A DNA stretch of 64,000 nucleotides from contig NZ_CP014234.1 of the NCBI RefSeq assembly GCF_001553955.1, forward strand, positions 992,001 through 1,056,000, read 5' to 3'. Source of the stretch: Moraxella osloensis (GTDB lineage: Bacteria > Pseudomonadota > Gammaproteobacteria > Pseudomonadales > Moraxellaceae). Under the pieces are notes generated by a model, which was not told where the DNA came from, did no database searches, and was given only the letters and a program-made list of their open reading frames with translations. The position numbers were made by a program, and so were the translations under genes. Of the stretch, positions 1 to 64,000 are shown one piece after another. The first letter of the stretch is position 1; the number at the start of each line of letters is the position of its first letter.

Positions 1-773
1 TGCTCACCAATCAAATCTCGAATCGCGCGCAAAGGTAGCGACAAATCCTGATAAATTAGCTCAAAACGGCGATGGGTCGGCGTTTGTTCACGGCGGGCTT
101 GTACCATACGCCAAAGCTGTAGTAGATAATAAATATCTTCTTCAAGTTTGGATTGCGGGATATTTTCGGCAGCGGTACGGGCAATCAATCCGCCTTGTAG
201 ATTGACTTGGTGCACCAGCTCGCCAAGCTGTGTTTTTAACCGTTCTCGCTCATCGCCATCAATCCGCTGAGAGATACCGATATGTTCGCCATATGGCAAG
301 TACACCAAATAACGCGAAGGCAATGACACATCCGTCGTCAGTCGTGCGCCTTTACTGCCTAATTGGTCTTTAATCACTTGCACCAAGATACGCTGTCCTT
401 CATACAAGCGGTTTTCTATCAACTCACTAGGCGGTGGCTGATAGGTGGTTGTGGTCATCGCAAGCGTAGTGGTGTCAGGGTCTAAGGTGTTGTCAATCGC
501 CGGGTTTTGCGGTTTGTGCGGTTCAATGGCTGAGAGCTTAGGACGCAGGGTCTGCATATCATTGACGTGCAAAAACGCGGTGCGTGATTGCCCAATGTCG
601 ATAAACGCCGCCTGCATCCCTGGCAGTACGCGCACCACTGTGCCAAGGTAGATATTGCCCACTGAGCCAAGTTTGCTATGGCGTTCGATAAAGATTTCGT
701 TGAGTATCCCATCTTCGAGCACGGCGACTCGGCTCTCAGATGGACTGATGTTGATGAGTAGTTCTTCGGTCAT
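1..773 (-). CDS. rng: Ribonuclease G (partial, 3' end outside window)
   Basis: Endoribonuclease of the RNase E/G family, which in relatives matures the 16S rRNA 5' end and decays some mRNAs. Read from an ATG at 773 on the minus strand, the frame stays open to base 1, giving about 257 residues of a protein normally near 490. It begins MTEELLINISPSESRVAV and continues with ERHSKLGSVGNIYLG and VLPGMQAAFIDIGQ, the usual N-terminal and S1-type RNA-binding segments of RNase G. The later PYGEHIGISQRI and GGLIARTAAE segments also fit. The catalytic aspartates and zinc-link cysteines would lie beyond the window. A second paralogue, rne, lies at 3442, and the short RNase G-type beginning separates the two. 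The 70 bp to the next gene could hold a promoter but none is clear. Confidence 0.93.
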   Translation of the reverse strand, partial: MTEELLINISPSESRVAVLEDGILNEIFIERHSKLGSVGNIYLGTVVRVLPGMQAAFIDIGQSRTAFLHVNDMQTLRPKLSAIEPHKPQNPAIDNTLDPDTTTLAMTTTTYQPPPSELIENRLYEGQRILVQVIKDQLGSKGARLTTDVSLPSRYLVYLPYGEHIGISQRIDGDERERLKTQLGELVHQVNLQGGLIARTAAENIPQSKLEEDIYYLLQLWRMVQARREQTPTHRRFELIYQDLSLPLRAIRDLIGE

Positions 774-843
774 TATTAACAGCTTTATCAAATTTTTAGT
801 TGCCGTTATTCTACTCGAAGTTAGTTATCTGCACAAAGCTAAA

Positions 844-1491
844 CTAAATGAGCTGTTGTTTTAGTTCATTGATTGTGGTCACAAGCTTGGTTGGCTGTTC
901 TTTTGCCAAAACATCGGCTTTTTCACAGCCGTAACTCACTGCTATGCTGTCCATGCCAATATTATTTGCCATACGGATGTCATGAATACTATCACCGATA
1001 AAAACAGCGTCTTCTATTCTTGTGCCTGTTTCTACCAAGATTTGCTCAAGCATTAAGGGATTTGGCTTACCTGCGGTTTCGTCAGCGGTTTTGGTAGTTA
1101 TGAAAAAGGCTTCAATTCCAGAGTTTGGCAATACACGCTGCAGCCCTTTACGTTTCTTGCCTGTTGCAATGGCTAGTGTTTTACCTTGCGCGTGTAAATC
1201 TTGAATCAATTCTTTAATACCATCAAACAGTTTGTCGTTGTCGCAATGCTTGACATAATACTCAGAGTAAGTGGCTAAAAGTTCATCATATTTATCGCTG
1301 TCGTTGGGAAACAGGATGGGAAACGCATCGACTAACGCAATGCCAATAATGGACTTTGTCGCTTCATCGGTGACGGTTAAGCCGTGCTTTTCGGCGGCAT
1401 AGCGCATGGCATCGACGATTAAGCCAACAGAATCCATCAGTGTGCCGTCCCAGTCAAAAATGATTAGGGATTTGTTTTTCATGTTAATCAT
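844..1491 (-). CDS. HAD-superfamily hydrolase, phosphoglycolate phosphatase-like
   Basis: A 215-residue HAD subfamily IA phosphatase. Motif I is IFDWDGTLMDS near the N-terminus, motif II is LAIATGKKRKG, and motifs III and IV are seen as KPNPLML and FIGDSIHDIRMA. The substrate cannot be told from sequence; Gph-like proteins next to rluC are often called phosphoglycolate phosphatase or simply HAD hydrolase. Its ATG at 1491 overlaps the last 8 bases of rluC (ATG ATT AAC ATG, with a second in-frame ATG at 1482), so it is probably translationally coupled to rluC in one operon. The order rluC-HAD phosphatase is common in gammaproteobacteria. Confidence 0.85.
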   Translation of the reverse strand: MINMKNKSLIIFDWDGTLMDSVGLIVDAMRYAAEKHGLTVTDEATKSIIGIALVDAFPILFPNDSDKYDELLATYSEYYVKHCDNDKLFDGIKELIQDLHAQGKTLAIATGKKRKGLQRVLPNSGIEAFFITTKTADETAGKPNPLMLEQILVETGTRIEDAVFIGDSIHDIRMANNIGMDSIAVSYGCEKADVLAKEQPTKLVTTINELKQQLI

Positions 1492-2596
1492 GTTGATTCT
1501 CTATCAAACTTTGCATATCCTCTGGCAATTCGGCTGTAATTGTTTCATATTCTGGAATAGCAAGCTGATAAGCATGCAAGCACAAGCGGCGCACGCTTTT
1601 ATCGCCTTTAGCCACATTCGGATTGTATTTATCATCACCCAATAGTGGATGCCCGATACTCGCCAAGTGCACACGGATTTGGTGGGTACGACCTGTGAGC
1701 GGTTTGGCTTCAATTAAGCTGACTTTTTGACCATTTAACTCAAATTTTTGCAACACGTTAATTTGGGTTTGGCTTGGCTTACTGTCTTCAGATTTTACGT
1801 CCACTTTGACACGGCGTTCACCGCTTTTGCCTTCTTGCGTGGCAGGCAACGTGTATTTTAGTAGCGGTTTATCAATGATTTGTGTTTCGGTACTTATCCA
1901 ACCTACCACCAAACACAGATAGGTTTTTTGCAAGGTTTTTTCTCGCAAATGCTCTTGTAAAGCTTTAAGGGTTGAGCGTTTTTTGGCAATCATCAGCAAG
2001 CCAGAGGTATCTTTGTCAATGCGGTGTACCAACTCAAGGTATTTTTTACCCGTTGCTTCTCGCATGGCTTCAATCACGCCAAAACTCTCGCCACTGCCGC
2101 CATGCACCGCCATACCCGATGGTTTATTGAGTACCATTAAACTCTCATCTTCATACACAATGCGCTCAAGCAAGCTTTGGGCAAAGTCAGGGCTAATCAC
2201 GGGTTTTTCACGCGTGGCAAGCTTGATGGGTGCAATGCGCACCACGTCATTACGCTGCAGTTTGTCGTGGGGTTTACAGCGTTTGCCATTGACACGGATT
2301 TCGTCGGAACGAATCATGTTATAGACGTGTGAGCGCGGCAGCCCTTTAAGACGACCCAACAAAAAGTTATCAACACGTTGGTCATGCTGCTGGCGCGTGA
2401 CGGTCAGGTAATTGACCTTAGCAAAATCTAAAATATCGTCATCTGCAGACTGCGGTTGTTTGCTAGGCGGTTGTTTGCTGGGCGTTTTTTTGCTGGGCGT
2501 GCGTTTCGCGGTTTGATGAGCCGATTGCCGCGATGGGGTGTCGCGTTTTTTGCTAGGATGGGCGGGACGTTTGGGAGACTGCGAGTGCTCTGTCAT
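1484..2596 (-). CDS. rluC: 23S rRNA pseudouridine synthase RluC
   Basis: Isomerises uridines 955, 2504 and 2580 of 23S rRNA in E. coli. The 370-residue protein has an N-terminal S4 RNA-binding domain (about residues 65-125, RVDNFLLGRLKGLPRSHVYN) and a catalytic RluA-type domain with HRIDKDTSGLL, whose aspartate is the nucleophile. TGRTHQIRVHLA and GDDKYN follow. An extra basic, Ser/Pro/Lys-rich N-terminal tail of about 50 residues contains repeats of PSKK/PSKQ and is probably disordered. It is longer than E. coli RluC (about 319) because of this tail. It leads an operon with the HAD phosphatase. A second family member, rluA, lies at 53806; the S4 domain assigns this one to the RluC type. Confidence 0.93.
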   Translation of the reverse strand: MTEHSQSPKRPAHPSKKRDTPSRQSAHQTAKRTPSKKTPSKQPPSKQPQSADDDILDFAKVNYLTVTRQQHDQRVDNFLLGRLKGLPRSHVYNMIRSDEIRVNGKRCKPHDKLQRNDVVRIAPIKLATREKPVISPDFAQSLLERIVYEDESLMVLNKPSGMAVHGGSGESFGVIEAMREATGKKYLELVHRIDKDTSGLLMIAKKRSTLKALQEHLREKTLQKTYLCLVVGWISTETQIIDKPLLKYTLPATQEGKSGERRVKVDVKSEDSKPSQTQINVLQKFELNGQKVSLIEAKPLTGRTHQIRVHLASIGHPLLGDDKYNPNVAKGDKSVRRLCLHAYQLAIPEYETITAELPEDMQSLIENQHD

Positions 2597-3441
2597 ATTT
2601 TGATAGCCGTTTACATAAAAATTTGCTATAGTTTAGCAGTTTAGTGCCTGTGCCGCTATGAATTCGCGCCATCAATTCGACTTAAACCCTGTTAAGCTTC
2701 ATTACAACGTAGTGTAAGCGGGATAATTAAACTGTCGCTTTTGGTGGTACCCATACAGCCGAGATTTATTCATGGCGGTATGACTTACGATAGGGCGCAC
2801 TAGACTGCCAATATTTATAGATTTTAAGACTGATTTTAATCAATATCAGCACACGACATACGAGTAACGAAGATAATTGTCATTTGAAAACATGTTCAAA
2901 TAGTTTGTAAAGATTAGTGATATATAGAGATAACAGATAAATGGTGGGTTTTGTGCCTTACAACCACAAAACTGCTGATAACGATTAGCGTATTATGCGC
3001 CTAGGTAAATGAACTCAGTAGTTGCGATTTTGAGATAAAGGTTTACGGTTTTGGACGATTTATTATTTTAAATTGCCCACGCCTTTGTAAAACCTAACTT
3101 ATCAGGCTTGCCATTTAAAGCGAAACCTAACGCTAACACTTTTTGACCAATAGGGAAAAAGGGTTTATTCATTTGTCCTAAAACAGACATTGTTTTGGGC
3201 AACAACCCCAATCCAGCATGATGGCTGTATTTACCTAACAGGCTTACAACCTCGCTATGGCAATAATCCAACTTAATCATGCAATTTTTGGTGAACAACA
3301 AACCTTGTTATTAAGCCACTTACGCTTGCTATCAGCGAGTCTAGTCAACACTGTTTGACGTTGTTTCATCTAATATTTGATAGTAATGTTTGATAGCAAC
3401 ATATCTACGCTCGTATGTTTTGTGTGTTTAGGAGAAAACAC
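2597..3441. other. Long divergent intergenic region upstream of rluC and rne
   Basis: About 845 bp between the divergent rluC and rne genes. RNase E genes in many proteobacteria have a long 5' untranslated leader through which the enzyme autoregulates, so part of this may be leader. I could not recognise a conserved hairpin or promoter with confidence. One minus-strand 77-codon frame (3068-3301) lies inside it and is listed separately. Confidence 0.5.
3068..3301 (-). CDS. Doubtful small ORF, unknown
   Basis: A 77-codon frame starting MLFTKNCMIKLDYCH. I recognise no family. It has no clear ribosome binding site, signal peptide or membrane segment, and it sits antisense to the probable rne leader. 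It may be a decayed gene end (the segment around FFPIGQKVLALGFALNGKP reads like ordinary protein) or chance. Confidence 0.15.
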   Translation of the reverse strand: MLFTKNCMIKLDYCHSEVVSLLGKYSHHAGLGLLPKTMSVLGQMNKPFFPIGQKVLALGFALNGKPDKLGFTKAWAI

Positions 3442-6400
3442 ATGAAACGCATCCTCATCAATGCTACCCACGCCGAAGAAATCCGTGTTGCCCTGTGCAA
3501 TGGCAATCACTTGTATGATTTCGATTTAGAAAACCGTACCCGCGAGCAAAAAAAAGCCAATATTTATAAAGGTCATGTGACCCGTGTCGAGCCATCGCTT
3601 GAAGCGGTATTTGTGGAATACGGTTCGCAACGTCAAGGTTTTTTACCGATTCGTGAAATCGCCCCAGAGTATCTAGCAGGCGACCCTCGCTCTACCAATA
3701 ACATCAAACAACTGATTAAAGAAGGCGATGAGCTCATCGTGCAAGTGGAAAAAGAAGAACGCGGTAATAAAGGCGCGGCGTTATCTACTTTTATTTCATT
3801 GGCGGGTCGTTATTTGGTATTGATGCCCAACAACGCGCGTGGCGGCGGTATCTCTCGCCAAATCTCTGGCAAGCTGCGCGATGAGATGAAGCAAGCGCTA
3901 AGTGAGCTAAGACTACCTAAAGGCATGAGCGTTATCATCCGTACCGCAGGGATTGGTAAAACCACGGATGAATTGCAACATGACCTTGACCATTTATTAA
4001 ACATTTGGAAAGGCATCCAACAACAAAGCCAAAAATTCCCCTCACCTCGCCTGTTGCACCAAGAAGCGGGCGTAGTCACCCGTGCCTTACGCGACTACCT
4101 GCGTGATGATATCACAGAAATTTGGATCGACAATGAATACGCTTATAATGAAGCGGCGAATTTTATTGAAGCGGTGATGCCGCAGCAAGCGAATAAACTG
4201 CGCAAATACACGGACTATGAGCCGATGTTTGCCCGTTTTGGGATTGAAAAACAAATCGAAACCGCCTACCAGCGTGAAGTACGTTTGCCAAGCGGCGGTT
4301 CGATTGTGATTGACCAAACTGAAGCCCTGGTATCAATCGATATCAACTCATCAAAAGCTACCAAAGGCGCGGATGTCTCAGAAACGGCGTTTAATACCAA
4401 TTTGGAAGCGGCAGATGAAATCGCCCGCCAGTTACGCCTGCGTGATATGGGTGGTTTGATTGTTATTGACTTTATTGACATGGCAACCGATGACCACCAA
4501 AAACAAGTGGAAAATCGTCTCAAAGAAGCCACCAAAAACGACCGCGCGCGTATCCAATTCGCCGAAATTTCACGTTTTGGACTACTGGAAATGAGTCGTC
4601 AACGCCTGCGTCCGTCACTTGAAGAAGCGACAGGTTACCTCTGCCCGCGTTGTCACGGTACCGGTATGATTCGTGACTTGCGTTCACTTGCTTTATCAAT
4701 CATGCGTCAAATCGAGCAACGGGCGTTACAAGAGCGTCATGGCGAAATACAAGCTGAAGTGCCAACCGATATCGCGGCATTTTTACTCAACGAAAAACGT
4801 GAGACGCTGGTGTATCTTGAGCAAGAAAGTGGCACGCGCATTACTATCTTGCCGCATGCCCATCTTGAATCCCCCGAGTTTAATATCACTTATAACAGTG
4901 ATGGGTTTGCGCCATCGAGCTATGAGCGTGTCGCCGAAAGCCAACAACAAGAATATAAAGACCGTGGCTACGATACTAGCAATTGGCACACCGATGACAA
5001 TGAAATCAGCCGTGTAGCCCCGACAGGTAATCATAATGCCTGGAGCAGTGCTAGCAACGCCGTCAATAACACGCCTAACCCTGCAACGCCATCCAACAAA
5101 CCTCAGCAAACTGCCAACAATACGACTGCCGCCAAAGCTGCCGCGCCAAAGCCCGTGCAGCCGGCTGCCACTGTCCCTGCGACTTCAGCAGTCGCTTGGC
5201 TATCGAACTTGTTTGCCCCTACCCAGCAAGCCCAAGTCACCCCACACTTTAGCGGTCAAGATGCCGCTTCGGCGATTGAAAGTCTCGTCAATACCGGCGC
5301 GCAAAGCTTGGGGGTGCAAGGTCAAATCAATCACGCGGCACTGACGGCAAGCATCCCTGCGGTGACAGCTGACACCGGTGAAACTAGTGCCAATCCTTAT
5401 CAAGAAGCGTCTCAACAACCTTCAGCCACGGCTGAATCAAGCGATAAAGATGCCGAGCGCCGTAAACGTGGTAACCGCAAACCAAAGGCTAAAAAACCAA
5501 ACCGTTATCAATCTGAAACGAGTGAGGCGGAAGTTTCATCACAGGACACTGACAGCAATAAAGACCAGTCAAACGATACCTCAAAAACGGCCAAAACTAG
5601 TGAGCTGCCAAAACGCGAGCCGAATAGTCGCCGTGACAGCCGCGGCATCAAAGAACGTCGTGCTACACTAGCGAATGAGGATAGTAGCGCAGCAGTCATT
5701 GATGTGACAGCGACTGATACCGCTGTTGCCGCTGTCGATGGTAGAAAAAACAACCAATCCAGAGCAGAAAAACCGAAAGGCACCAGACAACGCGACCCCA
5801 ACAGTGTGCAAGTTCAAGTATTTAAAACTGAACAACAGCAACCTATGGCTGCGGTTGAAACAACGCACCTCTCCCTAGATGCCAGCAAAGGGGAAATTGC
5901 AAAGCCTGAGGTGCAGCCAATAGCCTCGGCTACGACACCCGAGCCCACAACACCCGAACAGGTAATTGAGACGCCAGTTAACGCTAGCAGCGTTATAGTG
6001 TCAAATGACGAGGTAGCAGAGCTTACTAAAGCATCTACACCATCTGCGCCATCAGCTGAACCTGCCACTGCAGAGCTAGCAGTGACACCGAGCCAAGGTC
6101 GTGCCAAAAATGACCCACGCGAAGTGTACAAGGCTTATCAAGCGCAATTTAGCCCAGTTGCCTCTGTAGAGACCCCTTCAGTGACAAAAATTTCAGGTAC
6201 GGTGAGTCAGTTTATTAACCAGTACTTAGATAATGCTGCTGAAAAAATGGCAACTGACAGCGTGGTTAGCTGCTTTATCCAAGCCATCGACGCTTTTAAT
6301 CATCAAGCTGCTACCACCACTACCCCAGCAAAAGATAATGTCGTAGTGGCTGAACAACAGCGTTTTGGGCAGTATTTTAGAAATTATGGTTATGCCAGTT

Positions 6401-7245
6401 TATCCGCGCAAAACTTGGATGATTATCATACGGCCATTTTGCCCGCCAGTCAGTTCCAATGCCAAGCAGGCAAAACTGACGCTGCGCTGCCAATAGTGAC
6501 TAAACGCGCCATCAATGATCCACGCGGCGCCATAATTGATACCGCTGTCGCTCAAGCGCCGACTGACTCAAACCCGTCAGTTGCTGAGCCTACCCCCAAT
6601 CAAACTGACAGTGTCACCGGTCAAGTAGAAGCAGCCTCAACTCAATCAGCCTCACCCAGCCAAAACCACCTGTCATATCAAGCAGGTAGCGTAGGCGCAT
6701 GGATTGTGGCGCGCTTGGGCGATAAAGGTCATGCGTTGATTGAGCAAGGTAAATTGGTCGAAGCTTACTTACAAGCGCACAATGCGCCAGTCGCTAACCA
6801 ACCAACCGAGCCAGTCTATGCGACAATAATAGCGGATGATGCTATAGTGAATCAGGGCGTTGACTCAGTGCCAACAGCTGATGAACCAGCAATAGCCTTT
6901 AATACTGACAGCGAAGGTGTTGAAGCAATGGACATAGAAGATAGCGCAGAAGCAGCGGCGCAAAAACGTAAAACCACACCCGTAAGTTATAAGAATATGA
7001 TTGAAAGTGTGGCAGAACAAATGAAACCGGCAACCGTTGGTATGCTGACCTTGGCAACCCCAAAAGCACCGAAAACCCGTACGCGTAAAGCTAAGGCGAG
7101 CGAAAAACCAGCAGCCAAACCCAAAACGCGTACCAGTAAAAAGGTGGAAAATGCCGTTGTTGTCACTAAAAAATCGACGACCACCGCACAAACTGACGTA
7201 GCGCCCTCTCACGATGAGTCGGTAACGCCGCAGCACAATCAGTAA
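3442..7245 (+). CDS. rne: Ribonuclease E
   Basis: Essential endoribonuclease and scaffold of the RNA degradosome; cleaves AU-rich single-stranded RNA in mRNA decay and in rRNA and tRNA maturation. The start is the ATG at 3442 (MKRILINATHAEEIRVA), with AGGAG at 3430-3434; an in-frame upstream ATG at 3415 is less likely. Domains: S1 (about residues 35-125, YKGHVTRVEPSLEAVFVEYG), 5' sensor/RNase H-like region, and a DNase I-like catalytic part with VSIDINSSKA and GGLIVIDFIDM carrying the magnesium aspartates. The zinc-link CPRCHGTG has Cys near 401 and 404. After about residue 520 comes a roughly 750-residue low-complexity tail rich in Ala, Thr, Pro and Gln, with basic patches (ERRKRGNRKPKAKK and the C-terminal RTRKAKASEKPAAKPK). 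The 1267-residue total exceeds E. coli's 1061. A strong terminator follows. Confidence 0.97.
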   Translation: MKRILINATHAEEIRVALCNGNHLYDFDLENRTREQKKANIYKGHVTRVEPSLEAVFVEYGSQRQGFLPIREIAPEYLAGDPRSTNNIKQLIKEGDELIVQVEKEERGNKGAALSTFISLAGRYLVLMPNNARGGGISRQISGKLRDEMKQALSELRLPKGMSVIIRTAGIGKTTDELQHDLDHLLNIWKGIQQQSQKFPSPRLLHQEAGVVTRALRDYLRDDITEIWIDNEYAYNEAANFIEAVMPQQANKLRKYTDYEPMFARFGIEKQIETAYQREVRLPSGGSIVIDQTEALVSIDINSSKATKGADVSETAFNTNLEAADEIARQLRLRDMGGLIVIDFIDMATDDHQKQVENRLKEATKNDRARIQFAEISRFGLLEMSRQRLRPSLEEATGYLCPRCHGTGMIRDLRSLALSIMRQIEQRALQERHGEIQAEVPTDIAAFLLNEKRETLVYLEQESGTRITILPHAHLESPEFNITYNSDGFAPSSYERVAESQQQEYKDRGYDTSNWHTDDNEISRVAPTGNHNAWSSASNAVNNTPNPATPSNKPQQTANNTTAAKAAAPKPVQPAATVPATSAVAWLSNLFAPTQQAQVTPHFSGQDAASAIESLVNTGAQSLGVQGQINHAALTASIPAVTADTGETSANPYQEASQQPSATAESSDKDAERRKRGNRKPKAKKPNRYQSETSEAEVSSQDTDSNKDQSNDTSKTAKTSELPKREPNSRRDSRGIKERRATLANEDSSAAVIDVTATDTAVAAVDGRKNNQSRAEKPKGTRQRDPNSVQVQVFKTEQQQPMAAVETTHLSLDASKGEIAKPEVQPIASATTPEPTTPEQVIETPVNASSVIVSNDEVAELTKASTPSAPSAEPATAELAVTPSQGRAKNDPREVYKAYQAQFSPVASVETPSVTKISGTVSQFINQYLDNAAEKMATDSVVSCFIQAIDAFNHQAATTTTPAKDNVVVAEQQRFGQYFRNYGYASLSAQNLDDYHTAILPASQFQCQAGKTDAALPIVTKRAINDPRGAIIDTAVAQAPTDSNPSVAEPTPNQTDSVTGQVEAASTQSASPSQNHLSYQAGSVGAWIVARLGDKGHALIEQGKLVEAYLQAHNAPVANQPTEPVYATIIADDAIVNQGVDSVPTADEPAIAFNTDSEGVEAMDIEDSAEAAAQKRKTTPVSYKNMIESVAEQMKPATVGMLTLATPKAPKTRTRKAKASEKPAAKPKTRTSKKVENAVVVTKKSTTTAQTDVAPSHDESVTPQHNQ

Positions 7246-7276
7246 ATCAATCGTGTTTGCGTATATGTATAACAGT

Positions 7277-7310
7277 AAAAAAAGCAGTTCAACATGAACT
7301 GCTTTTTTAT
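7277..7310 (+). terminator. Rho-independent terminator after rne
   Basis: Stem GCAGTTCA (7284-7291), loop ACA, TGAACTGC (7295-7302), followed by six T. A run of A before the stem makes it usable on both strands. The IS630 element begins only a few bases beyond it. Confidence 0.9.
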
Positions 7311-7328
7311 TTTATAGTTAAAACCGAA

Positions 7329-7847
7329 TTATACCAAGCAACTTTCAACACAATCCTTAAGCGTATCAAACTTGCTTAGCGTTAAACGAACCTTTTGCTT
7401 GATGACTGCCCACAACTGCTCAATTGGATTGAGTTCAGGTGAATAAGGCGGTAAGTACGTCAGTTCAATATTATAAAGTTCCGCAATTTGCTTTAAATCG
7501 CCACCATGATGAAATCTGGCATTATCCAACACCAATACACGTTTTGGATAATTTCCCTTATCATCTTTTGGCAAAGATTGCCCCAACGTGTGTAGCCAAT
7601 TTTCAACCGTCACTCGTTTACAACCACCTTCAAAGGTAACAGGTGCGATGAGTTTAAAGTCATTTAATCGCATCGCCCCTATTAAGTTTAAGCGTTTGCC
7701 TTTATTGGCATCGATTTTGGCATAACAAGGCTTGCCAATAGGCGACCAACTGCGGGTGTAATATTGCCTTTGATAAAATCCTGTTTCATCCATAAACAGT
7801 ATGTTGTCAGCCGTGATACTTAAGGTTAAAAGCAGTAAACCTAGCAT
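7329..7847 (-). CDS. IS630 transposase OrfB (DDE catalytic part)
   Basis: A 172-codon frame holding the DDE domain. ILFMDETGFYQ carries the first aspartate, VLVLDNARFHHG the second, and YLPPYSPELNPIEQLWAVIK the glutamate, a diagnostic IS630 ending. The open frame extends upstream of its first ATG to the A7 slip site. The natural product is therefore probably an OrfA-OrfB fusion of about 320 residues rather than a separately started protein. No internal stop is seen, so the element may be active. Confidence 0.88.
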   Translation of the reverse strand: MLGLLLLTLSITADNILFMDETGFYQRQYYTRSWSPIGKPCYAKIDANKGKRLNLIGAMRLNDFKLIAPVTFEGGCKRVTVENWLHTLGQSLPKDDKGNYPKRVLVLDNARFHHGGDLKQIAELYNIELTYLPPYSPELNPIEQLWAVIKQKVRLTLSKFDTLKDCVESCLV

Positions 7848-7867
7848 CAGTGTAAACCCAATTTGCT

Positions 7868-8248
7868 TTATGGGGTCGGCTTGCTTAAACAGCGGGGTCT
7901 TTTTTTAAAACTCCATTTGATTCGACGTAAGGTTTGTAAAAAGGCGTTATAGGAAATACCAACATCGGGATGGTCTTTTAAGTATTGTTCTCTAAGCTGT
8001 TTTGCGGTGTCAAATTCTTGTGATTTAACATAGTCCTCAAAGGCGACTAGGTCAGTGATAATGTGTTTTACGCCAACAGGTGCAAAGGGTTTTGGCTTGG
8101 TATTCCCTTGTTCTTGATAGAGCTTTATCCAGTCATCAAGGGTGTTGCGGTTGATTTCAAACAACCTAGCTGTTTTGCTTTTGTTGCCTGTCTTTTGCCA
8201 GTGGTTGACGGCTCTGTCTCGTAAGTCTTGGTTGTATATTTTGGGCAT
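7868..8248 (-). CDS. IS630 transposase OrfA (helix-turn-helix part)
   Basis: A 126-residue N-terminal half of an IS630-type transposase. It starts MPKIYNQDLRDRAVNHW and contains the helix-turn-helix segment TARLFEINRNTLDDWIKLY. A second DNA-binding segment (YNAFLQTLRRIKWSFKK) follows, and the frame then ends in TAA. Seven consecutive A on the coding strand (T run at 7900-7906) lie shortly before the stop. A -1 slip there continues the reading as TPLFKQADPIKQ into the catalytic frame, as in IS630 relatives where OrfA and OrfB are fused by frameshifting. Confidence 0.85.
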   Translation of the reverse strand: MPKIYNQDLRDRAVNHWQKTGNKSKTARLFEINRNTLDDWIKLYQEQGNTKPKPFAPVGVKHIITDLVAFEDYVKSQEFDTAKQLREQYLKDHPDVGISYNAFLQTLRRIKWSFKKRPRCLSKPTP

Positions 8249-8331
8249 GGTGGTATTGGTTTAAAATGCTTATTATATTACAGTTTTAACTATAGCTACA
8301 AATTTTGGATACAATGAATGGGCGGGCTTGT

Positions 8332-9249
8332 TTAATGGGCAGGTTTATTACGAATTTTTGAGATGACTGTCATGATCGCAACTACCACTAAACCTGCTAG
8401 CAAACCAACCAGTGCATTTAACAGGTTAGTGGTTAAGCCTGAAAACGCCCCTGACAAGTCACCTAAATGCTCAATCCCATGATGTAACGCACCAAAGCCA
8501 TGCGCCAAAATACCACCACCGACCAAGAACATCGCCAAAGTACCGGCGATTGATAGCACTTTCATCAAAATAGGCGCAAAGGCTAATAAGGCTTTACCTA
8601 TATTTTGTGCCGCTGATGACGACTTTTGTTGTAAGTGCAACCCCAAATCATCTATCTTGACAATCATGGCAACAAAGCCATACACACCCACTGTCATGAT
8701 GAGTGAAATTACTACCAGTGTTACTGCCTTATCCAGTAAAGGCACCGTTGCCGCAATGGTACCGAGGGAAATCACAATGATTTCAGCCGATAAAATAAAG
8801 TCCGTCCGCACTGCCCCTTTAATTTTTTCTTTTTCATGCGCCACCAAATCCACACTTTCATCGGCATTGGCTGCTACCCGCTCGGCTTGCTCGGGGTCAT
8901 TACTGCCAGAATGTGGCCAAAATTTGTGCACCACTTTTTCTGCCCCTTCATAACACAGATATAAACCACCAATCATCAATAACCCGGTCACCAAGGCTTG
9001 CGAAATCGCACTGATAATCAAAGCCAGTGGCACCAAAATCGCTTTATTGACTAAAGAGCCTTTGGCGACACTCCACACCACAGGCAACTCGCGATCGGCT
9101 TTTACCCCTGATACTTGATTGGCGTTGAGTGCCAAATCATCGCCCAACACGCCCGCCGTTTTTTTGGCAGCGACTTTTGTCATCACCGATACATCATCTA
9201 GGATGACACTAATATCATCGAGTAAGGTTAACAAACTAGCAATTGCCAT
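8332..9249 (-). CDS. DUF808 (YedI-type) inner-membrane protein
   Basis: A 305-residue integral membrane protein of the DUF808/YedI family, whose function is not established. It begins [23 protein letters not shown] and continues with the family signature [15 protein letters not shown]. Several long hydrophobic segments (about residues 75-100, 150-170, 175-195, 225-250, 265-295) alternate with a charged cytoplasmic loop near [14 protein letters not shown]. Length matches the family. It is a single gene whose upstream region contains no other reading frame. Confidence 0.88.
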
Positions 9250-9488
9250 GATAAATTCCTAAAAAATAGTAAAAGATGAAAAAATAATAATAGTTATAAC
9301 TAGCTGACGATTTATTAGTTTACAAATTTGTCATTCAAACACAATGTTTAAATTGTATTGCAACTTATCAAAAGTTATTTGCTTAAACGCTGAATTTTTT
9401 TAAAAAACCTAGTTAAGCAAACTTTGTTAAACAACCTTTTAATCCATTAATAGAACTTGGCTTTGAGCCGGTTGCTTTTAGCGCACCA

Positions 9489-9542
9489 AAAGATTGAAAC
9501 AAGCGGAAAGATTGAGACGAGCAGAAAGATTGGAACGGGCAA
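9489..9542. repeat. Three imperfect 18-bp tandem repeats
   Basis: Three adjoining units of the pattern AAAGATTGRRACRRGCRR at 9489-9506, 9507-9524 and 9525-9542, with a few substitutions between copies. They lie in the DUF808-dsbC intergenic space. No function is known. Confidence 0.8.
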
Positions 9543-9589
9543 AAATGTGAGCCCCGACCTAGTAGACCTGATAGATTATTAACAATAAG

Positions 9590-9619
9590 TTGACAGGGGT
9601 AGCGCTCATACGCCATAAC
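9590..9619 (+). promoter_or_regulatory. Candidate sigma-70 promoter of dsbC
   Basis: TTGACA at 9590-9595 is a consensus -35 box, followed after 18 bp by CATAAC (9614-9619) as a weak -10. The only downstream gene is dsbC, about 45 bp away. Confidence 0.4.
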
Positions 9620-9665
9620 AATATGGTAAAATAAAAACCTATATTAACGTTCTGTGGGTTTTCTC

Positions 9666-10508
9666 ATGCTCATTCGTTTTGCAACTTATCGTTCTAAAAC
9701 CTCATTAGCTACCCGTTTAATTACCAGTGTCATCACCGTGGCTGGCATTGTTGGTTTGGCAGGTTGTGATAATGCCCAATCGCGCACACCCGTCAATTCT
9801 GAAAGTCAGAAACACGAAGCGAGTAGCAGCTCAGCCACCGTGACAAAAAATGAATCACAGCTACAGCAAATGCTGGCGGCAAATTTAGCCGAATCAGGTA
9901 TCACCGCAAAGATTACCTCGGTGACAGCGACCAGTATGCCAAATATCTATTGGGTTAAAGCCGAAGGTTTACCGGCGTTTTTCACCGATGCGACAGGTCA
10001 ATATGTAGTACAAGGCGATATCATCAAAGTCGGTGGTGCCAAACCTGAGCATATCTCAGCGAACTTGCAAGCGCAAGATGCGAAAGCCAGTCTTGCCACT
10101 ATTGATAAAAAAGACATGATTATCTTCCCTGCTAAGGGGCAGACGAAAGCGGCAATCTATGTGTTTACCGATGCAGATTGTGGTTATTGCCGTAAATTCC
10201 ACAGTGAAATTGATGAAGTAAATGCACTGGGTATCGAAGTGCGTTATCTACCTTGGCCACGTAGTGAACAAACCATGCCTATCATGGAAAAAATCTGGTG
10301 CAGCAGTGACCGCAAAAAAGCTTTAACCGATGCCAAATTGGGCCTGCCTATCAATGCACCGACTTGCAGTAACCCCGTACGTAAAATTTATGAGTTAGGC
10401 GCAAATTTAGGTATCAATGGCACCCCAGCCGTGTTTGACACAGAAGGTCATCAACTTGGCGGTTATGTGCCACCTGCTGAATTGGCACAGGCGCTCAACC
10501 TCAAATAA
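9666..10508 (+). CDS. dsbC: DsbC-family thiol:disulfide isomerase, lipoprotein form
   Basis: Periplasmic disulfide isomerase/thioredoxin-fold protein. The ATG at 9666 is preferred to an upstream in-frame GTG at 9654. The signal sequence ends in the lipobox LAGC (Cys about 34), so the mature protein should be a lipid-anchored form; E. coli DsbC is soluble. The N-terminal dimerisation-like part (about 60-140) is followed by the thioredoxin fold with FTDADCGYCRKFH (active-site Cys about 172 and 175). A second cysteine pair lies at IWCSSD and APTCSN, and the cis-proline is in GINGTPAVF. Length (280) is a little above E. coli DsbC because of a Ser/Thr-rich linker after the lipobox. dsbC before hom is the order seen in Moraxellaceae. 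A terminator follows. Confidence 0.87.
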   Translation: MLIRFATYRSKTSLATRLITSVITVAGIVGLAGCDNAQSRTPVNSESQKHEASSSSATVTKNESQLQQMLAANLAESGITAKITSVTATSMPNIYWVKAEGLPAFFTDATGQYVVQGDIIKVGGAKPEHISANLQAQDAKASLATIDKKDMIIFPAKGQTKAAIYVFTDADCGYCRKFHSEIDEVNALGIEVRYLPWPRSEQTMPIMEKIWCSSDRKKALTDAKLGLPINAPTCSNPVRKIYELGANLGINGTPAVFDTEGHQLGGYVPPAELAQALNLK

Positions 10509-10528
10509 GTTCACCCCTGATGGAATAC

Positions 10529-10560
10529 AAACCAGCTAGTACTCATTAGCTGGTTTTTTT
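10529..10560 (+). terminator. Rho-independent terminator after dsbC
   Basis: Stem AAACCAGCTA (10529-10538) with TAGCTGGTTT (10547-10556) and a T tract. Confidence 0.9.
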
Positions 10561-10681
10561 ATTTTAATTTTTTTGGGCAATTGGATTTTATACCTTACCA
10601 ATCACAAGTTAGCATGGTATATTTAGCTAGACAACTTTTGAACTTTTATTTTTATATTTTTGACATTTGAGAATTATTTTT

Positions 10682-12019
10682 ATGAATAATCGACCTATTC
10701 AATTAGCGATTTTAGGGCTTGGTACTGTGGGTACTGGGGTGGTTGAACTACTACAAAACAACCTTGATGAAATGACACGTCGCACAGGGCGTGAGATTAA
10801 AATCACCCACGTAGGGACGCGTCGCAACCGTACCGATATTCCAACAGACATCAAACAATCTGCCGATTTGCTTGCTATCATTCAGCAAGATGATGTGGAT
10901 ATTGTGGTGGAATTGATGGGCGGTACCACCACGGCTAAAGAGGTGATTTTAGCGGCAATCGAGCATGGCAAACATATTGTGACTGCCAACAAAGCATTAT
11001 TGGCAGAACATGGCAATGAGATTTTTGCCAAGGCAGATGCCAACGGCGTCAAAGTGGCGTATGAAGCCGCGGTTGCCGGCGGTATTCCGATTATCAAAAT
11101 CTTGCGTGAAGGCTTAGCTGCCAACAAAATCGATTGGCTTGCAGGTATCATCAATGGTACAGGCAACTTTATCATGACTGAAATGCGCGATAAAAAGCGC
11201 GACTTTGCAGATGTCCTCGCTGAAGCCCAAGCGCTGGGTTATGCCGAAGCCGATCCGACATTTGATGTCGAAGGGATTGATGCTGCGCATAAATTAACGC
11301 TACTTGCGTCAATTGCGTTTGGTATCCCGCTACAATTTGACAAAGTTTACTGTGAAGGCATTACCAAAATCACCCAGCAAGATGTACGTTATGCCAACGA
11401 GCTTGGCTACCGTATCAAGCATTTAGGGTTTGCCAAACGTCGTATTTTAGACAGTGGTGAAGAAGGTATTGAATTACGTGTACACCCGACTTTGATTCCA
11501 AAACAGGTGTTACTTGCCAATGTGAATGGGGTAAAAAATGCCATCATGGTTGACGCAGAGCCTGTCGGACAAACCTTGTATTACGGTTCGGGTGCTGGTG
11601 CAGGCGCGACCGCATCCGCTGTGATGGCAGATGTGGTGGACATGGTACGCGCCCTTGCAGAGACCAATGATTCAACCGCCAATTTGGTGCCGCATCTGGC
11701 ATTCCAGCCTGAGACACTCAATAACACACGCATATTATCAAGTGATGAAATGATCACAGGCTACTATCTGCGTCTACAAGTCAAAGATGATTTGGGTGTA
11801 CTAGCGGAAGTCACCCGCATTTTAAGTGAGTCTAAAATTAGTATTGATGCAATTTTGCAACAGCCAGCACATGATGATACTAGCACTGACTTGCCTGTCA
11901 TTATTATGGTTGACCCCGTTGTTGAGCGCAATATGAATGAAGCGATTGCCAAAATTGAAGCGTTAGATACCGTGACCGATAAGGTGATACGCATTCGGTT
12001 GGATGAGTTGATGCAGTAA
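10682..12019 (+). CDS. hom: Homoserine dehydrogenase
   Basis: NAD(P)H-dependent reduction of aspartate semialdehyde to homoserine, the branch point to threonine and methionine. The 445-residue protein starts at ATG 10682 (MNNRPIQLAILGLGTVGTG, Rossmann motif); a TTG 15 bases upstream is in frame but unlikely. Family features include TANKALLAEHG, AAVAGGIPIIKILREG, and the substrate-binding GIINGTGNFIMTEM and YAEADPTFDVEGIDAAHKL. A C-terminal ACT domain (about 360-440, LGVLAEVTRILSESKISIDAI) suggests threonine feedback control. Relatives usually have thrC directly downstream; here the next gene is an acetyltransferase and thrC is not in the window. Confidence 0.96.
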   Translation: MNNRPIQLAILGLGTVGTGVVELLQNNLDEMTRRTGREIKITHVGTRRNRTDIPTDIKQSADLLAIIQQDDVDIVVELMGGTTTAKEVILAAIEHGKHIVTANKALLAEHGNEIFAKADANGVKVAYEAAVAGGIPIIKILREGLAANKIDWLAGIINGTGNFIMTEMRDKKRDFADVLAEAQALGYAEADPTFDVEGIDAAHKLTLLASIAFGIPLQFDKVYCEGITKITQQDVRYANELGYRIKHLGFAKRRILDSGEEGIELRVHPTLIPKQVLLANVNGVKNAIMVDAEPVGQTLYYGSGAGAGATASAVMADVVDMVRALAETNDSTANLVPHLAFQPETLNNTRILSSDEMITGYYLRLQVKDDLGVLAEVTRILSESKISIDAILQQPAHDDTSTDLPVIIMVDPVVERNMNEAIAKIEALDTVTDKVIRIRLDELMQ

Positions 12020-12233
12020 GATTTGGGTAGACTTAATTGGTATATTTTACAGTGTTTTCAGTAGTTTAATTTACATTTTAACTATGATAATATGAAATGT
12101 ATCGCATTAGCAAAACTTAAAACATCTATTGTGATTGGCATGGTTGGCGTTTACAGCCTTGTTTATAGACCGTAATGATTTAGGTCGTAGTTTGCTTGTG
12201 ACACCAAAAACCCTAACTCAAAGGAAATTTAAT

Positions 12234-13412
12234 ATGGAAAATTCAGTCGTAATCGTAGATGGCGTTCGCACCCCAATGGGTGGATTCCAAGGTGATTTGA
12301 ACGAAGTATCAATGCCAGAGCTTGGTGCAACCGTCATTAAAGAAGCCGTTGACCGTGCTGGCGTAAAACCAGAAGAGATTGACGAAGTTATCATGGGTTG
12401 TATCTTAACCGCCGGTGCAGGACAAAGCCCAGCGCGTCAAGCGATGCGTAAAGCAGGTATCCCAGATGCCACAGGCGCAGTCAATGTCAACAAACTTTGT
12501 GGTTCTGGTATGAAAGCTATCATGCTAGGTGCCAACTCAATTCGTAGTGGTGAGTTTGATATCGTGGTAGCAGGTGGTATGGAATCAATGACCAACGCCC
12601 CTTATGTACTACCAAAGGCACGTGGTGGTTATCGCATGGGAGATGGCGAGATCAAAGATACCATGTTCTTAGATGGTCTTAAAGATGCTGATACCGGCAA
12701 GTTAATGGGTGCATTTGCGCAAGAAATGGCAGATAAACGGGGCATCACACGTGAGGCGATGGATGCATTTGCTATCGAATCGCTAAAACGCGCCAATACT
12801 GCCATCAATGAAGGTCACTTCAAAAACGAAATCGTTCCAGTCACCGTGAAAACTCGTAAAGGCGATGTGGTCATTGACACGGACGAACAACCCGGTAAAG
12901 CTAATGTAGACAAAATCCCAACCTTAAAACCTGCGTTCTCAAAAGATGGTACCGTCACTGCCGCTAACTCAAGCTCAATCTCTGATGGGGCAGCCGCCGT
13001 TGTATTGATGTCAGAAGACAAAGCCAAAGAAAAAGGGTTAAAACCACTTGCACGTATCGTTGCCCAAGCTACCCACTCACAACACCCAAGCGAATTTACC
13101 ATCGCGCCCATCGAGTGTGTGAAAAAAGTTTTAGCAAAAGCTGGCTGGACTAAAGAAGACGTTGATCTTTGGGAAATCAATGAAGCATTCGCCATGGTAA
13201 CCATGCTTGCTATGCAAGAAAATGACCTTGACCATGCTAAGGTTAATATCGAAGGCGGTGCTTGTGCATTAGGTCATCCCGTGGGGGCATCAGGTGCGCG
13301 TATCGTAGTCACACTCATCAACTCACTCAAACGCACAGGCGGCAAAAAAGGCATTGCTAGCCTATGTATCGGTGGCGGAGAAGCCGTTGCCTTAGCGATT
13401 GAATTAATCTAA
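12234..13412 (+). CDS. Acetyl-CoA C-acetyltransferase (thiolase II type)
   Basis: Condenses or cleaves acetoacetyl-CoA; a biosynthetic-type thiolase of 392 residues. The start is ATG 12234 ([20 protein letters not shown]) with AAGGA at 12221-12225; the open frame runs further upstream but lacks a site there. Catalytic residues are Cys89 in NKLCGSGMKA, the His in GHPVGASGAR and the second Cys in CIGGGEAVA. It is an AtoB/PhaA-type enzyme. No phaB or phaC lies nearby, so acetoacetate degradation, ketogenesis-type metabolism or PHB supply cannot be separated. Monocistronic, with a terminator right after the stop. Confidence 0.93.
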   Translation: MENSVVIVDGVRTPMGGFQGDLNEVSMPELGATVIKEAVDRAGVKPEEIDEVIMGCILTAGAGQSPARQAMRKAGIPDATGAVNVNKLCGSGMKAIMLGANSIRSGEFDIVVAGGMESMTNAPYVLPKARGGYRMGDGEIKDTMFLDGLKDADTGKLMGAFAQEMADKRGITREAMDAFAIESLKRANTAINEGHFKNEIVPVTVKTRKGDVVIDTDEQPGKANVDKIPTLKPAFSKDGTVTAANSSSISDGAAAVVLMSEDKAKEKGLKPLARIVAQATHSQHPSEFTIAPIECVKKVLAKAGWTKEDVDLWEINEAFAMVTMLAMQENDLDHAKVNIEGGACALGHPVGASGARIVVTLINSLKRTGGKKGIASLCIGGGEAVALAIELI

Positions 13413-13424
13413 TTGTCTCATGCT

Positions 13425-13459
13425 AAAAAAATCCCTAAGCTATATTAGGGATTTTTTTT
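13425..13459 (+). terminator. Rho-independent terminator after the acetyltransferase
   Basis: Stem ATCCCTAA with TTAGGGAT around loop GCTATA, preceded by A7 and followed by T8, so it can act on both strands between convergent genes. Confidence 0.9.
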
Positions 13460-13498
13460 GCTTAACAATCGATCTATAACAATCGAACTATTAAGCAA

Positions 13499-14140
13499 TC
13501 ATCTGATTTTCATGTTGATATAACTGATGATTACCAAAGCTAAGAGATTGCCGATCACTGTCAAGTAAAAAGCCCTACGAAATTCTGGTTTGGTCGATTT
13601 ATGGCGCAATAACCAATGGGCAAACGCCGCCCCTACCCATCCCCCAGCAAAAGCCAATTTATGAAGTGACGCTTCTTGCACACGCCAATCACCATTTTTG
13701 GCAGCTTTTTTGTCATGCGCGTACAGCAGATAGGTCGCCAAACTTATTGCAAAATACCAACCAATAATCCATAAGGGTAAGTGCTTAACCAGTACAACAG
13801 CGGTCAGTAACACAAAAAACAGCACCCCAATAGCCACCCACGTGAGTAATGTTTGATTTTTAAGGTCATTTTGAGCTTGACGAACTTGGCGGGCATTCTG
13901 TTGGGCAATTTTTTGTCTGACAAACGTCTGTTGCTGCACGTTGACAGCGCAGGGTTTGCCATCTCTGCCTTGCCCTATTTCAAAAACTACCGCTTCATTA
14001 AGCACAGGGCGTTGGTTCGCTCGGTATTCGCTGATATGAAAAAAAATAGCTGGGTCTTGCAAATTGTTATCCGTTCGCTCAATAAACCCAAAGCCCTTAT
14101 CATCCTGCCAGCAGGTTATTTTGCCCTGATATTTTTTCAT
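13499..14140 (-). CDS. Cold-shock domain and DUF1294 membrane protein
   Basis: A 213-residue fusion. The N-terminal 70 residues form a cold-shock fold with the RNP-like signature DDKGFGFIERTD and FFHISEY, and EAVVFEIGQGRDGKPCAVNV completes it. Two membrane helices (about 100-140) lead into DUF1294, seen in YLLYAHDKKAAKNGDWRVQEASLH and FAGGWVGAAFAHWLLRHKSTK. The role of this family is unknown; nucleic-acid binding at the membrane is inference. The ATG at 14140 is preferred because AGGTG sits 6 bases ahead; an in-frame GTG at 14149 would overlap that site. Monocistronic, convergent with the acetyltransferase. Confidence 0.85.
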   Translation of the reverse strand: MKKYQGKITCWQDDKGFGFIERTDNNLQDPAIFFHISEYRANQRPVLNEAVVFEIGQGRDGKPCAVNVQQQTFVRQKIAQQNARQVRQAQNDLKNQTLLTWVAIGVLFFVLLTAVVLVKHLPLWIIGWYFAISLATYLLYAHDKKAAKNGDWRVQEASLHKLAFAGGWVGAAFAHWLLRHKSTKPEFRRAFYLTVIGNLLALVIISYINMKIR

Positions 14141-14620
14141 TAAAATCACCTAGTGCTATGTTTTTATAACGCATTTTTTATAATGCATTATTGGGGTTTA
14201 CAGCCATGGTTTGCGCAATGTGCTCTACCCAATTTTTTTATATGTTTTTACTTTATTGCTAAAAGCCAATTTTTTTTACGCTTGGTTGCAAAAGTTACTT
14301 AAGACAACTGCCAATTACACCCTCTAAACAAAAATTTATCAAATCCTACTACTTAATGGGAGCTTTTTTCAGTAATCTTGTTTGCAAGTCGAACGATTAA
14401 GCGTATGGCATTTTTCATCGTTTTTCTCATCGGCGATTTCAACAATCAAGTATCTGTTTCAACAACCAAGTAGCTGTGAAACATCTAATTTGTTGAATTT
14501 TAAAAATTTTATTATAACAACTTTCATTTAACTATAAAAAATTATCTTATATTTATTTAGTTTTTAACTTAACTACCTTAATAAAAAATAAACAATAAGA
14601 TATCTAAAGGAGATTTTTCC
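14141..14620. other. AT-rich intergenic region with a 20-bp direct repeat
   Basis: About 480 bp of AT-rich DNA between divergent genes. Two adjacent 20-bp units start TTTCAACAAYCAAGTA (14437-14456 and 14457-14476) and differ at two positions. No reading frame worth calling. It presumably holds the control region of the PRC-barrel gene. Confidence 0.6.
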
Positions 14621-15454
14621 ATGGCAAGTTTAATACGTTTACGCGATATCCAAGACACCCACGTTGACCTTTTAGGTAACGATTATTTTGATCCAACTGG
14701 TAAAACCGCTTATGGCGCCAATGGCGACAAAGTGGGTAGTATTCAAGGTGCTTTAGTTGATGAGAGCACAGGCCGCATTCGCTACTTCATTGTAGATGTA
14801 GGTGGCTGGTTTAGCTCGAAAGAAGTTTTAGTACCAGCGGGTCTAGCTCGTATTCAAGACGACAATGTATACTTTGATTCGCTCAGCCGAGATACTGTTG
14901 AAACAATGGATAGCTACGATCCTGACTACAACTACAGTATTGAAGAACAAACGGTTCGTGACCGTCACGTATTTGACCGTGCGGCCACACCTGTTAAGCT
15001 TACTGATAACGATTACCAATCACCTAATACATTACAGTTACTTGAAGAACGCATTTCAGTCAATAAAGACAAAATCGTAGCGGGTTTATTAAAAGTTGGT
15101 AAACATGTTGTGTCTGAGCCCCGCACTGTCAATGTTGAGTTAACTGAAGAACAAGCGCATATTCAGCGTACGCCAGTTAACAGACCTACTGACCGCAGCA
15201 TTGGTGATAATGACAATGCTACTATTGAGGTTGAACTTGAAGCAGAACGTGCAAATGTCAACAAACAAACTTATGTCACTGAAGAAGTTAACGTAGATAA
15301 AGTGGCACAAACTCGCACTGAGACCTTTAATGAAACCGTTCGCCGTGAAGAGTTAGATGTACAAAAAGATGGCGTTGAGCGTGTAACAGGTGTTGATACC
15401 GTCGATGGTAATGTATCACCTGCATTTGATCCAAATGCGCCCCGTAAACTTTGA
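14621..15454 (+). CDS. PRC-barrel and DUF2382 (YsnF/AvaK-type) protein
   Basis: A 277-residue soluble protein. Residues 1-115 form a PRC-barrel (VGSIQGALVDESTGRIRYFIVDVGGWFSSKEVLVPAG). A DUF2382 domain follows (about 135-265), with its typical internal repeats such as LLEERISVNKDKIVAG, VNVELTEEQAHIQRTPVN and VEVELEAERANVNKQTYV. These families are linked to stress and are often called YsnF/AvaK-like; the molecular function is not known. A good ribosome site (AAGGAG, 14609-14614) precedes the ATG. The next gene is a shorter DUF2382 paralogue, so the two probably work together. Confidence 0.86.
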   Translation: MASLIRLRDIQDTHVDLLGNDYFDPTGKTAYGANGDKVGSIQGALVDESTGRIRYFIVDVGGWFSSKEVLVPAGLARIQDDNVYFDSLSRDTVETMDSYDPDYNYSIEEQTVRDRHVFDRAATPVKLTDNDYQSPNTLQLLEERISVNKDKIVAGLLKVGKHVVSEPRTVNVELTEEQAHIQRTPVNRPTDRSIGDNDNATIEVELEAERANVNKQTYVTEEVNVDKVAQTRTETFNETVRREELDVQKDGVERVTGVDTVDGNVSPAFDPNAPRKL

Positions 15455-15488
15455 TAATTAATATCATTAAAAATAAAGTTTAACTTCT

Positions 15489-15545
15489 GCCAACGGTGTT
15501 GCCATTGGCTTGAAAAAGGCAGATGATTTCATCTGTCTTTTTTGT
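15489..15545 (+). terminator. Terminator between the two DUF2382 genes
   Basis: A stem of CAGATG and CATCTG inside A5 and T6 runs (15513-15543), preceded by another hairpin, GCCAACGG with CCATTGGC. The two DUF2382 genes may therefore be separately or partly coupled. Confidence 0.75.
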
Positions 15546-15603
15546 GGTTGTCATATATTATTATAAAATTTTGGAACAATAACTTTGCAATGGAAAACAC
15601 TCG

Positions 15604-16179
15604 ATGAAAAACCCGATGATGAATACTACTGAACTAAACACCCCTGATAGCCATACTCATGATAACATTGTCAAAACCGTCGATCTTCGTGAAGATACCA
15701 CCAACACCTTAGAACTGTTAGCTGAACGCCCCCAAGTGCAAATTGAGCGGTTTGTTAAAGACAATATTAAATTATCAAAAAAAATCATCAGCCAAACGGT
15801 TAACGTTCCTGTGACACTCAATCAAGAAGTGTTAGTGATTGAACATGTATTTGCAAAGCCTAGTGCCTCTCAAGATAATTTAGTCAGCGTAGTTACTAAT
15901 AACGTCAATGTGCCACAGTTGATGGTAAATGGGCAAGCCATTACTTTAGGCGATACCGCGATTGAGATTCCTCTACTTCAACAAATAGCTAAAGTAAATA
16001 TTGAAACCATTGTGGCGGAAAAAGTACAGTTAATGACTCAAAATGTCAGTCATGAAACGCAAATTCCTGTAACCCTGCGCCATGAGGAATTGGTTACTGA
16101 AAAAGTTGAATACGATGAACCAACAGTATTGGCGACAACGCATATCTCACCTGAAGAGGTTAACCTAGTTTCAAAGTAA
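15604..16179 (+). CDS. DUF2382 domain protein
   Basis: A 191-residue acidic soluble protein with two repeats of the DUF2382 type: LLAERPQVQIERFVKDNIKLSKKIISQ with VNVPVTLNQEVLVIEHV, and IETIVAEKVQLM with QIPVTLRHEELVTEKVEY. It has no PRC-barrel, unlike its upstream neighbour, and no signal peptide. The start is ATG 15604; a second ATG lies five codons on. Function unknown, probably a stress protein acting with the gene before it. Confidence 0.8.
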   Translation: MKNPMMNTTELNTPDSHTHDNIVKTVDLREDTTNTLELLAERPQVQIERFVKDNIKLSKKIISQTVNVPVTLNQEVLVIEHVFAKPSASQDNLVSVVTNNVNVPQLMVNGQAITLGDTAIEIPLLQQIAKVNIETIVAEKVQLMTQNVSHETQIPVTLRHEELVTEKVEYDEPTVLATTHISPEEVNLVSK

Positions 16180-16222
16180 TCCCATTCTACTTGCTCTCTT
16201 TGGCGTGTGTGGGTATGTAATT

Positions 16223-16266
16223 TGGGTGTGGCATACACCAACATAAGTGTCATAATGCCACACCCA
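16223..16266. terminator. Large inverted repeat between convergent genes
   Basis: A perfect 12-bp stem, TGGGTGTGGCAT (16223-16234) with ATGCCACACCCA (16255-16266). A further ACAC/GTGT pairing lies inside the 20-base loop. There is no long T tract on either side. Its place between a plus-strand and a minus-strand gene suggests transcript ends; other roles are possible. Confidence 0.5.
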
Positions 16267-16300
16267 GCATTTTCAATTGATTAGGTCTAACCCATTAAAC

Positions 16301-17212
16301 TCAATGATGGGCGGGTAATATCGATTTATGGGTAATCTCTGGCAGTAAATCCAAAAACCCTTGAATATAAGCCACCTCTTTACTTGTGCTGCGGGTCGCC
16401 GCATAAAGCTGGCAAAACACGCCTTCCCCCAGCGCCCTTGATATTACCCAGCCTTTTTTTTCGTATTCATTGACCACCCAATTCGGTAACGAGGCAACCC
16501 CTCGTTCACTGGCAACCAGCTGAATTAACATGGCGGTCAATTCTGTGGTTCTTAGTTTCTTGGGCGCAAGTCCTGCAGGCGCAAAAAAATGCGCGATGAT
16601 ATCTAGCCGCTTGGCTTCCACAGGATAGACGATGAGCGTTTCATCAATCAAATCTTCTGGCAAAATCGGCGATTTTTTATCGACTAATGGGTGTGTCGGT
16701 GACAACACCAAGCGACTTTCATATTGGAATAACGGCAGATAGCTGATGCCCTCCAAGGGTAAGCGACTGGCTGTGATGAGCACATCAATTTCTTCATCGA
16801 GTAGCATTTGGTGAGGCTCAGGTTCAAAGCCTGAGCTAAAGTCCAGCTCAACGTCTTGCCATTCTCTGCGATAACGATTAAGAATAGGCATCAACCAATC
16901 AAAACAGCTATGACATTCTGAGGCCAAACGCAATTGCCCCGTTTGACCACGACCCAGTCTTTTAAGGTTGGCAGTGGTACGATTAAATTGCGGTAGCACA
17001 CTGTCCGCAAGCTTGAGTACTTCTTTGCCTGCCGGGGTAAAGCTTAGCGGTCTTGAGCGGCGATTGACGAGGCTAACACCATAATAATTTTCGATTTCTT
17101 TAAGCTGATGGGAGACTGCTGATGCAGTAACATACAATTCCTCAGCCGCGGCAGCAAGCGAGCCTTGCTCACGTAGCGCGGTCAATAATTGAAGGTGGCG
17201 GATTTCAAGCAT
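16301..17212 (-). CDS. metR: LysR-type regulator MetR
   Basis: A 303-residue LysR-family regulator closely resembling MetR, which with homocysteine controls methionine synthase genes (metE, metH). The helix-turn-helix lies at residues 4-60 (LQLLTALREQGSLAAAAEELYVTASAVSHQ is one run, given as positions 8-37). MetR-typical pieces are ASECHSCFDWLMPILN, FDWLMP, ETLIVYPVEAKRLD and IQLVASERGVASLPNWVV. It follows paeA on the same strand with a 136-bp gap. A TTCAC-N6-GTGAA palindrome (17252-17267) in that gap could be an autoregulatory LysR site. No met structural gene is adjacent. Confidence 0.9.
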   Translation of the reverse strand: MLEIRHLQLLTALREQGSLAAAAEELYVTASAVSHQLKEIENYYGVSLVNRRSRPLSFTPAGKEVLKLADSVLPQFNRTTANLKRLGRGQTGQLRLASECHSCFDWLMPILNRYRREWQDVELDFSSGFEPEPHQMLLDEEIDVLITASRLPLEGISYLPLFQYESRLVLSPTHPLVDKKSPILPEDLIDETLIVYPVEAKRLDIIAHFFAPAGLAPKKLRTTELTAMLIQLVASERGVASLPNWVVNEYEKKGWVISRALGEGVFCQLYAATRSTSKEVAYIQGFLDLLPEITHKSILPAHH

Positions 17213-17251
17213 AAAATAATTTTACCGTTTGCCAAGCCCAAAAGAAAAAAG

Positions 17252-17267
17252 TTCACGATTTGGTGAA
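17252..17267. promoter_or_regulatory. Candidate LysR-type operator upstream of metR
   Basis: TTCAC, six bases, GTGAA, located 40 bp before the metR start. LysR regulators commonly autoregulate through such dyads, but the match to the known MetR box (TGAA-N5-TTCA) is not direct. Confidence 0.3.
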
Positions 17268-17348
17268 ACCATGAACTACTTTAACAAGAAACGTGAAAAA
17301 AGTTAATCAATTTCAATTCAAAGCGGCAGTATTACCTATTCACCTTGA

Positions 17349-18671
17349 CTAACTATCGCTGATAATTAGATTTTCGTCGTCTTTTATATAACGGGTCACG
17401 AGTAATTGGTCAATTTTATGATGATCAATATCGACTACTTCAAATTTATAACCTTGATATTCAACAAAATCCGCAGGACGGGGAATTTTACGCAGTTTAT
17501 ACATCATAAAACCCGCTAAAGTTTCATAATTATCCCAATCAGGAAAATCTTCGATACCGAGCGCATGTTTGACATTTTCAATCGGGGTGGTACCTTCAAT
17601 CAGCCATGAGAATTCATCACGCTGGATAATCTGCTGCTCATCTTCAATCGGTGCGACCCAGTCCCCCATCACTGTCATCATGATATCAGATAGCGTAATG
17701 ACACCGACAATGAGCGCATACTCGTTCATCACCACAGCAAATTTTTCTTTACTGGAGCGAAAACGGTCTAGCAGCTCAGATAAGGTTAAGGTATCGGGGA
17801 TGATTAATACATTACGAATCGTAGTTTCATTGAGCAAAATTTGCGACTGGTTACTAAGAAGTTTTACCAAGATATCTTTGGTATCAACATAGCCAATCAC
17901 TTCATCAATACTATCTTTACATACCAAAAATTTTGAATACGGGTAACTTGCGATTTTTTGGCGGATACTTTGCTCAGACTCGCCAAGGGTAAAATACACC
18001 ACATCCTCACGGGTGGTCATGCTAGAGGGCACGTTGCGTTCTTCAAGCTCAAAGACGTTTTCGATAAAGTGATGTTCTTGCTTGAGCAATACCCCCGCCT
18101 GCGCCCCTGCATCCACCACAGCCGAAACGTCATCAAAGGTGATATTTTCTTCTCTCACCATGTTGACTTTAAAAATTCTAAAAATCAGATTTGCCAGCCC
18201 ATTGATAATCCAAGCCAGCGGCTTAAATAATTTGATTGACAGTAGTACAGGCTCAATCACCGCTAACGCCACGCGTTCTGGGTTAATCATGCCAATGCGT
18301 TTAGGAATCAAATCGGCAAACAAAATAAACAACAAAGTGACAAACAAAAATGACATTATAAAACCGATATTATCAAGCATTTTGCCTTGATAAAATGGGG
18401 AAATAAGGTCAATAAAGTAGGGGCGAAGCGCAGACTCACCGACGATACCGCCCAAAATTGCCACGGCATTTAGCCCAATTTGTGAGGTAGCAAAAAATTC
18501 GGCAGAATTTTCTTGTAAATGCAAAATTTTATTGGCGCGATTGTCACCCGATTCTGCCAACAACTTTAGCTTGATGCGCCTAGCCCCTGCCAAGGCGATT
18601 TCGGAAATGGAGAAAAAACTGGAAATCAACACTAATATACAAATAATTAGTAGATTTTGAAATAAACTCAC
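17349..18671 (-). CDS. paeA: PaeA/YtfL-type CNNM membrane protein, polyamine export
   Basis: A 440-residue protein of the HlyC/CorC (CNNM) family. E. coli YtfL (PaeA), an exporter of putrescine and cadaverine, is similar along the whole length as far as I recall it. The CNNM/DUF21 domain has four membrane segments (about 1-195; SSFFSISEIALAGARRIKLK, QIGLNAVAILGGIVGESA, FILFADLIPKRIG). A paired CBS domain follows (about 205-340; VPSSMTTREDVVYF, SKFLVCKDSIDEVIGYVD), then a C-terminal CorC_HlyC domain (FEVVDIDHHKIDQLLVTR). The assignment to polyamines rests on similarity. It precedes metR on the same strand. Three TTTTTATCTA-type repeats lie just upstream of the start. Confidence 0.85.
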   Translation of the reverse strand: MSLFQNLLIICILVLISSFFSISEIALAGARRIKLKLLAESGDNRANKILHLQENSAEFFATSQIGLNAVAILGGIVGESALRPYFIDLISPFYQGKMLDNIGFIMSFLFVTLLFILFADLIPKRIGMINPERVALAVIEPVLLSIKLFKPLAWIINGLANLIFRIFKVNMVREENITFDDVSAVVDAGAQAGVLLKQEHHFIENVFELEERNVPSSMTTREDVVYFTLGESEQSIRQKIASYPYSKFLVCKDSIDEVIGYVDTKDILVKLLSNQSQILLNETTIRNVLIIPDTLTLSELLDRFRSSKEKFAVVMNEYALIVGVITLSDIMMTVMGDWVAPIEDEQQIIQRDEFSWLIEGTTPIENVKHALGIEDFPDWDNYETLAGFMMYKLRKIPRPADFVEYQGYKFEVVDIDHHKIDQLLVTRYIKDDENLIISDS

Positions 18672-18680
18672 AATACACCC

Positions 18681-18715
18681 ATATTTATCTATTTTTATCT
18701 ATTTTTATCTAGATA
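18681..18715. repeat. Short tandem repeat upstream of paeA
   Basis: The unit TTTTTATCTA occurs about three times head to tail immediately 5' of the paeA start codon on the opposite strand. It may affect expression by slippage; this is inference. Confidence 0.6.
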
Positions 18716-18837
18716 ACATAACAGATTTGGTAAAAAATTTCTTAGATTTTATAGTAAAACAATAGTAGTAAGCAAACAGTGATAAAGAAGAAGGGATAAA
18801 AAATTAGTAAAAAATATGGGTAAAAAACTTTACGCGT

Positions 18838-18872
18838 AAAAAAACCCTTGATTGAAATCAAGGGCTTTTTTG
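18838..18872 (-). terminator. Rho-independent terminator after fadA
   Basis: CCCTTGATT with AATCAAGGG around GAA, with A and T runs on the two sides; it lies 13 bases past the fadA stop. Confidence 0.9.
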
Positions 18873-18884
18873 ATAACAAAATAA

Positions 18885-20087
<1,203 letters not shown>

Positions 20088-22244
20088 TTACGCTTGTGGG
20101 TAAAAAGTTTTACCATTTGCCGCCATATCACGGATCATTTGTGGCGCTTCATAGGCTTTACCTAAGCTTGCGTATTTGTCGCAAAGGGCTAGGTAATTTT
20201 GTAGGCCGATTTGGTCGATATAACGGCATGGACCACCACGGAATGGCGGGAAACCGATACCCATAATCATCGCCATGTCTGCTTCTGCAGGCGTCGATAC
20301 GATGTTGTCCTCTAAGCAGCGAACCGTTTCATTACATAATGCAATCATCATGCGATCGATGATTTCTTGGTCTTCAAACTGTTTTGGCGCATCGATAAAT
20401 GGTTTTAGTAATTCAACGGTTTGTGGATCGGCAGTTTTAACTGGCTTGCCTTTTTTATCCGTTTCATATTTGTAGAAACCAACGCCATTTTTTTGACCTA
20501 AACGATTGGCTTCAAACAATATCTGACCGCTTACTTTGTAGTCTGGTTTCATACGGTCTGGGAAGCCTTGTGCCATCACTTCTGCCCCATGAACGCCTGT
20601 GTCGATACCCACAACGTCCATCAAGTAAGCAGGACCCATTGGCCAGCCAAATTTTTCCATGACTTTGTCAATTTGAACAAAATCAGCGCCTTGTTTGATC
20701 AATAAGTCAAACGCACCGAAGTAAGGGAATAATACGCGGTTTACTAAGAAACCTGGGCAGTCATTTACCACCACGGGCACTTTACCCATTTTTTCTGCTA
20801 ACGCTACCGTGGTCGCTACCGCTTCTTCGCTGGATTTTTCACCACGAATTACTTCAACCAGCGGCATACGATGGACTGGGTTAAAGAAGTGCATGCCGAC
20901 GAAGTTTTCTGGGCGCTCTAGTACCGAAGCTAGGTAGGTGATAGAGATGGTCGAGGTGTTAGATGCTAGGATACAGTTGTCTTTAACTAGCCCTTCAACT
21001 TCTTTTAATACCGCGTGTTTAACTTTTGGATTTTCAACAACCGCTTCAATCACGATATCAGTCTCACCAAAATCACCGTAGTTGAGTGTAGGACGGATAC
21101 GGCTTAAGGTTTCGCCCATTTGTTCTGGGGTTACTTTACCGCGTGCCATACCGCTTGATAGGTGTTTGACGGCCTCGCGCATACCTAAGTCAAGCTGCTC
21201 TGCCTTGATGTCTTTCATGATGATGGGCAAGCCTCTTGAGGCAGCTTGGTAAGCGATACCGCCACCCATGATACCTGCGCCCAATACAGCAGCTTGTTTA
21301 ATATCATGCGCTTTGGCGCTGTGAGTTTTAGCGAGTTTACGAACGGCTTGGTCGTTTAAGAATAGACCGACTAGGCTTTCTGCTTGTGGGGTTTTTGCGG
21401 CTTTTGCAAAACCTGCAGATTCAATTTCTAAGGCTTTGTCACGGGGTAGGTTCACGTGTTTTTCGATGGACTCTAACGCGATTTTTGGCGCTGGGTAATG
21501 CGCTGGATTGGCTTTTGAGAACAGTACACCTTTGGCTGAATTAAATGCCATCGCTTGTTCGAGGGCGTTTAATTTGACTGGATTGATTTTTTCGTCATGG
21601 CGTGCTTTCCAATCTAGATCGCCTGCGATACATTTTTTGACTAAATCAATCGCCGAAGCTTCTAACTGGTCTGCGGCAACAACCGCATCCACCATACCGA
21701 CTTTCAATGCAGCGGCTGGTTTTTGTGCTTCGCCAGTTGCGATGATTTCAAGCGCATTATCGATACCGATGATACGTGGCAAGCGCACTGAACCACCAAA
21801 GCCTGGGAAGATACCCAATTTAACTTCGGGCAAACCGATGCTCGCTTTGTCACTCATGACACGGTAGTCACACACCAACGTCATCTCTGTACCACCGCCC
21901 ATGGATGCGCCATTGATTGCCGCAACTTTTGGAAAAGGCAAATCTTCAAAACGGTTGAATGTTTTGTTGATGTCAAATACCCAAGAAGCAATCTCGCCTT
22001 CTGGTTTTTTGAAATTACCAACAAATTCAGTGATGTCCGCACCAGCGATGAAAACTTTTTTTCCTGAAGTAACGATGAGACCTTTAACGTCTGAAGATTG
22101 TTCTAATGCCGTGACTGCTTCGCCAAATTCTTTGATGGTGGCTTGGTCAAATTTATTAACGCTCTCAGTTTGATTATCGTAGTTTAATTTAGCAATACCG
22201 TCTTCGAGTAGCGATACCGAGATGCTATTTCCTTGATAAATCAT
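20088..22244 (-). CDS. fadB: Fatty acid oxidation complex subunit FadB
   Basis: Alpha subunit with enoyl-CoA hydratase/isomerase activity (about residues 1-190) and 3-hydroxyacyl-CoA dehydrogenase activity (about 315-620). The hydratase part has [16 protein letters not shown] and [13 protein letters not shown] with the catalytic Glu, then [15 protein letters not shown]. The dehydrogenase has the NAD-binding [15 protein letters not shown] and the catalytic His in [16 protein letters not shown]. Length (718) matches FadB exactly. First gene of fadBA, with AAGGAG before its ATG. In Moraxellaceae this pair drives growth on fatty acids, and it could take up the fatty alcohol derived from the alkyl sulfatase encoded at 47235 (inference). 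Confidence 0.97.
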
Positions 22245-22550
22245 TGCTAACTCCTTGAGTTATGTTGAAATCAACGGGGAAAACCGAAAAAATGATGTTT
22301 TGCACGATGTCTTTATATGATGTCTTTAAAAGATGCTTGTGAAAAGATGCTTATTAAAATTTTTACATACCGCAGACAAAACAAAATCTTGACTAGTTTA
22401 CTATGTTTGCGATAAGTTGAGAATAGCGCAAATGACTGTTTAGTCATTGGCTAGCAACGGGGCCGCTGCTGCCGCGGGTTTTGTTGCCAAACTTACTATC
22501 TTATCGGTAAGCCACAGTAAGCAAGCATATCATTGAATCGTCTAGAATAA
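22245..22550. promoter_or_regulatory. fadBA upstream region with a palindrome
   Basis: About 305 bp upstream of fadB. It contains AATGACT-GTTT-AGTCATT at 22431-22448, a 7-bp arm dyad that could bind a fatty-acid regulator (FadR or PsrA-like), although it does not clearly match either known consensus. The rest shows nothing recognisable. Confidence 0.4.
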
Positions 22551-22922
22551 TCAAATGATTTGCTTGACATAGTTAGTGCTTAGAATAGTGGAATTGACGC
22601 AAATCTGTAAACTGCCAACAGGCACCTCACTTTCGAATTCCTGCAGATGCGCTTTGATAGCATCGGCAATGCGCTGCGCCAATGATTGAATGGTAGCGTC
22701 ATCCCGCCCTGGCATCAGATAAAAATGCGCCATAACAAAGGCTTCATCTCCGCTATCGGTCAGTCCTACCAATACGTGATTTGGGTAGTAAATACGTGAT
22801 TTGATATCACTTTGTAGCTTAAAATTGCCAGACTGCCATAGCGTATCATTGACCCGCGCTAATAGGCTATCGGGCTGACTAATAAGATGGTCGTGACTCA
22901 CTTCAATAATGACATTGGGCAT
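22551..22922 (-). CDS. 5-carboxymethyl-2-hydroxymuconate isomerase-like protein
   Basis: A 123-residue protein of the CHMI/tautomerase fold family (HpaF-like). After the initiator Met it has the catalytic Pro2 (MPNVIIEVSHD), then SRIYYPNHVLVG and FVMAHFYLMPGRDDATIQSLAQRIAD, corresponding to HpaF's FVHMTLKIGAGR segment. In the homoprotocatechuate pathway this enzyme isomerises CHM, but no other pathway gene is present, so the true substrate is open. It is 11 bp downstream of ybaK on the same strand and probably cotranscribed. Confidence 0.8.
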   Translation of the reverse strand: MPNVIIEVSHDHLISQPDSLLARVNDTLWQSGNFKLQSDIKSRIYYPNHVLVGLTDSGDEAFVMAHFYLMPGRDDATIQSLAQRIADAIKAHLQEFESEVPVGSLQICVNSTILSTNYVKQII

Positions 22923-22933
22923 GGTGTTCTCCT

Positions 22934-23404
22934 TTATTCTTGAATTAAATCTGCAAACTTGGCGTTTACTGCGCCTGCTAAATCCGACGGCGACAACTCA
23001 ATCTCCAAGCCGCGTCTACCGCCACTACAATAAATGGTTGCAAAGTGTTGTGCCGACTGATCGATGACCGTGGGCAGACGTTTTTTTTGACCTAGCGGGC
23101 TTACCCCACCTAGCACATAGCCTGTGGTACGTTCTACCAATTTGGGGTCTGCCATTTGTGCTTTTTTACTGCCGATGGCTTTGGCGATTTTTTTTAGGTT
23201 TAGTAAATGCTCAACAGGCAGTATGGCAACAGCGAGTTTGTCATTGTCGTCTTGTACCACCAAGGTTTTAAATACCCGCTTCGGCTTAACTTGTAGTTTC
23301 TCTGCCGCTTCAAGCCCATAGCTTTCACTATGCGCGTCATGCTGGTATTCATGTAACTGGAAGTTGATTTTTAGTTTTTTGGCAAGATTAACGGCAGGTG
23401 TCAT
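22934..23404 (-). CDS. ybaK: Cys-tRNA(Pro)/Cys-tRNA(Cys) deacylase YbaK
   Basis: Trans-editing hydrolase that removes Cys from mischarged tRNA(Pro). The 156-residue YbaK/EbsC-fold protein shows VFKTLVVQDDNDKLAVAILPVE, KAIGSKKAQMADPKLVERTTGYVLGGVSPLG (positions 77-107) and the conserved Lys and Gly of this segment. FATIYCSGGRRGLEIELSP completes the pocket. Length fits the family. It forms a small operon with the tautomerase-like gene. Confidence 0.92.
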   Translation of the reverse strand: MTPAVNLAKKLKINFQLHEYQHDAHSESYGLEAAEKLQVKPKRVFKTLVVQDDNDKLAVAILPVEHLLNLKKIAKAIGSKKAQMADPKLVERTTGYVLGGVSPLGQKKRLPTVIDQSAQHFATIYCSGGRRGLEIELSPSDLAGAVNAKFADLIQE

Positions 23405-23500
23405 GGCGGTTTCTTAACAGGGTGTGGTGATTGAACATAGCCATTCATCATACCCAAACTGCGGGTTAAAACAAAGCACATTGGGTATAAAAAACGTATA

Positions 23501-23537
23501 AAAAAACCAGCCAACTATTTTGCTAGTGACTGGTTTA
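23501..23537 (-). terminator. Rho-independent terminator after the cytochrome c gene
   Basis: On the minus strand AACCAGTCACTA pairs with TAGTTGGCTGGTT with one bulge, followed by seven T. It lies about 120 bases past the cytochrome c stop and ahead of ybaK. Confidence 0.85.
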
Positions 23538-23655
23538 CTGCTGATGGCTTTATTACTGACTGGATGTAGTGAGATGCTCAATGCTAATTGCTGCATAAGC
23601 TTCATTGCATAGGCTTGAATGTATAGCCTTGATTTTATAGAGGGCGCAATACCTA

Positions 23656-24156
23656 TTAGCTTGCTTTTGAGACCATATAATCAACCGCAGCTTTTACTTC
23701 CTCATCCGAGGCTTGGCTACCGCCTCTGGCTGGCATTACACCGGATTTTCCTTGATAGCCGACAATGGCGTGTTTATAAAGCGTGTCTTTACCTTGCGCA
23801 ATGCGAGGTGCCCAATCGGCTTTATCACCAAGTTTTGGGGCGCCCATCAAGCCTGCTGTGTGACAAGTGGCACATACACTACCAAACAATTTTTCGCCAG
23901 CATCAGCAGAAACTGGGGTAGCAGTTGCTGTCGTCGTGGTGGCAGCGGCTGAGGCGGCTGTCGGTGGCACAAACGAAGCAGGCTGTGAAGCTACTGGCAT
24001 GGGATGGTTTGCACGAGCGATTTCACCTTGCTCTGCGGCAATTTCTTCGGTTGGTTTGCTTTCGGCTGATTCATGCTTACTACATGCGCTCATGGTAAGA
24101 CCCAAGGCAATCATAAGACTGGCTAGCGTGGCATTGCGTGTTGATATCGGTAGCAT
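23656..24156 (-). CDS. Lipoprotein cytochrome c (c5-like)
   Basis: A 166-residue secreted monohaem cytochrome. The signal peptide ends in a lipobox MSAC (Cys25), so it is probably anchored to a membrane on the periplasmic side. A Ser/Ala/Thr/Pro-rich linker of about 60 residues leads to the haem domain with CATCH (Cys95, Cys98, His99) and the distal Met in SGVMPARGG, the arrangement of cytochrome c5. It probably passes electrons in the respiratory chain. Single gene with its own terminator. Confidence 0.88.
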   Translation of the reverse strand: MLPISTRNATLASLMIALGLTMSACSKHESAESKPTEEIAAEQGEIARANHPMPVASQPASFVPPTAASAAATTTTATATPVSADAGEKLFGSVCATCHTAGLMGAPKLGDKADWAPRIAQGKDTLYKHAIVGYQGKSGVMPARGGSQASDEEVKAAVDYMVSKAS

Positions 24157-24693
24157 AACCTTTTCCTTTCAAATAAGGTGAAATCTAGTTTCACATCAAT
24201 GTATAAATTTTTAATAGCCCTACAAACTGTTTTTGCATGGTAATGTTTTACGTGTTAATGTCGCCTGGCAAATGACTAGTACAACATCTAGTGGTATGTT
24301 GTTATCACATGAGAATTAGTGACTATATTAGCATTACTGCGGTATGAATAAAATAACATTTTAAAGCCACCTTGCTAAATCATTACTATCGTTGTGTATT
24401 TTGTTACGATAACGGGCAAAATTTTTTACTGGCTAGCTCAAACAGGGCAATTGGCTAAGAGAAGGATTTTCTAATTTAATAAGTTATTAAAAAGCTAAAA
24501 TTTACATTGACTTACATGCAATATTTAGTTAAAATTCGCACCTATTTTTATCCTAATCTGAGCTGATGCCAAACCATGGGTAGGTTGGCTAATAATCACC
24601 TATACAGCCGGATTAATGTTCCTGACCCACTAACCCCGCTTTGTTGATAGCACATTCATTGTCTATCAATCAGCCTAGACTTAAGGAGTCTAC
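24157..24693. other. Divergent intergenic region, cytochrome c and rpsU
   Basis: About 535 bp of AT-rich DNA without a reading frame. It contains the strong rpsU promoter (24507-24535) and presumably the cytochrome c promoter. Confidence 0.6.
24507..24535 (+). promoter_or_regulatory. Sigma-70 promoter of rpsU
   Basis: TTGACT (24507-24512), a 17-bp spacer and TAAAAT (24530-24535). This predicts a leader of about 150 nt before rpsU. Confidence 0.7.
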
Positions 24694-24909
24694 ATGCCAG
24701 CAGTAAAGGTAAAAGAGAACGAACCTGTAGATATCGCAATTCGCCGCTTTAAACGTGCTTGTGAGAAAGCCGGTATTTTAGCAGATGTACGTAAACATGA
24801 GTTCTATGAAAAACCAACTCAAGAACGTAAACGCAAAAAAGCAGCTGCGGTAAAACGTTACAAAAAGAAAATGTCACGTGAATCAGTACGCACGACTCGT
24901 CTTTACTAA
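24694..24909 (+). CDS. rpsU: 30S ribosomal protein S21
   Basis: A 71-residue, strongly basic small-subunit protein. The sequence [19 protein letters not shown], then [22 protein letters not shown] and a lysine-rich tail, is that of S21 along its full length. The ribosome site AAGGAG lies 8 bases before the ATG. It is followed by a terminator and then yqeY; rpsU-yqeY is a very common neighbourhood, usually leading on to dnaG and rpoD, which are absent here. Confidence 0.98.
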
Positions 24910-24947
24910 GGTAATTTGTCGCAAGACACCCAATACCAGTAAATGAT

Positions 24948-24977
24948 AAAATCCACTTTGTTAAGTGGATTTTTTTA
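24948..24977 (+). terminator. Rho-independent terminator after rpsU
   Basis: AAATCCACTT with AAGTGGATTT around TGTT and a T7 tail. Confidence 0.9.
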
Positions 24978-25039
24978 TGCTATGTTGCTAACCACAATTT
25001 TAACAACGCCATTAGCTAACATTAAGGAGCGTTAAAACC

Positions 25040-25486
25040 ATGAGTACCATAAAAGACACCCTTACCGATGTGGTCAAGACCGCCATGAAAGCGCGTGAGC
25101 TTGAAAAAGTTAAAGTGCTACGCAGCGTACAAGCGGTGATAAAACAAATCGAAATTGACCGCCAAATAACGCTCGATGATGCAGGTGTACTAGACATCTT
25201 ACAAAAACAAACCAAGCAGCGCCAAGAGTCGCTCGCGATTTTTGCCGCCAATGGTCGGGAAGATTTGGCACAAAAAGAACAATTTGAGATTGATGTGATT
25301 AGTCAATTCTTGCCACAACCCATGAGTGAAGCAGAAATTGCCAATCTGGTAGCTGCTGAAATTGCTGAGCAAGGTGCCACTTCAATGCAGCAAATGGGCG
25401 CTGTGATGAATGCGCTGAAAGTCAAAACCGCAGGTCGTGCTGACCCCGCTTTGATTTCAAAGTTGGTCAAAGCGACATTGGCTTAA
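25040..25486 (+). CDS. GatB/YqeY domain protein
   Basis: A 148-residue YqeY-family protein. It matches the tRNA-binding tail domain of GatB (TLTDVVKTAMKARELEKVKVLRSVQAVIKQ is positions 4-33; then LPQPMSEAEIANLVAAEI and MGAVMNALKVKTAGRADPAL). The function of stand-alone YqeY is not fixed; a link to tRNA is inferred from the domain. AAGGAG precedes the ATG. It follows rpsU and shares a bidirectional terminator with maf. Confidence 0.93.
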   Translation: MSTIKDTLTDVVKTAMKARELEKVKVLRSVQAVIKQIEIDRQITLDDAGVLDILQKQTKQRQESLAIFAANGREDLAQKEQFEIDVISQFLPQPMSEAEIANLVAAEIAEQGATSMQQMGAVMNALKVKTAGRADPALISKLVKATLA

Positions 25487-25498
25487 TCCATGCATCCT

Positions 25499-25537
25499 AA
25501 AAAAAGCCGTAAGATTTGTACTTATGGCTTTTTTTTA
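25499..25537 (+). terminator. Bidirectional terminator between yqeY and maf
   Basis: AAAAGCCGTAAG with CTTATGGCTTTT around ATTTGTA (one mismatch), with A7 before and T8 after. Confidence 0.9.
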
Positions 25538-25546
25538 AGTTTATTT

Positions 25547-26176
25547 TTACTGATGGGTTTGCATCGCCTGAGAAAGCAAGTCCAACGTTTCCACCAACGG
25601 CAGTCCAACCACATTGCTATAGCTACCGTCAATCGCTTTGACCCACGCAGCGCCCAGTCCTTGAATGGCATAACCGCCGGCTTTGTCTTGTGGTTCACCC
25701 GTATGCCAATAATGCGCCATCATGCTGTCAGTGAGTGCGATAAATTTGACATCAGTTCTCACCACAGTGCGCTCAGCATAATCCATCTGCCATTGACCGC
25801 CACGCTGCGCCATTCGGCTCACTTGCACTGCGGTCCATACTTGGTGCGAGGCATTGCTCATTTGCCGCCACATCGCACAAGCATCAGCAAAATCGCTAGG
25901 TTTTTGCAGCACTGCCCCATCCGGCAATACGCCAATGGTATCGGCGGTAATCACCACACACTCGGTCATAGCCTTTGGCAAAACTTGTAAAGCGGCTTGT
26001 GCTTTTTGACTCACCATACGCCCAATATAGTCAATCGCCGCTTCCTCTACTAGCCGTGTTTCATCAATGCTGACTGCCGCGCAAGTATGTGGCAGCGCAA
26101 CTTGATCTAATAACTCACGCCGCCTCGGTGATGTGGACGCCAAGATAATCGGTATAGTGGCATTAAATTGATACAT
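25547..26176 (-). CDS. maf: Maf-family nucleotide pyrophosphatase
   Basis: A 209-residue Maf/HAM1-like house-cleaning enzyme that hydrolyses dTTP/UTP or modified nucleotides. It has the family start ILASTSPRRRELLDQV, ADTIGVLPDGAVLQKPSDFADA with the active-site Asp and Lys, VWTAVQVSR, and EPQDKAGGYAIQGLGAAWVKAIDGSYSNVVGLP (positions about 160-192). The YhdE-type dTTP/UTP specificity is inferred from the GGYAIQG region. It is the last gene of mreBCD-maf, 18 bp after mreD, the order seen in many gammaproteobacteria. Confidence 0.93.
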   Translation of the reverse strand: MYQFNATIPIILASTSPRRRELLDQVALPHTCAAVSIDETRLVEEAAIDYIGRMVSQKAQAALQVLPKAMTECVVITADTIGVLPDGAVLQKPSDFADACAMWRQMSNASHQVWTAVQVSRMAQRGGQWQMDYAERTVVRTDVKFIALTDSMMAHYWHTGEPQDKAGGYAIQGLGAAWVKAIDGSYSNVVGLPLVETLDLLSQAMQTHQ

Positions 26177-26194
26177 AATAACTTCTCAATACGC

Positions 26195-26680
26195 TTATCG
26201 CGTATAACGTAGCATGACAGCGACTAACAGCGGCCAAATTAAGGTGCTGACGGCAACCGTATAAAGTAATTGGGGTGCAAACACCCCTTGGGTAAATAAA
26301 TGCAGAAAAATTAACCCCAATTGATAAATCAGCAAACAGGCGCCCGCAAGTAGCCATACCAAGTTCGAGGACAATTGACGTACATAACCACTAACAAACT
26401 TAATAAAAAATGCCACCAGCACCGCACATAAGGCTTGCTGACCGATTCGGCTATCTGTGAGTAAATCAGCAAACAAACCAACCACAAACGCCAATCCCAT
26501 GCCGATTAAAGTCGGTTGAAATATCAGCCAAAAAATCAGCATCATAATCATCCACATCGGACGAAATAGCGCAATCTCTGCCGACAGCGGATACACACTA
26601 AGTACCGATGCGATGATAAAACTGATTGCCATCACAATATATAAATGCTGTTTGGTTTTTTTGCGCTGAACGACGACCAT
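26195..26680 (-). CDS. mreD: Rod shape-determining protein MreD
   Basis: A 161-residue integral membrane protein with about five hydrophobic helices spanning most of its length. It shows the MreD-like PLSAEIALFRPMWMIMMLIFW and GMGLAFVVGLFADLLTDSRIGQQAL (positions 57-81). It belongs to the elongasome that orients wall synthesis with MreB and MreC. It starts 11 bp after mreC and lies in the same transcript as maf. MreD proteins are poorly conserved, so position carries part of the call. Confidence 0.93.
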   Translation of the reverse strand: MVVVQRKKTKQHLYIVMAISFIIASVLSVYPLSAEIALFRPMWMIMMLIFWLIFQPTLIGMGLAFVVGLFADLLTDSRIGQQALCAVLVAFFIKFVSGYVRQLSSNLVWLLAGACLLIYQLGLIFLHLFTQGVFAPQLLYTVAVSTLIWPLLVAVMLRYTR

Positions 26681-26691
26681 AATCGGTGATT

Positions 26692-27528
26692 TTAAACCTT
26701 CTGCTGAAGCAATAAAACATAAGACGTATTGATAAAATTGGCAGCGGGTTTCACCATAATCTTGGCATAGCCCCCTGCTTGCTCGGCTTCTACTTTTGCC
26801 ACACGCCCAACAGGAAATCCAGCAGGAATTCGACCACCAAGCCCTGATGAAATCAGCTCATCGCCAATGCGTACATCTGATGCCTTAAAGATATAATCTA
26901 GCGCCAAATACTGCGGATTACCTTTACCCGACACGATGGCTTTTTGCCCAGTACGTTTGATAGTCACTGCAACGGATTGTTGGTCATCGCTGATTAACAC
27001 CACACGGCAGGTATCGGGATAAACATTGACGACTTGTCCAAGAATGCCGTTTTCATCAATCACCGTTTGCCCCACAATCACCCCGTCTTTGCTGCCTTTA
27101 TTGATGACCACCATTTGCCGCAGTGGATTGCTATCGGTACCAATGACATGCGACAACAGCAAATTAAACTGGTCTGGTGTGGTGGCGGATAAAATCCCTT
27201 GCAGTCGGGCATTTTGCGCAACAAGATAGTCTTGCTGCTGCAATTGCGCTTTGGCATGGACAAGCTCAGCTTTTAACTGGACATTCTCACGGCGTAACGC
27301 TTCTTTTTCGGTCATGGTGCTATCAAGCCAGCCTGCAAAAAAACTTGGGTAAGCCGATACTTGATAGATGGGCTGCATGGCGGCATGGGTCGCGGTACGT
27401 ACTGGCTGAAACCAACTGCTATTTTTACTATCCAATAACATCAGCACAATCGCCGCAAACACCACAATAAGGGTCTTGCGAATGGCGAGCGGTTGTTGAG
27501 TAAAAATGGTAAGTGACATAAATAACAT
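26692..27528 (-). CDS. mreC: Rod shape-determining protein MreC
   Basis: A 278-residue bitopic protein. It has one N-terminal membrane helix (about residues 15-33), a coiled-coil stretch (about 70-105, EKEALRRENVQLKAELVHAKAQL is positions 73-95), and a periplasmic beta-barrel domain with VIGTDSNPLRQMVVINKGSKDG, VGQTVIDENGILGQV and SGLGGRIPAGFPVGRV. These are the diagnostic MreC segments. It links MreB filaments to penicillin-binding proteins in the periplasm. It lies between mreB and mreD, with an intrinsic terminator-like hairpin in the 156-bp gap after mreB. Confidence 0.96.
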   Translation of the reverse strand: MLFMSLTIFTQQPLAIRKTLIVVFAAIVLMLLDSKNSSWFQPVRTATHAAMQPIYQVSAYPSFFAGWLDSTMTEKEALRRENVQLKAELVHAKAQLQQQDYLVAQNARLQGILSATTPDQFNLLLSHVIGTDSNPLRQMVVINKGSKDGVIVGQTVIDENGILGQVVNVYPDTCRVVLISDDQQSVAVTIKRTGQKAIVSGKGNPQYLALDYIFKASDVRIGDELISSGLGGRIPAGFPVGRVAKVEAEQAGGYAKIMVKPAANFINTSYVLLLQQKV

Positions 27529-27638
27529 CCAAGTAAAATCGTGACAGTCAATACAGCAAGCGGTAACAATACAGATAAGGGTAGCAAAAATCTTTTAAAA
27601 AAAACTATCGTAAAATCATCTTGTCAATAAAGCAATAA

Positions 27639-27665
27639 AACCGCTATTAAAAAATAGCGGTTAAC
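27639..27665 (-). terminator. Terminator/attenuator between mreB and mreC
   Basis: On the minus strand AACCGCTATT pairs with AATAGCGGTT, followed by TTAT. This should make mreB more abundant than mreC and mreD from a shared promoter. Confidence 0.75.
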
Positions 27666-27684
27666 GGTAACACATCAGCTAACA

Positions 27685-28719
<1,035 letters not shown>

Positions 28720-28833
28720 TCATTTCCCAGTGATAACAAAACTACACTGCAAGCAAAGCAGAAATTAGCGGGGTGTTTAATCGCACATCGAGTCAACGAG
28801 GCATTTTTTAAAAGCGTTTATTTAAAAGCTGTT

Positions 28834-28878
28834 AATGCCTATGTTTCTAATACCTATGTTTCTAGTGCCCATATTTCA
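28834..28878. repeat. Three imperfect 15-bp tandem repeats
   Basis: The unit AATGCCTATGTTTCT appears at 28834-28848, 28849-28863 and, more diverged, 28864-28878, within the mreB upstream region. Confidence 0.75.
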
Positions 28879-29264
28879 AAACCACCCTATTTGCTCACTA
28901 GCAAAAAAATCTGAAGCAAGCTGCTTATAGCCGCTATATTTTACATAAAAATAGCAAGAAACTCTTAACGATTAACAGTTAAAAGGCTATCTTTTTACAT
29001 AAAAAAAGCTGACGATGATTTTAAAGAGTTTTAGGCGATAGTGACTTTAATGCGATTAATTTGCGTTTAGTAAGAATAGTGCTAGATTATAGCGGTAAAA
29101 TATCGCAAAATATAGTGATTTAATCACATTCTATCTTTATTCACGAATTTTTTGTGACAAATTATTTAGGTCACATCACCCTATTTTTTCAAATTTGTTA
29201 TTAAAAGTAACTAAACTTATGCAACTGTTTTTATCAGGTTTTATCCTCTTTTATTATAGCCTGT

Positions 29265-29273
29265 TGCTATAAT
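29265..29273 (+). promoter_or_regulatory. Candidate extended -10 promoter of gatCAB
   Basis: TGC followed by the perfect -10 TATAAT (29268-29273), without a good -35. It would give a leader of about 70 nt before gatC. Confidence 0.45.
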
Positions 29274-29350
29274 TGGCTGGTTTAAAATCGCATCGAACAT
29301 TTGCCTTGTTTGTCCGTTTTTTATTTTTGTTTGTACTTAAGGAACTCATC

Positions 29351-29653
29351 ATGTCGCAGACGCTTTCAACTGATGAAATTATGAACATCGCCAAACTTGC
29401 TCGGCTTGGCGTGACCGCTGAGCAGGCAGATAGTTATGCCAATGACCTAAGCAAAATCCTATCGATGATGGATATTTTGGCAGAGGTCAACACTGACAAT
29501 ATCGCACCGCTTACCAATGTCCATGATATGACCCAGCCACTGCGTGAAGATGTTATTGGCGGTGATGGGGTTGAAGTCAATCGTGAGCTTTACCAATCCA
29601 TTGCGCCAAGCGTTGCTGATGGCTTATACCTTGTGCCACAGGTCATTGAATAA
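29351..29653 (+). CDS. gatC: Aspartyl/glutamyl-tRNA amidotransferase subunit C
   Basis: Small subunit of the GatCAB amidotransferase, which converts misacylated Glu-tRNA(Gln) or Asp-tRNA(Asn). It is 100 residues long from ATG 29351 (MSQTLSTDEIMNIAKLARLG), with AAGGAAC upstream; the frame is open 26 codons further but those residues do not belong to the family. DIAPLTNVHDM-like residues and QPLREDVI are the usual GatC core. The gene is the first of gatCAB. The presence of the complex suggests the organism makes Gln-tRNA and/or Asn-tRNA by the indirect route. Confidence 0.94.
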   Translation: MSQTLSTDEIMNIAKLARLGVTAEQADSYANDLSKILSMMDILAEVNTDNIAPLTNVHDMTQPLREDVIGGDGVEVNRELYQSIAPSVADGLYLVPQVIE

Positions 29654-29710
29654 GCCACAGCTCATCGAATACCTCGTCAAATTTTTGTTAATTAATTATA
29701 AGTGAAAATT

Positions 29711-31207
29711 ATGTCTGAACTACATACGTTTTCGGTTGCCCAATTGGCAGCAGGTCTAAAAAATAAAGACTTTAGCAGTACCGAACTTACCAAGCACTTT
29801 CTCAATCGGATTGCCCAGCATGATAAAGCCATTAACAGCTTTATCACAGTCACGCCTGAACAAGCGTTAGCGCAAGCTGCCGCCGCCGATAAATTATTGG
29901 CAGAAGGCAAAGGCGCAGACTTGACGGGCGTGCCACTGGCTCATAAAGACATTTTTTGTACCCAAGGCGTTTTAACCACTTGTGGCTCAAAAATGCTAGA
30001 AAACTTTGTGGCGCCTTACAACGCTACTATCGTTGAAAACTGCCAAAATGCAGGCTTAGTTATGCTTGGCAAAACCAGCATGGATGAGTTCGCGATGGGC
30101 TCGGACAATGAGTCATCATACTTTGGCGCCGTGCACAACCCCTGGGATGTCAGCCGCGTACCAGGCGGTTCATCGGGTGGGAGCGCGGCAGCGGTTGCGG
30201 CAGGTTTTGCGCCCTTTGCCACAGGCTCAGATACCGGCGGCTCGATTCGTCAACCTGCGTCATTTTGTGGTTTGACAGGGATTAAGCCAACTTACGGACG
30301 TGTCTCACGTTATGGGATGGTGGCGTATGCGTCAAGTTTTGACCAAGCTGGCAGTTTTGGTAAAACCGCAGAGGATTGTGCTTATTTGCTGAGCGTGTTA
30401 TCAGGTCATGACAGCAAAGACTCAACGTCTGCCAACAAAGAGGTGCCCGATTTTGTCGCTAGTTTGACCAGCAAACGCCAAGCCAATGCCAGCCATGATA
30501 AACCGCTTCAAGGGTTACGCATCGGGGTTCCATCTGAATACTTTGCCGATGGCTTAAATAGCGAAGTTAAAGCCAGCGTAGAAGCGGCATTAAAACAATA
30601 CCAAGCCTTGGGTGCAAGCTTGGTGGATGTGAATTTGACCAAACCTGAAATCACCCTTGCCACTTATTATTTGCTCGCCCCAGCCGAGGCTTCATCTAAC
30701 TTATCGCGTTATGATGGGGTGCGTTATGGCTACCGCTGTGACAGCCCAAAAAACTTAGAAGATTTATACACCCGCTCACGTTCTGAAGGCTTTGGTGCTG
30801 AAGTACAGCGCCGTATTTTGATGGGTACCTATGCGTTATCAGCGGGTTATTTTGATGCCTATTATATCAAAGCGCAAAAAGTGCGCCGCCTCATCAGCCA
30901 AGACTTTGCCAAAGCCTTTGAAAGCTGTGATGTCATTGCCACACCAACTGCGCCAACGACGGCTTATAAAATCGGTGCAAGCCTTAGCCCTGCCGAAATT
31001 TATATGGGGGATGTTTATACCATTGGCGTGAATTTAGCCGGTTTACCGTCATTAAGCCATCCGGTGGGTTTTGATGGTGACAATCTGCCTGTCGGCTTAC
31101 AGCTGATTGCAAAGGCATGGGACGAAGAGACGCTACTGCAGACTGCCGATGCGTATCAGCAAGTCACTGATTTTCACCAACAACTATCACCCATCGCCAA
31201 AGCCTAA
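29711..31207 (+). CDS. gatA: Aspartyl/glutamyl-tRNA amidotransferase subunit A
   Basis: Amidase-signature subunit that releases ammonia from glutamine. The 498-residue protein starts at ATG 29711 (an in-frame GTG lies 9 bases upstream). The Ser-cisSer-Lys catalytic set is seen as the Lys in [12 protein letters not shown] and the serines in [17 protein letters not shown] and [28 protein letters not shown] and [12 protein letters not shown] are further GatA signatures. Middle gene of gatCAB, 11 bp before gatB. Confidence 0.97.
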
Positions 31208-31218
31208 GGAGCCTTGTT

Positions 31219-32733
31219 ATGACAAACGAAAATAAACCGCAAGCGCCTGCTTCTGCTCAGGCACCGTTGGTTGATGGCTATGAAGTGGTTATTGGTATCG
31301 AAATCCACTGCCAACTCAACACCAAAACCAAAATTTTCTCATCGGCTTCAACGTTATTTGGGCAAGAACCCAACACCCAAGCCAATATTGTCGACCTAGC
31401 CATGCCAGGGGCGCTGCCTGTACTCAACAAAGATGTGGTAGAAAAAGCGGTGATGTTTGGGCTTGGCGTCAATGCTGAAATCGGTATGATGAACGCCTTT
31501 GACCGTAAAAATTATTTTTACCCCGATTTACCAAAAGGCTACCAAATCAGCCAAATGGCGCACCCGATTGTCGGTGCAGGCTATATCGACATCGTGGTCA
31601 ATGAAGGTGAAAAAAACGAATACCCCAAACGTATTCACATTACCCGTGCTCACTTAGAAGAAGATGCGGGCAAATCGGTGCACGATGCGGTGCCACAAAT
31701 GACAGGCGTGGATTTAAACCGTGCCGGTACGCCGCTGATTGAAATCGTCTCGGAGCCTGATATGCGCTCAGCTGCCGAGGCGGTTGCCTATGTCAAAGCC
31801 ATTCACCAGTTGGTCACTTGGCTCGGTATTTCTGATGCCATTATGGCGGAAGGCTCATTCCGTGCCGACTGTAACGTCTCCGTGCGAAAACCGGGTGAGC
31901 CGTTTGGCACTCGCAACGAGCTGAAAAACATCAACTCGTTTCGCTTTATCGAAATGGCAATCAATCGGGAAGTTGAGCGTCAAATTGAGGATATTGAACG
32001 TGGCATTCCTATTAAGCAAGCCACTCGTTTATATGACCCTCAAAAAGATGAAACCATTGCGATGCGTGAAAAGGAAGAAGCCAACGACTACCGCTACTTC
32101 CCAGACCCCGACCTTTTACCTGTGCATATTGATACTGCAACTTTTGAACAAATCAAAAACGCCATGCCAGAATTGCCAGTGGCACGTCGTGAGCGTTTTC
32201 AATCGGCGCTTGGCTTACCTGAATACGATAGCCGTATTTTAACCGCTAGCCGTTCGCTCGCTGATTACTTTGAGCAAGTAGTGGCAAAAGTCGGTCATGA
32301 TAACGCCAAACTGGCTGCCAATTGGATAATGGGTGACCTGCTCGGCGCGCTCAACAAAGATGAAAAAACCATTGAGCAAAGCCCGATTTCAGTGAGCCAA
32401 TTTGCCAAACTGCTAGAACGTATCAAAGATAATACGCTATCAGGCAAGCTGGCCAAACAAGCCTTTATCGCCCTATTTGCTGGCGAAGGCGGTGACGATG
32501 AAACAGCCGTGGATAAAATCATTGCCGATAAAGGTTTGAAACAAGAAACCGATACAGGCGCGATTAAAGCGATTGTCGAAGACGTGTTGAAAAATAACCA
32601 AGCGATGGTCGATGAGTACAAGTCAGGTAAAGAAAAAGCCTTTAACGGTCTTGTCGGTCAAGTGATGAAAGCCTCCAAAGGTAAAGCCAACCCGGCGCAA
32701 GTTAATCAGCTGTTAAAAGAATTAATTGGATAA
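31219..32733 (+). CDS. gatB: Aspartyl/glutamyl-tRNA amidotransferase subunit B
   Basis: Kinase/transamidase subunit that phosphorylates the tRNA-bound Glu or Asp and binds tRNA. The 504-residue protein has [47 protein letters not shown], and [11 protein letters not shown], all typical of GatB. A C-terminal YqeY-like helical domain (about 360-504) ends [18 protein letters not shown]. Ribosome site AAGGAG lies before the ATG. The gene is followed by tRNA-Pro on the same strand. Confidence 0.97.
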
Positions 32734-32740
32734 GTTGGTA

Positions 32741-32768
32741 TTGCAAATTCTGTCATTTTTGGTAGAAT
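32741..32768 (+). promoter_or_regulatory. Promoter of tRNA-Pro
   Basis: TTGCAA (32741-32746), a 16-bp spacer and TAGAAT (32763-32768), ending 11 bp before the mature tRNA 5' end. Confidence 0.65.
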
Positions 32769-32779
32769 AGTACACCTTT

Positions 32780-32856
32780 CGGGGCGTAGCGCAGTCTGGT
32801 AGCGCACTTGCATGGGGTGCAAGGGGTCGCGAGTTCGAATCCCGCCGTTCCGACCA
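32780..32856 (+). tRNA. tRNA-Pro (anticodon GGG)
   Basis: A 77-nt cloverleaf: acceptor CGGGGCG with CGTTCCG, D arm GCGCAGTCTGGTAGCGC, anticodon stem CTTGC with GCAAG around the loop ATGGGGT (anticodon GGG, reading CCC/CCU). The T arm has loop TTCGAAT, and the 3' CCA is encoded. The T stem GCGAG/CCCGC carries an A-C mismatch. Flanked by a promoter and a terminator. Confidence 0.95.
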
Positions 32857-32860
32857 AATT

Positions 32861-32897
32861 AAAAAGGCTTACGTGTTACGTAGGCCTTTTTCTTTTT
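32861..32897 (+). terminator. Rho-independent terminator after tRNA-Pro
   Basis: AAAAAGGCTTACGT with ACGTAGGCCTTTTT around GTT (one mismatch), then a T-rich run. Confidence 0.88.
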
Positions 32898-33032
32898 TGA
32901 GTTTTTTTATACCTATTGTCACAGTATTTTTACGTGAATATGACAATAGCTTTTTCGTTTTGATAGATAATTTTTTGATAAAATTTTCTCCCTATTTGGC
33001 TGTATTTATTTGACTGTATTTTTAGAAAAATC

Positions 33033-33308
33033 ATGAGCGCAATCATTAAATCATTCCTTGCTAAGTATAAACTGACAAATTTGGCTGCGGCTTTGGTATG
33101 GGTGGTTTTACCCCTCACCGCGCAAGCCGATAGCGGTCACCAAGCACAAACCAACAAAGATGCGATTGTACGTTCTTGTCCCAATCGTCTATGCCCCGTC
33201 GTGCAGACCCTACCCAAAGGCATCAAGTTTAGCTGGGTATTAGCCAAAAATGGCTTTGTGAACATTGCCGATTCTACCTTGTGGGTAGCTACTACTGACA
33301 TCAAATAA
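33033..33308 (+). CDS. Small secreted SH3-like protein
   Basis: A 91-residue protein with an N-terminal signal sequence (hydrophobic residues about 16-30, cleavage likely after AQA). The mature part of about 60 residues reads like a bacterial SH3 domain: AIVRSCPNRLCPVVQTLPKGIKFSW and a closing GFVNIADSTLWVATTDI. The two Cys around NRL could form a disulfide. Such domains bind peptidoglycan or partner proteins. The next gene is an L,D-transpeptidase-fold protein on the same strand, separated by a terminator. Confidence 0.7.
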   Translation: MSAIIKSFLAKYKLTNLAAALVWVVLPLTAQADSGHQAQTNKDAIVRSCPNRLCPVVQTLPKGIKFSWVLAKNGFVNIADSTLWVATTDIK

Positions 33309-33335
33309 GTGCTTGTATGTTTTCAAATTTTTCTT

Positions 33336-33369
33336 AAAAAGCCTGTCATGAATATGATGGGCTTTTTTG
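33336..33369 (+). terminator. Rho-independent terminator after the SH3-like gene
   Basis: AAAAAGCC and TCAT pair with ATGA and GGCTTTTTT, with an internal TG/TG bulge and loop GAAT. Confidence 0.8.
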
Positions 33370-33406
33370 TTATGATAGTCTAAGCTTAATGTTGAACGAG
33401 TCGATT

Positions 33407-33904
33407 ATGCCCTACCCAAAAATCATTATTTCAATTGAAAAACAACAGCTTACTTTATGTCTTAGCCGCACCCAGTCACAAACTTACCCCATCTCTACCG
33501 CCAAAAATGGTATTGGACAACTGCAGGATACTGGCTGCACACCGCTCGGTGCGCACGTGATTAGCGAAAAATTTGGTGATAATTTACCTATCAACAGTGT
33601 ATTTGTGGCACGAAAATTTACCGGCGAAATTTATGACGATTATTTGGCAACTACATTCCCCAATCGAGACTGGATTTTGACGCGGATTTTGTGGTTAGAT
33701 GGTTGTGAAGAAGGCTTTAACAAAGGCACCAATGAGCAAGGGGTGTGTGATACCAAGGCGCGTTACATTTACATTCATGGGACGCCCAGTACCGAGCCGA
33801 TGGGCATTCCGCTTTCTCATGGCTGTATCCGCATGCGCAATCAAGACATCATCACACTCTATGACCAAGTGGATATTGGTACAGCGGTCGAAATTTTGCC
33901 TTAA
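33407..33904 (+). CDS. YkuD-fold L,D-transpeptidase/carboxypeptidase, no signal peptide
   Basis: A 165-residue protein that is essentially one YkuD domain. The active-site motif is IHGTPSTEPMGIPLSHGCIRM (His early, catalytic Cys late, positions 124-144). There is no signal peptide or membrane helix: it starts MPYPKIIISIEKQQLTLCL. YkuD enzymes normally act in the periplasm. In Acinetobacter a similar cytosolic YkuD protein, ElsL, is an L,D-carboxypeptidase of wall recycling, and the same job is plausible here (inference). ATG 33407 is used; an in-frame ATG at 33389 is possible, and neither has a strong ribosome site. Confidence 0.82.
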   Translation: MPYPKIIISIEKQQLTLCLSRTQSQTYPISTAKNGIGQLQDTGCTPLGAHVISEKFGDNLPINSVFVARKFTGEIYDDYLATTFPNRDWILTRILWLDGCEEGFNKGTNEQGVCDTKARYIYIHGTPSTEPMGIPLSHGCIRMRNQDIITLYDQVDIGTAVEILP

Positions 33905-34106
33905 CTTTATCCCCTAACTTTATCAAAATTAACCTTAATAATATATTAGAAAAAATTAATAAATATAGTTATTGGTTAAAAAAAATTACAAAATAGTTTT
34001 TATTTATTCGTATTTTAGGCATATAATAGCCGTGTCACATCAATCGGCTTTAACTTTAATTAATAAGGTAGATTGATTATCAAATAACAATGAAAAGGAG
34101 CTGATT

Positions 34107-34715
34107 ATGTCAGTCGAAACATTACACAATATCGCAGAAACTCGCCGTTCTATCTATATGCTCAATGACCAATTGCCTGTCTCAAAAGATGAGGTGGTTA
34201 AACTGGTTGAACATGCCGTGTTACATACCCCCTCTTCATTCAACTCACAGTCAAGCCGCTTGGTAGTATTGTTTGGTGAAGACCATCAAAAACTTTGGCA
34301 AATCACCGAAGATTTGCTACGCGCGATGGTGAATGATGATGAAAAATTCAAATCAACTGCCGATAAAATGGCCATGTTTAAAGCCGGTGCAGGGACTATC
34401 TTATATTTTGAAGACCAATCAGTGGTCAAAGGCTTACAAGAACAATTCCCACTTTATGCGCATAATTTCCCAGTATGGGCAGAACACACCAGTGCGATGC
34501 ACCAATATGCGATTTGGAACGCCTTAGCCGCGCTCAACATCGGTGCAAACTTACAGCATTACAATGGCGTGATTGATGAAAAAGTGGCACAAACATGGAA
34601 CATCGATAGCAACTGGAAACTCATTGCGCAGATGGTATTTGGTGGTATCGCCGCCCCAGCAGGTGAAAAAACCTTTGAACCAATTGAAAAACGCTTAAAA
34701 GTTTACGGAAAATAA
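34107..34715 (+). CDS. Nitroreductase-family flavoprotein
   Basis: A 202-residue FMN-dependent oxidoreductase of the nitroreductase family, of the HBN1/Frm2-like group. It has RRSIYMLNDQLPVSKDEV, HTPSSFNSQSSRLVVLFG with the FMN-binding Ser/Asn/Gln, and WAEHTSAMHQYAIWNALAALNIGANLQHYN (positions about 127-156). WKLIAQMVFGGIAAPAGEKTF completes the pocket. The natural substrate is unknown; quinones or nitroaromatics are usual. AAGGAG precedes the ATG. Monocistronic with a terminator. Confidence 0.9.
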   Translation: MSVETLHNIAETRRSIYMLNDQLPVSKDEVVKLVEHAVLHTPSSFNSQSSRLVVLFGEDHQKLWQITEDLLRAMVNDDEKFKSTADKMAMFKAGAGTILYFEDQSVVKGLQEQFPLYAHNFPVWAEHTSAMHQYAIWNALAALNIGANLQHYNGVIDEKVAQTWNIDSNWKLIAQMVFGGIAAPAGEKTFEPIEKRLKVYGK

Positions 34716-34754
34716 TTTTCCAATACGCGTTTTGATAGGTGTTACAATAAAAGC

Positions 34755-34788
34755 AAAAAGCCAATATCTGACGGTATTGGCTTTTTTA
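34755..34788 (+). terminator. Rho-independent terminator after the nitroreductase
   Basis: AAAAAGCCAATA with TATTGGCTTTTTT around TCTGACGG. Confidence 0.9.
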
Positions 34789-34992
34789 TATAAATTTGAT
34801 TGCCATTAACTAAAAAATTAGCTCAGTAAAAACCCGACAATATACCGCATATTATCTACTGTCGGTATCGAAATTAGCGGCTAAATGCTGTCATCCATGA
34901 CTGACCTAACTAGTCATACAGTGATTGACTGATTGGTGCTTTCTGCAGAGGCAATTTTCTTTAATTCACATGCCTACAATCAAGCCAAACTA

Positions 34993-36540
34993 CTACCAAA
35001 ACTTTGGCGCATTTTTAACCGTTTTTAGACTCACCGCGCATTGCTCGCTACTCGCTTGCTCACGCCCGCTAAACCAACCCACCGCAAATAGTGCATTTGG
35101 GTCGGTTTTGGCTTTCTCAAGATAGTTAGCATGACCGACCACATTGTCATTATACTCACCGAGTACGTCTTGTGCAGGCTCTAAGTATTGCAAGAAGGCA
35201 TTGAGCTTCGTCGCTTTTTTTCCTTTTTTGCCATTGTTTTGGCTGGCAAAAAGCGGCGCAGCAAACTCACTGACATACCGCAGGCTTTTTAGGTCTTTAC
35301 GGACACCATGCTGGCTTTCTGTATCAAGACTGGCAAATTTATCACTCGCCGCGGCAATCGCGGTAAATAGTTTTTGCAACTTTTTGGCAACTGGGGCTTT
35401 GGCTTTTGGGCTGTCCGCAGGTACGGGCAAATGGGTAAAACCAATCAGCTCTAAGAGCAGAATTTGAAAATCATTGGCTCTGACGGCGTCAATCGGCATG
35501 ATATCTACTGCCGTTGACCACTCGACATGCGATGCACCGACTGATTCTAGCAGGGGCTGGGTTTTTATTTGCAAGATTTCTTTATCGCGATACTCCCCTA
35601 ACAGACTAAAGGTTTGTTTGAGTACCATCAGCCAATTTGGGTCGATATAATCTTGGGCAAATTTGAAATGTTTGAGGGCAGTGCGCAAACGCCGAATACC
35701 GACACGCAGTTGGTGTACTAAGTTGCCATCAGGACTGCCTTCAGCAATTGCAGAGGCATTGGGCAAAATCTGCACTAGGCAGTTATTGACCACTGCCTGC
35801 AAAAACGCAAATTGGCTGATACCTTTATGTAATTGCAGCACAGCCAAATCCGCTTTGACAGGCTCGGCAAATTGCTTATTCGCGAGTAGCAAACTACCCC
35901 GCTGCGCTTTGGTAACGGTTGATAAATATAATTTGTATTTTTTGCACCAAGTTTTAGCCACCTCAATCAAATCACTTGGGTCACCTTCAAGCAGCTCAAA
36001 TTCAATTTCATGAATATCCGATTGGGTTAACCCAGGATTATTGGCGGGTTTTTGTGAGTTTAGGTGACCTATGCCAACCTTGCCGATATCATAAGCGATT
36101 TCGATGCGGCTGTTATTTTTCTTAATTTGGCGAGAGGTGCGCTGGACATCGGTAAAATATTGCACGGTTAAGGCTTGAGGGAGCTCATCAAGCGGCATGA
36201 TGCTAGTCAGCTCTGCTACGACTGCCTGCTCTGTAATCAGTGAAATATCAGGCACAAGGCTACTAACATCAAGGGTATCTGGCGTACCCGTCAGGCTTAG
36301 CACGGTATTGAGCTCAACGCGTTTGGCAACGCCATCACCGGCTGTTTTGAGGGTTTGTACCCATTGGCTGTCTTCAAAGCGGATACGCAGGGCAATGCCT
36401 TTTTTGGCAAGGTCTTGATTGGGGGTATCAAAGTAATACGCAGATAGGCGCTTTTGCTGTGCAGTTTTGGTGTCGATGTTTTTTCTTAAGACGTTTTGTT
36501 GATAGCTTGGGACAGCAAACTTGAGTTCTAGTTCGTGCAT
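34993..36540 (-). CDS. CYTH and CHAD domain protein (inorganic triphosphatase-like)
   Basis: A 515-residue soluble protein. The N-terminal CYTH domain (about 1-215) opens with the metal-binding ExExK motif in MHELELKFAVPS. It continues with YYFDTPNQDLAKKGIALRIR and WVQTLKTAG, as in E. coli YgiF, an inorganic triphosphatase. The C-terminal CHAD domain (about 230-510) has VHQLRVGIRRLRTALKHF and HGVRKDLKSLRYVSEF with the usual conserved His and Arg/Lys, which bind polyphosphate in other species. The fusion suggests tripolyphosphate/polyphosphate metabolism; this is inference. Single gene, divergent from rlmD. Confidence 0.9.
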   Translation of the reverse strand: MHELELKFAVPSYQQNVLRKNIDTKTAQQKRLSAYYFDTPNQDLAKKGIALRIRFEDSQWVQTLKTAGDGVAKRVELNTVLSLTGTPDTLDVSSLVPDISLITEQAVVAELTSIMPLDELPQALTVQYFTDVQRTSRQIKKNNSRIEIAYDIGKVGIGHLNSQKPANNPGLTQSDIHEIEFELLEGDPSDLIEVAKTWCKKYKLYLSTVTKAQRGSLLLANKQFAEPVKADLAVLQLHKGISQFAFLQAVVNNCLVQILPNASAIAEGSPDGNLVHQLRVGIRRLRTALKHFKFAQDYIDPNWLMVLKQTFSLLGEYRDKEILQIKTQPLLESVGASHVEWSTAVDIMPIDAVRANDFQILLLELIGFTHLPVPADSPKAKAPVAKKLQKLFTAIAAASDKFASLDTESQHGVRKDLKSLRYVSEFAAPLFASQNNGKKGKKATKLNAFLQYLEPAQDVLGEYNDNVVGHANYLEKAKTDPNALFAVGWFSGREQASSEQCAVSLKTVKNAPKFW

Positions 36541-36837
36541 GATGGTGTCGATTAACCTATATAGCTAACGGATAAAACACCATCATAGCACAACTTTGCT
36601 TTTTAAAAATAACCACTTGGCTCATTTGTTAGCGGTAAAATTTTAAAGCATTTACATAACGCCCTATGATAAGTGATGACCCGTTATGCAATCACATCCA
36701 AACCTTCTTCTTTGAGCGATGTAAAGTCAGGTATTGATATAAAAAAAATCCATTTTAAGCTATCATAACCACAAAATTTTGATGAATTTTGTAATAAATA
36801 TTTACACTGCCACTCGATTAAATAGGTTTTTTAATAA
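36541..36837. other. Divergent intergenic region with a hairpin before rlmD
   Basis: Nearly 300 bp. A perfect dyad ACAAAATT-N6-AATTTTGT (36771-36792) lies 45 bp ahead of the rlmD start and may be a leader hairpin or operator. Nothing else is recognised. Confidence 0.45.
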
Positions 36838-38349
36838 ATGTCAAACGCTACCGCTGACCAAACATCGTCTTCCCAACTCACCAAAAACCCAAGCAAAAAA
36901 ATCAAACCCACCGCGCGGGTGCGTAAACGTTTGCAAGACGCCCCACCCGTTACCCTCACAGTGACCAATCTTGCCCATGACGGACGGGGCGTGGCAAGTT
37001 ACGGTGACCAACCCGACCATCACCTCGATAAACATGGCAAAAAAGTATTCGTCAGCTTTGCGCTGCCCAACGAGACCGTGAGCGTCAAAATCACAGGCTC
37101 ACGTAAAAGCATGGAAGAAGGTGACGCGCTTGCAGTGTTGGCAAACCCAAACCCTGAACGCACCACCCCGCCTTGCCCGCATTTTGGGGTGTGTGGTGGC
37201 TGTAGCTTACAGCACTGGCAACCCGATGGGCAGATTCAATTTAAGCAATCGGTACTGGCAGAGCTGCTCGAGCACCAAGCCCATATCCAGCCTGAACACT
37301 GGCTCCCCCCATTGGTGGCTGACCGTTTGGGCTATCGCACCAAGGCACGTATGGGGGTGCGCTATGTCGAGAAAAAAGGCACGGCATTGGTCGGTTTTCG
37401 TGAGCGCGCCAGCAATTTTTTGGCAAATTTAAATGAATGCCATGTGCTTGACCCGCGTGTCGGCTTTGAGATTGAGAACTTAAAAGCGCTCATCAGTTCG
37501 CTTGACGCCCGTGACCATATTCCACAGCTTGAGTTAGCGATGGGTGAAACGCTTGATGATGTGGCAGACAGTAAAAAATCAATTGCCGTTATTGTCCGTC
37601 ACATGGTGGATTTAGGTGAGGATGATATCGCAAAACTGCAAGCTTTTTTTGCCGAGCGTAACTGGCAGTTATTGTTACAGCCCAAAGGTAGCGACACGGT
37701 ACATCGTATTGACCCATTGTATGAAAATACTGCCCATGCGCGCCCATCAAGTTTGACTGTGCCACCGACGGGCGGTTTGTTTTATCGCTTGCCAGAGTTT
37801 GATGTCACCTTTGAATTCTCACCACTGGATTTTACCCAAGTCAATTTGTCAGTCAATCGTAAAATGACCAAGCTGGCGATTGATTTGTTAGCGTTGCAGC
37901 CAGGCGAGCGAGTGCTTGATTTGTTTTGCGGTTTGGGCAATTTTAGTCTGCCACTGGCGCGTCAAGTGGGTGAAACCGGCTTTGTGATTGGGGTGGAAGG
38001 CAGCAGTGAGATGACACAGCGTGCCAAAATGAATGCCACCGCCAACGGCTTGCACCATACCGACTTTTTTGCCCAAGATTTGACCAAAGATTTCTCGAGT
38101 GAGCCTTGGGTTGGGCAAGTCGATGCACTGCTGATTGACCCACCGCGCTCAGGCGCCTTAGAAGTGATGCAGTATCTGGATAAATTCAATGCCAAACGCA
38201 TCGTGTATGTGTCGTGCAATCCGATTACGCTTGCCCGCGATACCGCCGTGCTGCTTGAAAAAGGCTACAAGCTCACCCATGCGGGCGTGATGGATATGTT
38301 CTGCCACACAGGACATGTGGAAAGTATTGCACGCTTTGAGAAACGCTAA
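36838..38349 (+). CDS. rlmD: 23S rRNA (uracil-1939-C5)-methyltransferase RlmD
   Basis: SAM-dependent methyltransferase with a 4Fe-4S cluster. The 503-residue protein has a basic N-terminal tail, a TRAM domain (about 36-100, [15 protein letters not shown]) and the cluster cysteines in [10 protein letters not shown] (Cys113, 119, 122) with a fourth in NECHVLDP. The methyltransferase fold has [16 protein letters not shown] and DPPRSGALE. The catalytic nucleophile is in [13 protein letters not shown]. It is longer than E. coli RlmD (433) through the tail and insertions. Its stop codon overlaps the stop of the convergent DUF1615 gene by 2 bases. Confidence 0.95.
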
Positions 38350-39530
38350 AATTTGGCTTTATTCATACAATTTAAATAGCGTACGTTGACTTTGTCGGCG
38401 TACCATTTGGTATTGTAGTCACGGCTGAGTTTTGCCCCAGAGATGACCACCTGTGGCATGATGGCAGTAGGTGCGTTTTTGCCAGTTTTCATTTTGTAAA
38501 GACTACCGATGGTGCGATAGGTTTCGGTATTTTCAAAATCTTGGCTTTTTTCTTTTGCCAAGTCCATACGCACTTGGCGCTCCGTCAGGCTAATCATGCC
38601 TTGTTGTATCATTGATATCAGCGCCTGCTCACTTTGGCTGATATTGGCACTGATTTTATTGCCTTTTTCATAAATCAATAAATCGCCATCATAGTCTATT
38701 TCGGCTTTGGATAACTCTTTTAGCATTTTTTGAAAAGCCGCATTACGGCTCGAATACATCCCTGAGTTGTAGTCAGCAAAGCGATAAATCGGGTCTTGAT
38801 AATTGGCTTTGTACAGTAGCAAGCGATGGATACCATAGTACAATCCGCCATATTGGCTATATAAGTCTTTACGCAGTTCAAGGTTATTGCCACTTATACG
38901 GCGATGGTCACGCGCATAACTTACTTGCACCTGCATTGAGCCTAACGTGGTAATCGGGTCTAATTTTTCTTCGATATCCCCGCCCACCAGTTTGGTGACG
39001 CTGTTCAGCTTGCTGGCATAATATTTGCTTGAAAAATACGCAAACATCTGATGATAAATGTCGTCAAGTTCTTCTTCAGTTTTGACTTTAGCGATTTGTT
39101 TTTCAAAGCTGTTATCAGGCGTTGGCTCAGTTTTTAGCATGGTGCGAAAATATGGGGCTAGCGTTGAGCCCAATTTTTCTTCCAACTCCTCATTCATCGC
39201 TTTTAGGCTTGATTGCCCTAAATTCGCGACGGGCGGATTGGCTTTAAAATTAGACTCTTGGTCGATAATGGCGATAGCGGTACAAATATTTTGCGCGTTT
39301 TTTTCTATTTTTAGGGTATCAAATATTTGGTTGATGTCTTGTGCCCAGCTTTTGCTATCTTGTCCACGTTTGGGAATCAGTTTGGCAATTTGTTTGGCAC
39401 CAATGGGCAAGTTAGCGTCGGTTTGCGTTTGAAAATAATCACACCCTGTCAATCCAAGCGATAAAGTCAGCGTTATCGCCAACATTGACAGGGTTTTACC
39501 AAAGTTCGCAAGGCTTATTGCGCGGGTCAT
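38346..39530 (-). CDS. DUF1615 family lipoprotein
   Basis: A 394-residue lipoprotein from the ATG at 39530. Starting there gives a normal signal peptide ([11 protein letters not shown], then a hydrophobic stretch) ending in the lipobox LTGC; an in-frame ATG at 39596 adds 22 residues before it. The mature part matches DUF1615: [25 protein letters not shown] with a glutamate reminiscent of lytic transglycosylases, [15 protein letters not shown], and [37 protein letters not shown] (positions about 229-265). Lytic transglycosylase activity is plausible but unproven. It converges on rlmD with overlapping stops (CTAA). Confidence 0.82.
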
Positions 39531-39596
39531 GGTAAAATCTGACGCTACAGTAGTCGCATTTGTAACAAAATGAGATGGTAATTTCATTAAACTCAC

Positions 39597-40098
39597 CTAT
39601 ACTGAACAAGATAGTTTTATCTTAATTTGGATTGAGATTCACTCAAATCGCTGATTGGGTCGTTGCCTAACACTCATTTGAGTGATACAAAAAATTTATC
39701 GACGTGTTGACTTGCAATTGTTTGCTAATAGACACATCTTAATAAAATTAACACATGAGTAAGCGTAATAAAGTTAGTGTTAAATGGCTAAACATGGGCA
39801 CCCCAAAACGGTTATGATATATAAAACGGTTAAGATATATAAAGTGAGTATGGCATTTACTTTATTTTAACGTTTAACATTTATTTTAAGGCTTAACACG
39901 CCCAAAACCAACGCACTATCATAGCTAAAACGCGCTGCTATAGCGACTACTCTGTCATATTTTATTATTGCTAGCGCAGTATCAAATCAAACTTAATCAC
40001 ACAAAAATTCACAGGGAAAGTGAGTTGATAATTTTAAATGAACAAGGTTAGTTTTTTTGCTCTTTGAGGAAATCTGGTAAGTAAGGTGTAGAATTGAC
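39597..40098. promoter_or_regulatory. Divergent region, DUF1615 gene and relA, with nested dyads
   Basis: About 500 bp. TCACTCAAAT (39639-39648) is matched by ATTTGAGTGA (39676-39685), and CACTCA-TT-TGAGTG (39671-39684) is itself a dyad. These repeated half-sites upstream of the lipoprotein gene look like an operator. No reading frame is credible here. Confidence 0.4.
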
Positions 40099-42513
40099 AT
40101 GGTAAAAATACGAGAAAGTTTGCCGCTCTTGGATGGAAAAGACGTTGATCATGATAGTACCACGATGATTGCGAGTATCACTGCCAGCCAGCGTCATTTC
40201 ACCCATACTGACTTGCCCATTCTCTCTGAGCCTGCCAGTCACATCATCGATGAGCATACCATTGATACCGAAGCTTGGCTGGCATCGATGGCAAAACGCG
40301 CCCATCTCACCGAGCTGCCTGAGCTGACCAAAGCCTGTCAACTGCTCAAAAATCAAGATTTAAGTACCGAAAGCAACCGCTCTAATGCGTTTTTGACCGG
40401 GATTGGGATTGCGGATATTTTGGGTTATCTGTACCAAGATGAAGATACACTCGTTGCTGCGATGTTATACCGTGCTGCGCGTATCCAAATTTTTACCCCC
40501 AAACAAATCCAAGCCACCTTTGGCGATGAAGTCGCAGAGCTGGTGCAAGAAACGCTAGCCCTGGGGCGACTATCGGATTTGATAGAGAACAACAAGCGCT
40601 TAGAAGACCACTTTAACAACAACCAGCGCGAGCAGTTATCGGGCATTTATAATATGCTCATCTCAATGACCAATGATGTGCGTGTGGTGCTAATCAAATT
40701 GGCTGAGCGTACTTTTGCGATGCGAGAGCTGTCGTATGCCAGTCCTGAGCGTCAGCAACGGGTCGCGCGTGAGGTCATGACAATTTACGCGCCGCTAGCG
40801 CATCGCATGGGTATTGCCCAGCTTAAATGGGAGCTTGAGGACTTATCGTTTCGTTATCTTGCGCCTGACCGCTACAAAGAAATCGCCAAATTACTCTCTG
40901 AAAAACGTAGCGAGCGCGAAACCTATATCGACCGGGTTGCCCAACAACTGCGCGAGGCGTTAGCTGCCCAAGGGATTGACGGGGAAATCACCGGTCGTGT
41001 CAAACACATCTACTCGATTTATCGTAAGATGAAACTCAAATCACTGTCGTTTGACCAGTTATATGACATCCGCGCACTGCGGGTACTGGTGCATAACAAT
41101 GCCGATTGTTATCACGTATTGGGGCTGGTGCATGGTTTGTGGCGCTATATTCCCGAACAGTTTGATGACTATATCACCAACCCAAAAACCAATGGCTATC
41201 GCTCGCTACATACCGCGGTGATTGCTGAGAACAAATCGCTGGAAGTACAAATTCGTACCTTTGACATGCACTATGAAGCTGAACTTGGCATGTGTGCACA
41301 CGTCAACTACAAAGAAGGTACCAAAAACAAAAAAGACGACTATCTGACCAAAAAAATCAGCTCACTGCGTCAGTTATTGCTCAATCAAGAAAATGCTGAC
41401 AATCATGACCCGTTAAAATTTGTATTAGATAAACATGTTGAGCATGAGCATGGCGAGCTCGATGAAGAAGAACAAGTCGTTGATTTTGGGGAATTTGAGC
41501 GGATTTATGTGTTTAGTCGTGATGGCGATATCATCGAATTGCCCAAAGGCTCAACCGTGCTTGATTTTGCCTATCATGTGCATACCCATGTCGGCAATCG
41601 CGCCCAAGCTGCTCGCGTCAACAAACGCTATGTGCCGCTGACCTATCAGCTCAAAACAGGCGAACAAGTTGAGATTATTACCAAGCAATCACGCGAGCCA
41701 AACCGTGATTGGCTAGTGGCATCGTTAGGTTATATCAATACCAGTCGCGCTCGCAGCAAACTGCGCCAATGGTTTAATAAGCAAGACCGTGATAAAAATA
41801 TCGAAACAGGGAAGCACATACTAAACAAAGAATTGGCGCGCATGTCGGTACACCCTAACAGTATCGATTTAAATGATTACGTCAAATTTTTTAATGCCAA
41901 AAACAGTGATGATATTTTGGTAGGGCTAGTCAATGGCAACGTTGAATTGCATAATTTGACCGGTCATATCAGTCGTCATCTAGATTTAGAACCCGAAGTC
42001 ACTGATACTGAGCTTATCCCCAGTATTCACCCCAAAGCCACAGGCAAGCTAGATGCGTATAAAATCGAAGTCGATGGCTTGGATAACATTGCTATTCACT
42101 TGGCAAATTGCTGCTCGCCTGTGCAAGGTGAGTCAATTGCGGGTTATATCACCCAGTCCAATGGCGTATCCGTCCACCGCAGTGATTGCGTCGAATACGA
42201 GCGACTGGTGGAGCGTGAGCCTGAACGCGCCATTAGTGCCGCTTGGTATGGCAATAAAGGCAAAAGCCAATTGGTACAAATATACCTTGAATCGTATGAC
42301 AGGCGTGGCTTGCTTAAAGACCTGACCCAAATCATCGACCAAGAAAATGTCAATATCCGCCAAGTCGATACCCTAAGCGGGGATGATGATATCGCGCGGT
42401 TGAATTTTACCATAGAAGTGACGGGGCTAAGTCAGTTGTCCAAGCTTTTGGCAAAACTAGAGCAGCAACATGGTATTATCTTGGCGCGTCGTATCGTCAA
42501 TAACAAGTCTTAA
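40099..42513 (+). CDS. relA: (p)ppGpp synthetase RelA
   Basis: Stringent-response GTP/GDP pyrophosphokinase that senses uncharged tRNA on the ribosome. The 804-residue protein has a degenerate N-terminal HD domain (the HD pair is missing in EDTLVAAMLYRAARI), as in RelA and unlike SpoT. The synthetase follows with RVKHIYSIYRKMK and YDIRALRVLVHN. EQFDDYITNPKTNGYRSLHT has the EFDD-type acidic motif of monofunctional RelA. TGS (about 465-530, VFSRDGDIIELPKGSTVLDFAYHVHT is positions 470-495), zinc-finger (NCCSPVQGE, with CCSP) and C-terminal ACT domains complete it. mutM starts 27 bp downstream, so the two are probably cotranscribed. Confidence 0.95.
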   Translation: MVKIRESLPLLDGKDVDHDSTTMIASITASQRHFTHTDLPILSEPASHIIDEHTIDTEAWLASMAKRAHLTELPELTKACQLLKNQDLSTESNRSNAFLTGIGIADILGYLYQDEDTLVAAMLYRAARIQIFTPKQIQATFGDEVAELVQETLALGRLSDLIENNKRLEDHFNNNQREQLSGIYNMLISMTNDVRVVLIKLAERTFAMRELSYASPERQQRVAREVMTIYAPLAHRMGIAQLKWELEDLSFRYLAPDRYKEIAKLLSEKRSERETYIDRVAQQLREALAAQGIDGEITGRVKHIYSIYRKMKLKSLSFDQLYDIRALRVLVHNNADCYHVLGLVHGLWRYIPEQFDDYITNPKTNGYRSLHTAVIAENKSLEVQIRTFDMHYEAELGMCAHVNYKEGTKNKKDDYLTKKISSLRQLLLNQENADNHDPLKFVLDKHVEHEHGELDEEEQVVDFGEFERIYVFSRDGDIIELPKGSTVLDFAYHVHTHVGNRAQAARVNKRYVPLTYQLKTGEQVEIITKQSREPNRDWLVASLGYINTSRARSKLRQWFNKQDRDKNIETGKHILNKELARMSVHPNSIDLNDYVKFFNAKNSDDILVGLVNGNVELHNLTGHISRHLDLEPEVTDTELIPSIHPKATGKLDAYKIEVDGLDNIAIHLANCCSPVQGESIAGYITQSNGVSVHRSDCVEYERLVEREPERAISAAWYGNKGKSQLVQIYLESYDRRGLLKDLTQIIDQENVNIRQVDTLSGDDDIARLNFTIEVTGLSQLSKLLAKLEQQHGIILARRIVNNKS

Positions 42514-42539
42514 TGCTTTAAATAGGAGTCACACGGCGT

Positions 42540-43430
42540 ATGCCAGAATTGCCTGAAGTGCAGACGACAGCGACGAGTCTGCAACCTTTGCTCAATCAAA
42601 CCGTTGAAAAAGTTAGCGTCTTTCAGCCCAAATTGCGTTGGGCGGTGCCTGATGACTTGGTAAGTTTGGTAGATTATCAACTTATCAACATTGAGCGGCG
42701 AGCCAAATATCTGATTCTCACCTTTAACGGGGGCGCGGCGCAAAAAAAACTGCTCATCCACTTGGGGATGTCGGGTAGCTTACAGCAGCATCCTGTGGGG
42801 TTTGACAAGCGTAAACACGATCATGTGATTTTGACGTTTAATAAGGGCAAAAAACTCACCCAACTGCATTATCATGACCCACGGCGGTTTGGCATGTTAC
42901 TGTGGCTGGATGACTATGAAGACAAGCTGATTACCCATTTGGGTGTAGAGCCGCTCTCAGAAGACTTTAGCGCTGACTATCTGTATCACCATATCCATAA
43001 TCGCAAAAAACCGATTGAGCGCCCCATCAAATCGGTGATTATGGCGCAAGAGATTGTGGTCGGTGTGGGCAATATCTATGCAACCGAAAGCCTATTTTTA
43101 TCAAAAATTCATCCGTTGACCCCTGCCCATCTCATCAGCCACGAACAGCTCATCACCTTGGTCGCCCATATTCGACAAGTCCTACAAACATCGATTGAAA
43201 AAGGCGGCTCAACGTTAAAAGATTTTACCGTAGCCGATGGACAAACGGGGTATTTTCAGCAAACGTTACTGGTATATGGGCATAAAGGCGCTGATTGTCC
43301 GAGCTGTGGCACTACCATCGACAATGTCAAAATCAATCAGCGTGCCAGCACGTTCTGTCCCACTTGCCAGCCGCTGATAACCCACAAAAAAACAGTGAAA
43401 AAATCACTCAAAAAAACGCTTAGAAAATAA
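42540..43430 (+). CDS. mutM: Formamidopyrimidine-DNA glycosylase MutM
   Basis: Base-excision repair enzyme removing 8-oxoguanine, with AP-lyase activity. The 296-residue protein begins MPELPEVQT, with catalytic Pro2 and Glu3. HLGMSGSL and the conserved Lys region, EIVVGVGNIYATESLF, and a C-terminal zinc finger (CPSC and CPTC, about residues 260-280) follow. A lysine-rich tail of 15 residues extends past the finger. Cotranscription with relA is likely. The composite transposon begins about 100 bp downstream and leaves mutM intact. Confidence 0.96.
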   Translation: MPELPEVQTTATSLQPLLNQTVEKVSVFQPKLRWAVPDDLVSLVDYQLINIERRAKYLILTFNGGAAQKKLLIHLGMSGSLQQHPVGFDKRKHDHVILTFNKGKKLTQLHYHDPRRFGMLLWLDDYEDKLITHLGVEPLSEDFSADYLYHHIHNRKKPIERPIKSVIMAQEIVVGVGNIYATESLFLSKIHPLTPAHLISHEQLITLVAHIRQVLQTSIEKGGSTLKDFTVADGQTGYFQQTLLVYGHKGADCPSCGTTIDNVKINQRASTFCPTCQPLITHKKTVKKSLKKTLRK

Positions 43431-43544
43431 AGGCTCTGCATTAATGTAAAAAAACCTGCGGCAAAGACAATTTTACTTGATAATTCTTGGCAAAATTGAT
43501 GTAATGTTCCTGAACTATTCAGCAACAACCTAGCAAAACTTGTT

Positions 43545-44332
43545 GGTGGTGTTTCAAAAAGTATGCTGGCATTAAACGAATCCATTATTGATATAAAAGA
43601 ACACTAAATCAAAGGCTTTGAAATGATTTTCAAGCTTTTTGGAGAAGTTGCAGCTTCTCCTAAAGCCTCGCCTGATTCGATGCCGTAATCGACAATTATT
43701 GCCTTCTATACCCACAGTGAAAAATTTACCAATCAACTGTTTGCATTCTTTAAAGGTCGTAACAAAGCTATCCCAATGGTCACTTGATATACATGTATAG
43801 CTTACACCTAACTGCTTCAATTTTAATTTAAGTCGTTTTGCAGTGGCTAAATCTCGGTTACCCCATACATAAGCAACAATTTCACCTGTTTCTCGATGAT
43901 AGGCATAAATTAGCCATTGTTTATTTTGCTTATGACCAACAAAAGTCCAAAACTCATCTACTTCAAGGGTTTCATAATGACTTTGCTGTGCTCGAAGTTG
44001 ATATTTTGATTGGCTAAGTGTCCGTAGAACTTTACCGATACTTACTCTTTCAATTTCTGCTATATCCCTGACACCACTGCCTCGCACCATGAGGTGTAAT
44101 ATTTTGGTTTTGATACCTGAGTGACAGCCTTGATAACTGAGAGCATGATCACCAATAAATTGACGTCTGCATATTTTACATTGGTAATTTTGCTTACCAT
44201 CTACTTTTGTGCCATTTTTCTTTATACTGTCACTTAGGCAGGCTGGACACTTGATTTCTAGAGTTATTCGCATTTCTCTATTTTATCAAAATCCAACCTG
44301 CTTTTTTTCAGCATACTTTTTGAAACACCACC
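43545..44332 (-). mobile_element. IS1-family insertion sequence, left copy
   Basis: 788 bp with perfect 24-bp terminal inverted repeats beginning GGTGGTGTTTCAAAAAGTAT. Carries one transposase frame. It interrupts an ISAba11-like copy, of which 44 bp remain on its right side. Confidence 0.93.
43572..44273 (-). CDS. IS1-family transposase (left copy)
   Basis: A 233-residue transposase in a single frame, unlike classical IS1, where InsA and InsB are joined by frameshifting. The zinc-finger N-terminus has CPACLSDSIKKNG and CKICRRQF. A helix-turn-helix region (IAEIERVSIGKVLRTL) follows, then the catalytic set with LEVDEFWTFVG, SSDHWDSF and GIEGNNCRLRHRIRRGF. The protein sequence is identical to the right copy at 51315. 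Intact, so mobility is likely. Confidence 0.93.
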   Translation of the reverse strand: MRITLEIKCPACLSDSIKKNGTKVDGKQNYQCKICRRQFIGDHALSYQGCHSGIKTKILHLMVRGSGVRDIAEIERVSIGKVLRTLSQSKYQLRAQQSHYETLEVDEFWTFVGHKQNKQWLIYAYHRETGEIVAYVWGNRDLATAKRLKLKLKQLGVSYTCISSDHWDSFVTTFKECKQLIGKFFTVGIEGNNCRLRHRIRRGFRRSCNFSKKLENHFKAFDLVFFYINNGFV

Positions 44333-44376
44333 AAGTATTTTAATACTTTTTTGAATCCGTCAATGCGTAAGTCCTA
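44333..44376 (-). mobile_element. 44-bp relic of an ISAba11-like element
   Basis: Matches base for base, on the opposite strand, the first 44 bp of the complete element at 45813. It ends in the same 13-bp terminal repeat (TGCGTAAGTCCTA at 44364-44376). The rest of this copy was removed when IS1 arrived. Confidence 0.85.
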
Positions 44377-45001
44377 TTAATTTATTTTTTTTAGGACAAA
44401 CCTTAACAAAATTACAAATTTGTAATTTGGTTGTCATTTAGGTGTATATATCTAGGAATTAGTATATGAAGAAATTATTTTTTGGTCCAAGATATGATTA
44501 GATTCAATAATATATATATGAAGATTGTTTTAGTTATTTTTACTATAGTTTTTTCAACCAGTAGTTTTGCTGATGGGGGACTTCGTTTCTTAGAGAAAAA
44601 TTTAGAAATAATTAACAATGAAAAAAGCAAAGGGTGTGAAGAGAATTAATTCAAAATTATAATGAAGCACATATAACTAGGAAAACTAAAAATTAGTTAT
44701 TTTTAGTATGGTGTAACTAAGATTAATTAATTTTTTTAAATCGAATGATAAATATATTTATTGTTTTTAATTTATTCTTTACCATTTTCAAATTTTTAAA
44801 TAATCCGAAAAGACTATTTTAAACTTTAGGGTTACATATGCTCCTATACATAGGCAGGAATAAATATGCAACTTAGTATATTTGCAACAATAGTACTGGA
44901 AAGATTCATGTAATAATGCTTAAAACTCTCTAATTAGTTAGGGAGGCATTGGAATTGGAGAAAAAAGTAAAGTGCCCACTAGCAAATGTGGTTATTGGAG
45001 G
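44377..45001. other. Very AT-rich cargo DNA, left part
   Basis: About 625 bp, very AT-rich. Apart from the small frame at 44518 it holds no credible gene. Confidence 0.5.
44518..44649 (+). CDS. Small secreted peptide ORF, unknown
   Basis: A 43-codon frame starting MKIVLVIFTIVFSTSSFADG, a good signal peptide with cleavage likely after SFA. The mature part of about 25 residues is charged, with a single Cys near the end. It may be the beginning of a decayed periplasmic protein gene. There is no strong ribosome site. Confidence 0.35.
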   Translation: MKIVLVIFTIVFSTSSFADGGLRFLEKNLEIINNEKSKGCEEN

Positions 45002-45114
45002 GGCTTTGTTGCACAAAGATTTCATAACTATATGATTTTAAAAGTTTTGATTATTTTTTGATCCAAAATTAAATTTATTTAAATCAGATGCTTACATATT
45101 TATGCAACAAAGCC
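45002..45114. mobile_element. 113-bp mini-element with IS6-type inverted repeats
   Basis: Starts GGCTTTGTTGCA and ends TGCAACAAAGCC, a perfect 12-bp inverted repeat. The ends resemble those of the Acinetobacter IS6 group (IS1006 and relatives). The 113-bp interior is AT-rich and codes for nothing. No 8-bp target duplication is visible (ATTGGAGG against GTAGCTAT). It is either a deletion derivative of an IS6-family element or a MITE. Confidence 0.65.
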
Positions 45115-45199
45115 GTAGCTATTTAATTTTTTATATTTTAGTTTAAATATAAACATGTTATGTTTAATTTGATCTAATATAAATTTGTGGGCTAAGCAC

Positions 45200-45442
45200 A
45201 TGACTCAAACACGTCCAAGAATGACCAAATTATTTGAACAGCTTGGTTTAGCTTCTACTGAAGAAGCAATTGCAAAATTCATAGAGAGCCATCAGCTAGC
45301 TGGAGATGTTTTTTTAACACAAGCAATTTTTTGGACTGATGCTCAACGTCATTTTTTAGAAGAAAAACTACACTCTGATGGTGAATGGACGACAGTGATT
45401 GATCAATTAAATGAGTCTTTACATGAAAATTCAGTAAAATAA
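45200..45442 (+). CDS. DUF2789 family protein
   Basis: An 80-residue protein from ATG 45200 (MTQTRPRMTKLFEQLGL); an in-frame TTG at 45185 is less likely. The pattern LFEQLGLASTEEAIAKFI, then FLTQAIFWTDAQRHFLEEKL and a closing W-T-V-I-D-Q-L-N is that of DUF2789, a short gammaproteobacterial family of unknown function. Its very AT-rich codon use fits the transposon cargo and not the host. It stands alone. Confidence 0.75.
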   Translation: MTQTRPRMTKLFEQLGLASTEEAIAKFIESHQLAGDVFLTQAIFWTDAQRHFLEEKLHSDGEWTTVIDQLNESLHENSVK

Positions 45443-45812
45443 TTTTCCGTTAGTATTAAGGATCTACATTCTTCCCTGCATTGAATACAACTCATTCATA
45501 CAGTAGTACTGTTTTGGAGATGGAATCTCTATTATATAAGTAGTAGATTCCTTACTCTGAAATTTGGATTATAAACCCTAATATTAAAAATAATCTTCTT
45601 TACCTTCTATCTAATAAATATACCAATAAGTTTAATAATTAAATTATCCACCCTTTTTTCTATAAAAAACTATTTTGATCAACTGTATTTTTTCTTTAAA
45701 GGAATAACAGTGTAAATTACATTAAGAATGTGTCTCTAACTAGCCTTGGAGTCATCTAATCATTTCATTTTTATTTTTTTAAGCACATAAAATCATAACA
45801 ACTTTAATAGTT
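45443..45812. other. AT-rich spacer before the ISAba11-like element
   Basis: About 370 bp of AT-rich DNA with no reading frame, repeat or promoter that I can support. Confidence 0.5.
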
Positions 45813-46913
45813 TAGGACTTACGCATTGACGGATTCAAAAAAGTATTAAAATACTTTATAAAGTATCTGTGATCAGACGAATTAAACATGCTTCTACAGC
45901 AACTTGTACATTACCCATTTATATGGGCTTTCTCATGACAGAACCGAACTCTATTAGCTGCACACAACTTGCCGAGACTTATAACATCTCGCATGATAGT
46001 GTAAATCGCTTTCTAGAACGTGAAGACTACACACCTCACGACCTATATCAAGAAGCAATTCAACATATTGATAATAATAAACTTATAGTCAGTATTGATG
46101 ATACTGTTTTAGATAAACCCTATAGTCAACATATGGACTTGGTTAGCTATTTTTGGTCAGGCAAACACCACCGATCCGTCAAGGGTATTAATCTCATTAC
46201 CTTGTATGCGACAGATCAGAATGGTCAAAATATTCCAATTAATTTCCGAATTTATGACAAATCTGAAAGTAAAACCAAGAATGATTACTTTATGGATATG
46301 TTAAGTGAAGTACTCAGTTGGGGTGCAAAGATTCAATTTATTACAGGTGATAGTTGGTATTCATCGACTGGAAATCTAAAAACCATAAGAAAATATGGTA
46401 TTCGATTTATGTTTGGTATCGACTGTAACCGTAAGGTTTCCCCAGAAAAAGGACAATGGTTTCAACTGCGTTTATTGCCAAATTTCCATCAGGGTCAAGT
46501 GGTCTGGCTCAAAGATTTTGGCTTTGTACAATTATTTAAGACTCAGTTAAAAGAACAGCAGAGGTTTTATATTGTGCATCAAGATGAAGATGATTTATTG
46601 TCCTTTGAGGGTTTTCATGAATTACATTCAAGTCATTGGAAAATAGAGCAATATCACCGGGTGATTAAACAGGTTTGTCATATTGAAAAGTTTCAAGTAA
46701 GACGATCTAAACTGATTTTGAATCATATTTTTTCAGCCTTGATGGCCTACGTCGAGATACAAAAGAACCAGTTTGAGCGGATCTTTGAAAATGTATATCG
46801 TTGGCAGAAGAAATTATTTAGACCAGTTATCAAAAACTTCATTGATGACTTTATTCTCGATAAAAATCATCTGCTACCACAGAGAATCTATAAATAATAG
46901 TGCGTAAGTCCTA
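45813..46913 (+). mobile_element. ISAba11-like IS701-family insertion sequence
   Basis: 1101 bp between perfect 13-bp terminal repeats TAGGACTTACGCA (45813-45825) and TGCGTAAGTCCTA (46901-46913). Length and repeat size agree with what I remember for ISAba11 of Acinetobacter. The flanking pentamers TAGTT and TGTAC differ, so there is no target duplication, as expected after recombination between two copies. Confidence 0.8.
45869..46897 (+). CDS. IS701-family DDE transposase (ISAba11-like)
   Basis: A 342-codon frame (GTG at 45869). Next in-frame ATGs lie at codons 19 and 24. The IS4/IS701-type catalytic set is visible: SIDDTVLDKP, TGDSWYSS with the second Asp, and SHWKIEQYHRVIKQ with the YREK-like Glu. 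The frame has no stop, so the element may be active. The transposase is typical of Acinetobacter, supporting that source for the cargo. Confidence 0.85.
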   Translation: MIRRIKHASTATCTLPIYMGFLMTEPNSISCTQLAETYNISHDSVNRFLEREDYTPHDLYQEAIQHIDNNKLIVSIDDTVLDKPYSQHMDLVSYFWSGKHHRSVKGINLITLYATDQNGQNIPINFRIYDKSESKTKNDYFMDMLSEVLSWGAKIQFITGDSWYSSTGNLKTIRKYGIRFMFGIDCNRKVSPEKGQWFQLRLLPNFHQGQVVWLKDFGFVQLFKTQLKEQQRFYIVHQDEDDLLSFEGFHELHSSHWKIEQYHRVIKQVCHIEKFQVRRSKLILNHIFSALMAYVEIQKNQFERIFENVYRWQKKLFRPVIKNFIDDFILDKNHLLPQRIYK

Positions 46914-46935
46914 TGTACTATGATAAGATTAACCC

Positions 46936-46955
46936 GTTAGGTCAGGTGGCCTAAC
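46936..46955. promoter_or_regulatory. Imperfect palindrome upstream of the alkyl sulfatase
   Basis: GTTAGGTCA-GG-TGGCCTAAC, arms of 9 bp with one mismatch, in the 320-bp leader region between the ISAba11-like element and the sulfatase. It could be an operator; it is not the same sequence as the palindrome at 50343. The rest of 46914-47234 shows nothing certain. Confidence 0.35.
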
Positions 46956-47234
46956 TTAAATAAAAAAGTCTCCGACAAACCCGGTACGGTTCAGTAAATC
47001 AACGTTATGATTAGTCTAAACTGATCATTGATTAAAAATGTTGCTACTAAAAACGATGTAAGTCAAAAATGATGCGAGCTAAGGACGAGCATGAATTAAT
47101 TAACGATCATGAATGAACTTATGGAGGGTAAAGGACTTTATAGCGAGATTAAGTCATCGTATTAGATGTCGAATGAAAAGAACAGTACAGATCAGAAAAT
47201 CAAAAATTATGGATATTTTGAAGAAGGAAAGACA

Positions 47235-49190
47235 ATGAAAGTTAAATTTTTAACGGTTTCATTGATGTTTATTTTGCCATTTTCTGTTTTTGCAGCAAAT
47301 GGACAAGTCGAAAAAGCGGTCATTGAATCAAATAATGCGTATAAAACCAAATATAATTTAGACGATATGACAGAGTTTAATTATGCGCAAAAAGGCTTTA
47401 TTGCCAAGCCAACAGGTCAAATTAAAAGTGAAAAAGGCAATGTGATCTGGGATTTTGATGCGTTTAATTTTTTAAATGATCCAGCACCAAATACTGTTAA
47501 TCCTGCACTATGGCGACAAGCAAAGCTCAACAATAATGTTGGTCTATTTAAAGTGACAGATCGAGTTTGGCAAATTCGTGGTTTTGATTTGGCAAATATG
47601 ACCATTATTCAGGGTGATACTGGCTGGATTATTGTGGATACATTAACCTCTAAAGAAACGGCTGAAGCAGCACTTAAATTTGCTAGGCAGCATTTAGGTG
47701 AGCAAAAAATTTCAGCCATTATCTTTACCCATAGCCATATCGATCATTTTGGTGGTGCATTAGGCGTTCTTTCTACAGAAGAAATTAACGCTAGAAAAAC
47801 CCCAATTATTGCGCCACAAGGCTTTATGGAAGAAGCGACCAGTGAAAATTTGATGGCAGGTTCAGCCATGATACGTCGTGCGACCTATATGTATGGAACC
47901 TTTTTACCAAAGAATGCTGAAGGATTGGTGGATACAGGTTTAGGTAAGGCTGTTGCTGTTGGGAAAATGGGAATCCTTGAGCCTACACAACTGATCACCC
48001 AAGCAGAACAGAAAATGAGCATTGATGGCTTGGATTTTGTGTTTTATAACGTGCCGGGTTCAGAAGCGCCAGCAGAGTTAACCTTCTCTATCCCATCACT
48101 GAAACTTTATAATGGCGCAGAAATTCTTTCGCATACCATGCATAATCTTTATACCCTCCGCGGTGCCAAAGTCCGTGATGCCTTAAAATGGGTAGGCTAT
48201 TTAGACCAAGCAATGCAGCATGCCAAAGCATCCGATGTATTGATTGCACAACATCATTGGCCTGTCTGGGGCAATGACAATATTCAAGATTTTATTAAAA
48301 CCCAGCGAGATGTTTATAAGTTCACACATGATCAGACGGTGAGATATATGAACTCTGGTTTTAATGGTGCTGAAATTGCCGAGAAAATTCAGCTTCCAGC
48401 GGCACTTGATCAAAAGCTATATGCGCATGGCTATTATGGAACCTTAAAGCATAATGTAAAAGCGATATACCAATACTATATGGGATGGTTCGATGCTCAT
48501 CCTTCCAATTTAGATCCATTACCGCCTAAAGCTGTTGCAAAAAAATATATTGAGTTGGCAGGTGGGGAGAATAATGCATTAAAAAATGCGCGGGATGCCT
48601 ATGCTCAAGCTGACTATAGATGGGCTGCCGAGATTTTAAAACATATTGTGTTGAATAACCCTCAAAACCAACAAGCAAAAGACTTATTGGCAAATACGTA
48701 TCGTCAATTGGGCTATGCTGCTGAGGCTTCAACTTGGCGTAATTTCTTTTTGGTGGGTGCTCAAGAGCTACAAAATAATGTACCTATGGAAAATACATCT
48801 GATCCGAGTGATTTATTGATTCACACGCCAACTGAAAGATTTCTTGAAGCCATGGCGACAAATTTAGATGTGGAAAATTTAAAAAATGAAAACCAGTGTA
48901 TCAATCTGGTTTTGTCGGATACCCAAGAGAATTTTTCATTATGGGTTGAAAACTCAATCATGCAGTTTAAACGTCATGATGACAGTAAAGATTTGGCATC
49001 GGATTGCCCAACATTAACCGTAACCAAGCCCTTATATCTAAAAATGATTACAGGTCAAATAGAAGGGGTAAAAGTCCTACTTTCGAAAGACAGTAAAGTC
49101 AAAGGCAATCCATTGAAAATTGGAAAATTCTTTGCCATGTTTAAACGTCCAGATTCGATTTTCCCAATTGTGACTCGACCAAATGGTTAG
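47235..49190 (+). CDS. sdsA: Alkyl sulfatase (SDS hydrolase, SdsA/YjcS type)
   Basis: A periplasmic zinc hydrolase cleaving the sulfate ester of alkyl sulfates such as SDS, releasing the alcohol and sulfate. The start is ATG 47235, behind AAGGA and giving a signal peptide (MKVKFLTVSLMFILPFSVFA); the frame is open 23 codons further upstream. The metallo-beta-lactamase motif HSHIDHFGG puts His166, His168, Asp170 and His171 nearly where SdsA1 of Pseudomonas has them. The alkyl-sulfatase dimerisation domain (about 400-530, QADYRWAAEILKHIVLNNPQ is positions 455-474) and a C-terminal SCP2-like domain (about 540-651) follow. 651 residues fits the family. A TetR gene downstream and an MFS remnant suggest a regulated surfactant cassette. 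Confidence 0.93.
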   Translation: MKVKFLTVSLMFILPFSVFAANGQVEKAVIESNNAYKTKYNLDDMTEFNYAQKGFIAKPTGQIKSEKGNVIWDFDAFNFLNDPAPNTVNPALWRQAKLNNNVGLFKVTDRVWQIRGFDLANMTIIQGDTGWIIVDTLTSKETAEAALKFARQHLGEQKISAIIFTHSHIDHFGGALGVLSTEEINARKTPIIAPQGFMEEATSENLMAGSAMIRRATYMYGTFLPKNAEGLVDTGLGKAVAVGKMGILEPTQLITQAEQKMSIDGLDFVFYNVPGSEAPAELTFSIPSLKLYNGAEILSHTMHNLYTLRGAKVRDALKWVGYLDQAMQHAKASDVLIAQHHWPVWGNDNIQDFIKTQRDVYKFTHDQTVRYMNSGFNGAEIAEKIQLPAALDQKLYAHGYYGTLKHNVKAIYQYYMGWFDAHPSNLDPLPPKAVAKKYIELAGGENNALKNARDAYAQADYRWAAEILKHIVLNNPQNQQAKDLLANTYRQLGYAAEASTWRNFFLVGAQELQNNVPMENTSDPSDLLIHTPTERFLEAMATNLDVENLKNENQCINLVLSDTQENFSLWVENSIMQFKRHDDSKDLASDCPTLTVTKPLYLKMITGQIEGVKVLLSKDSKVKGNPLKIGKFFAMFKRPDSIFPIVTRPNG

Positions 49191-49533
49191 GGGGAAATAA
49201 CGAAGCTTAAATGTTTAGGCTTAATTCAATAGAGTCGAATAAAAAGGGAGAACTTATAGATTAGTTCTCTCATTTTTTATATCAGTATTTCAATAAAAGC
49301 TCTTGTTTCATCAAGCAAAAATGATGATGTGCAACGAATCATGTTGGTATTAAAAATTCCTTCTCGTTTTGAGATAAAGCTAGTATGGGTGGACGATTTT
49401 AGTATGAGGGGGATTTTATATTGCGCTATGCTTATAGCTACATTGATGTAATTAGTGACTCGTATTGGCTTGAATTGTGAATTAGCTAGGGCTCCTCTAT
49501 AATTAAATTCTTGCGTGTAGAAAATAGAGAAGT
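49191..49533. other. Spacer between the sulfatase and tetR genes
   Basis: About 340 bp holding the sulfatase terminator and presumably the tetR promoter. A minus-strand 88-codon frame (49277-49543) fills much of it but has no support. Confidence 0.5.
49241..49278 (+). terminator. Rho-independent terminator after the alkyl sulfatase
   Basis: GAGAACT with AGTTCTC around TATAGATT, preceded by A5GG and followed by CATTTTTT. Confidence 0.8.
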
Positions 49534-50151
49534 ATGTCATCACAATCTCAAGTCGCTTCTACTCAGGTGACAAAACGCCAAACCAAGCCAGCAGAAGTCC
49601 GAATTGATGAGCTGATGAATGCTGCACAAACGCTTTTTTTAGCAAAAGGTGTGGAAGCTACCACCATTAGCGAAATTATTGCCAGTGTGGGCGTTGCTAA
49701 AGGGACTTTTTATCATTACTTTGAATCGAAACAGCATATTGTTGAAGCCTTAAAAAAACGTTATATCGATTTTTTTATCGCGGCCTTAGACACGGCAGTT
49801 GCAACATGTGATGCTGAAGATTGGGTCAGTCAATTTAAGGTTTGGGTCTCGGCCAATATACAAACCTACCTCGAAAGTTATGCAGTGCATGATATTGTTT
49901 TTGGTGCACATCACCATGAACGTAAAAATAATGAAAAAAATATGATATTGGAACAATTGCTGCAAATCTTAAATGGAGGGCAGCAGGCGGGTATTTGGCA
50001 TTTAGAACAGCCAAGATTGACTGCGTTATTGATTTATTCTGGTGTACATGGGGTTGCAGATGAAGCAATTGCCAATCAACTGCACGATAGCACAGATTTT
50101 TCTCAGCAAATTGCGCTGCAATATTTAAAAATGCTCCATCATGATGGCTAA
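49534..50151 (+). CDS. TetR/AcrR-family regulator
   Basis: A 205-residue regulator. The N-terminal helix-turn-helix domain (about 20-70) reads LMNAAQTLFLAKGVEATTISEI, then VGVAKGTFYHYFESKQHIVEAL, the usual TetR signature. The C-terminal ligand domain is not assignable to a subfamily. It lies between the alkyl sulfatase and the MFS gene, all in the same direction. A perfect 31-bp palindrome lies 190 bp after its stop in front of the MFS gene and is its most likely operator. Whether it also controls the sulfatase is unclear. Confidence 0.88.
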   Translation: MSSQSQVASTQVTKRQTKPAEVRIDELMNAAQTLFLAKGVEATTISEIIASVGVAKGTFYHYFESKQHIVEALKKRYIDFFIAALDTAVATCDAEDWVSQFKVWVSANIQTYLESYAVHDIVFGAHHHERKNNEKNMILEQLLQILNGGQQAGIWHLEQPRLTALLIYSGVHGVADEAIANQLHDSTDFSQQIALQYLKMLHHDG

Positions 50152-50342
50152 CTTTTACCATTATTTTGAATCGTATAAATCGCTTCTCGTCTGATATTCT
50201 TTTATTATCAATTTTAATTAAAACCCTAAACGATGCATTTTAAAGTCAACCATTCTCCTTAAGTTGCAGTCACTGGTGATCTTTAAAAGTGCTTTCAAGA
50301 CAGTCTATAAAAAATGAAAGCTTTGGGTTTTAAGTGGGTTTT

Positions 50343-50373
50343 TATACATTGACCGACGGTCGGTCAATGTATA
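50343..50373. promoter_or_regulatory. Perfect 31-bp palindromic operator before the MFS gene
   Basis: Half-site TATACATTGACCGAC (50343-50357), centre G at 50358, and its exact complement to 50373. It overlaps a promoter: TTGACC (50349-50354) and TATAAT (50375-50380). The form ACCGAC-N-GTCGGT is typical of operators of TetR-family regulators of efflux genes. Confidence 0.8.
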
Positions 50374-50409
50374 GTATAATGATTCTCATTTAAATGATCT
50401 AGGTGATGT

Positions 50410-51255
50410 ATGAATGCATCTCGCCAGCCGATTTATCTTATTCTAGCGCTCTATATCAGTACCTTTCTGTGTTTGGTGGATTTAAGCAGTGTCAATCTTG
50501 CACTTGGAAGTATTCAAAACCAATTTAATAGTGACATGGCAGATCTACAATGGGTGATTGATAGCTATGCTTTAAGTCTATCGAGTTTAATGTTAGCGGT
50601 GGGGGCATTAAGTCAGCGCATAGGGCGTAAAAAATTATGGTTGCTGGGTGTGATCATTTTTATTGTGGGTTCATTGATTTGTGCAATGGCAAGCAATTTT
50701 AGTTTATTGATTATTGGACGAATGATTCAGGGTGTGGCTGGTGCAGTTTTAATCCCTTTGGCATTGGCGATCATGGTGCATCATTTTCATCAACCGCAAG
50801 ACAAAGCACGTGAAATTGGTCGCTGGAGTTCGTTTAGTGCATTTTCATTAATTGTCGGTCCATTGATGGGTGGGTTGCTGGTACATCATTTTGGTTGGCA
50901 AAGTATTTTCTGGCTCAATCTTCCTGTTGGGGTTCTAACGATTTACTTGGGCTATTATGGTATCGAGGCGGATCAGAAATCGGTGGCTGTACCTTTTGAT
51001 TATCTAGGTTTGCTCTACAGTGCTGTAGCGATCGTCACATTAACGTATAGCATTATTGCATTACAACATGTGCATTTAGCGCATTGGTTTATGCTGAGTA
51101 TTTTCTTATTTATCTTGGCAAGTATGGCGTTTGTATGGCAGCAAAAACATGCCACTCATCCATTGATCCCCAATCATTTATTTAAAAATAAACGGTTTTT
51201 AGCCTATAACGCGATTTCTTTTATTTTAGGGTTTGCAGGATATAGTTCGTTATTT
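50410..51255 (+). pseudogene. MFS efflux transporter, truncated by IS1
   Basis: The first 282 codons of a drug:H+ antiporter (DHA2, EmrB/QacA-like, usually 450-500 residues). It contains the motif DLSSVNLALGSIQNQF, the D1 motif LQWVIDSYALSLSS, GRKKLWLLG and, in helix 5, GPLMGGLLVHHFGWQSIFWLNLP. About eight membrane helices are present before the right IS1 copy cuts the gene at 51256. The frame runs 22 codons plus a stop into IS1, ending at 51324, so a chimeric 304-residue product could be made. It is unlikely to transport. Regulated by the palindrome upstream. Confidence 0.85.
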
Positions 51256-52043
51256 GGTGGTGTTTCAAAAAGTATGCTGAAAAAAAGCAGGTTGGATTTT
51301 GATAAAATAGAGAAATGCGAATAACTCTAGAAATCAAGTGTCCAGCCTGCCTAAGTGACAGTATAAAGAAAAATGGCACAAAAGTAGATGGTAAGCAAAA
51401 TTACCAATGTAAAATATGCAGACGTCAATTTATTGGTGATCATGCTCTCAGTTATCAAGGCTGTCACTCAGGTATCAAAACCAAAATATTACACCTCATG
51501 GTGCGAGGCAGTGGTGTCAGGGATATAGCAGAAATTGAAAGAGTAAGTATCGGTAAAGTTCTACGGACACTTAGCCAATCAAAATATCAACTTCGAGCAC
51601 AGCAAAGTCATTATGAAACCCTTGAAGTAGATGAGTTTTGGACTTTTGTTGGTCATAAGCAAAATAAACAATGGCTAATTTATGCCTATCATCGAGAAAC
51701 AGGTGAAATTGTTGCTTATGTATGGGGTAACCGAGATTTAGCCACTGCAAAACGACTTAAATTAAAATTGAAGCAGTTAGGTGTAAGCTATACATGTATA
51801 TCAAGTGACCATTGGGATAGCTTTGTTACGACCTTTAAAGAATGCAAACAGTTGATTGGTAAATTTTTCACTGTGGGTATAGAAGGCAATAATTGTCGAT
51901 TACGGCATCGAATCAGGCGAGGCTTTAGGAGAAGCTGCAACTTCTCCAAAAAGCTTGAAAATCATTTCAAAGCCTTTGATTTAGTGTTCTTTTATATCAA
52001 TAATGGATTCGTTTAATGCCAGCATACTTTTTGAAACACCACC
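51256..52043 (+). mobile_element. IS1-family insertion sequence, right copy
   Basis: 788 bp, same ends and same length as the left copy but in the opposite orientation. Cuts the MFS gene. Directly followed by the target duplication AACTTGTT. Confidence 0.93.
51315..52016 (+). CDS. IS1-family transposase (right copy)
   Basis: 233 residues, identical to the left-copy transposase, with the same CPAC/CKIC zinc finger and Asp, Asp, Glu catalytic motifs. Identity of the two copies implies a recent origin of the composite or ongoing homogenisation. Confidence 0.93.
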   Translation: MRITLEIKCPACLSDSIKKNGTKVDGKQNYQCKICRRQFIGDHALSYQGCHSGIKTKILHLMVRGSGVRDIAEIERVSIGKVLRTLSQSKYQLRAQQSHYETLEVDEFWTFVGHKQNKQWLIYAYHRETGEIVAYVWGNRDLATAKRLKLKLKQLGVSYTCISSDHWDSFVTTFKECKQLIGKFFTVGIEGNNCRLRHRIRRGFRRSCNFSKKLENHFKAFDLVFFYINNGFV

Positions 52044-52167
52044 AACTTGTTAGGTACAACCTGTCAGTCAACCCCAGTTATTTGGTTATCTAGTTGCCTA
52101 ATTATTTATTTAGTTAGTTAGCTAGTTACCTCGTTAATAGTGGCTTGCTGCCAGTTAGGAACCTGCT

Positions 52168-52578
52168 ATGAAACTATTAAATACGATTGCGTCAGCCGTA
52201 ACCTTGATGGTTGCAACGACGACTTGCAGCTTTGCCGCTACCGAAATTGATGAAAAAGATTTTGGTCCAACCTATGGCTCCATGGTCGCTGATACCATTG
52301 TAGGTAAGCCATTGGGTGCATTGGCAGTGGTGGGCGGCGTGGTGACAGCGATTGCCAGCATGCCATTTACCATCTATAACGATGAAATCGATCAGGTAGA
52401 ACGCAAGCTGATTCTTGAGCCACTGGCGGCACTCGATCGCTGCTTGGGCTGTACCCCTGCTGAAGACCAATATTTTCGCTCACAGCGCCCTAATAATAAC
52501 CAAGTGCGCGTCACCGTTGATGGACCTTCTGAGATTTTAATCGACACCAACCAAAAAGTTGTTGTGAAAACCCCTTAG
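52168..52578 (+). CDS. Small conserved secreted protein, unknown
   Basis: A 136-residue protein with a signal peptide (about 1-23, cleavage after SFA). A hydrophobic stretch GKPLGALAVVGGVVTAIASMP (positions about 50-70) follows, a pattern I know from small envelope proteins often mis-annotated as multidrug transporters. Two cysteines in CLGC may pair. The C-terminus is polar, ending VVVKTP. Function unknown. Codon use is host-like and the gene lies just outside the transposon, in what was the mutM downstream region. Confidence 0.6.
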   Translation: MKLLNTIASAVTLMVATTTCSFAATEIDEKDFGPTYGSMVADTIVGKPLGALAVVGGVVTAIASMPFTIYNDEIDQVERKLILEPLAALDRCLGCTPAEDQYFRSQRPNNNQVRVTVDGPSEILIDTNQKVVVKTP

Positions 52579-52795
52579 TTTTTTCGTCAACGATTTAAGC
52601 AAGCAATTGGCCGCCGCTGATTGCTTTTTTTATGACTGTTATGTTCATGATAACTTTTTTGCACCCATAAATTGTTTGCTATAGTCGCTTTTAAACGAGT
52701 CTGCTCATCATTTGTCAAAATTTGGCTTACTGCTCGTATAAAAAGCGCTCGTATAAGCTTGTATAAAAAGTTGATTACCAAGGAAGATAACCGTC

Positions 52796-53695
52796 ATGTC
52801 AAATCTAACGCTAAAAACACCGTCAGCATTAGCCTCAGCCCCTACGCAGCAAACCATTCAAATAGCCACCAAACACCCTGCCACACTGGCGGCGACGGTG
52901 TTTCGTCCTGATACGGTTAAAGCAGCAGTGATGATTGCGCCCGCAACAGGTATCAAACGCCAGTTTTATCAAAATTTTGCGCAGTATTTGATGGAGCATG
53001 GCTATGGCGTCATTAGCTATGACAATGAAGATATTGGCGAGTCGATGCAAGGCGACCTCAAGCACTCTAATGCGTCACTGATTAGTTGGGGACGCTACGA
53101 TATGACTGCGGTGCTTGATAGGCTGATTCAAGAGTTTCCCAATACCACCTATCATCTGGTCGGTCATAGCGCGGGCGGTCAATTATTTGGTTTGATGCCC
53201 AATCATCACAAGTTCACATCCGTGTTTAACGTTGCCTGTTCGTCTGGGCGAATCCGTAATATGGCGATGCCGTATCGTGCCAAAGCCATGTGGTTTATGG
53301 ATGTATTTATTCCTGTGTCCAATGTGGTGTTTGGCTATACCCAATCAAGCAAAATTGGCATGGGCGAAGACTTGCCCAAAAATGTCGCCAAACAGTGGCG
53401 AGATTGGTGCAATGGCGCAGGCTATATCAAAACCGCCTTCGGTAAAACAGTGAAAACCCACTATTACAATGAGGTTAACTTGCCTGCTATGTGGGTGAAT
53501 GCGCCCGATGATGATATTGCCAATGATAAGAATGTCGCCGATATGATTCGGGTGTTTCCCAACATGCAAGCGACCACCCAAACGCTAAAACCCAAAGATT
53601 ATGGCTTACAGCATATCGGGCACATGAAATTTTTTAGCCGGCAAAACCAGCTACTTTGGCAGCAAACCCTGGATTGGTTACACCAACATGGGTAA
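52796..53695 (+). CDS. Alpha/beta hydrolase-fold protein
   Basis: A 299-residue serine hydrolase. The nucleophile elbow GHSAGG lies near residue 125 (YHLVGHSAGGQLFGL), the oxyanion segment MIAPATGIKRQFYQNFA is in the first half, and VNAPDDDIANDK and HIGHMKFFSR supply the acid and His. The MSYDNEDIGES-like piece (GVISYDNEDIGES) is usual for this group, which is similar to predicted alpha/beta hydrolases near lipid metabolism genes. Substrate unknown. AAGGAAG precedes the ATG. Monocistronic with a perfect terminator. Confidence 0.85.
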   Translation: MSNLTLKTPSALASAPTQQTIQIATKHPATLAATVFRPDTVKAAVMIAPATGIKRQFYQNFAQYLMEHGYGVISYDNEDIGESMQGDLKHSNASLISWGRYDMTAVLDRLIQEFPNTTYHLVGHSAGGQLFGLMPNHHKFTSVFNVACSSGRIRNMAMPYRAKAMWFMDVFIPVSNVVFGYTQSSKIGMGEDLPKNVAKQWRDWCNGAGYIKTAFGKTVKTHYYNEVNLPAMWVNAPDDDIANDKNVADMIRVFPNMQATTQTLKPKDYGLQHIGHMKFFSRQNQLLWQQTLDWLHQHG

Positions 53696-53697
53696 TT

Positions 53698-53730
53698 AAA
53701 CAAGGGGCATGGTGATTATGCCCCTTGTTT
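53698..53730 (+). terminator. Rho-independent terminator after the hydrolase
   Basis: AAACAAGGGGCAT with ATGCCCCTTGTTT around GGTGATT; a perfect 13-bp stem between convergent genes. Confidence 0.88.
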
Positions 53731-53805
53731 GCTGCTAACAGTCGGATGAAAACAGCACGCTAAACCCTATCAATTTAAAAGCTAGCTTGTTAATAACCCA
53801 CGCGG

Positions 53806-54537
53806 TTAAAACGGCACGGGGCTTTCCCATTCCATCCATACACCTGTATTGGGATGTTTTAAGCGTAATTTGTGTGCATGTAAGCAAAGCCTAGGCGATA
53901 AATCAAACGCTTGACCGCCCAATACATCTTGCGCGTAGATGGGGTCGCCAAGCATCACATGCCCGATATGCAGCATATGAACGCGTAGTTGATGACTGCG
54001 CCCTGTGACAGGATGCAAGGCGACACGGCTAACTGCCTTACCCTCACGCAGTTCGTGATGCAAGGTTTCATATTTCGTATAGGCACGTTTATCCCAATTC
54101 ATATCGACGATATGCTTGGGTTTTTGTGGTGGGTCGTAGCGCACGGGCACATCGATTTCGCCTTGCTGCGGCGGCGTTCCCCAGACCAGCGCTTGGTATT
54201 CTTTGCTCGGAATACGCTCGATAAATTGTTTGCTGATATGGGTTTGCGCCTCGCTATGGCGCGCAAAAATGATAATCCCTGAGGTGTCCATATCAAGTCT
54301 GTGAATAAGTTTGACGTTGGGGTCGGCTTTTAGCAGGCGCGATTGCAAGCTTACTTTGAGTTCTTTACCATCCACCGATAACAGCCCGTGCGGTTTGTCG
54401 ATGACCCAAATGTCGTCATCACGATACAAGGTAACAGATTTGGCGAAGTCGTCAAAGAATGACTGCGGCTGCTGACTTTCTTCAAGATTACGCTGTGCAA
54501 TGGATGCTGGGGTTAACGCTTGGGGCAGTTGTCGCAT
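53806..54537 (-). CDS. rluA: RluA-type pseudouridine synthase
   Basis: A 243-residue synthase without an S4 domain, as in RluA, which modifies 23S rRNA U746 and tRNA U32. It has VIDKPHGLLSVDGKE, the catalytic LIHRLDMDTSGIIIFAR and VTGRSHQLRVHMLHIGHVMLGD (positions about 178-199). The lack of S4 separates it from rluC at 1484. A preceding N-terminal extension of about 35 residues is not in E. coli RluA. It lies between the hydrolase and hemL genes. Confidence 0.88.
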   Translation of the reverse strand: MRQLPQALTPASIAQRNLEESQQPQSFFDDFAKSVTLYRDDDIWVIDKPHGLLSVDGKELKVSLQSRLLKADPNVKLIHRLDMDTSGIIIFARHSEAQTHISKQFIERIPSKEYQALVWGTPPQQGEIDVPVRYDPPQKPKHIVDMNWDKRAYTKYETLHHELREGKAVSRVALHPVTGRSHQLRVHMLHIGHVMLGDPIYAQDVLGGQAFDLSPRLCLHAHKLRLKHPNTGVWMEWESPVPF

Positions 54538-54684
54538 GGGTGGTTTTTATTCTCTAAAATCTATTTGATTGAAAATTGATAGTATTTAAATCACTATTTG
54601 CGCTCTGACCTTTGGCAAACTTCACCAAAGTCAAGCGTCCAAACGCAATTAAAAATCCTTTGGCAAATTTTTTATGTGCAACCG

Positions 54685-56001
54685 TTATGCTTTCGCCATT
54701 ATCGCAAAGACTTCTTTTGCCGCTTGCAACGTGGCATCCAAGTCTTCTTGCGAATGCTCACTACTTATAAAGGCTGCCTCAAAGGCGGATGGCGCAAGAT
54801 ACACACCGCGATCGAGCATACCGTGGAAGAAGGTCGCGAATTTTTGCGCATCGCATTGGCACACCTCGTCAAAGTTTTGTGGCAATGTATCGCTATCAGT
54901 AAAAAACATCCCAAACATACCGCCACAGCGCGTGGTTTTAAAGCCAATACCCGCATCCTTCGCCAACCGTTCAAGATTATCCGTCAAATAAACGACTTTT
55001 TCACTTAATGCGTCATAAAAACCCTCAGCCGTGAGCAAATCAAACATGGCAATACCGGCACGCATCGCCAGTGGATTGCCTGATAAGGTGCCTGCTTGAT
55101 ACACACCGCCTAACGGCGCGATACATTCCATAATCTCACGTTTACCACCAAATGCCCCGACTGGCAGACCTGCACCGATGATTTTACCAAACGTGGTCAA
55201 ATCTGGTGTGATACCAAAATAGGCTTGCGCTGACTGTAAGCCAACCCTAAACCCAGTCATCACTTCATCGAAAACTAGCACAGCGCCATGCGCGGTACAC
55301 TCAGCACGCAAGGTATCGTGAAATTCTTGCGTGGGTACAATCATGTTCATGTTGCCGGCGATAGGCTCGACAATCACACAAGCGATGTCATTGCCAAATT
55401 GCGCAAAGCAGTCTTTGATGGCTTGCGGATCATTGTAACGAATGGTGATAGTATGTTTGGCAAAATCGGCAGGGACGCCTTTTGAGCTTGGTTCACCGAT
55501 ATCTAACATGCCTGAACCCGCTTTGACCAGCAGACTGTCGCTATGACCGTGATAACAACCTTCAAATTTGACAATTTTGTCGCGCCCTGTATAGCCACGT
55601 GCTAGACGAATGGCGGACATGGTAGCTTCAGTGCCTGAGCTGGTCATACGGATTAATTCAACACTGGGAATCAATTCGCAGATTTTGTCCGCCACCGTGG
55701 TCTCAAACGTGGTGGGCGCGCCAAAGCTTAACCCGTCATCTGCCGCATTTTTGACCGCTTCGATAATATGGGGGTGCGCATGACCCAAAATCATCGGTCC
55801 CCATGAGCCCACATAATCTATGTAGGGTTTGCCTTCGGTATCATACATTTTGCTGCCACGGGCACGGCTGATAAAGACAGGCGTACCCCCCACGCCTGCA
55901 AATGCCCGCACAGGTGAATTTACACCGCCAGGGATATGGGCTTTGGCTTGTTTAAACAGTAGTTGGTTGGTTGTCGTGTTATTTGAGTTATTTGAATTCA
56001 T
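54685..56001 (-). CDS. hemL: Glutamate-1-semialdehyde 2,1-aminomutase
   Basis: PLP enzyme of the C5 pathway to 5-aminolevulinate and haem. The 438-residue protein has [18 protein letters not shown], the glycine-rich cofactor segments, [19 protein letters not shown] (positions about 120-138), and [14 protein letters not shown]. The Schiff-base lysine is in [28 protein letters not shown] follows. Length matches the family. Upstream are 350 bp and a tnpB element. Confidence 0.97.
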
Positions 56002-56352
56002 GGGGCCCTCAGCTGAATAAATTTTTGCCTATTTTAACAAAATTCGGGGGTATTGAATACGCTTGCCGTCTATCTTAAATTTGGCTGGCTTGACTTTGGG
56101 TGAGGAAAAATAGGGGCTCGTTGATAAAAAATGTGGTTTTGGCTTTTTTGATATGTCCCCACCTTTTGGCAGCAATGTTTTGGTAGCAATGGTAGCGATC
56201 TACTTGCTGCTATCTTTATATTTAAAAACCCCAATGCCATGCACTGGGGTTGTTGTGTTGTGATGTTTATTGCATCAGTTTGCTGAGCAATTATTTGTGG
56301 TGATTGAATGAGATATTGGGTACTGCCAATTCGTTATATTCGCCTTTTTCAT
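56002..56352. other. Spacer between hemL and the tnpB element
   Basis: About 350 bp. Includes a minus-strand terminator at 56224-56251 and, beside the element end, a short open stretch that ends in TAA but cannot be assigned to a gene. Confidence 0.5.
56224..56251 (-). terminator. Minus-strand terminator beyond the tnpB element
   Basis: On the minus strand AACCCCA with TGGGGTT, plus an inner TGC/GCA pairing, followed by a T5 run (A5 at 56224-56228). Confidence 0.65.
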
Positions 56353-56362
56353 TTGACTTCCT

Positions 56363-56382
56363 CCCCTTGCTAAAGCAAGGGG
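56363..56382 (-). ncRNA. Right-end hairpin, probable 3' part of the TnpB guide RNA
   Basis: The 8-bp stem with a TAAA loop lies just past the tnpB stop on the same strand. In IS200/IS605 elements the guide (omega or re) RNA ends at the right end, and the bases beyond it supply the guide. The RNA limits are not visible here. Confidence 0.45.
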
Positions 56383-57476
56383 ATTCCTTCTACAAGACGG
56401 TTAAGCCCGACCGCAAGAATGTTCTTACTGGCATTGATATCTCTATCATGCCATGTGCCACACGAAGCACATATCCATTCTCTTATTCCAAGCGATTTTC
56501 TACCTTTCGGACTATTGGCGGTGATTTCACCGCAACACGAACATCGCTGGGTCGTGTATCTCTCATTCACGATTTCAAAACGACAACCTGCGTTCTCGCA
56601 CTTATAGGTCAGTTGTCGTTTTAGTTCAAACCAGCCTGCATCGTAAACCGATTTGGCGAGTTTGCCTTTTTTACTGTTAAATTGATTACTCTGAATATCA
56701 CCGACCACGATTAGGGCATTGTCTTTGACTAATTGGGTGGTGAATTTGTGTATCAGGTCTTGGCGTGTGTTTTTGATTTTGGCATGGATAGCCTTGATAC
56801 GTTTTTTGTTGTTTGAGCGTTGGGCTATAGCTAATTGTTTTGCATATTTTAGCGTTTGCTTAATGGTTAGCTTGTCACCGTTTGAGGCGGTAGCACTGTC
56901 TTTAAGCCCTAAGTCAATGCCTACGCTACCCGTTCCGCATGATTGTTTGGGATAGTCTTTGACTGTGATACAGGCATACCAACGGTTACGGCTGTCTTGG
57001 ACGACCTCAAGGGTGTTAATTTGATATAGGCTAAGGTTGTAGCTGTCCCATAGGTCGATGATTAGCTTTTGTCCTTTGGCTAAACTAAGCTGTAAGGTGG
57101 ATTTTAAGCCTTTTTTACCTGTTTGGTGTGTGGCGATGTGTTTGATGGCAGATTGTTTAAACGGTAGCCAACCCAAGCTTTTACGCTTTGATTTTGGGTT
57201 ATTGGTTCGCCAGTTTAGTTTGGCTTTTTTGAATTGGCGACGCGATTTGGCGTGGGTTTCATTGATGGCTTGGATAGTCTGACTGTGTAAGCCAAGTAGT
57301 TCACCGCTACCTTTGGTGTATTCGTTTAGGTCGTAAGCACTAAAGAACTTGCCAGTCTTTTGCAGATGCTTGTAACTCAAGTCATTCACATAGTTCCATA
57401 CGAAATTCACTAAACCGCTTAGACGGTTAAGCTTTGCTGTGTGTTTATCTCGTATGCGTAGCTTGAGTGTTTTCAT
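56370..57476 (-). CDS. tnpB: RNA-guided endonuclease TnpB
   Basis: A 368-residue TnpB from the ATG at 57476 (MKTLKLRIRDKH); an in-frame ATG at 57536 would add 20 residues reaching into the left-end hairpin. The N-terminal wedge/REC-like part is followed by the split RuvC. RuvC-I Asp is in GIDLGLKD (about 188), a zinc ribbon has CSCC (312/315) and CASC (336/339), and RuvC-III Asp is in HDRDINASKN (about 344-346). The expected RuvC-II glutamate (usually VEDLN) is replaced by VVGDIQ (about 257-262). A conserved VNERYTTQ Glu (about 305) may take its place, as described for some TnpB clades. Activity is therefore likely but not certain. Confidence 0.9.
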   Translation of the reverse strand: MKTLKLRIRDKHTAKLNRLSGLVNFVWNYVNDLSYKHLQKTGKFFSAYDLNEYTKGSGELLGLHSQTIQAINETHAKSRRQFKKAKLNWRTNNPKSKRKSLGWLPFKQSAIKHIATHQTGKKGLKSTLQLSLAKGQKLIIDLWDSYNLSLYQINTLEVVQDSRNRWYACITVKDYPKQSCGTGSVGIDLGLKDSATASNGDKLTIKQTLKYAKQLAIAQRSNNKKRIKAIHAKIKNTRQDLIHKFTTQLVKDNALIVVGDIQSNQFNSKKGKLAKSVYDAGWFELKRQLTYKCENAGCRFEIVNERYTTQRCSCCGEITANSPKGRKSLGIREWICASCGTWHDRDINASKNILAVGLNRLVEGIPLL

Positions 57477-57582
57477 GCAAATTATTTTAGCAAAATTTAT
57501 GCAAGCGTTATAGTGTACAAGTTGCCTTATATCCACCGCCTAAAGTCGGTGGTTTTACGGCAACGGATGATAAACTGGATGA

Positions 57583-57894
57583 TTAAATATCTTCAAGCTT
57601 TAGCACATCATAAGCGGGGGTCTCATACGGGTGTGCCTGTTTTAAGGCTTGCACCACCGCTTTGATGCGCGCATCTGCAACCACTATCTCAACTCGCCAT
57701 TCTTCGATTGTTTGTAATTGATTGGTGGTACCAATAAAGGCTTGATTGCCTGCCAATGGCATAAACTGTCCTGTACCCAACACCTGCCAACAGCAATACT
57801 GATAATTGCCAATCTGCCCTGCCCCTGCGTCAAACAAGGCTTGTTTGACAGGCTCAAGATAATCGGTCGGTATGTATGTGGTGAGTTTATACAT
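57583..57894 (-). CDS. NIF3-like/YqfO C-terminal domain protein
   Basis: A 103-residue protein starting MYKLTTYIPTDY (57894), the normal start of this short family; two in-frame ATGs lie upstream at 57906 and 57918. It matches the PII-like insert domain of YqfO/NIF3: VKQALFDAGAGQIGNYQYCC, then VEIVVADARIKAVVQALKQAHPYETPAYDV (positions 68-97), whose HPYE is the conserved signature. The stand-alone form has no known function; a trimeric PII-like fold is established for relatives. The tnpB element begins about 25 bp after its stop. Confidence 0.85.
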   Translation of the reverse strand: MYKLTTYIPTDYLEPVKQALFDAGAGQIGNYQYCCWQVLGTGQFMPLAGNQAFIGTTNQLQTIEEWRVEIVVADARIKAVVQALKQAHPYETPAYDVLKLEDI

Positions 57895-58028
57895 GATTGG
57901 TTTTTTCATCCCTGTCATTATTAGGTATTTGCCTTAATCTAGCATATTTTTTTTGCAAAAAGCGCGTTGGTCGACGGTTTTTCGTTGATTATTCCCCCGT
58001 TTTAAAAAAAATTCACCATAAATTCGCC

Positions 58029-58056
58029 ATATATTATACAATATTGTATAATATAT
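58029..58056. promoter_or_regulatory. 28-bp perfect palindrome upstream of the YeeE/YedE pair
   Basis: ATATATTATACAAT followed by its exact complement, centred at 58042/58043, 27 bp before the first gene. The arms contain TATA-rich -10-like sequence. ArsR-type sulfur regulators (BigR group) often use AT-rich palindromes in front of such genes. Confidence 0.6.
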
Positions 58057-58082
58057 ATTATCGTGAAATGCTTAGGTGGCGT

Positions 58083-58517
58083 ATGTTGTTATTTTCTATT
58101 GCAGATTATAGTCATCCATTGGTGGGTGGCATGTTGATTGGGCTCTCTGCGGTTATGCTTTGGTGGAGTATTGCCAAGATTGCTGGCATCAGTGGCATTG
58201 TTGCCAGTCTCTGGCAGCCAAACTCACCCGATTTTGCTTGGCAATTGGCGTTTTTTGTGGGCTTGTTGGTATCGCCTTGGGTGTTTGCTATGTTCTGTAG
58301 CTTGCCAACCATCACGGTATCATCATCGCCTTGGCTGTATGTCATCGCAGGGTTATTGGTCGGTGTGGGCACGCGGATGGGCTCAGGATGTACCAGTGGT
58401 CATGGTATCTGTGGCAATGCGCGCTTTTCACCCCGTTCATTGGTGGCAACCATTGTCTTTATGTCCGCAGGGTTTGTGACGGTGTTTATCGGTCGTCATT
58501 TGTTGTCATTGATTTAA
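58083..58517 (+). CDS. YeeE/YedE family membrane protein (PmpA-like)
   Basis: A 144-residue integral membrane protein with four hydrophobic segments. The sulfur-transport signature is GTRMGSGCTSGHGICGNARFSPRSLVAT (positions 96-123), with Cys in SGCTSGHGICG. Related YeeE moves thiosulfate, and PmpAB pairs are tied to sulfide/persulfide handling. The ATG 58083 is chosen because AGGTGG lies at 58073-58078; the frame is open much further upstream across the palindrome. The next gene, 23 bp on, encodes the partner half. Confidence 0.88.
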   Translation: MLLFSIADYSHPLVGGMLIGLSAVMLWWSIAKIAGISGIVASLWQPNSPDFAWQLAFFVGLLVSPWVFAMFCSLPTITVSSSPWLYVIAGLLVGVGTRMGSGCTSGHGICGNARFSPRSLVATIVFMSAGFVTVFIGRHLLSLI

Positions 58518-58540
58518 TTGAGACGTTAGGGGCATATATC

Positions 58541-58969
58541 ATGCGAAAAGAAATTGTGTTATTGATTAGTGCTATCTGTGGGTTGGTTTTTGGTACGGGT
58601 TTGATTGTCAGTGATATGGCAAACCCAAAAACCGTGCAAAGCTTTCTTGACCTTGCAGGTGAGTGGAATCCTGCATTGATGTTTGTGATGGTTGGCGCGC
58701 TCATTGTCGCCACCATCGGTTTTAACTTAAGTCGCTTAAAAAAGACCAGTCTATCGGGTGCGCCGTTTCCACCGATTCGCCGCGGTATTGATAAGCGCTT
58801 GGCGATTGGGTCGATGATATTTGGTGTCGGTTGGGGCATCGCTGGTATCTGCCCTGCCCCTGCGGTGGTGCTCATGGGCATGGGCATCTGGCAAGGGGTG
58901 GTGTTTTTTGTCGCCATGCTAGTGGGTATGGGCATGGTGATAGCGTTTGATAAAACCCAATCTGCTTAG
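58541..58969 (+). CDS. YeeE/YedE (DUF6691) family membrane protein (PmpB-like)
   Basis: A 142-residue membrane protein, the second half-transporter. It starts MRKEIVLLISAICGLVFGTG (58541, TTAGGGG before it), with ANPKTVQSFLDLAGEWNPAL and MGVGWGIAGICPAP-like GVGWGIAGICPAPAVV carrying the conserved Cys. Together with the previous gene it makes the two halves fused in longer YeeE proteins. The partner enzyme (persulfide dioxygenase, rhodanese) common in such operons is not in the window. It ends 6 bp from the convergent tetR gene. Confidence 0.87.
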   Translation: MRKEIVLLISAICGLVFGTGLIVSDMANPKTVQSFLDLAGEWNPALMFVMVGALIVATIGFNLSRLKKTSLSGAPFPPIRRGIDKRLAIGSMIFGVGWGIAGICPAPAVVLMGMGIWQGVVFFVAMLVGMGMVIAFDKTQSA

Positions 58970-58975
58970 TCATCA

Positions 58976-59638
58976 TTAGTCATCAGTAGGGTGAAATAAC
59001 CGATAAAACCCAGACGCCATGAGCCAGCTTGCTAGTTGCTGTGGCGTTTCTGTTTGCCCTTGCCGCACCCAATGAATATAGGTGTGATACAGCATTCCTG
59101 AGGCAAATACCAGATTGTACTCCCCGCTTTTATCCTGATTTGGCGCGCTCGTAGCTTGGCAAGTCAATGCCTGCTTTTTGCGGTATTCGACAAAAATTTT
59201 GCTATTAAGGAGTGTGTCTAAAATCAGCCCTTCAAAGCCTTGGTTGAGCAAAATCTTGGTCGACAACTCAAACTTGCTCAGATAATCAAACACTTGTCGC
59301 AAAGACGCATAAAACTCGCCCTCGCTTGCCGCCGTCAAGTCGATAAAAGGAAAATCATCCTCAATCTGCGCCAAATAGTCTTTGAGTAACGCAAGTTTGC
59401 TATCGTAATTGCGATAATACCCCATGCGACTCACACCCGCCTTTTGGGTCAGCTCGGTGACGCTGATATCAGCAAATGGCGTGGATTCCATGAATTTGAG
59501 CAGCGCTATGGCGAGCGAACGTCTGACCACGGTATTGGCATTGCCCATGATATGCGCCTGCTGTCCAAAATCACTCAAGCTCGACTCAATACTCGTACCC
59601 GTGGGCGATGGAAGCGGTGTGAAGGTTGGCTTTGGCAC
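58976..59638 (-). CDS. TetR/AcrR-family regulator
   Basis: A 220-residue regulator. It uses a GTG start at 59638 supported by AAAGGA 7 bases ahead. The first 30 residues are a polar tail; an internal ATG at 59548 would start directly at the domain. The helix-turn-helix region is FADISVTELTQKAGVSRMGYYRNYDSK (positions about 54-80), with an unusual MGYYRNY in place of the common TFYYHF. It is divergent from the GMC oxidoreductase-aldehyde dehydrogenase pair, which it probably controls, and convergent with the YeeE/YedE pair. Confidence 0.87.
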   Translation of the reverse strand: MPKPTFTPLPSPTGTSIESSLSDFGQQAHIMGNANTVVRRSLAIALLKFMESTPFADISVTELTQKAGVSRMGYYRNYDSKLALLKDYLAQIEDDFPFIDLTAASEGEFYASLRQVFDYLSKFELSTKILLNQGFEGLILDTLLNSKIFVEYRKKQALTCQATSAPNQDKSGEYNLVFASGMLYHTYIHWVRQGQTETPQQLASWLMASGFYRLFHPTDD

Positions 59639-59734
59639 GCGTTAATCCTTTCAACTCAAGCCTTTACTTAATTTATCAAAACAAAACGAACCCAAATGTC
59701 ACAGTTGCTGCAGCCTGCTGAAAAATTAGTATAC

Positions 59735-59772
59735 CCTAATTAGGTAGCGGGTTGAACTGTTTAGCGCTAAAC
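59735..59772. promoter_or_regulatory. Candidate operators between tetR and the GMC gene
   Basis: Two perfect dyads in the 240-bp divergent region: CCTAATTAGG (59735-59744) and GTTTAGCGCTAAAC (59759-59772). The second is the better TetR-type candidate. Confidence 0.45.
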
Positions 59773-59876
59773 CGCTGTTATACAAAGACAGATGCAGCCA
59801 AAAAGCCACTGCAAAGTAGCCTGCGGCAGGTCAGCTATAAGGACAACTATTAAGGAAAATAAGGGGAAAGCGATAC

Positions 59877-61604
59877 ATGAAAGGTCAATCATTTGATACG
59901 GATTTTTTGGTTATAGGCTCAGGCTTTGGCGGTAGCGTCTCGGCGATGCGACTGACCGAAAAAGGCTATCGCGTGATTATCGCGGAGCAAGGCAAGCATA
60001 TATCGCCCGAGACCATGCCCAAAACCGTGCGCGATATCAAGCAGTTTTTGTGGTTGCCTGCGCTCAAGTACAAAGGTTTTTTTTCGCTTCAGCTATTTAA
60101 GCATGTCATGGTGTTGCATGGTAACGCGGTGGGCGGTGGCTCAATCACTTATGCCAACACCTTATTACAACCAGAAGACAAAATCTGGCAACAAGGTAGC
60201 TGGGCAGGGCTTCACGACTGGGAAGCGGTGATGCCACAACATTATGAGACCGCCAAACGCATGCTAGGCGTGAGCCAAAACAAAAAAGTCGGCAATGCCG
60301 ATTTGATGCTACAAAAAATGGCAAACTTGAGTGGCGTGGGCGATAGTTTTTATCTCACCGATGTGGGCGCCTACTTTAGTGACCATGACAAGTATGCTCA
60401 TCCTTCTGTCAATGGTGACCCGTATTTTGGCGGCGCAGGTCCTAAGCGCAGTCCCTGTATAGGCTGTGGTGGCTGTATGGTGGGCTGCCGTTATGGTGCC
60501 AAAAATACCCTAGATAAAAACTATCTGTATTTTGCCCAAAAAAATGGCGCTACCCTGCTCGCTGAAACCAAAGTCACGGATATAGTACCGATAGCTGATG
60601 CTAGCAAATCGCCTGGCGACCCTGCCTATCAAAACGGTTCGCAAGGCTATCGGGTGACGCTTCAATCAGCGGATAAAGGTGAGTATCAAATCACCACCCA
60701 ACAGATTGTGCTGTCAGCCTCCAGCCTCGGTAGCCAAAAACTGCTGTTTGAGCAGCGCCATAAGGGCAATATGCCCCATATTTCCCCTTATCTTGGCAAG
60801 CGTATCTATACCAATGCTGAGTCCTTGCTAGGGGTGCGATTTTTGGATGACCAACATGGCGCCATGAGTGATGGCGTGGCTATCGGCTCTGGGATTTATT
60901 TGGGCGATGGCACACACATTGAGGCGACGCGCTATCCTGAAGGTTTTAATATTGCGTCATTTTTGGCGACGTTAAGCAATTATAAGAACGGCAAAAAAAT
61001 GTCGCTACTGGCTTGGTTATGGTGTTTTATAGCGCAGTTTATCCTCAAGCCCCGTCAGGCGTGGCGTGCATTTCGACCGCATAATATGGCAAAACAAAGC
61101 CTTATCTTGCTATGTATGCAAAGCACGCCCTATGCGCTTGAAATGCGCTATCAAAAAAGCCCGTGGTGGCGGGCTTGGTTGGGTAGTCGCTACCAGATGC
61201 AAACCTATGGCCCTGCCATCCCCGCCTTTATCCCAGAAGCAAGCGCGTTTGCCGAGCAGATGGCAACCCAAATGGGAGGAATTGGTTATGGCGTGTTGTC
61301 GGAAGTATTTTTGAATATCCCGACCACCGCGCATTGTATGGGTGGGATTTCGCTGGGCAATTCTGCAGCAGATGGCGTGGTTGATAAGTACCACCGATTG
61401 TTTAATTATCAAGGGTTTTATGTCTGCGATGGCGGCAATATCTCGACCAACTTGGGCGTCAACCCAAGCCTCACCATAACGGCGTTGACAGAGCATGCCA
61501 TGAGCCATATTCCGCAAAAATCAACCCAGTCACCGTACCCTGCGGATACCACCAGGCAAAACGTAACGCTCGTTCAAAAAGATGCTAGCAAGATACCGGA
61601 TTAA
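59877..61604 (+). CDS. GMC-family FAD oxidoreductase, cholesterol-oxidase-like
   Basis: A 575-residue flavoprotein. The FAD-binding VIGSGFGGSVSAMRLTEKG lies at residues 12-30, and NAVGGGSITYANTLLQP and the C-terminal GGNISTNLGVNPSLTITALTEH (positions about 522-543) are typical of cholesterol-oxidase-type GMC enzymes. A cysteine cluster CIGCGGCMVGC (Cys194, 197, 200, 204; CX2CX2CX3C) could hold an Fe-S cluster, unusual for classic GMC oxidases. Substrate unknown; with the next gene it may oxidise an alcohol to an aldehyde and then an acid. AAGGGGAA lies before the ATG. First gene of the operon, divergent from tetR. Confidence 0.87.
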   Translation: MKGQSFDTDFLVIGSGFGGSVSAMRLTEKGYRVIIAEQGKHISPETMPKTVRDIKQFLWLPALKYKGFFSLQLFKHVMVLHGNAVGGGSITYANTLLQPEDKIWQQGSWAGLHDWEAVMPQHYETAKRMLGVSQNKKVGNADLMLQKMANLSGVGDSFYLTDVGAYFSDHDKYAHPSVNGDPYFGGAGPKRSPCIGCGGCMVGCRYGAKNTLDKNYLYFAQKNGATLLAETKVTDIVPIADASKSPGDPAYQNGSQGYRVTLQSADKGEYQITTQQIVLSASSLGSQKLLFEQRHKGNMPHISPYLGKRIYTNAESLLGVRFLDDQHGAMSDGVAIGSGIYLGDGTHIEATRYPEGFNIASFLATLSNYKNGKKMSLLAWLWCFIAQFILKPRQAWRAFRPHNMAKQSLILLCMQSTPYALEMRYQKSPWWRAWLGSRYQMQTYGPAIPAFIPEASAFAEQMATQMGGIGYGVLSEVFLNIPTTAHCMGGISLGNSAADGVVDKYHRLFNYQGFYVCDGGNISTNLGVNPSLTITALTEHAMSHIPQKSTQSPYPADTTRQNVTLVQKDASKIPD

Positions 61605-61632
61605 CTGCTATGTTGAGTTAAAATTTAACTAA

Positions 61633-63093
61633 ATGATTGGGATAATACACATGACACCTCAAGACAACTCGGATGCAACTAGTTCGGATGCAACTATCAA
61701 TACCATGCAGCAGCAGTTTGACATCATGCGAACGGCTAGCCGTCAAGACCAATATGTCGATTGGTCAATTCGCAGTGCGCGGCTAAAAAAGCTAGAACAG
61801 CTGGTGATGGACAACCAAAGCGAGATTATCACCGCTATTCATGCCGACTTTGGACAACGCCCAGCGGCTGAAACCACCATGCTTGAACTGTTCCCAACGC
61901 TTGAAGCGATTCGTTATACACAAAAGCACGGCAAAGCTTGGTCTGCCAAACAACCGGTCAAAACTGGGATTTGGTTTTTGCCCGCTCGTAGCTATATCCA
62001 GCCGCAGCCGTTAGGACTCGTAGGCATTATTGCACCTTGGAACTATCCGCTGTATTTGGTGATTGCGCCGCTGGCTGCCGCATTGGTCGCAGGCAATCGT
62101 GCGATGCTCAAAGTCTCAGAAGCCTCACCGAATTTTGAGCAGTGGCTGGCTAATGCGTTACCCAAATACTTTGCCGCAGACGAAGTGACCTTGATTACAG
62201 GGGGTGTCGAAGTCGCACAAGCCTTTAGCCGCTTACCGTTTGACCATTTGTTTTTTACCGGCTCTACCGCAGTGGGCAAACATATCATGAAAGCCGCTGC
62301 CCAGAATTTGACCCCTGTCACCCTTGAGCTGGGCGGCAAATCCCCTGTGGTGGTGACGCCAAGCGCTGATGTGGCAAAAACTGTCAACCGCGTATGGACA
62401 GGCAAAACCATGAACGCAGGGCAAACCTGTATTGCGCCTGATTATGTGTTGATGCAACCGGATAAAAAACACGCCTTTATCGAACAATCAACCGCATGGC
62501 TTCACGCCCACTACCCCAATCTTGCAGACAACCCTGACTACAGCTTTATCATCAACCCCAAACAAGCCAGCCGCGTGCAAGGTTATCTTGATGACGCCAA
62601 ACAGCGCGGTGCCACCCTCCTTCCACTGACCGATTATGCAGTGAATATCGAGACTGGATTTTTCCCACCGATGATTGTCACCGATTTACCAAGCGATGCT
62701 AAATTGCTGACCGAGGAGATTTTTGCCCCCGTATTGCCACTGGTGTCCTACCAAGACTTGGCGCAAGCGGTGGCGTATGTGAATGAGCGTGACCGCCCAC
62801 TGGCGCTGTATGTGTTTGGCGAGGATAAAGCCGACACCGACTACGTGCTCGCGCATACGGTGAGTGGCGGCGCGTGTATTAACGAAACTATTTTTCACAT
62901 TGCCCAGCAAAATCTGCCGTTTGGCGGTGTCGGGGCATCAGGGATGGGGCGTTACCACGGCAAATATAGCTTTGACACCTTCTCTCATCCAAAAGCGGTG
63001 TTTAAACAAAGTCACCTTAATTTCGCGCATTTGCTCCAACCACCGTATGGCAAGACCTTTTGGAACATGATGAAGGTGATTTTAAAAGCCTAG
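61633..63093 (+). CDS. Aldehyde dehydrogenase, coniferyl-aldehyde type
   Basis: A 486-residue NAD(P)-dependent dehydrogenase from ATG 61633; an ATG at 61651 is an alternative. The catalytic Cys lies near 266 (NAGQTCIAPDYVL) and Glu near 232 (TLELGGKSPVVV). FFTGSTAVGKHIM, LGLVGIIAPWNYPLYL and the PFGGVGASGMGRYHG closing motif are those of coniferyl/alkyl aldehyde dehydrogenases. It lies 28 bp after the GMC gene. Coniferyl aldehyde is a family label only; medium- or long-chain aldehydes are equally likely and would suit the alkyl sulfatase pathway (inference). Confidence 0.9.
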   Translation: MIGIIHMTPQDNSDATSSDATINTMQQQFDIMRTASRQDQYVDWSIRSARLKKLEQLVMDNQSEIITAIHADFGQRPAAETTMLELFPTLEAIRYTQKHGKAWSAKQPVKTGIWFLPARSYIQPQPLGLVGIIAPWNYPLYLVIAPLAAALVAGNRAMLKVSEASPNFEQWLANALPKYFAADEVTLITGGVEVAQAFSRLPFDHLFFTGSTAVGKHIMKAAAQNLTPVTLELGGKSPVVVTPSADVAKTVNRVWTGKTMNAGQTCIAPDYVLMQPDKKHAFIEQSTAWLHAHYPNLADNPDYSFIINPKQASRVQGYLDDAKQRGATLLPLTDYAVNIETGFFPPMIVTDLPSDAKLLTEEIFAPVLPLVSYQDLAQAVAYVNERDRPLALYVFGEDKADTDYVLAHTVSGGACINETIFHIAQQNLPFGGVGASGMGRYHGKYSFDTFSHPKAVFKQSHLNFAHLLQPPYGKTFWNMMKVILKA

Positions 63094-63200
63094 TGATTGC
63101 AATGCCTAGACAACCTTGTATGGATAACATTGTCTATATAACCTTGCATAAGTCACCGTTACTGTCACTCTTGTAAATTGGTAACGTCGTATGTGCTAGC

Positions 63201-64000
63201 TCATTGATAATAGTTGTCGTGCTTTTTGAGCCACCAGTTCATGTTATCTTGGCGTTTGGCGCGAAATTGCGCCAATCTTTTGGCAATAGCCGCATTGTGC
63301 GCTCGTGCGGTATCAAGCCCAAATAGAATCGGCACACTGACAAGCACGCCATAGCGCCATTTTGGGCTAGGCAGTCCCAAGCCATCGCCAATATCATCAC
63401 CCACTAAAGTCCGTGTGACACTGGCATTGATCCGCTCAACCAGCTGTCCGCGTCTGTTATCCTCACCCATAATTTGCGAGGGTAAATCATGCAGCGCTTT
63501 GGCGAGAGGTTTACCAAATTCAAAATCTAATTGCTGGGTTGCCAAATAGCTATAAAGCCATGCCCACGCCTCGGTTTCATCTTCAGGAATGCGCGCCAGC
63601 TCAATCCCCATCCACCAACTTGCCAGTTGCCATAAGTGCATGATGCCTTGTGATTCTTCGGCGCTGATTCTTGCCCCCAGTAATTTTAGTCCGCGCATAA
63701 TGAGTAGTGAAAACTGCAGGTGGGTTGCCACCATATCGGTTTGGTTAATGGGCAACCCCCAGTAACCACTGTCCCAATCATGACTGCATAAGTGTTGTCG
63801 TACCAGACCGTGTATCTGACGCACTTGCAGACTTTGTCGCCAGCCTTCTGTGCCGATTGCCAATGGGGGTTGCTGGTTGCGGCTAATCGCTGGGTACTCA
63901 GATACTGCCAAAATATACGCATAGGTTCGCATGAGCCTAGGCAGTGCATCATGCACTAACGCCCCTGTTTTGATGAGTGGCAATGAGAGCGCAGGGATAC
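63201..64000 (-). CDS. DUF2236 (MpaB-like oxygenase) protein, partial
   Basis: At least 266 codons of a protein usually about 380-400 long; the frame continues past the window edge, since codons upstream of the apparent TTG start at 63983 (reading IPALSLPLIKTGALV) stay open. It shows DUF2236/MpaB features: ATHLQFSLLIMRGLKLLGARI, then EESQGIMHLWQLASWWMGIELARIP (positions relative to 63983: 108-132) and a His-rich early part. Family members include haem-containing latex-clearing-protein-like oxygenases. It is convergent with the aldehyde dehydrogenase and may belong to the same function. Confidence 0.8.
   Translation of the reverse strand, partial: IPALSLPLIKTGALVHDALPRLMRTYAYILAVSEYPAISRNQQPPLAIGTEGWRQSLQVRQIHGLVRQHLCSHDWDSGYWGLPINQTDMVATHLQFSLLIMRGLKLLGARISAEESQGIMHLWQLASWWMGIELARIPEDETEAWAWLYSYLATQQLDFEFGKPLAKALHDLPSQIMGEDNRRGQLVERINASVTRTLVGDDIGDGLGLPSPKWRYGVLVSVPILFGLDTARAHNAAIAKRLAQFRAKRQDNMNWWLKKHDNYYQ

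What the first reader, a model, noticed from the sequence alone, without database searches (positions are those of the whole stretch)
43537..52051. Composite IS1-family transposon carrying an alkyl sulfatase cassette
The block has a single 8-bp target duplication (AACTTGTT) at its outer limits, two same-length copies with identical transposases as ends, and Acinetobacter-like cargo including an SDS hydrolase and its TetR regulator. That structure proves transfer as one unit into the mutM downstream region. A mobile surfactant-degradation unit suits bacteria of laundry, skin and wastewater and may not have been described.
Basis: partly seen in the sequence, partly recalled or inferred. Interest (0 to 1): 0.82.

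Follow-up and report, generated by a model that had tools for sequence, protein, structure and literature searches.

The report
Tn6645, a known sulfatase-carrying jumping unit
This 8.5-kb block in the chromosome of a likely Moraxella osloensis matches, feature for feature, the jumping-DNA unit Tn6645 published in 2019; it likely came from Acinetobacter and carries a gene predicted to break down detergents such as SDS, so the finding is real but not new.

Summary
Two identical, inverted 788-bp IS1-family elements (43545-44332, 51256-52043) bound 6,923 bp of cargo, with the 8-bp duplication AACTTGTT outside and none inside. A same-genus genome (L011) has one uninterrupted AACTTGTT at that spot. 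This is a composite transposon inserted as one unit.

It is already published: size, TIR letters, MITEAba12, DUF2789, ISAba11-like element, alkylsulfatase, TetR and truncated MFS gene all match Tn6645 of M. osloensis CCUG 350 (PMC6382973). Another alkyl-sulfatase composite, Tn6682, has different IS ends (PMC7031236).

The calls add three things. (1) Acinetobacter sp. ANC 3929 carries a shorter sister unit at another site with its own duplication (CTAATTTA) and empty sites in relatives; its two IS copies equal the window's, and 48992-52043 (3,052 bp) is letter-for-letter the same. (2) The window's sulfatase gene looks mosaic: mostly plasmid-type up to 48991, ANC 3929-type from 49062, so the unit may be a hybrid. 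(3) The only TetR-operator-like palindrome found in the unit lies before the truncated transporter, not the sulfatase, so "its TetR regulator" is unsupported.

Verdict: confirmed, already known, low interest.

The parts
43537..43544 (.). left target-site duplication AACTTGTT
   Evidence: single copy in empty site L011
43545..44332 (-). left IS1-family element, 788 bp; transposase ORF 43572-44273 (233 aa); the Tn6645 paper calls it ISAba3-like (81%)
   Evidence: name from PMC6382973
44333..44376 (-). 44-bp end relic of an IS701-family (ISAba11-like) element, cut by the left IS1
   Evidence: perfect inverted match to 45813-45856
44375..45001 (.). segment 100% identical in three other family genomes (G176, G059, G036)
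45002..45114 (.). 113-bp MITE, ends equal to those published for MITEAba12
   Evidence: PMC6382973 Table 2 passage
45115..45812 (+). segment 100% identical to many Acinetobacter plasmids, with the DUF2789 gene (45200-45442)
45813..46913 (+). complete IS701-family (ISAba11-like) element, 1,101 bp; transposase ORF 45869-46897; no matching flanks
46914..46994 (.). about 81 bp repeated across the family, under IS3-family annotations in several plasmids; likely an IS3 end relic
47235..49190 (+). alkyl sulfatase, 651 aa, metallo-beta-lactamase type, likely exported; mosaic gene with a likely crossover between 48992 and 49061
49534..50151 (+). TetR-family regulator, 205 aa
50347..50369 (.). palindrome CATTGACCGACGGTCGGTCAATG, predicted TetR operator of the MFS gene
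50410..51255 (+). MFS transporter gene (DHA2/EmrB-like) cut by the right IS1 after residue 282; an intact relative has 462 aa; the frame runs on into the IS to 51324
51256..52043 (+). right IS1-family element, 788 bp; transposase ORF 51315-52016
52044..52051 (.). right target-site duplication AACTTGTT

Best explanation
The block matches the published composite transposon Tn6645: two identical inverted IS1-family elements likely moved the DNA between them, mostly of Acinetobacter type, as one unit into an intergenic site downstream of mutM, leaving an 8-bp duplication. Shown: the IS pair, the single outer duplication, the empty site in a relative, and a sister unit at another site in Acinetobacter sp. 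ANC 3929 with its own duplication and empty sites. Inferred: that the IS1 transposase acted on the two outermost ends in the usual composite way; that an Acinetobacter replicon was the donor; that the exported zinc sulfatase removes sulfate from alkyl sulfates such as SDS; that the TetR gene belongs to the truncated MFS pump and travels as a passenger.
For: IS copies identical, one outer 8-bp duplication, none inside. Empty site in L011, near-identical site in L010. The IS has no other full copy in the genome. PF14863 in 1 of 6 genus genomes, the own one. Feature-by-feature match to Tn6645 (PMC6382973 passages). Sister unit in ANC 3929 with duplication CTAATTTA and five gapless empty sites among six other genomes that share its left flank; 48992-52043 identical. 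DUF2789 segment 100% in Acinetobacter plasmids; sulfatase in 21 of 72,556 plasmid records, all Acinetobacter.
Against: No transposition was observed. The window was not compared with accession CP014234.1 of CCUG 350. Host named only from plasmid similarity (20 records, all Moraxella, the best covering 10% of the query) and the paper. The published zinc-motif spacing did not match the sulfatase letter for letter, though the same residues align to a solved relative without a gap. Whether it is a primary or secondary alkyl sulfatase was not tested.
Confidence: 0.95

Rival explanations
1. Two independent IS1 insertions on either side of an older foreign island, so that the block never moved as one transposon.
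For: The left and right IS sit in unrelated DNA (IS701 relic, MFS gene).
Against: Each IS would then have its own duplication; the inner and outer 8-mers of each IS differ, and the two outermost match. The same right half with the same IS pair sits elsewhere in ANC 3929 with its own duplication.
Confidence: 0.02
2. The unit is a hybrid: a crossover inside the sulfatase gene joined the right half of an ANC 3929-type unit to a left half from another replicon that held a plasmid-type sulfatase, and the hybrid then jumped. This refines the main explanation and does not exclude it.
For: Of 96 sites where ANC 3929 and the 5,594-bp plasmid differ, the window follows the plasmid at 65 of 73 up to 48991 and ANC 3929 at 23 of 23 from 49062; 48992-52043 identical to ANC 3929; the left IS junctions differ; two plasmid-type alleles (L065, L066) have other 3' ends.
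Against: 8 of the 73 left sites follow ANC 3929; the last four of the 23 right sites lie at or past the end of the plasmid match (49211). Upstream of the gene the window is closer to A. guillouiae than to the plasmid. ANC 3929 could be the recombinant instead. No replicon with the left half joined to a plasmid-type sulfatase was found.
Confidence: 0.55
3. The TetR protein represses the sulfatase gene, and the pair is a regulated detergent-degradation cassette.
For: Sulfatase and tetR lie together here, in ANC 3929, in an A. ursingii unit with IS3-family ends (L105, without the MFS gene) and in the published Tn6682.
Against: The only operator-like palindrome found is before the MFS gene; the next best match in the unit has 8 of 23 mismatches, the best upstream of the sulfatase 10. 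In G052 the same TetR and MFS genes, with the palindrome, flank ORFs that read like iron-uptake genes (my reading), with a second, weaker palindrome before a 741-aa receptor-like ORF.
Confidence: 0.15

Closest known systems
Tn6645 (M. osloensis CCUG 350; PMC6382973, abstract and passages seen)
   Same: 8.5 kb, same 24-bp TIR letters, 8-bp duplications, MITEAba12, DUF2789, ISAba11-like element, alkylsulfatase, TetR, MFS gene short by 540 bp (180 codons, 282 of 462 left here).
   Different: Nothing found to differ; the deposited sequence itself was not compared.
Unit of Acinetobacter sp. ANC 3929 (NZ_KB849998.1; L021, L104)
   Same: Same IS (0 differences in both copies), same inverted layout, same MFS junction, 48992-52043 identical.
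   Different: Other site and duplication (CTAATTTA); lacks 44333-47220; first 1.77 kb of the sulfatase region 3.6% different.
Tn6682 (A. lwoffii M2a, A. ursingii M3; PMC7031236, passages seen) and the like unit in A. ursingii CIP 107286 (L105)
   Same: IS-bounded unit with alkyl sulfatase and tetR.
   Different: Direct IS3-family (isoISAba14) ends, about 5.5 kb, no MFS gene; that L105 is Tn6682 rests on layout and size (5,557 bp).
5,594-bp MOBP plasmids of Acinetobacter (e.g. NZ_CP077307.1, L065)
   Same: Sulfatase region 99.5% identical to the window over 47224-48990.
   Different: Mobilizable plasmid with relaxase and MobC, no TetR; 3' end of the gene differs.

Membership tests
Composite transposon (IS-bounded) | Two copies of one IS as ends | tested here: met
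   two identical 788-bp IS1-family copies, inverted
Composite transposon (IS-bounded) | One target duplication outside the pair, none inside | tested here: met
   AACTTGTT outside; inner 8-mers AAGTATTT and CGTTATTT
Composite transposon (IS-bounded) | Empty target in relatives | tested here: met
   L011 exact, L010 with one base different; 2 of 5 other genus genomes aligned
Composite transposon (IS-bounded) | Movement as a unit observed | not testable with these tools
   needs an experiment; a sister unit at a second site is indirect support
Tn6645 | Gene and element content in the published order, TIR letters, 8-bp duplication | tested here: met
   against passages of PMC6382973
Tn6645 | Sequence identity to CP014234.1 | not tested
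   the record was not fetched
Tn6682 | Directly repeated isoISAba14 (IS3-family) ends | tested here: not met
   ends are inverted IS1-family elements
Type III (metallo-beta-lactamase) alkyl sulfatase | Lactamase_B, Alkyl_sulf_dimr and Alkyl_sulf_C domains | tested here: met
   all three over the Pfam cut-off; six solved relatives incl. SdsA1
Type III (metallo-beta-lactamase) alkyl sulfatase | Zinc-binding motif as printed in PMC3346939 | tested here: inconclusive
   THxHxDHxGG found at residue 165; the full printed spacing did not match, E and H residues shift by one but align ungapped to 7tl5
Type III (metallo-beta-lactamase) alkyl sulfatase | Hydrolysis of SDS | not testable with these tools
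   needs an enzyme assay

The most novel reading that the evidence does not exclude
Tn6645 is a hybrid composite transposon: its cargo gene was the crossover point at which an Acinetobacter unit of the ANC 3929 kind took a new left half from another replicon, so shared cargo genes, and not only IS ends, rebuild such transposons before they cross genera.
Probability: 0.55. Interest if true: 0.35.

Novelty: already known. Interest (0 to 1): 0.2.

Why it matters
The block is a clean, checkable case of a predicted catabolic gene carried between genera of one family by an IS-bounded unit, with a second insertion of a sister unit in Acinetobacter. The same sulfatase family sits on small mobilizable plasmids, on large plasmids (one from an isolate of spoiled shower gel, two copies) and in at least two kinds of composite transposon, which suggests repeated spread of a detergent-related gene. 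Since the unit has been named since 2019, the gain here is the sister unit, a likely crossover point and a correction about the regulator.

Tried and rejected
Two separate IS insertions: rejected by the duplication pattern. XerC/XerD (pdif) module: recalled pattern, 0 matches in the window at up to 3 mismatches. TetR as sulfatase regulator: no operator-like site found upstream of the sulfatase. A sulfatase promoter: 12 promoter-like hits against 13.7 expected in shuffles, so nothing can be read from it, the pair of hexamers over the palindrome included. The fused MFS-IS frame as a marker of other copies: none of 75 hits covers more than 93% of the query, so it did not help. The left half next to a plasmid-type sulfatase: not seen in the listed matches (lists partly capped, two candidates scored per genome). 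TetR-MFS segment on plasmids: no match. A GMC oxidoreductase as partner for the released alcohol: weak domain match, not pursued. Literature: the search for Moraxella osloensis with 'alkyl sulfatase' gave 0 papers, because the Tn6645 paper writes 'alkylsulfatase'; that paper already headed the listing, and I opened it only when the MITE led me to it.
Full report
Observation. The window holds two 788-bp IS1-family elements at 43545-44332 (-) and 51256-52043 (+), exact inverted copies. The 8 bases outside both are AACTTGTT; those inside are AAGTATTT (left) and CGTTATTT (right), so neither IS has a duplication of its own. The unit is 8,499 bp with 6,923 bp of cargo at 34.9% GC, against 44.7% for the window outside the block. 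No other full copy of the IS is in the own genome; other matches are partial at 67-81%, apart from the IS's own short ends. One same-genus genome (G001) has full-length relatives at 73%.

Empty site. 6 of 6 genus genomes, the own one included, match the mutM side. Two of the five others were aligned at the insertion point: L011 reads straight through a single AACTTGTT; L010 is also uninterrupted but has ACCTTGTT. The other three were not aligned there. The alkyl sulfatase dimerisation family is found in 1 of 6 genus genomes, the own one, so the gene is new to this genus as far as these six show.

Host. A 16-kb piece of contig C5 of the own genome matches 20 plasmid records, all Moraxella, the best at 96.0% over 10% of the piece; the taxonomy copy places M. 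osloensis in Faucicola. With the Tn6645 paper this makes M. osloensis, perhaps CCUG 350 itself, the likely host; no accession was compared.

Already published. The passages of PMC6382973 that I saw (abstract, results on M. osloensis CCUG 350, Figure 5 legend, methods) describe Tn6645: an 8.5-kb insert absent from five related M. osloensis genomes, with IS1-family ends closest to ISAba3 (81%), 24-bp TIR GGTGGTGTTTCAAAAAGTATGCTG, 8-bp duplications, MITEAba12 between the IS and a DUF2789 gene, an ISAba11-like element, an alkylsulfatase, a TetR gene and an MFS gene short by 540 bp. The window shows each: TIR letters, a 113-bp MITE with the published end sequences at 45002-45114, DUF2789, an IS701-family element, sulfatase, TetR, and an MFS gene cut after residue 282, an intact relative having 462. 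The authors found a 96% match over about 4.3 kb in A. guillouiae NBRC 110550 and no further full-length copy; 'ANC 3929' does not occur in the main text. A second composite with alkyl sulfatase and tetR, Tn6682, is in PMC7031236 (passages). A pRAY-like plasmid with the gene is mentioned in PMC5559437 (passage), and a Psychrobacter plasmid operon around an alkylsulfatase in PMC3346939 (passages). Tn6682 and Tn6645 each occur in one paper of the library.

Sister unit. Acinetobacter sp. ANC 3929 (L021, L104) carries IS1 - sulfatase - TetR - truncated MFS - IS1 in the same inverted layout and with the same MFS junction, at another site, with the duplication CTAATTTA. Of seven loci with its left flank, five (L110-L114) align without a gap over all 401 bp of the joined flanks at 96-100%, L108 over 248 bp only, and L109 is ANC 3929 itself. 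The two IS copies there and the two here have 0 differences. Of 348 family genomes 88 had some match to 47000-51400 at E 1e-30, many to the IS end only; the MFS-IS junction was covered in three: the own genome, ANC 3929 (G098), and G159, whose 4,174-bp contig ends inside an IS on both sides (two candidates scored per genome). The same IS also bounds an ABC-gene unit with duplication AAATTTTT in an A. schindleri plasmid.

Mosaic. Window and ANC 3929 are identical over 48992-52043, 3,052 bp, but differ by 3.6% over 47224-48990, where the window is 99.5% identical to the 5,594-bp MOBP plasmid. Of 96 sites at which ANC 3929 and that plasmid differ, the window follows the plasmid at 65 of 73 up to 48991 and ANC 3929 at 23 of 23 from 49062. 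Against this: eight left-hand sites go the other way; the last four right-hand sites lie at or past the end of the plasmid match; and upstream of the gene the window is nearer to A. guillouiae. The left ends differ too: in ANC 3929 the IS stands just before the sulfatase start, in the window an IS701 relic. I infer one crossover in the sulfatase gene. That the window and not ANC 3929 is the recombinant is favoured because two plasmid-type alleles (L065, L066) have other 3' ends, but is not proven.

Source. The sulfatase is in 21 of 72,556 plasmid records, all Acinetobacter; seven of them are 5,594 bp long and one comes from spoiled shower gel with two copies. The DUF2789 segment is 100% identical to many Acinetobacter plasmids. 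The TetR-MFS piece has no match in the plasmid collection but lies near the sulfatase in A. guillouiae CIP 63.46 (L023/L101, 94.6%) with an intact 462-aa MFS gene. The cargo is thus Acinetobacter-type DNA of several origins; how it reached Moraxella is open.

Function. The sulfatase is 651 aa with metallo-beta-lactamase, dimerisation and C-terminal domains, a likely signal peptide (my reading), and matches to six distinct solved sequences, SdsA1, PSdsA, YjcS and secondary alkylsulfatases among them. The printed zinc motif of PMC3346939 did not match in full: THxHxDHxGG is there, later residues are shifted by one, yet they align to 7tl5 without a gap. SDS cleavage is predicted only. The palindrome CATTGACCGACGGTCGGTCAATG stands at 50347-50369 before the MFS gene; it is exact before the MFS gene of A. 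guillouiae and within 2 and 1 mismatches in G052 and G087. No like site was found before the sulfatase. The TetR most likely controlled the pump that is now truncated.

Verdict. The finding is correct as an observation and as a class, wrong in its claim of novelty and unsupported in its claim about the regulator. Score low.

Noticed in passing
L069:1252-5133 (A. schindleri plasmid pHZE33-1-3): The same IS (0 and 3 differences from the window's) stands inverted around an ABC-protein gene with duplication AAATTTTT: another composite of this IS, beside annotated mph(E)/msr(E) genes.
   Followed up: partly
L105:5668-11224 (A. ursingii CIP 107286): Two identical direct 1,282-bp IS3-family copies bracket sulfatase and TetR, 5,557 bp in all, like the published Tn6682.
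   Followed up: partly
window 46914-46994: About 81 bp that recur in many family genomes (103 of 348 match the query 46914-47234 at E 1e-15, most listed ones over this stretch) and in the own genome elsewhere; several plasmid matches lie under IS3-family genes.
   Followed up: partly
window 45813-46913: The complete IS701-family element has no matching flanking bases, and a 44-bp relic of its end lies inverted at 44333-44376: a rearrangement older than the left IS1 junction seems likely.
   Followed up: no
window 60462-60746: Weak GMC-oxidoreductase domain in a 587-aa frame, also in G003 and G005; a possible but untested oxidase for released alcohols.
   Followed up: no
P0010: A 212-aa version of the MFS protein, 99% identical over its matched part but with a different end, suggests another break of this gene elsewhere.
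   Followed up: no
L024 and L025 (NZ_CP125670.1, spoiled shower gel isolate): Two copies of the sulfatase gene on one plasmid; the copy viewed lies near AraC, aldehyde dehydrogenase and GMC oxidoreductase genes.
   Followed up: no
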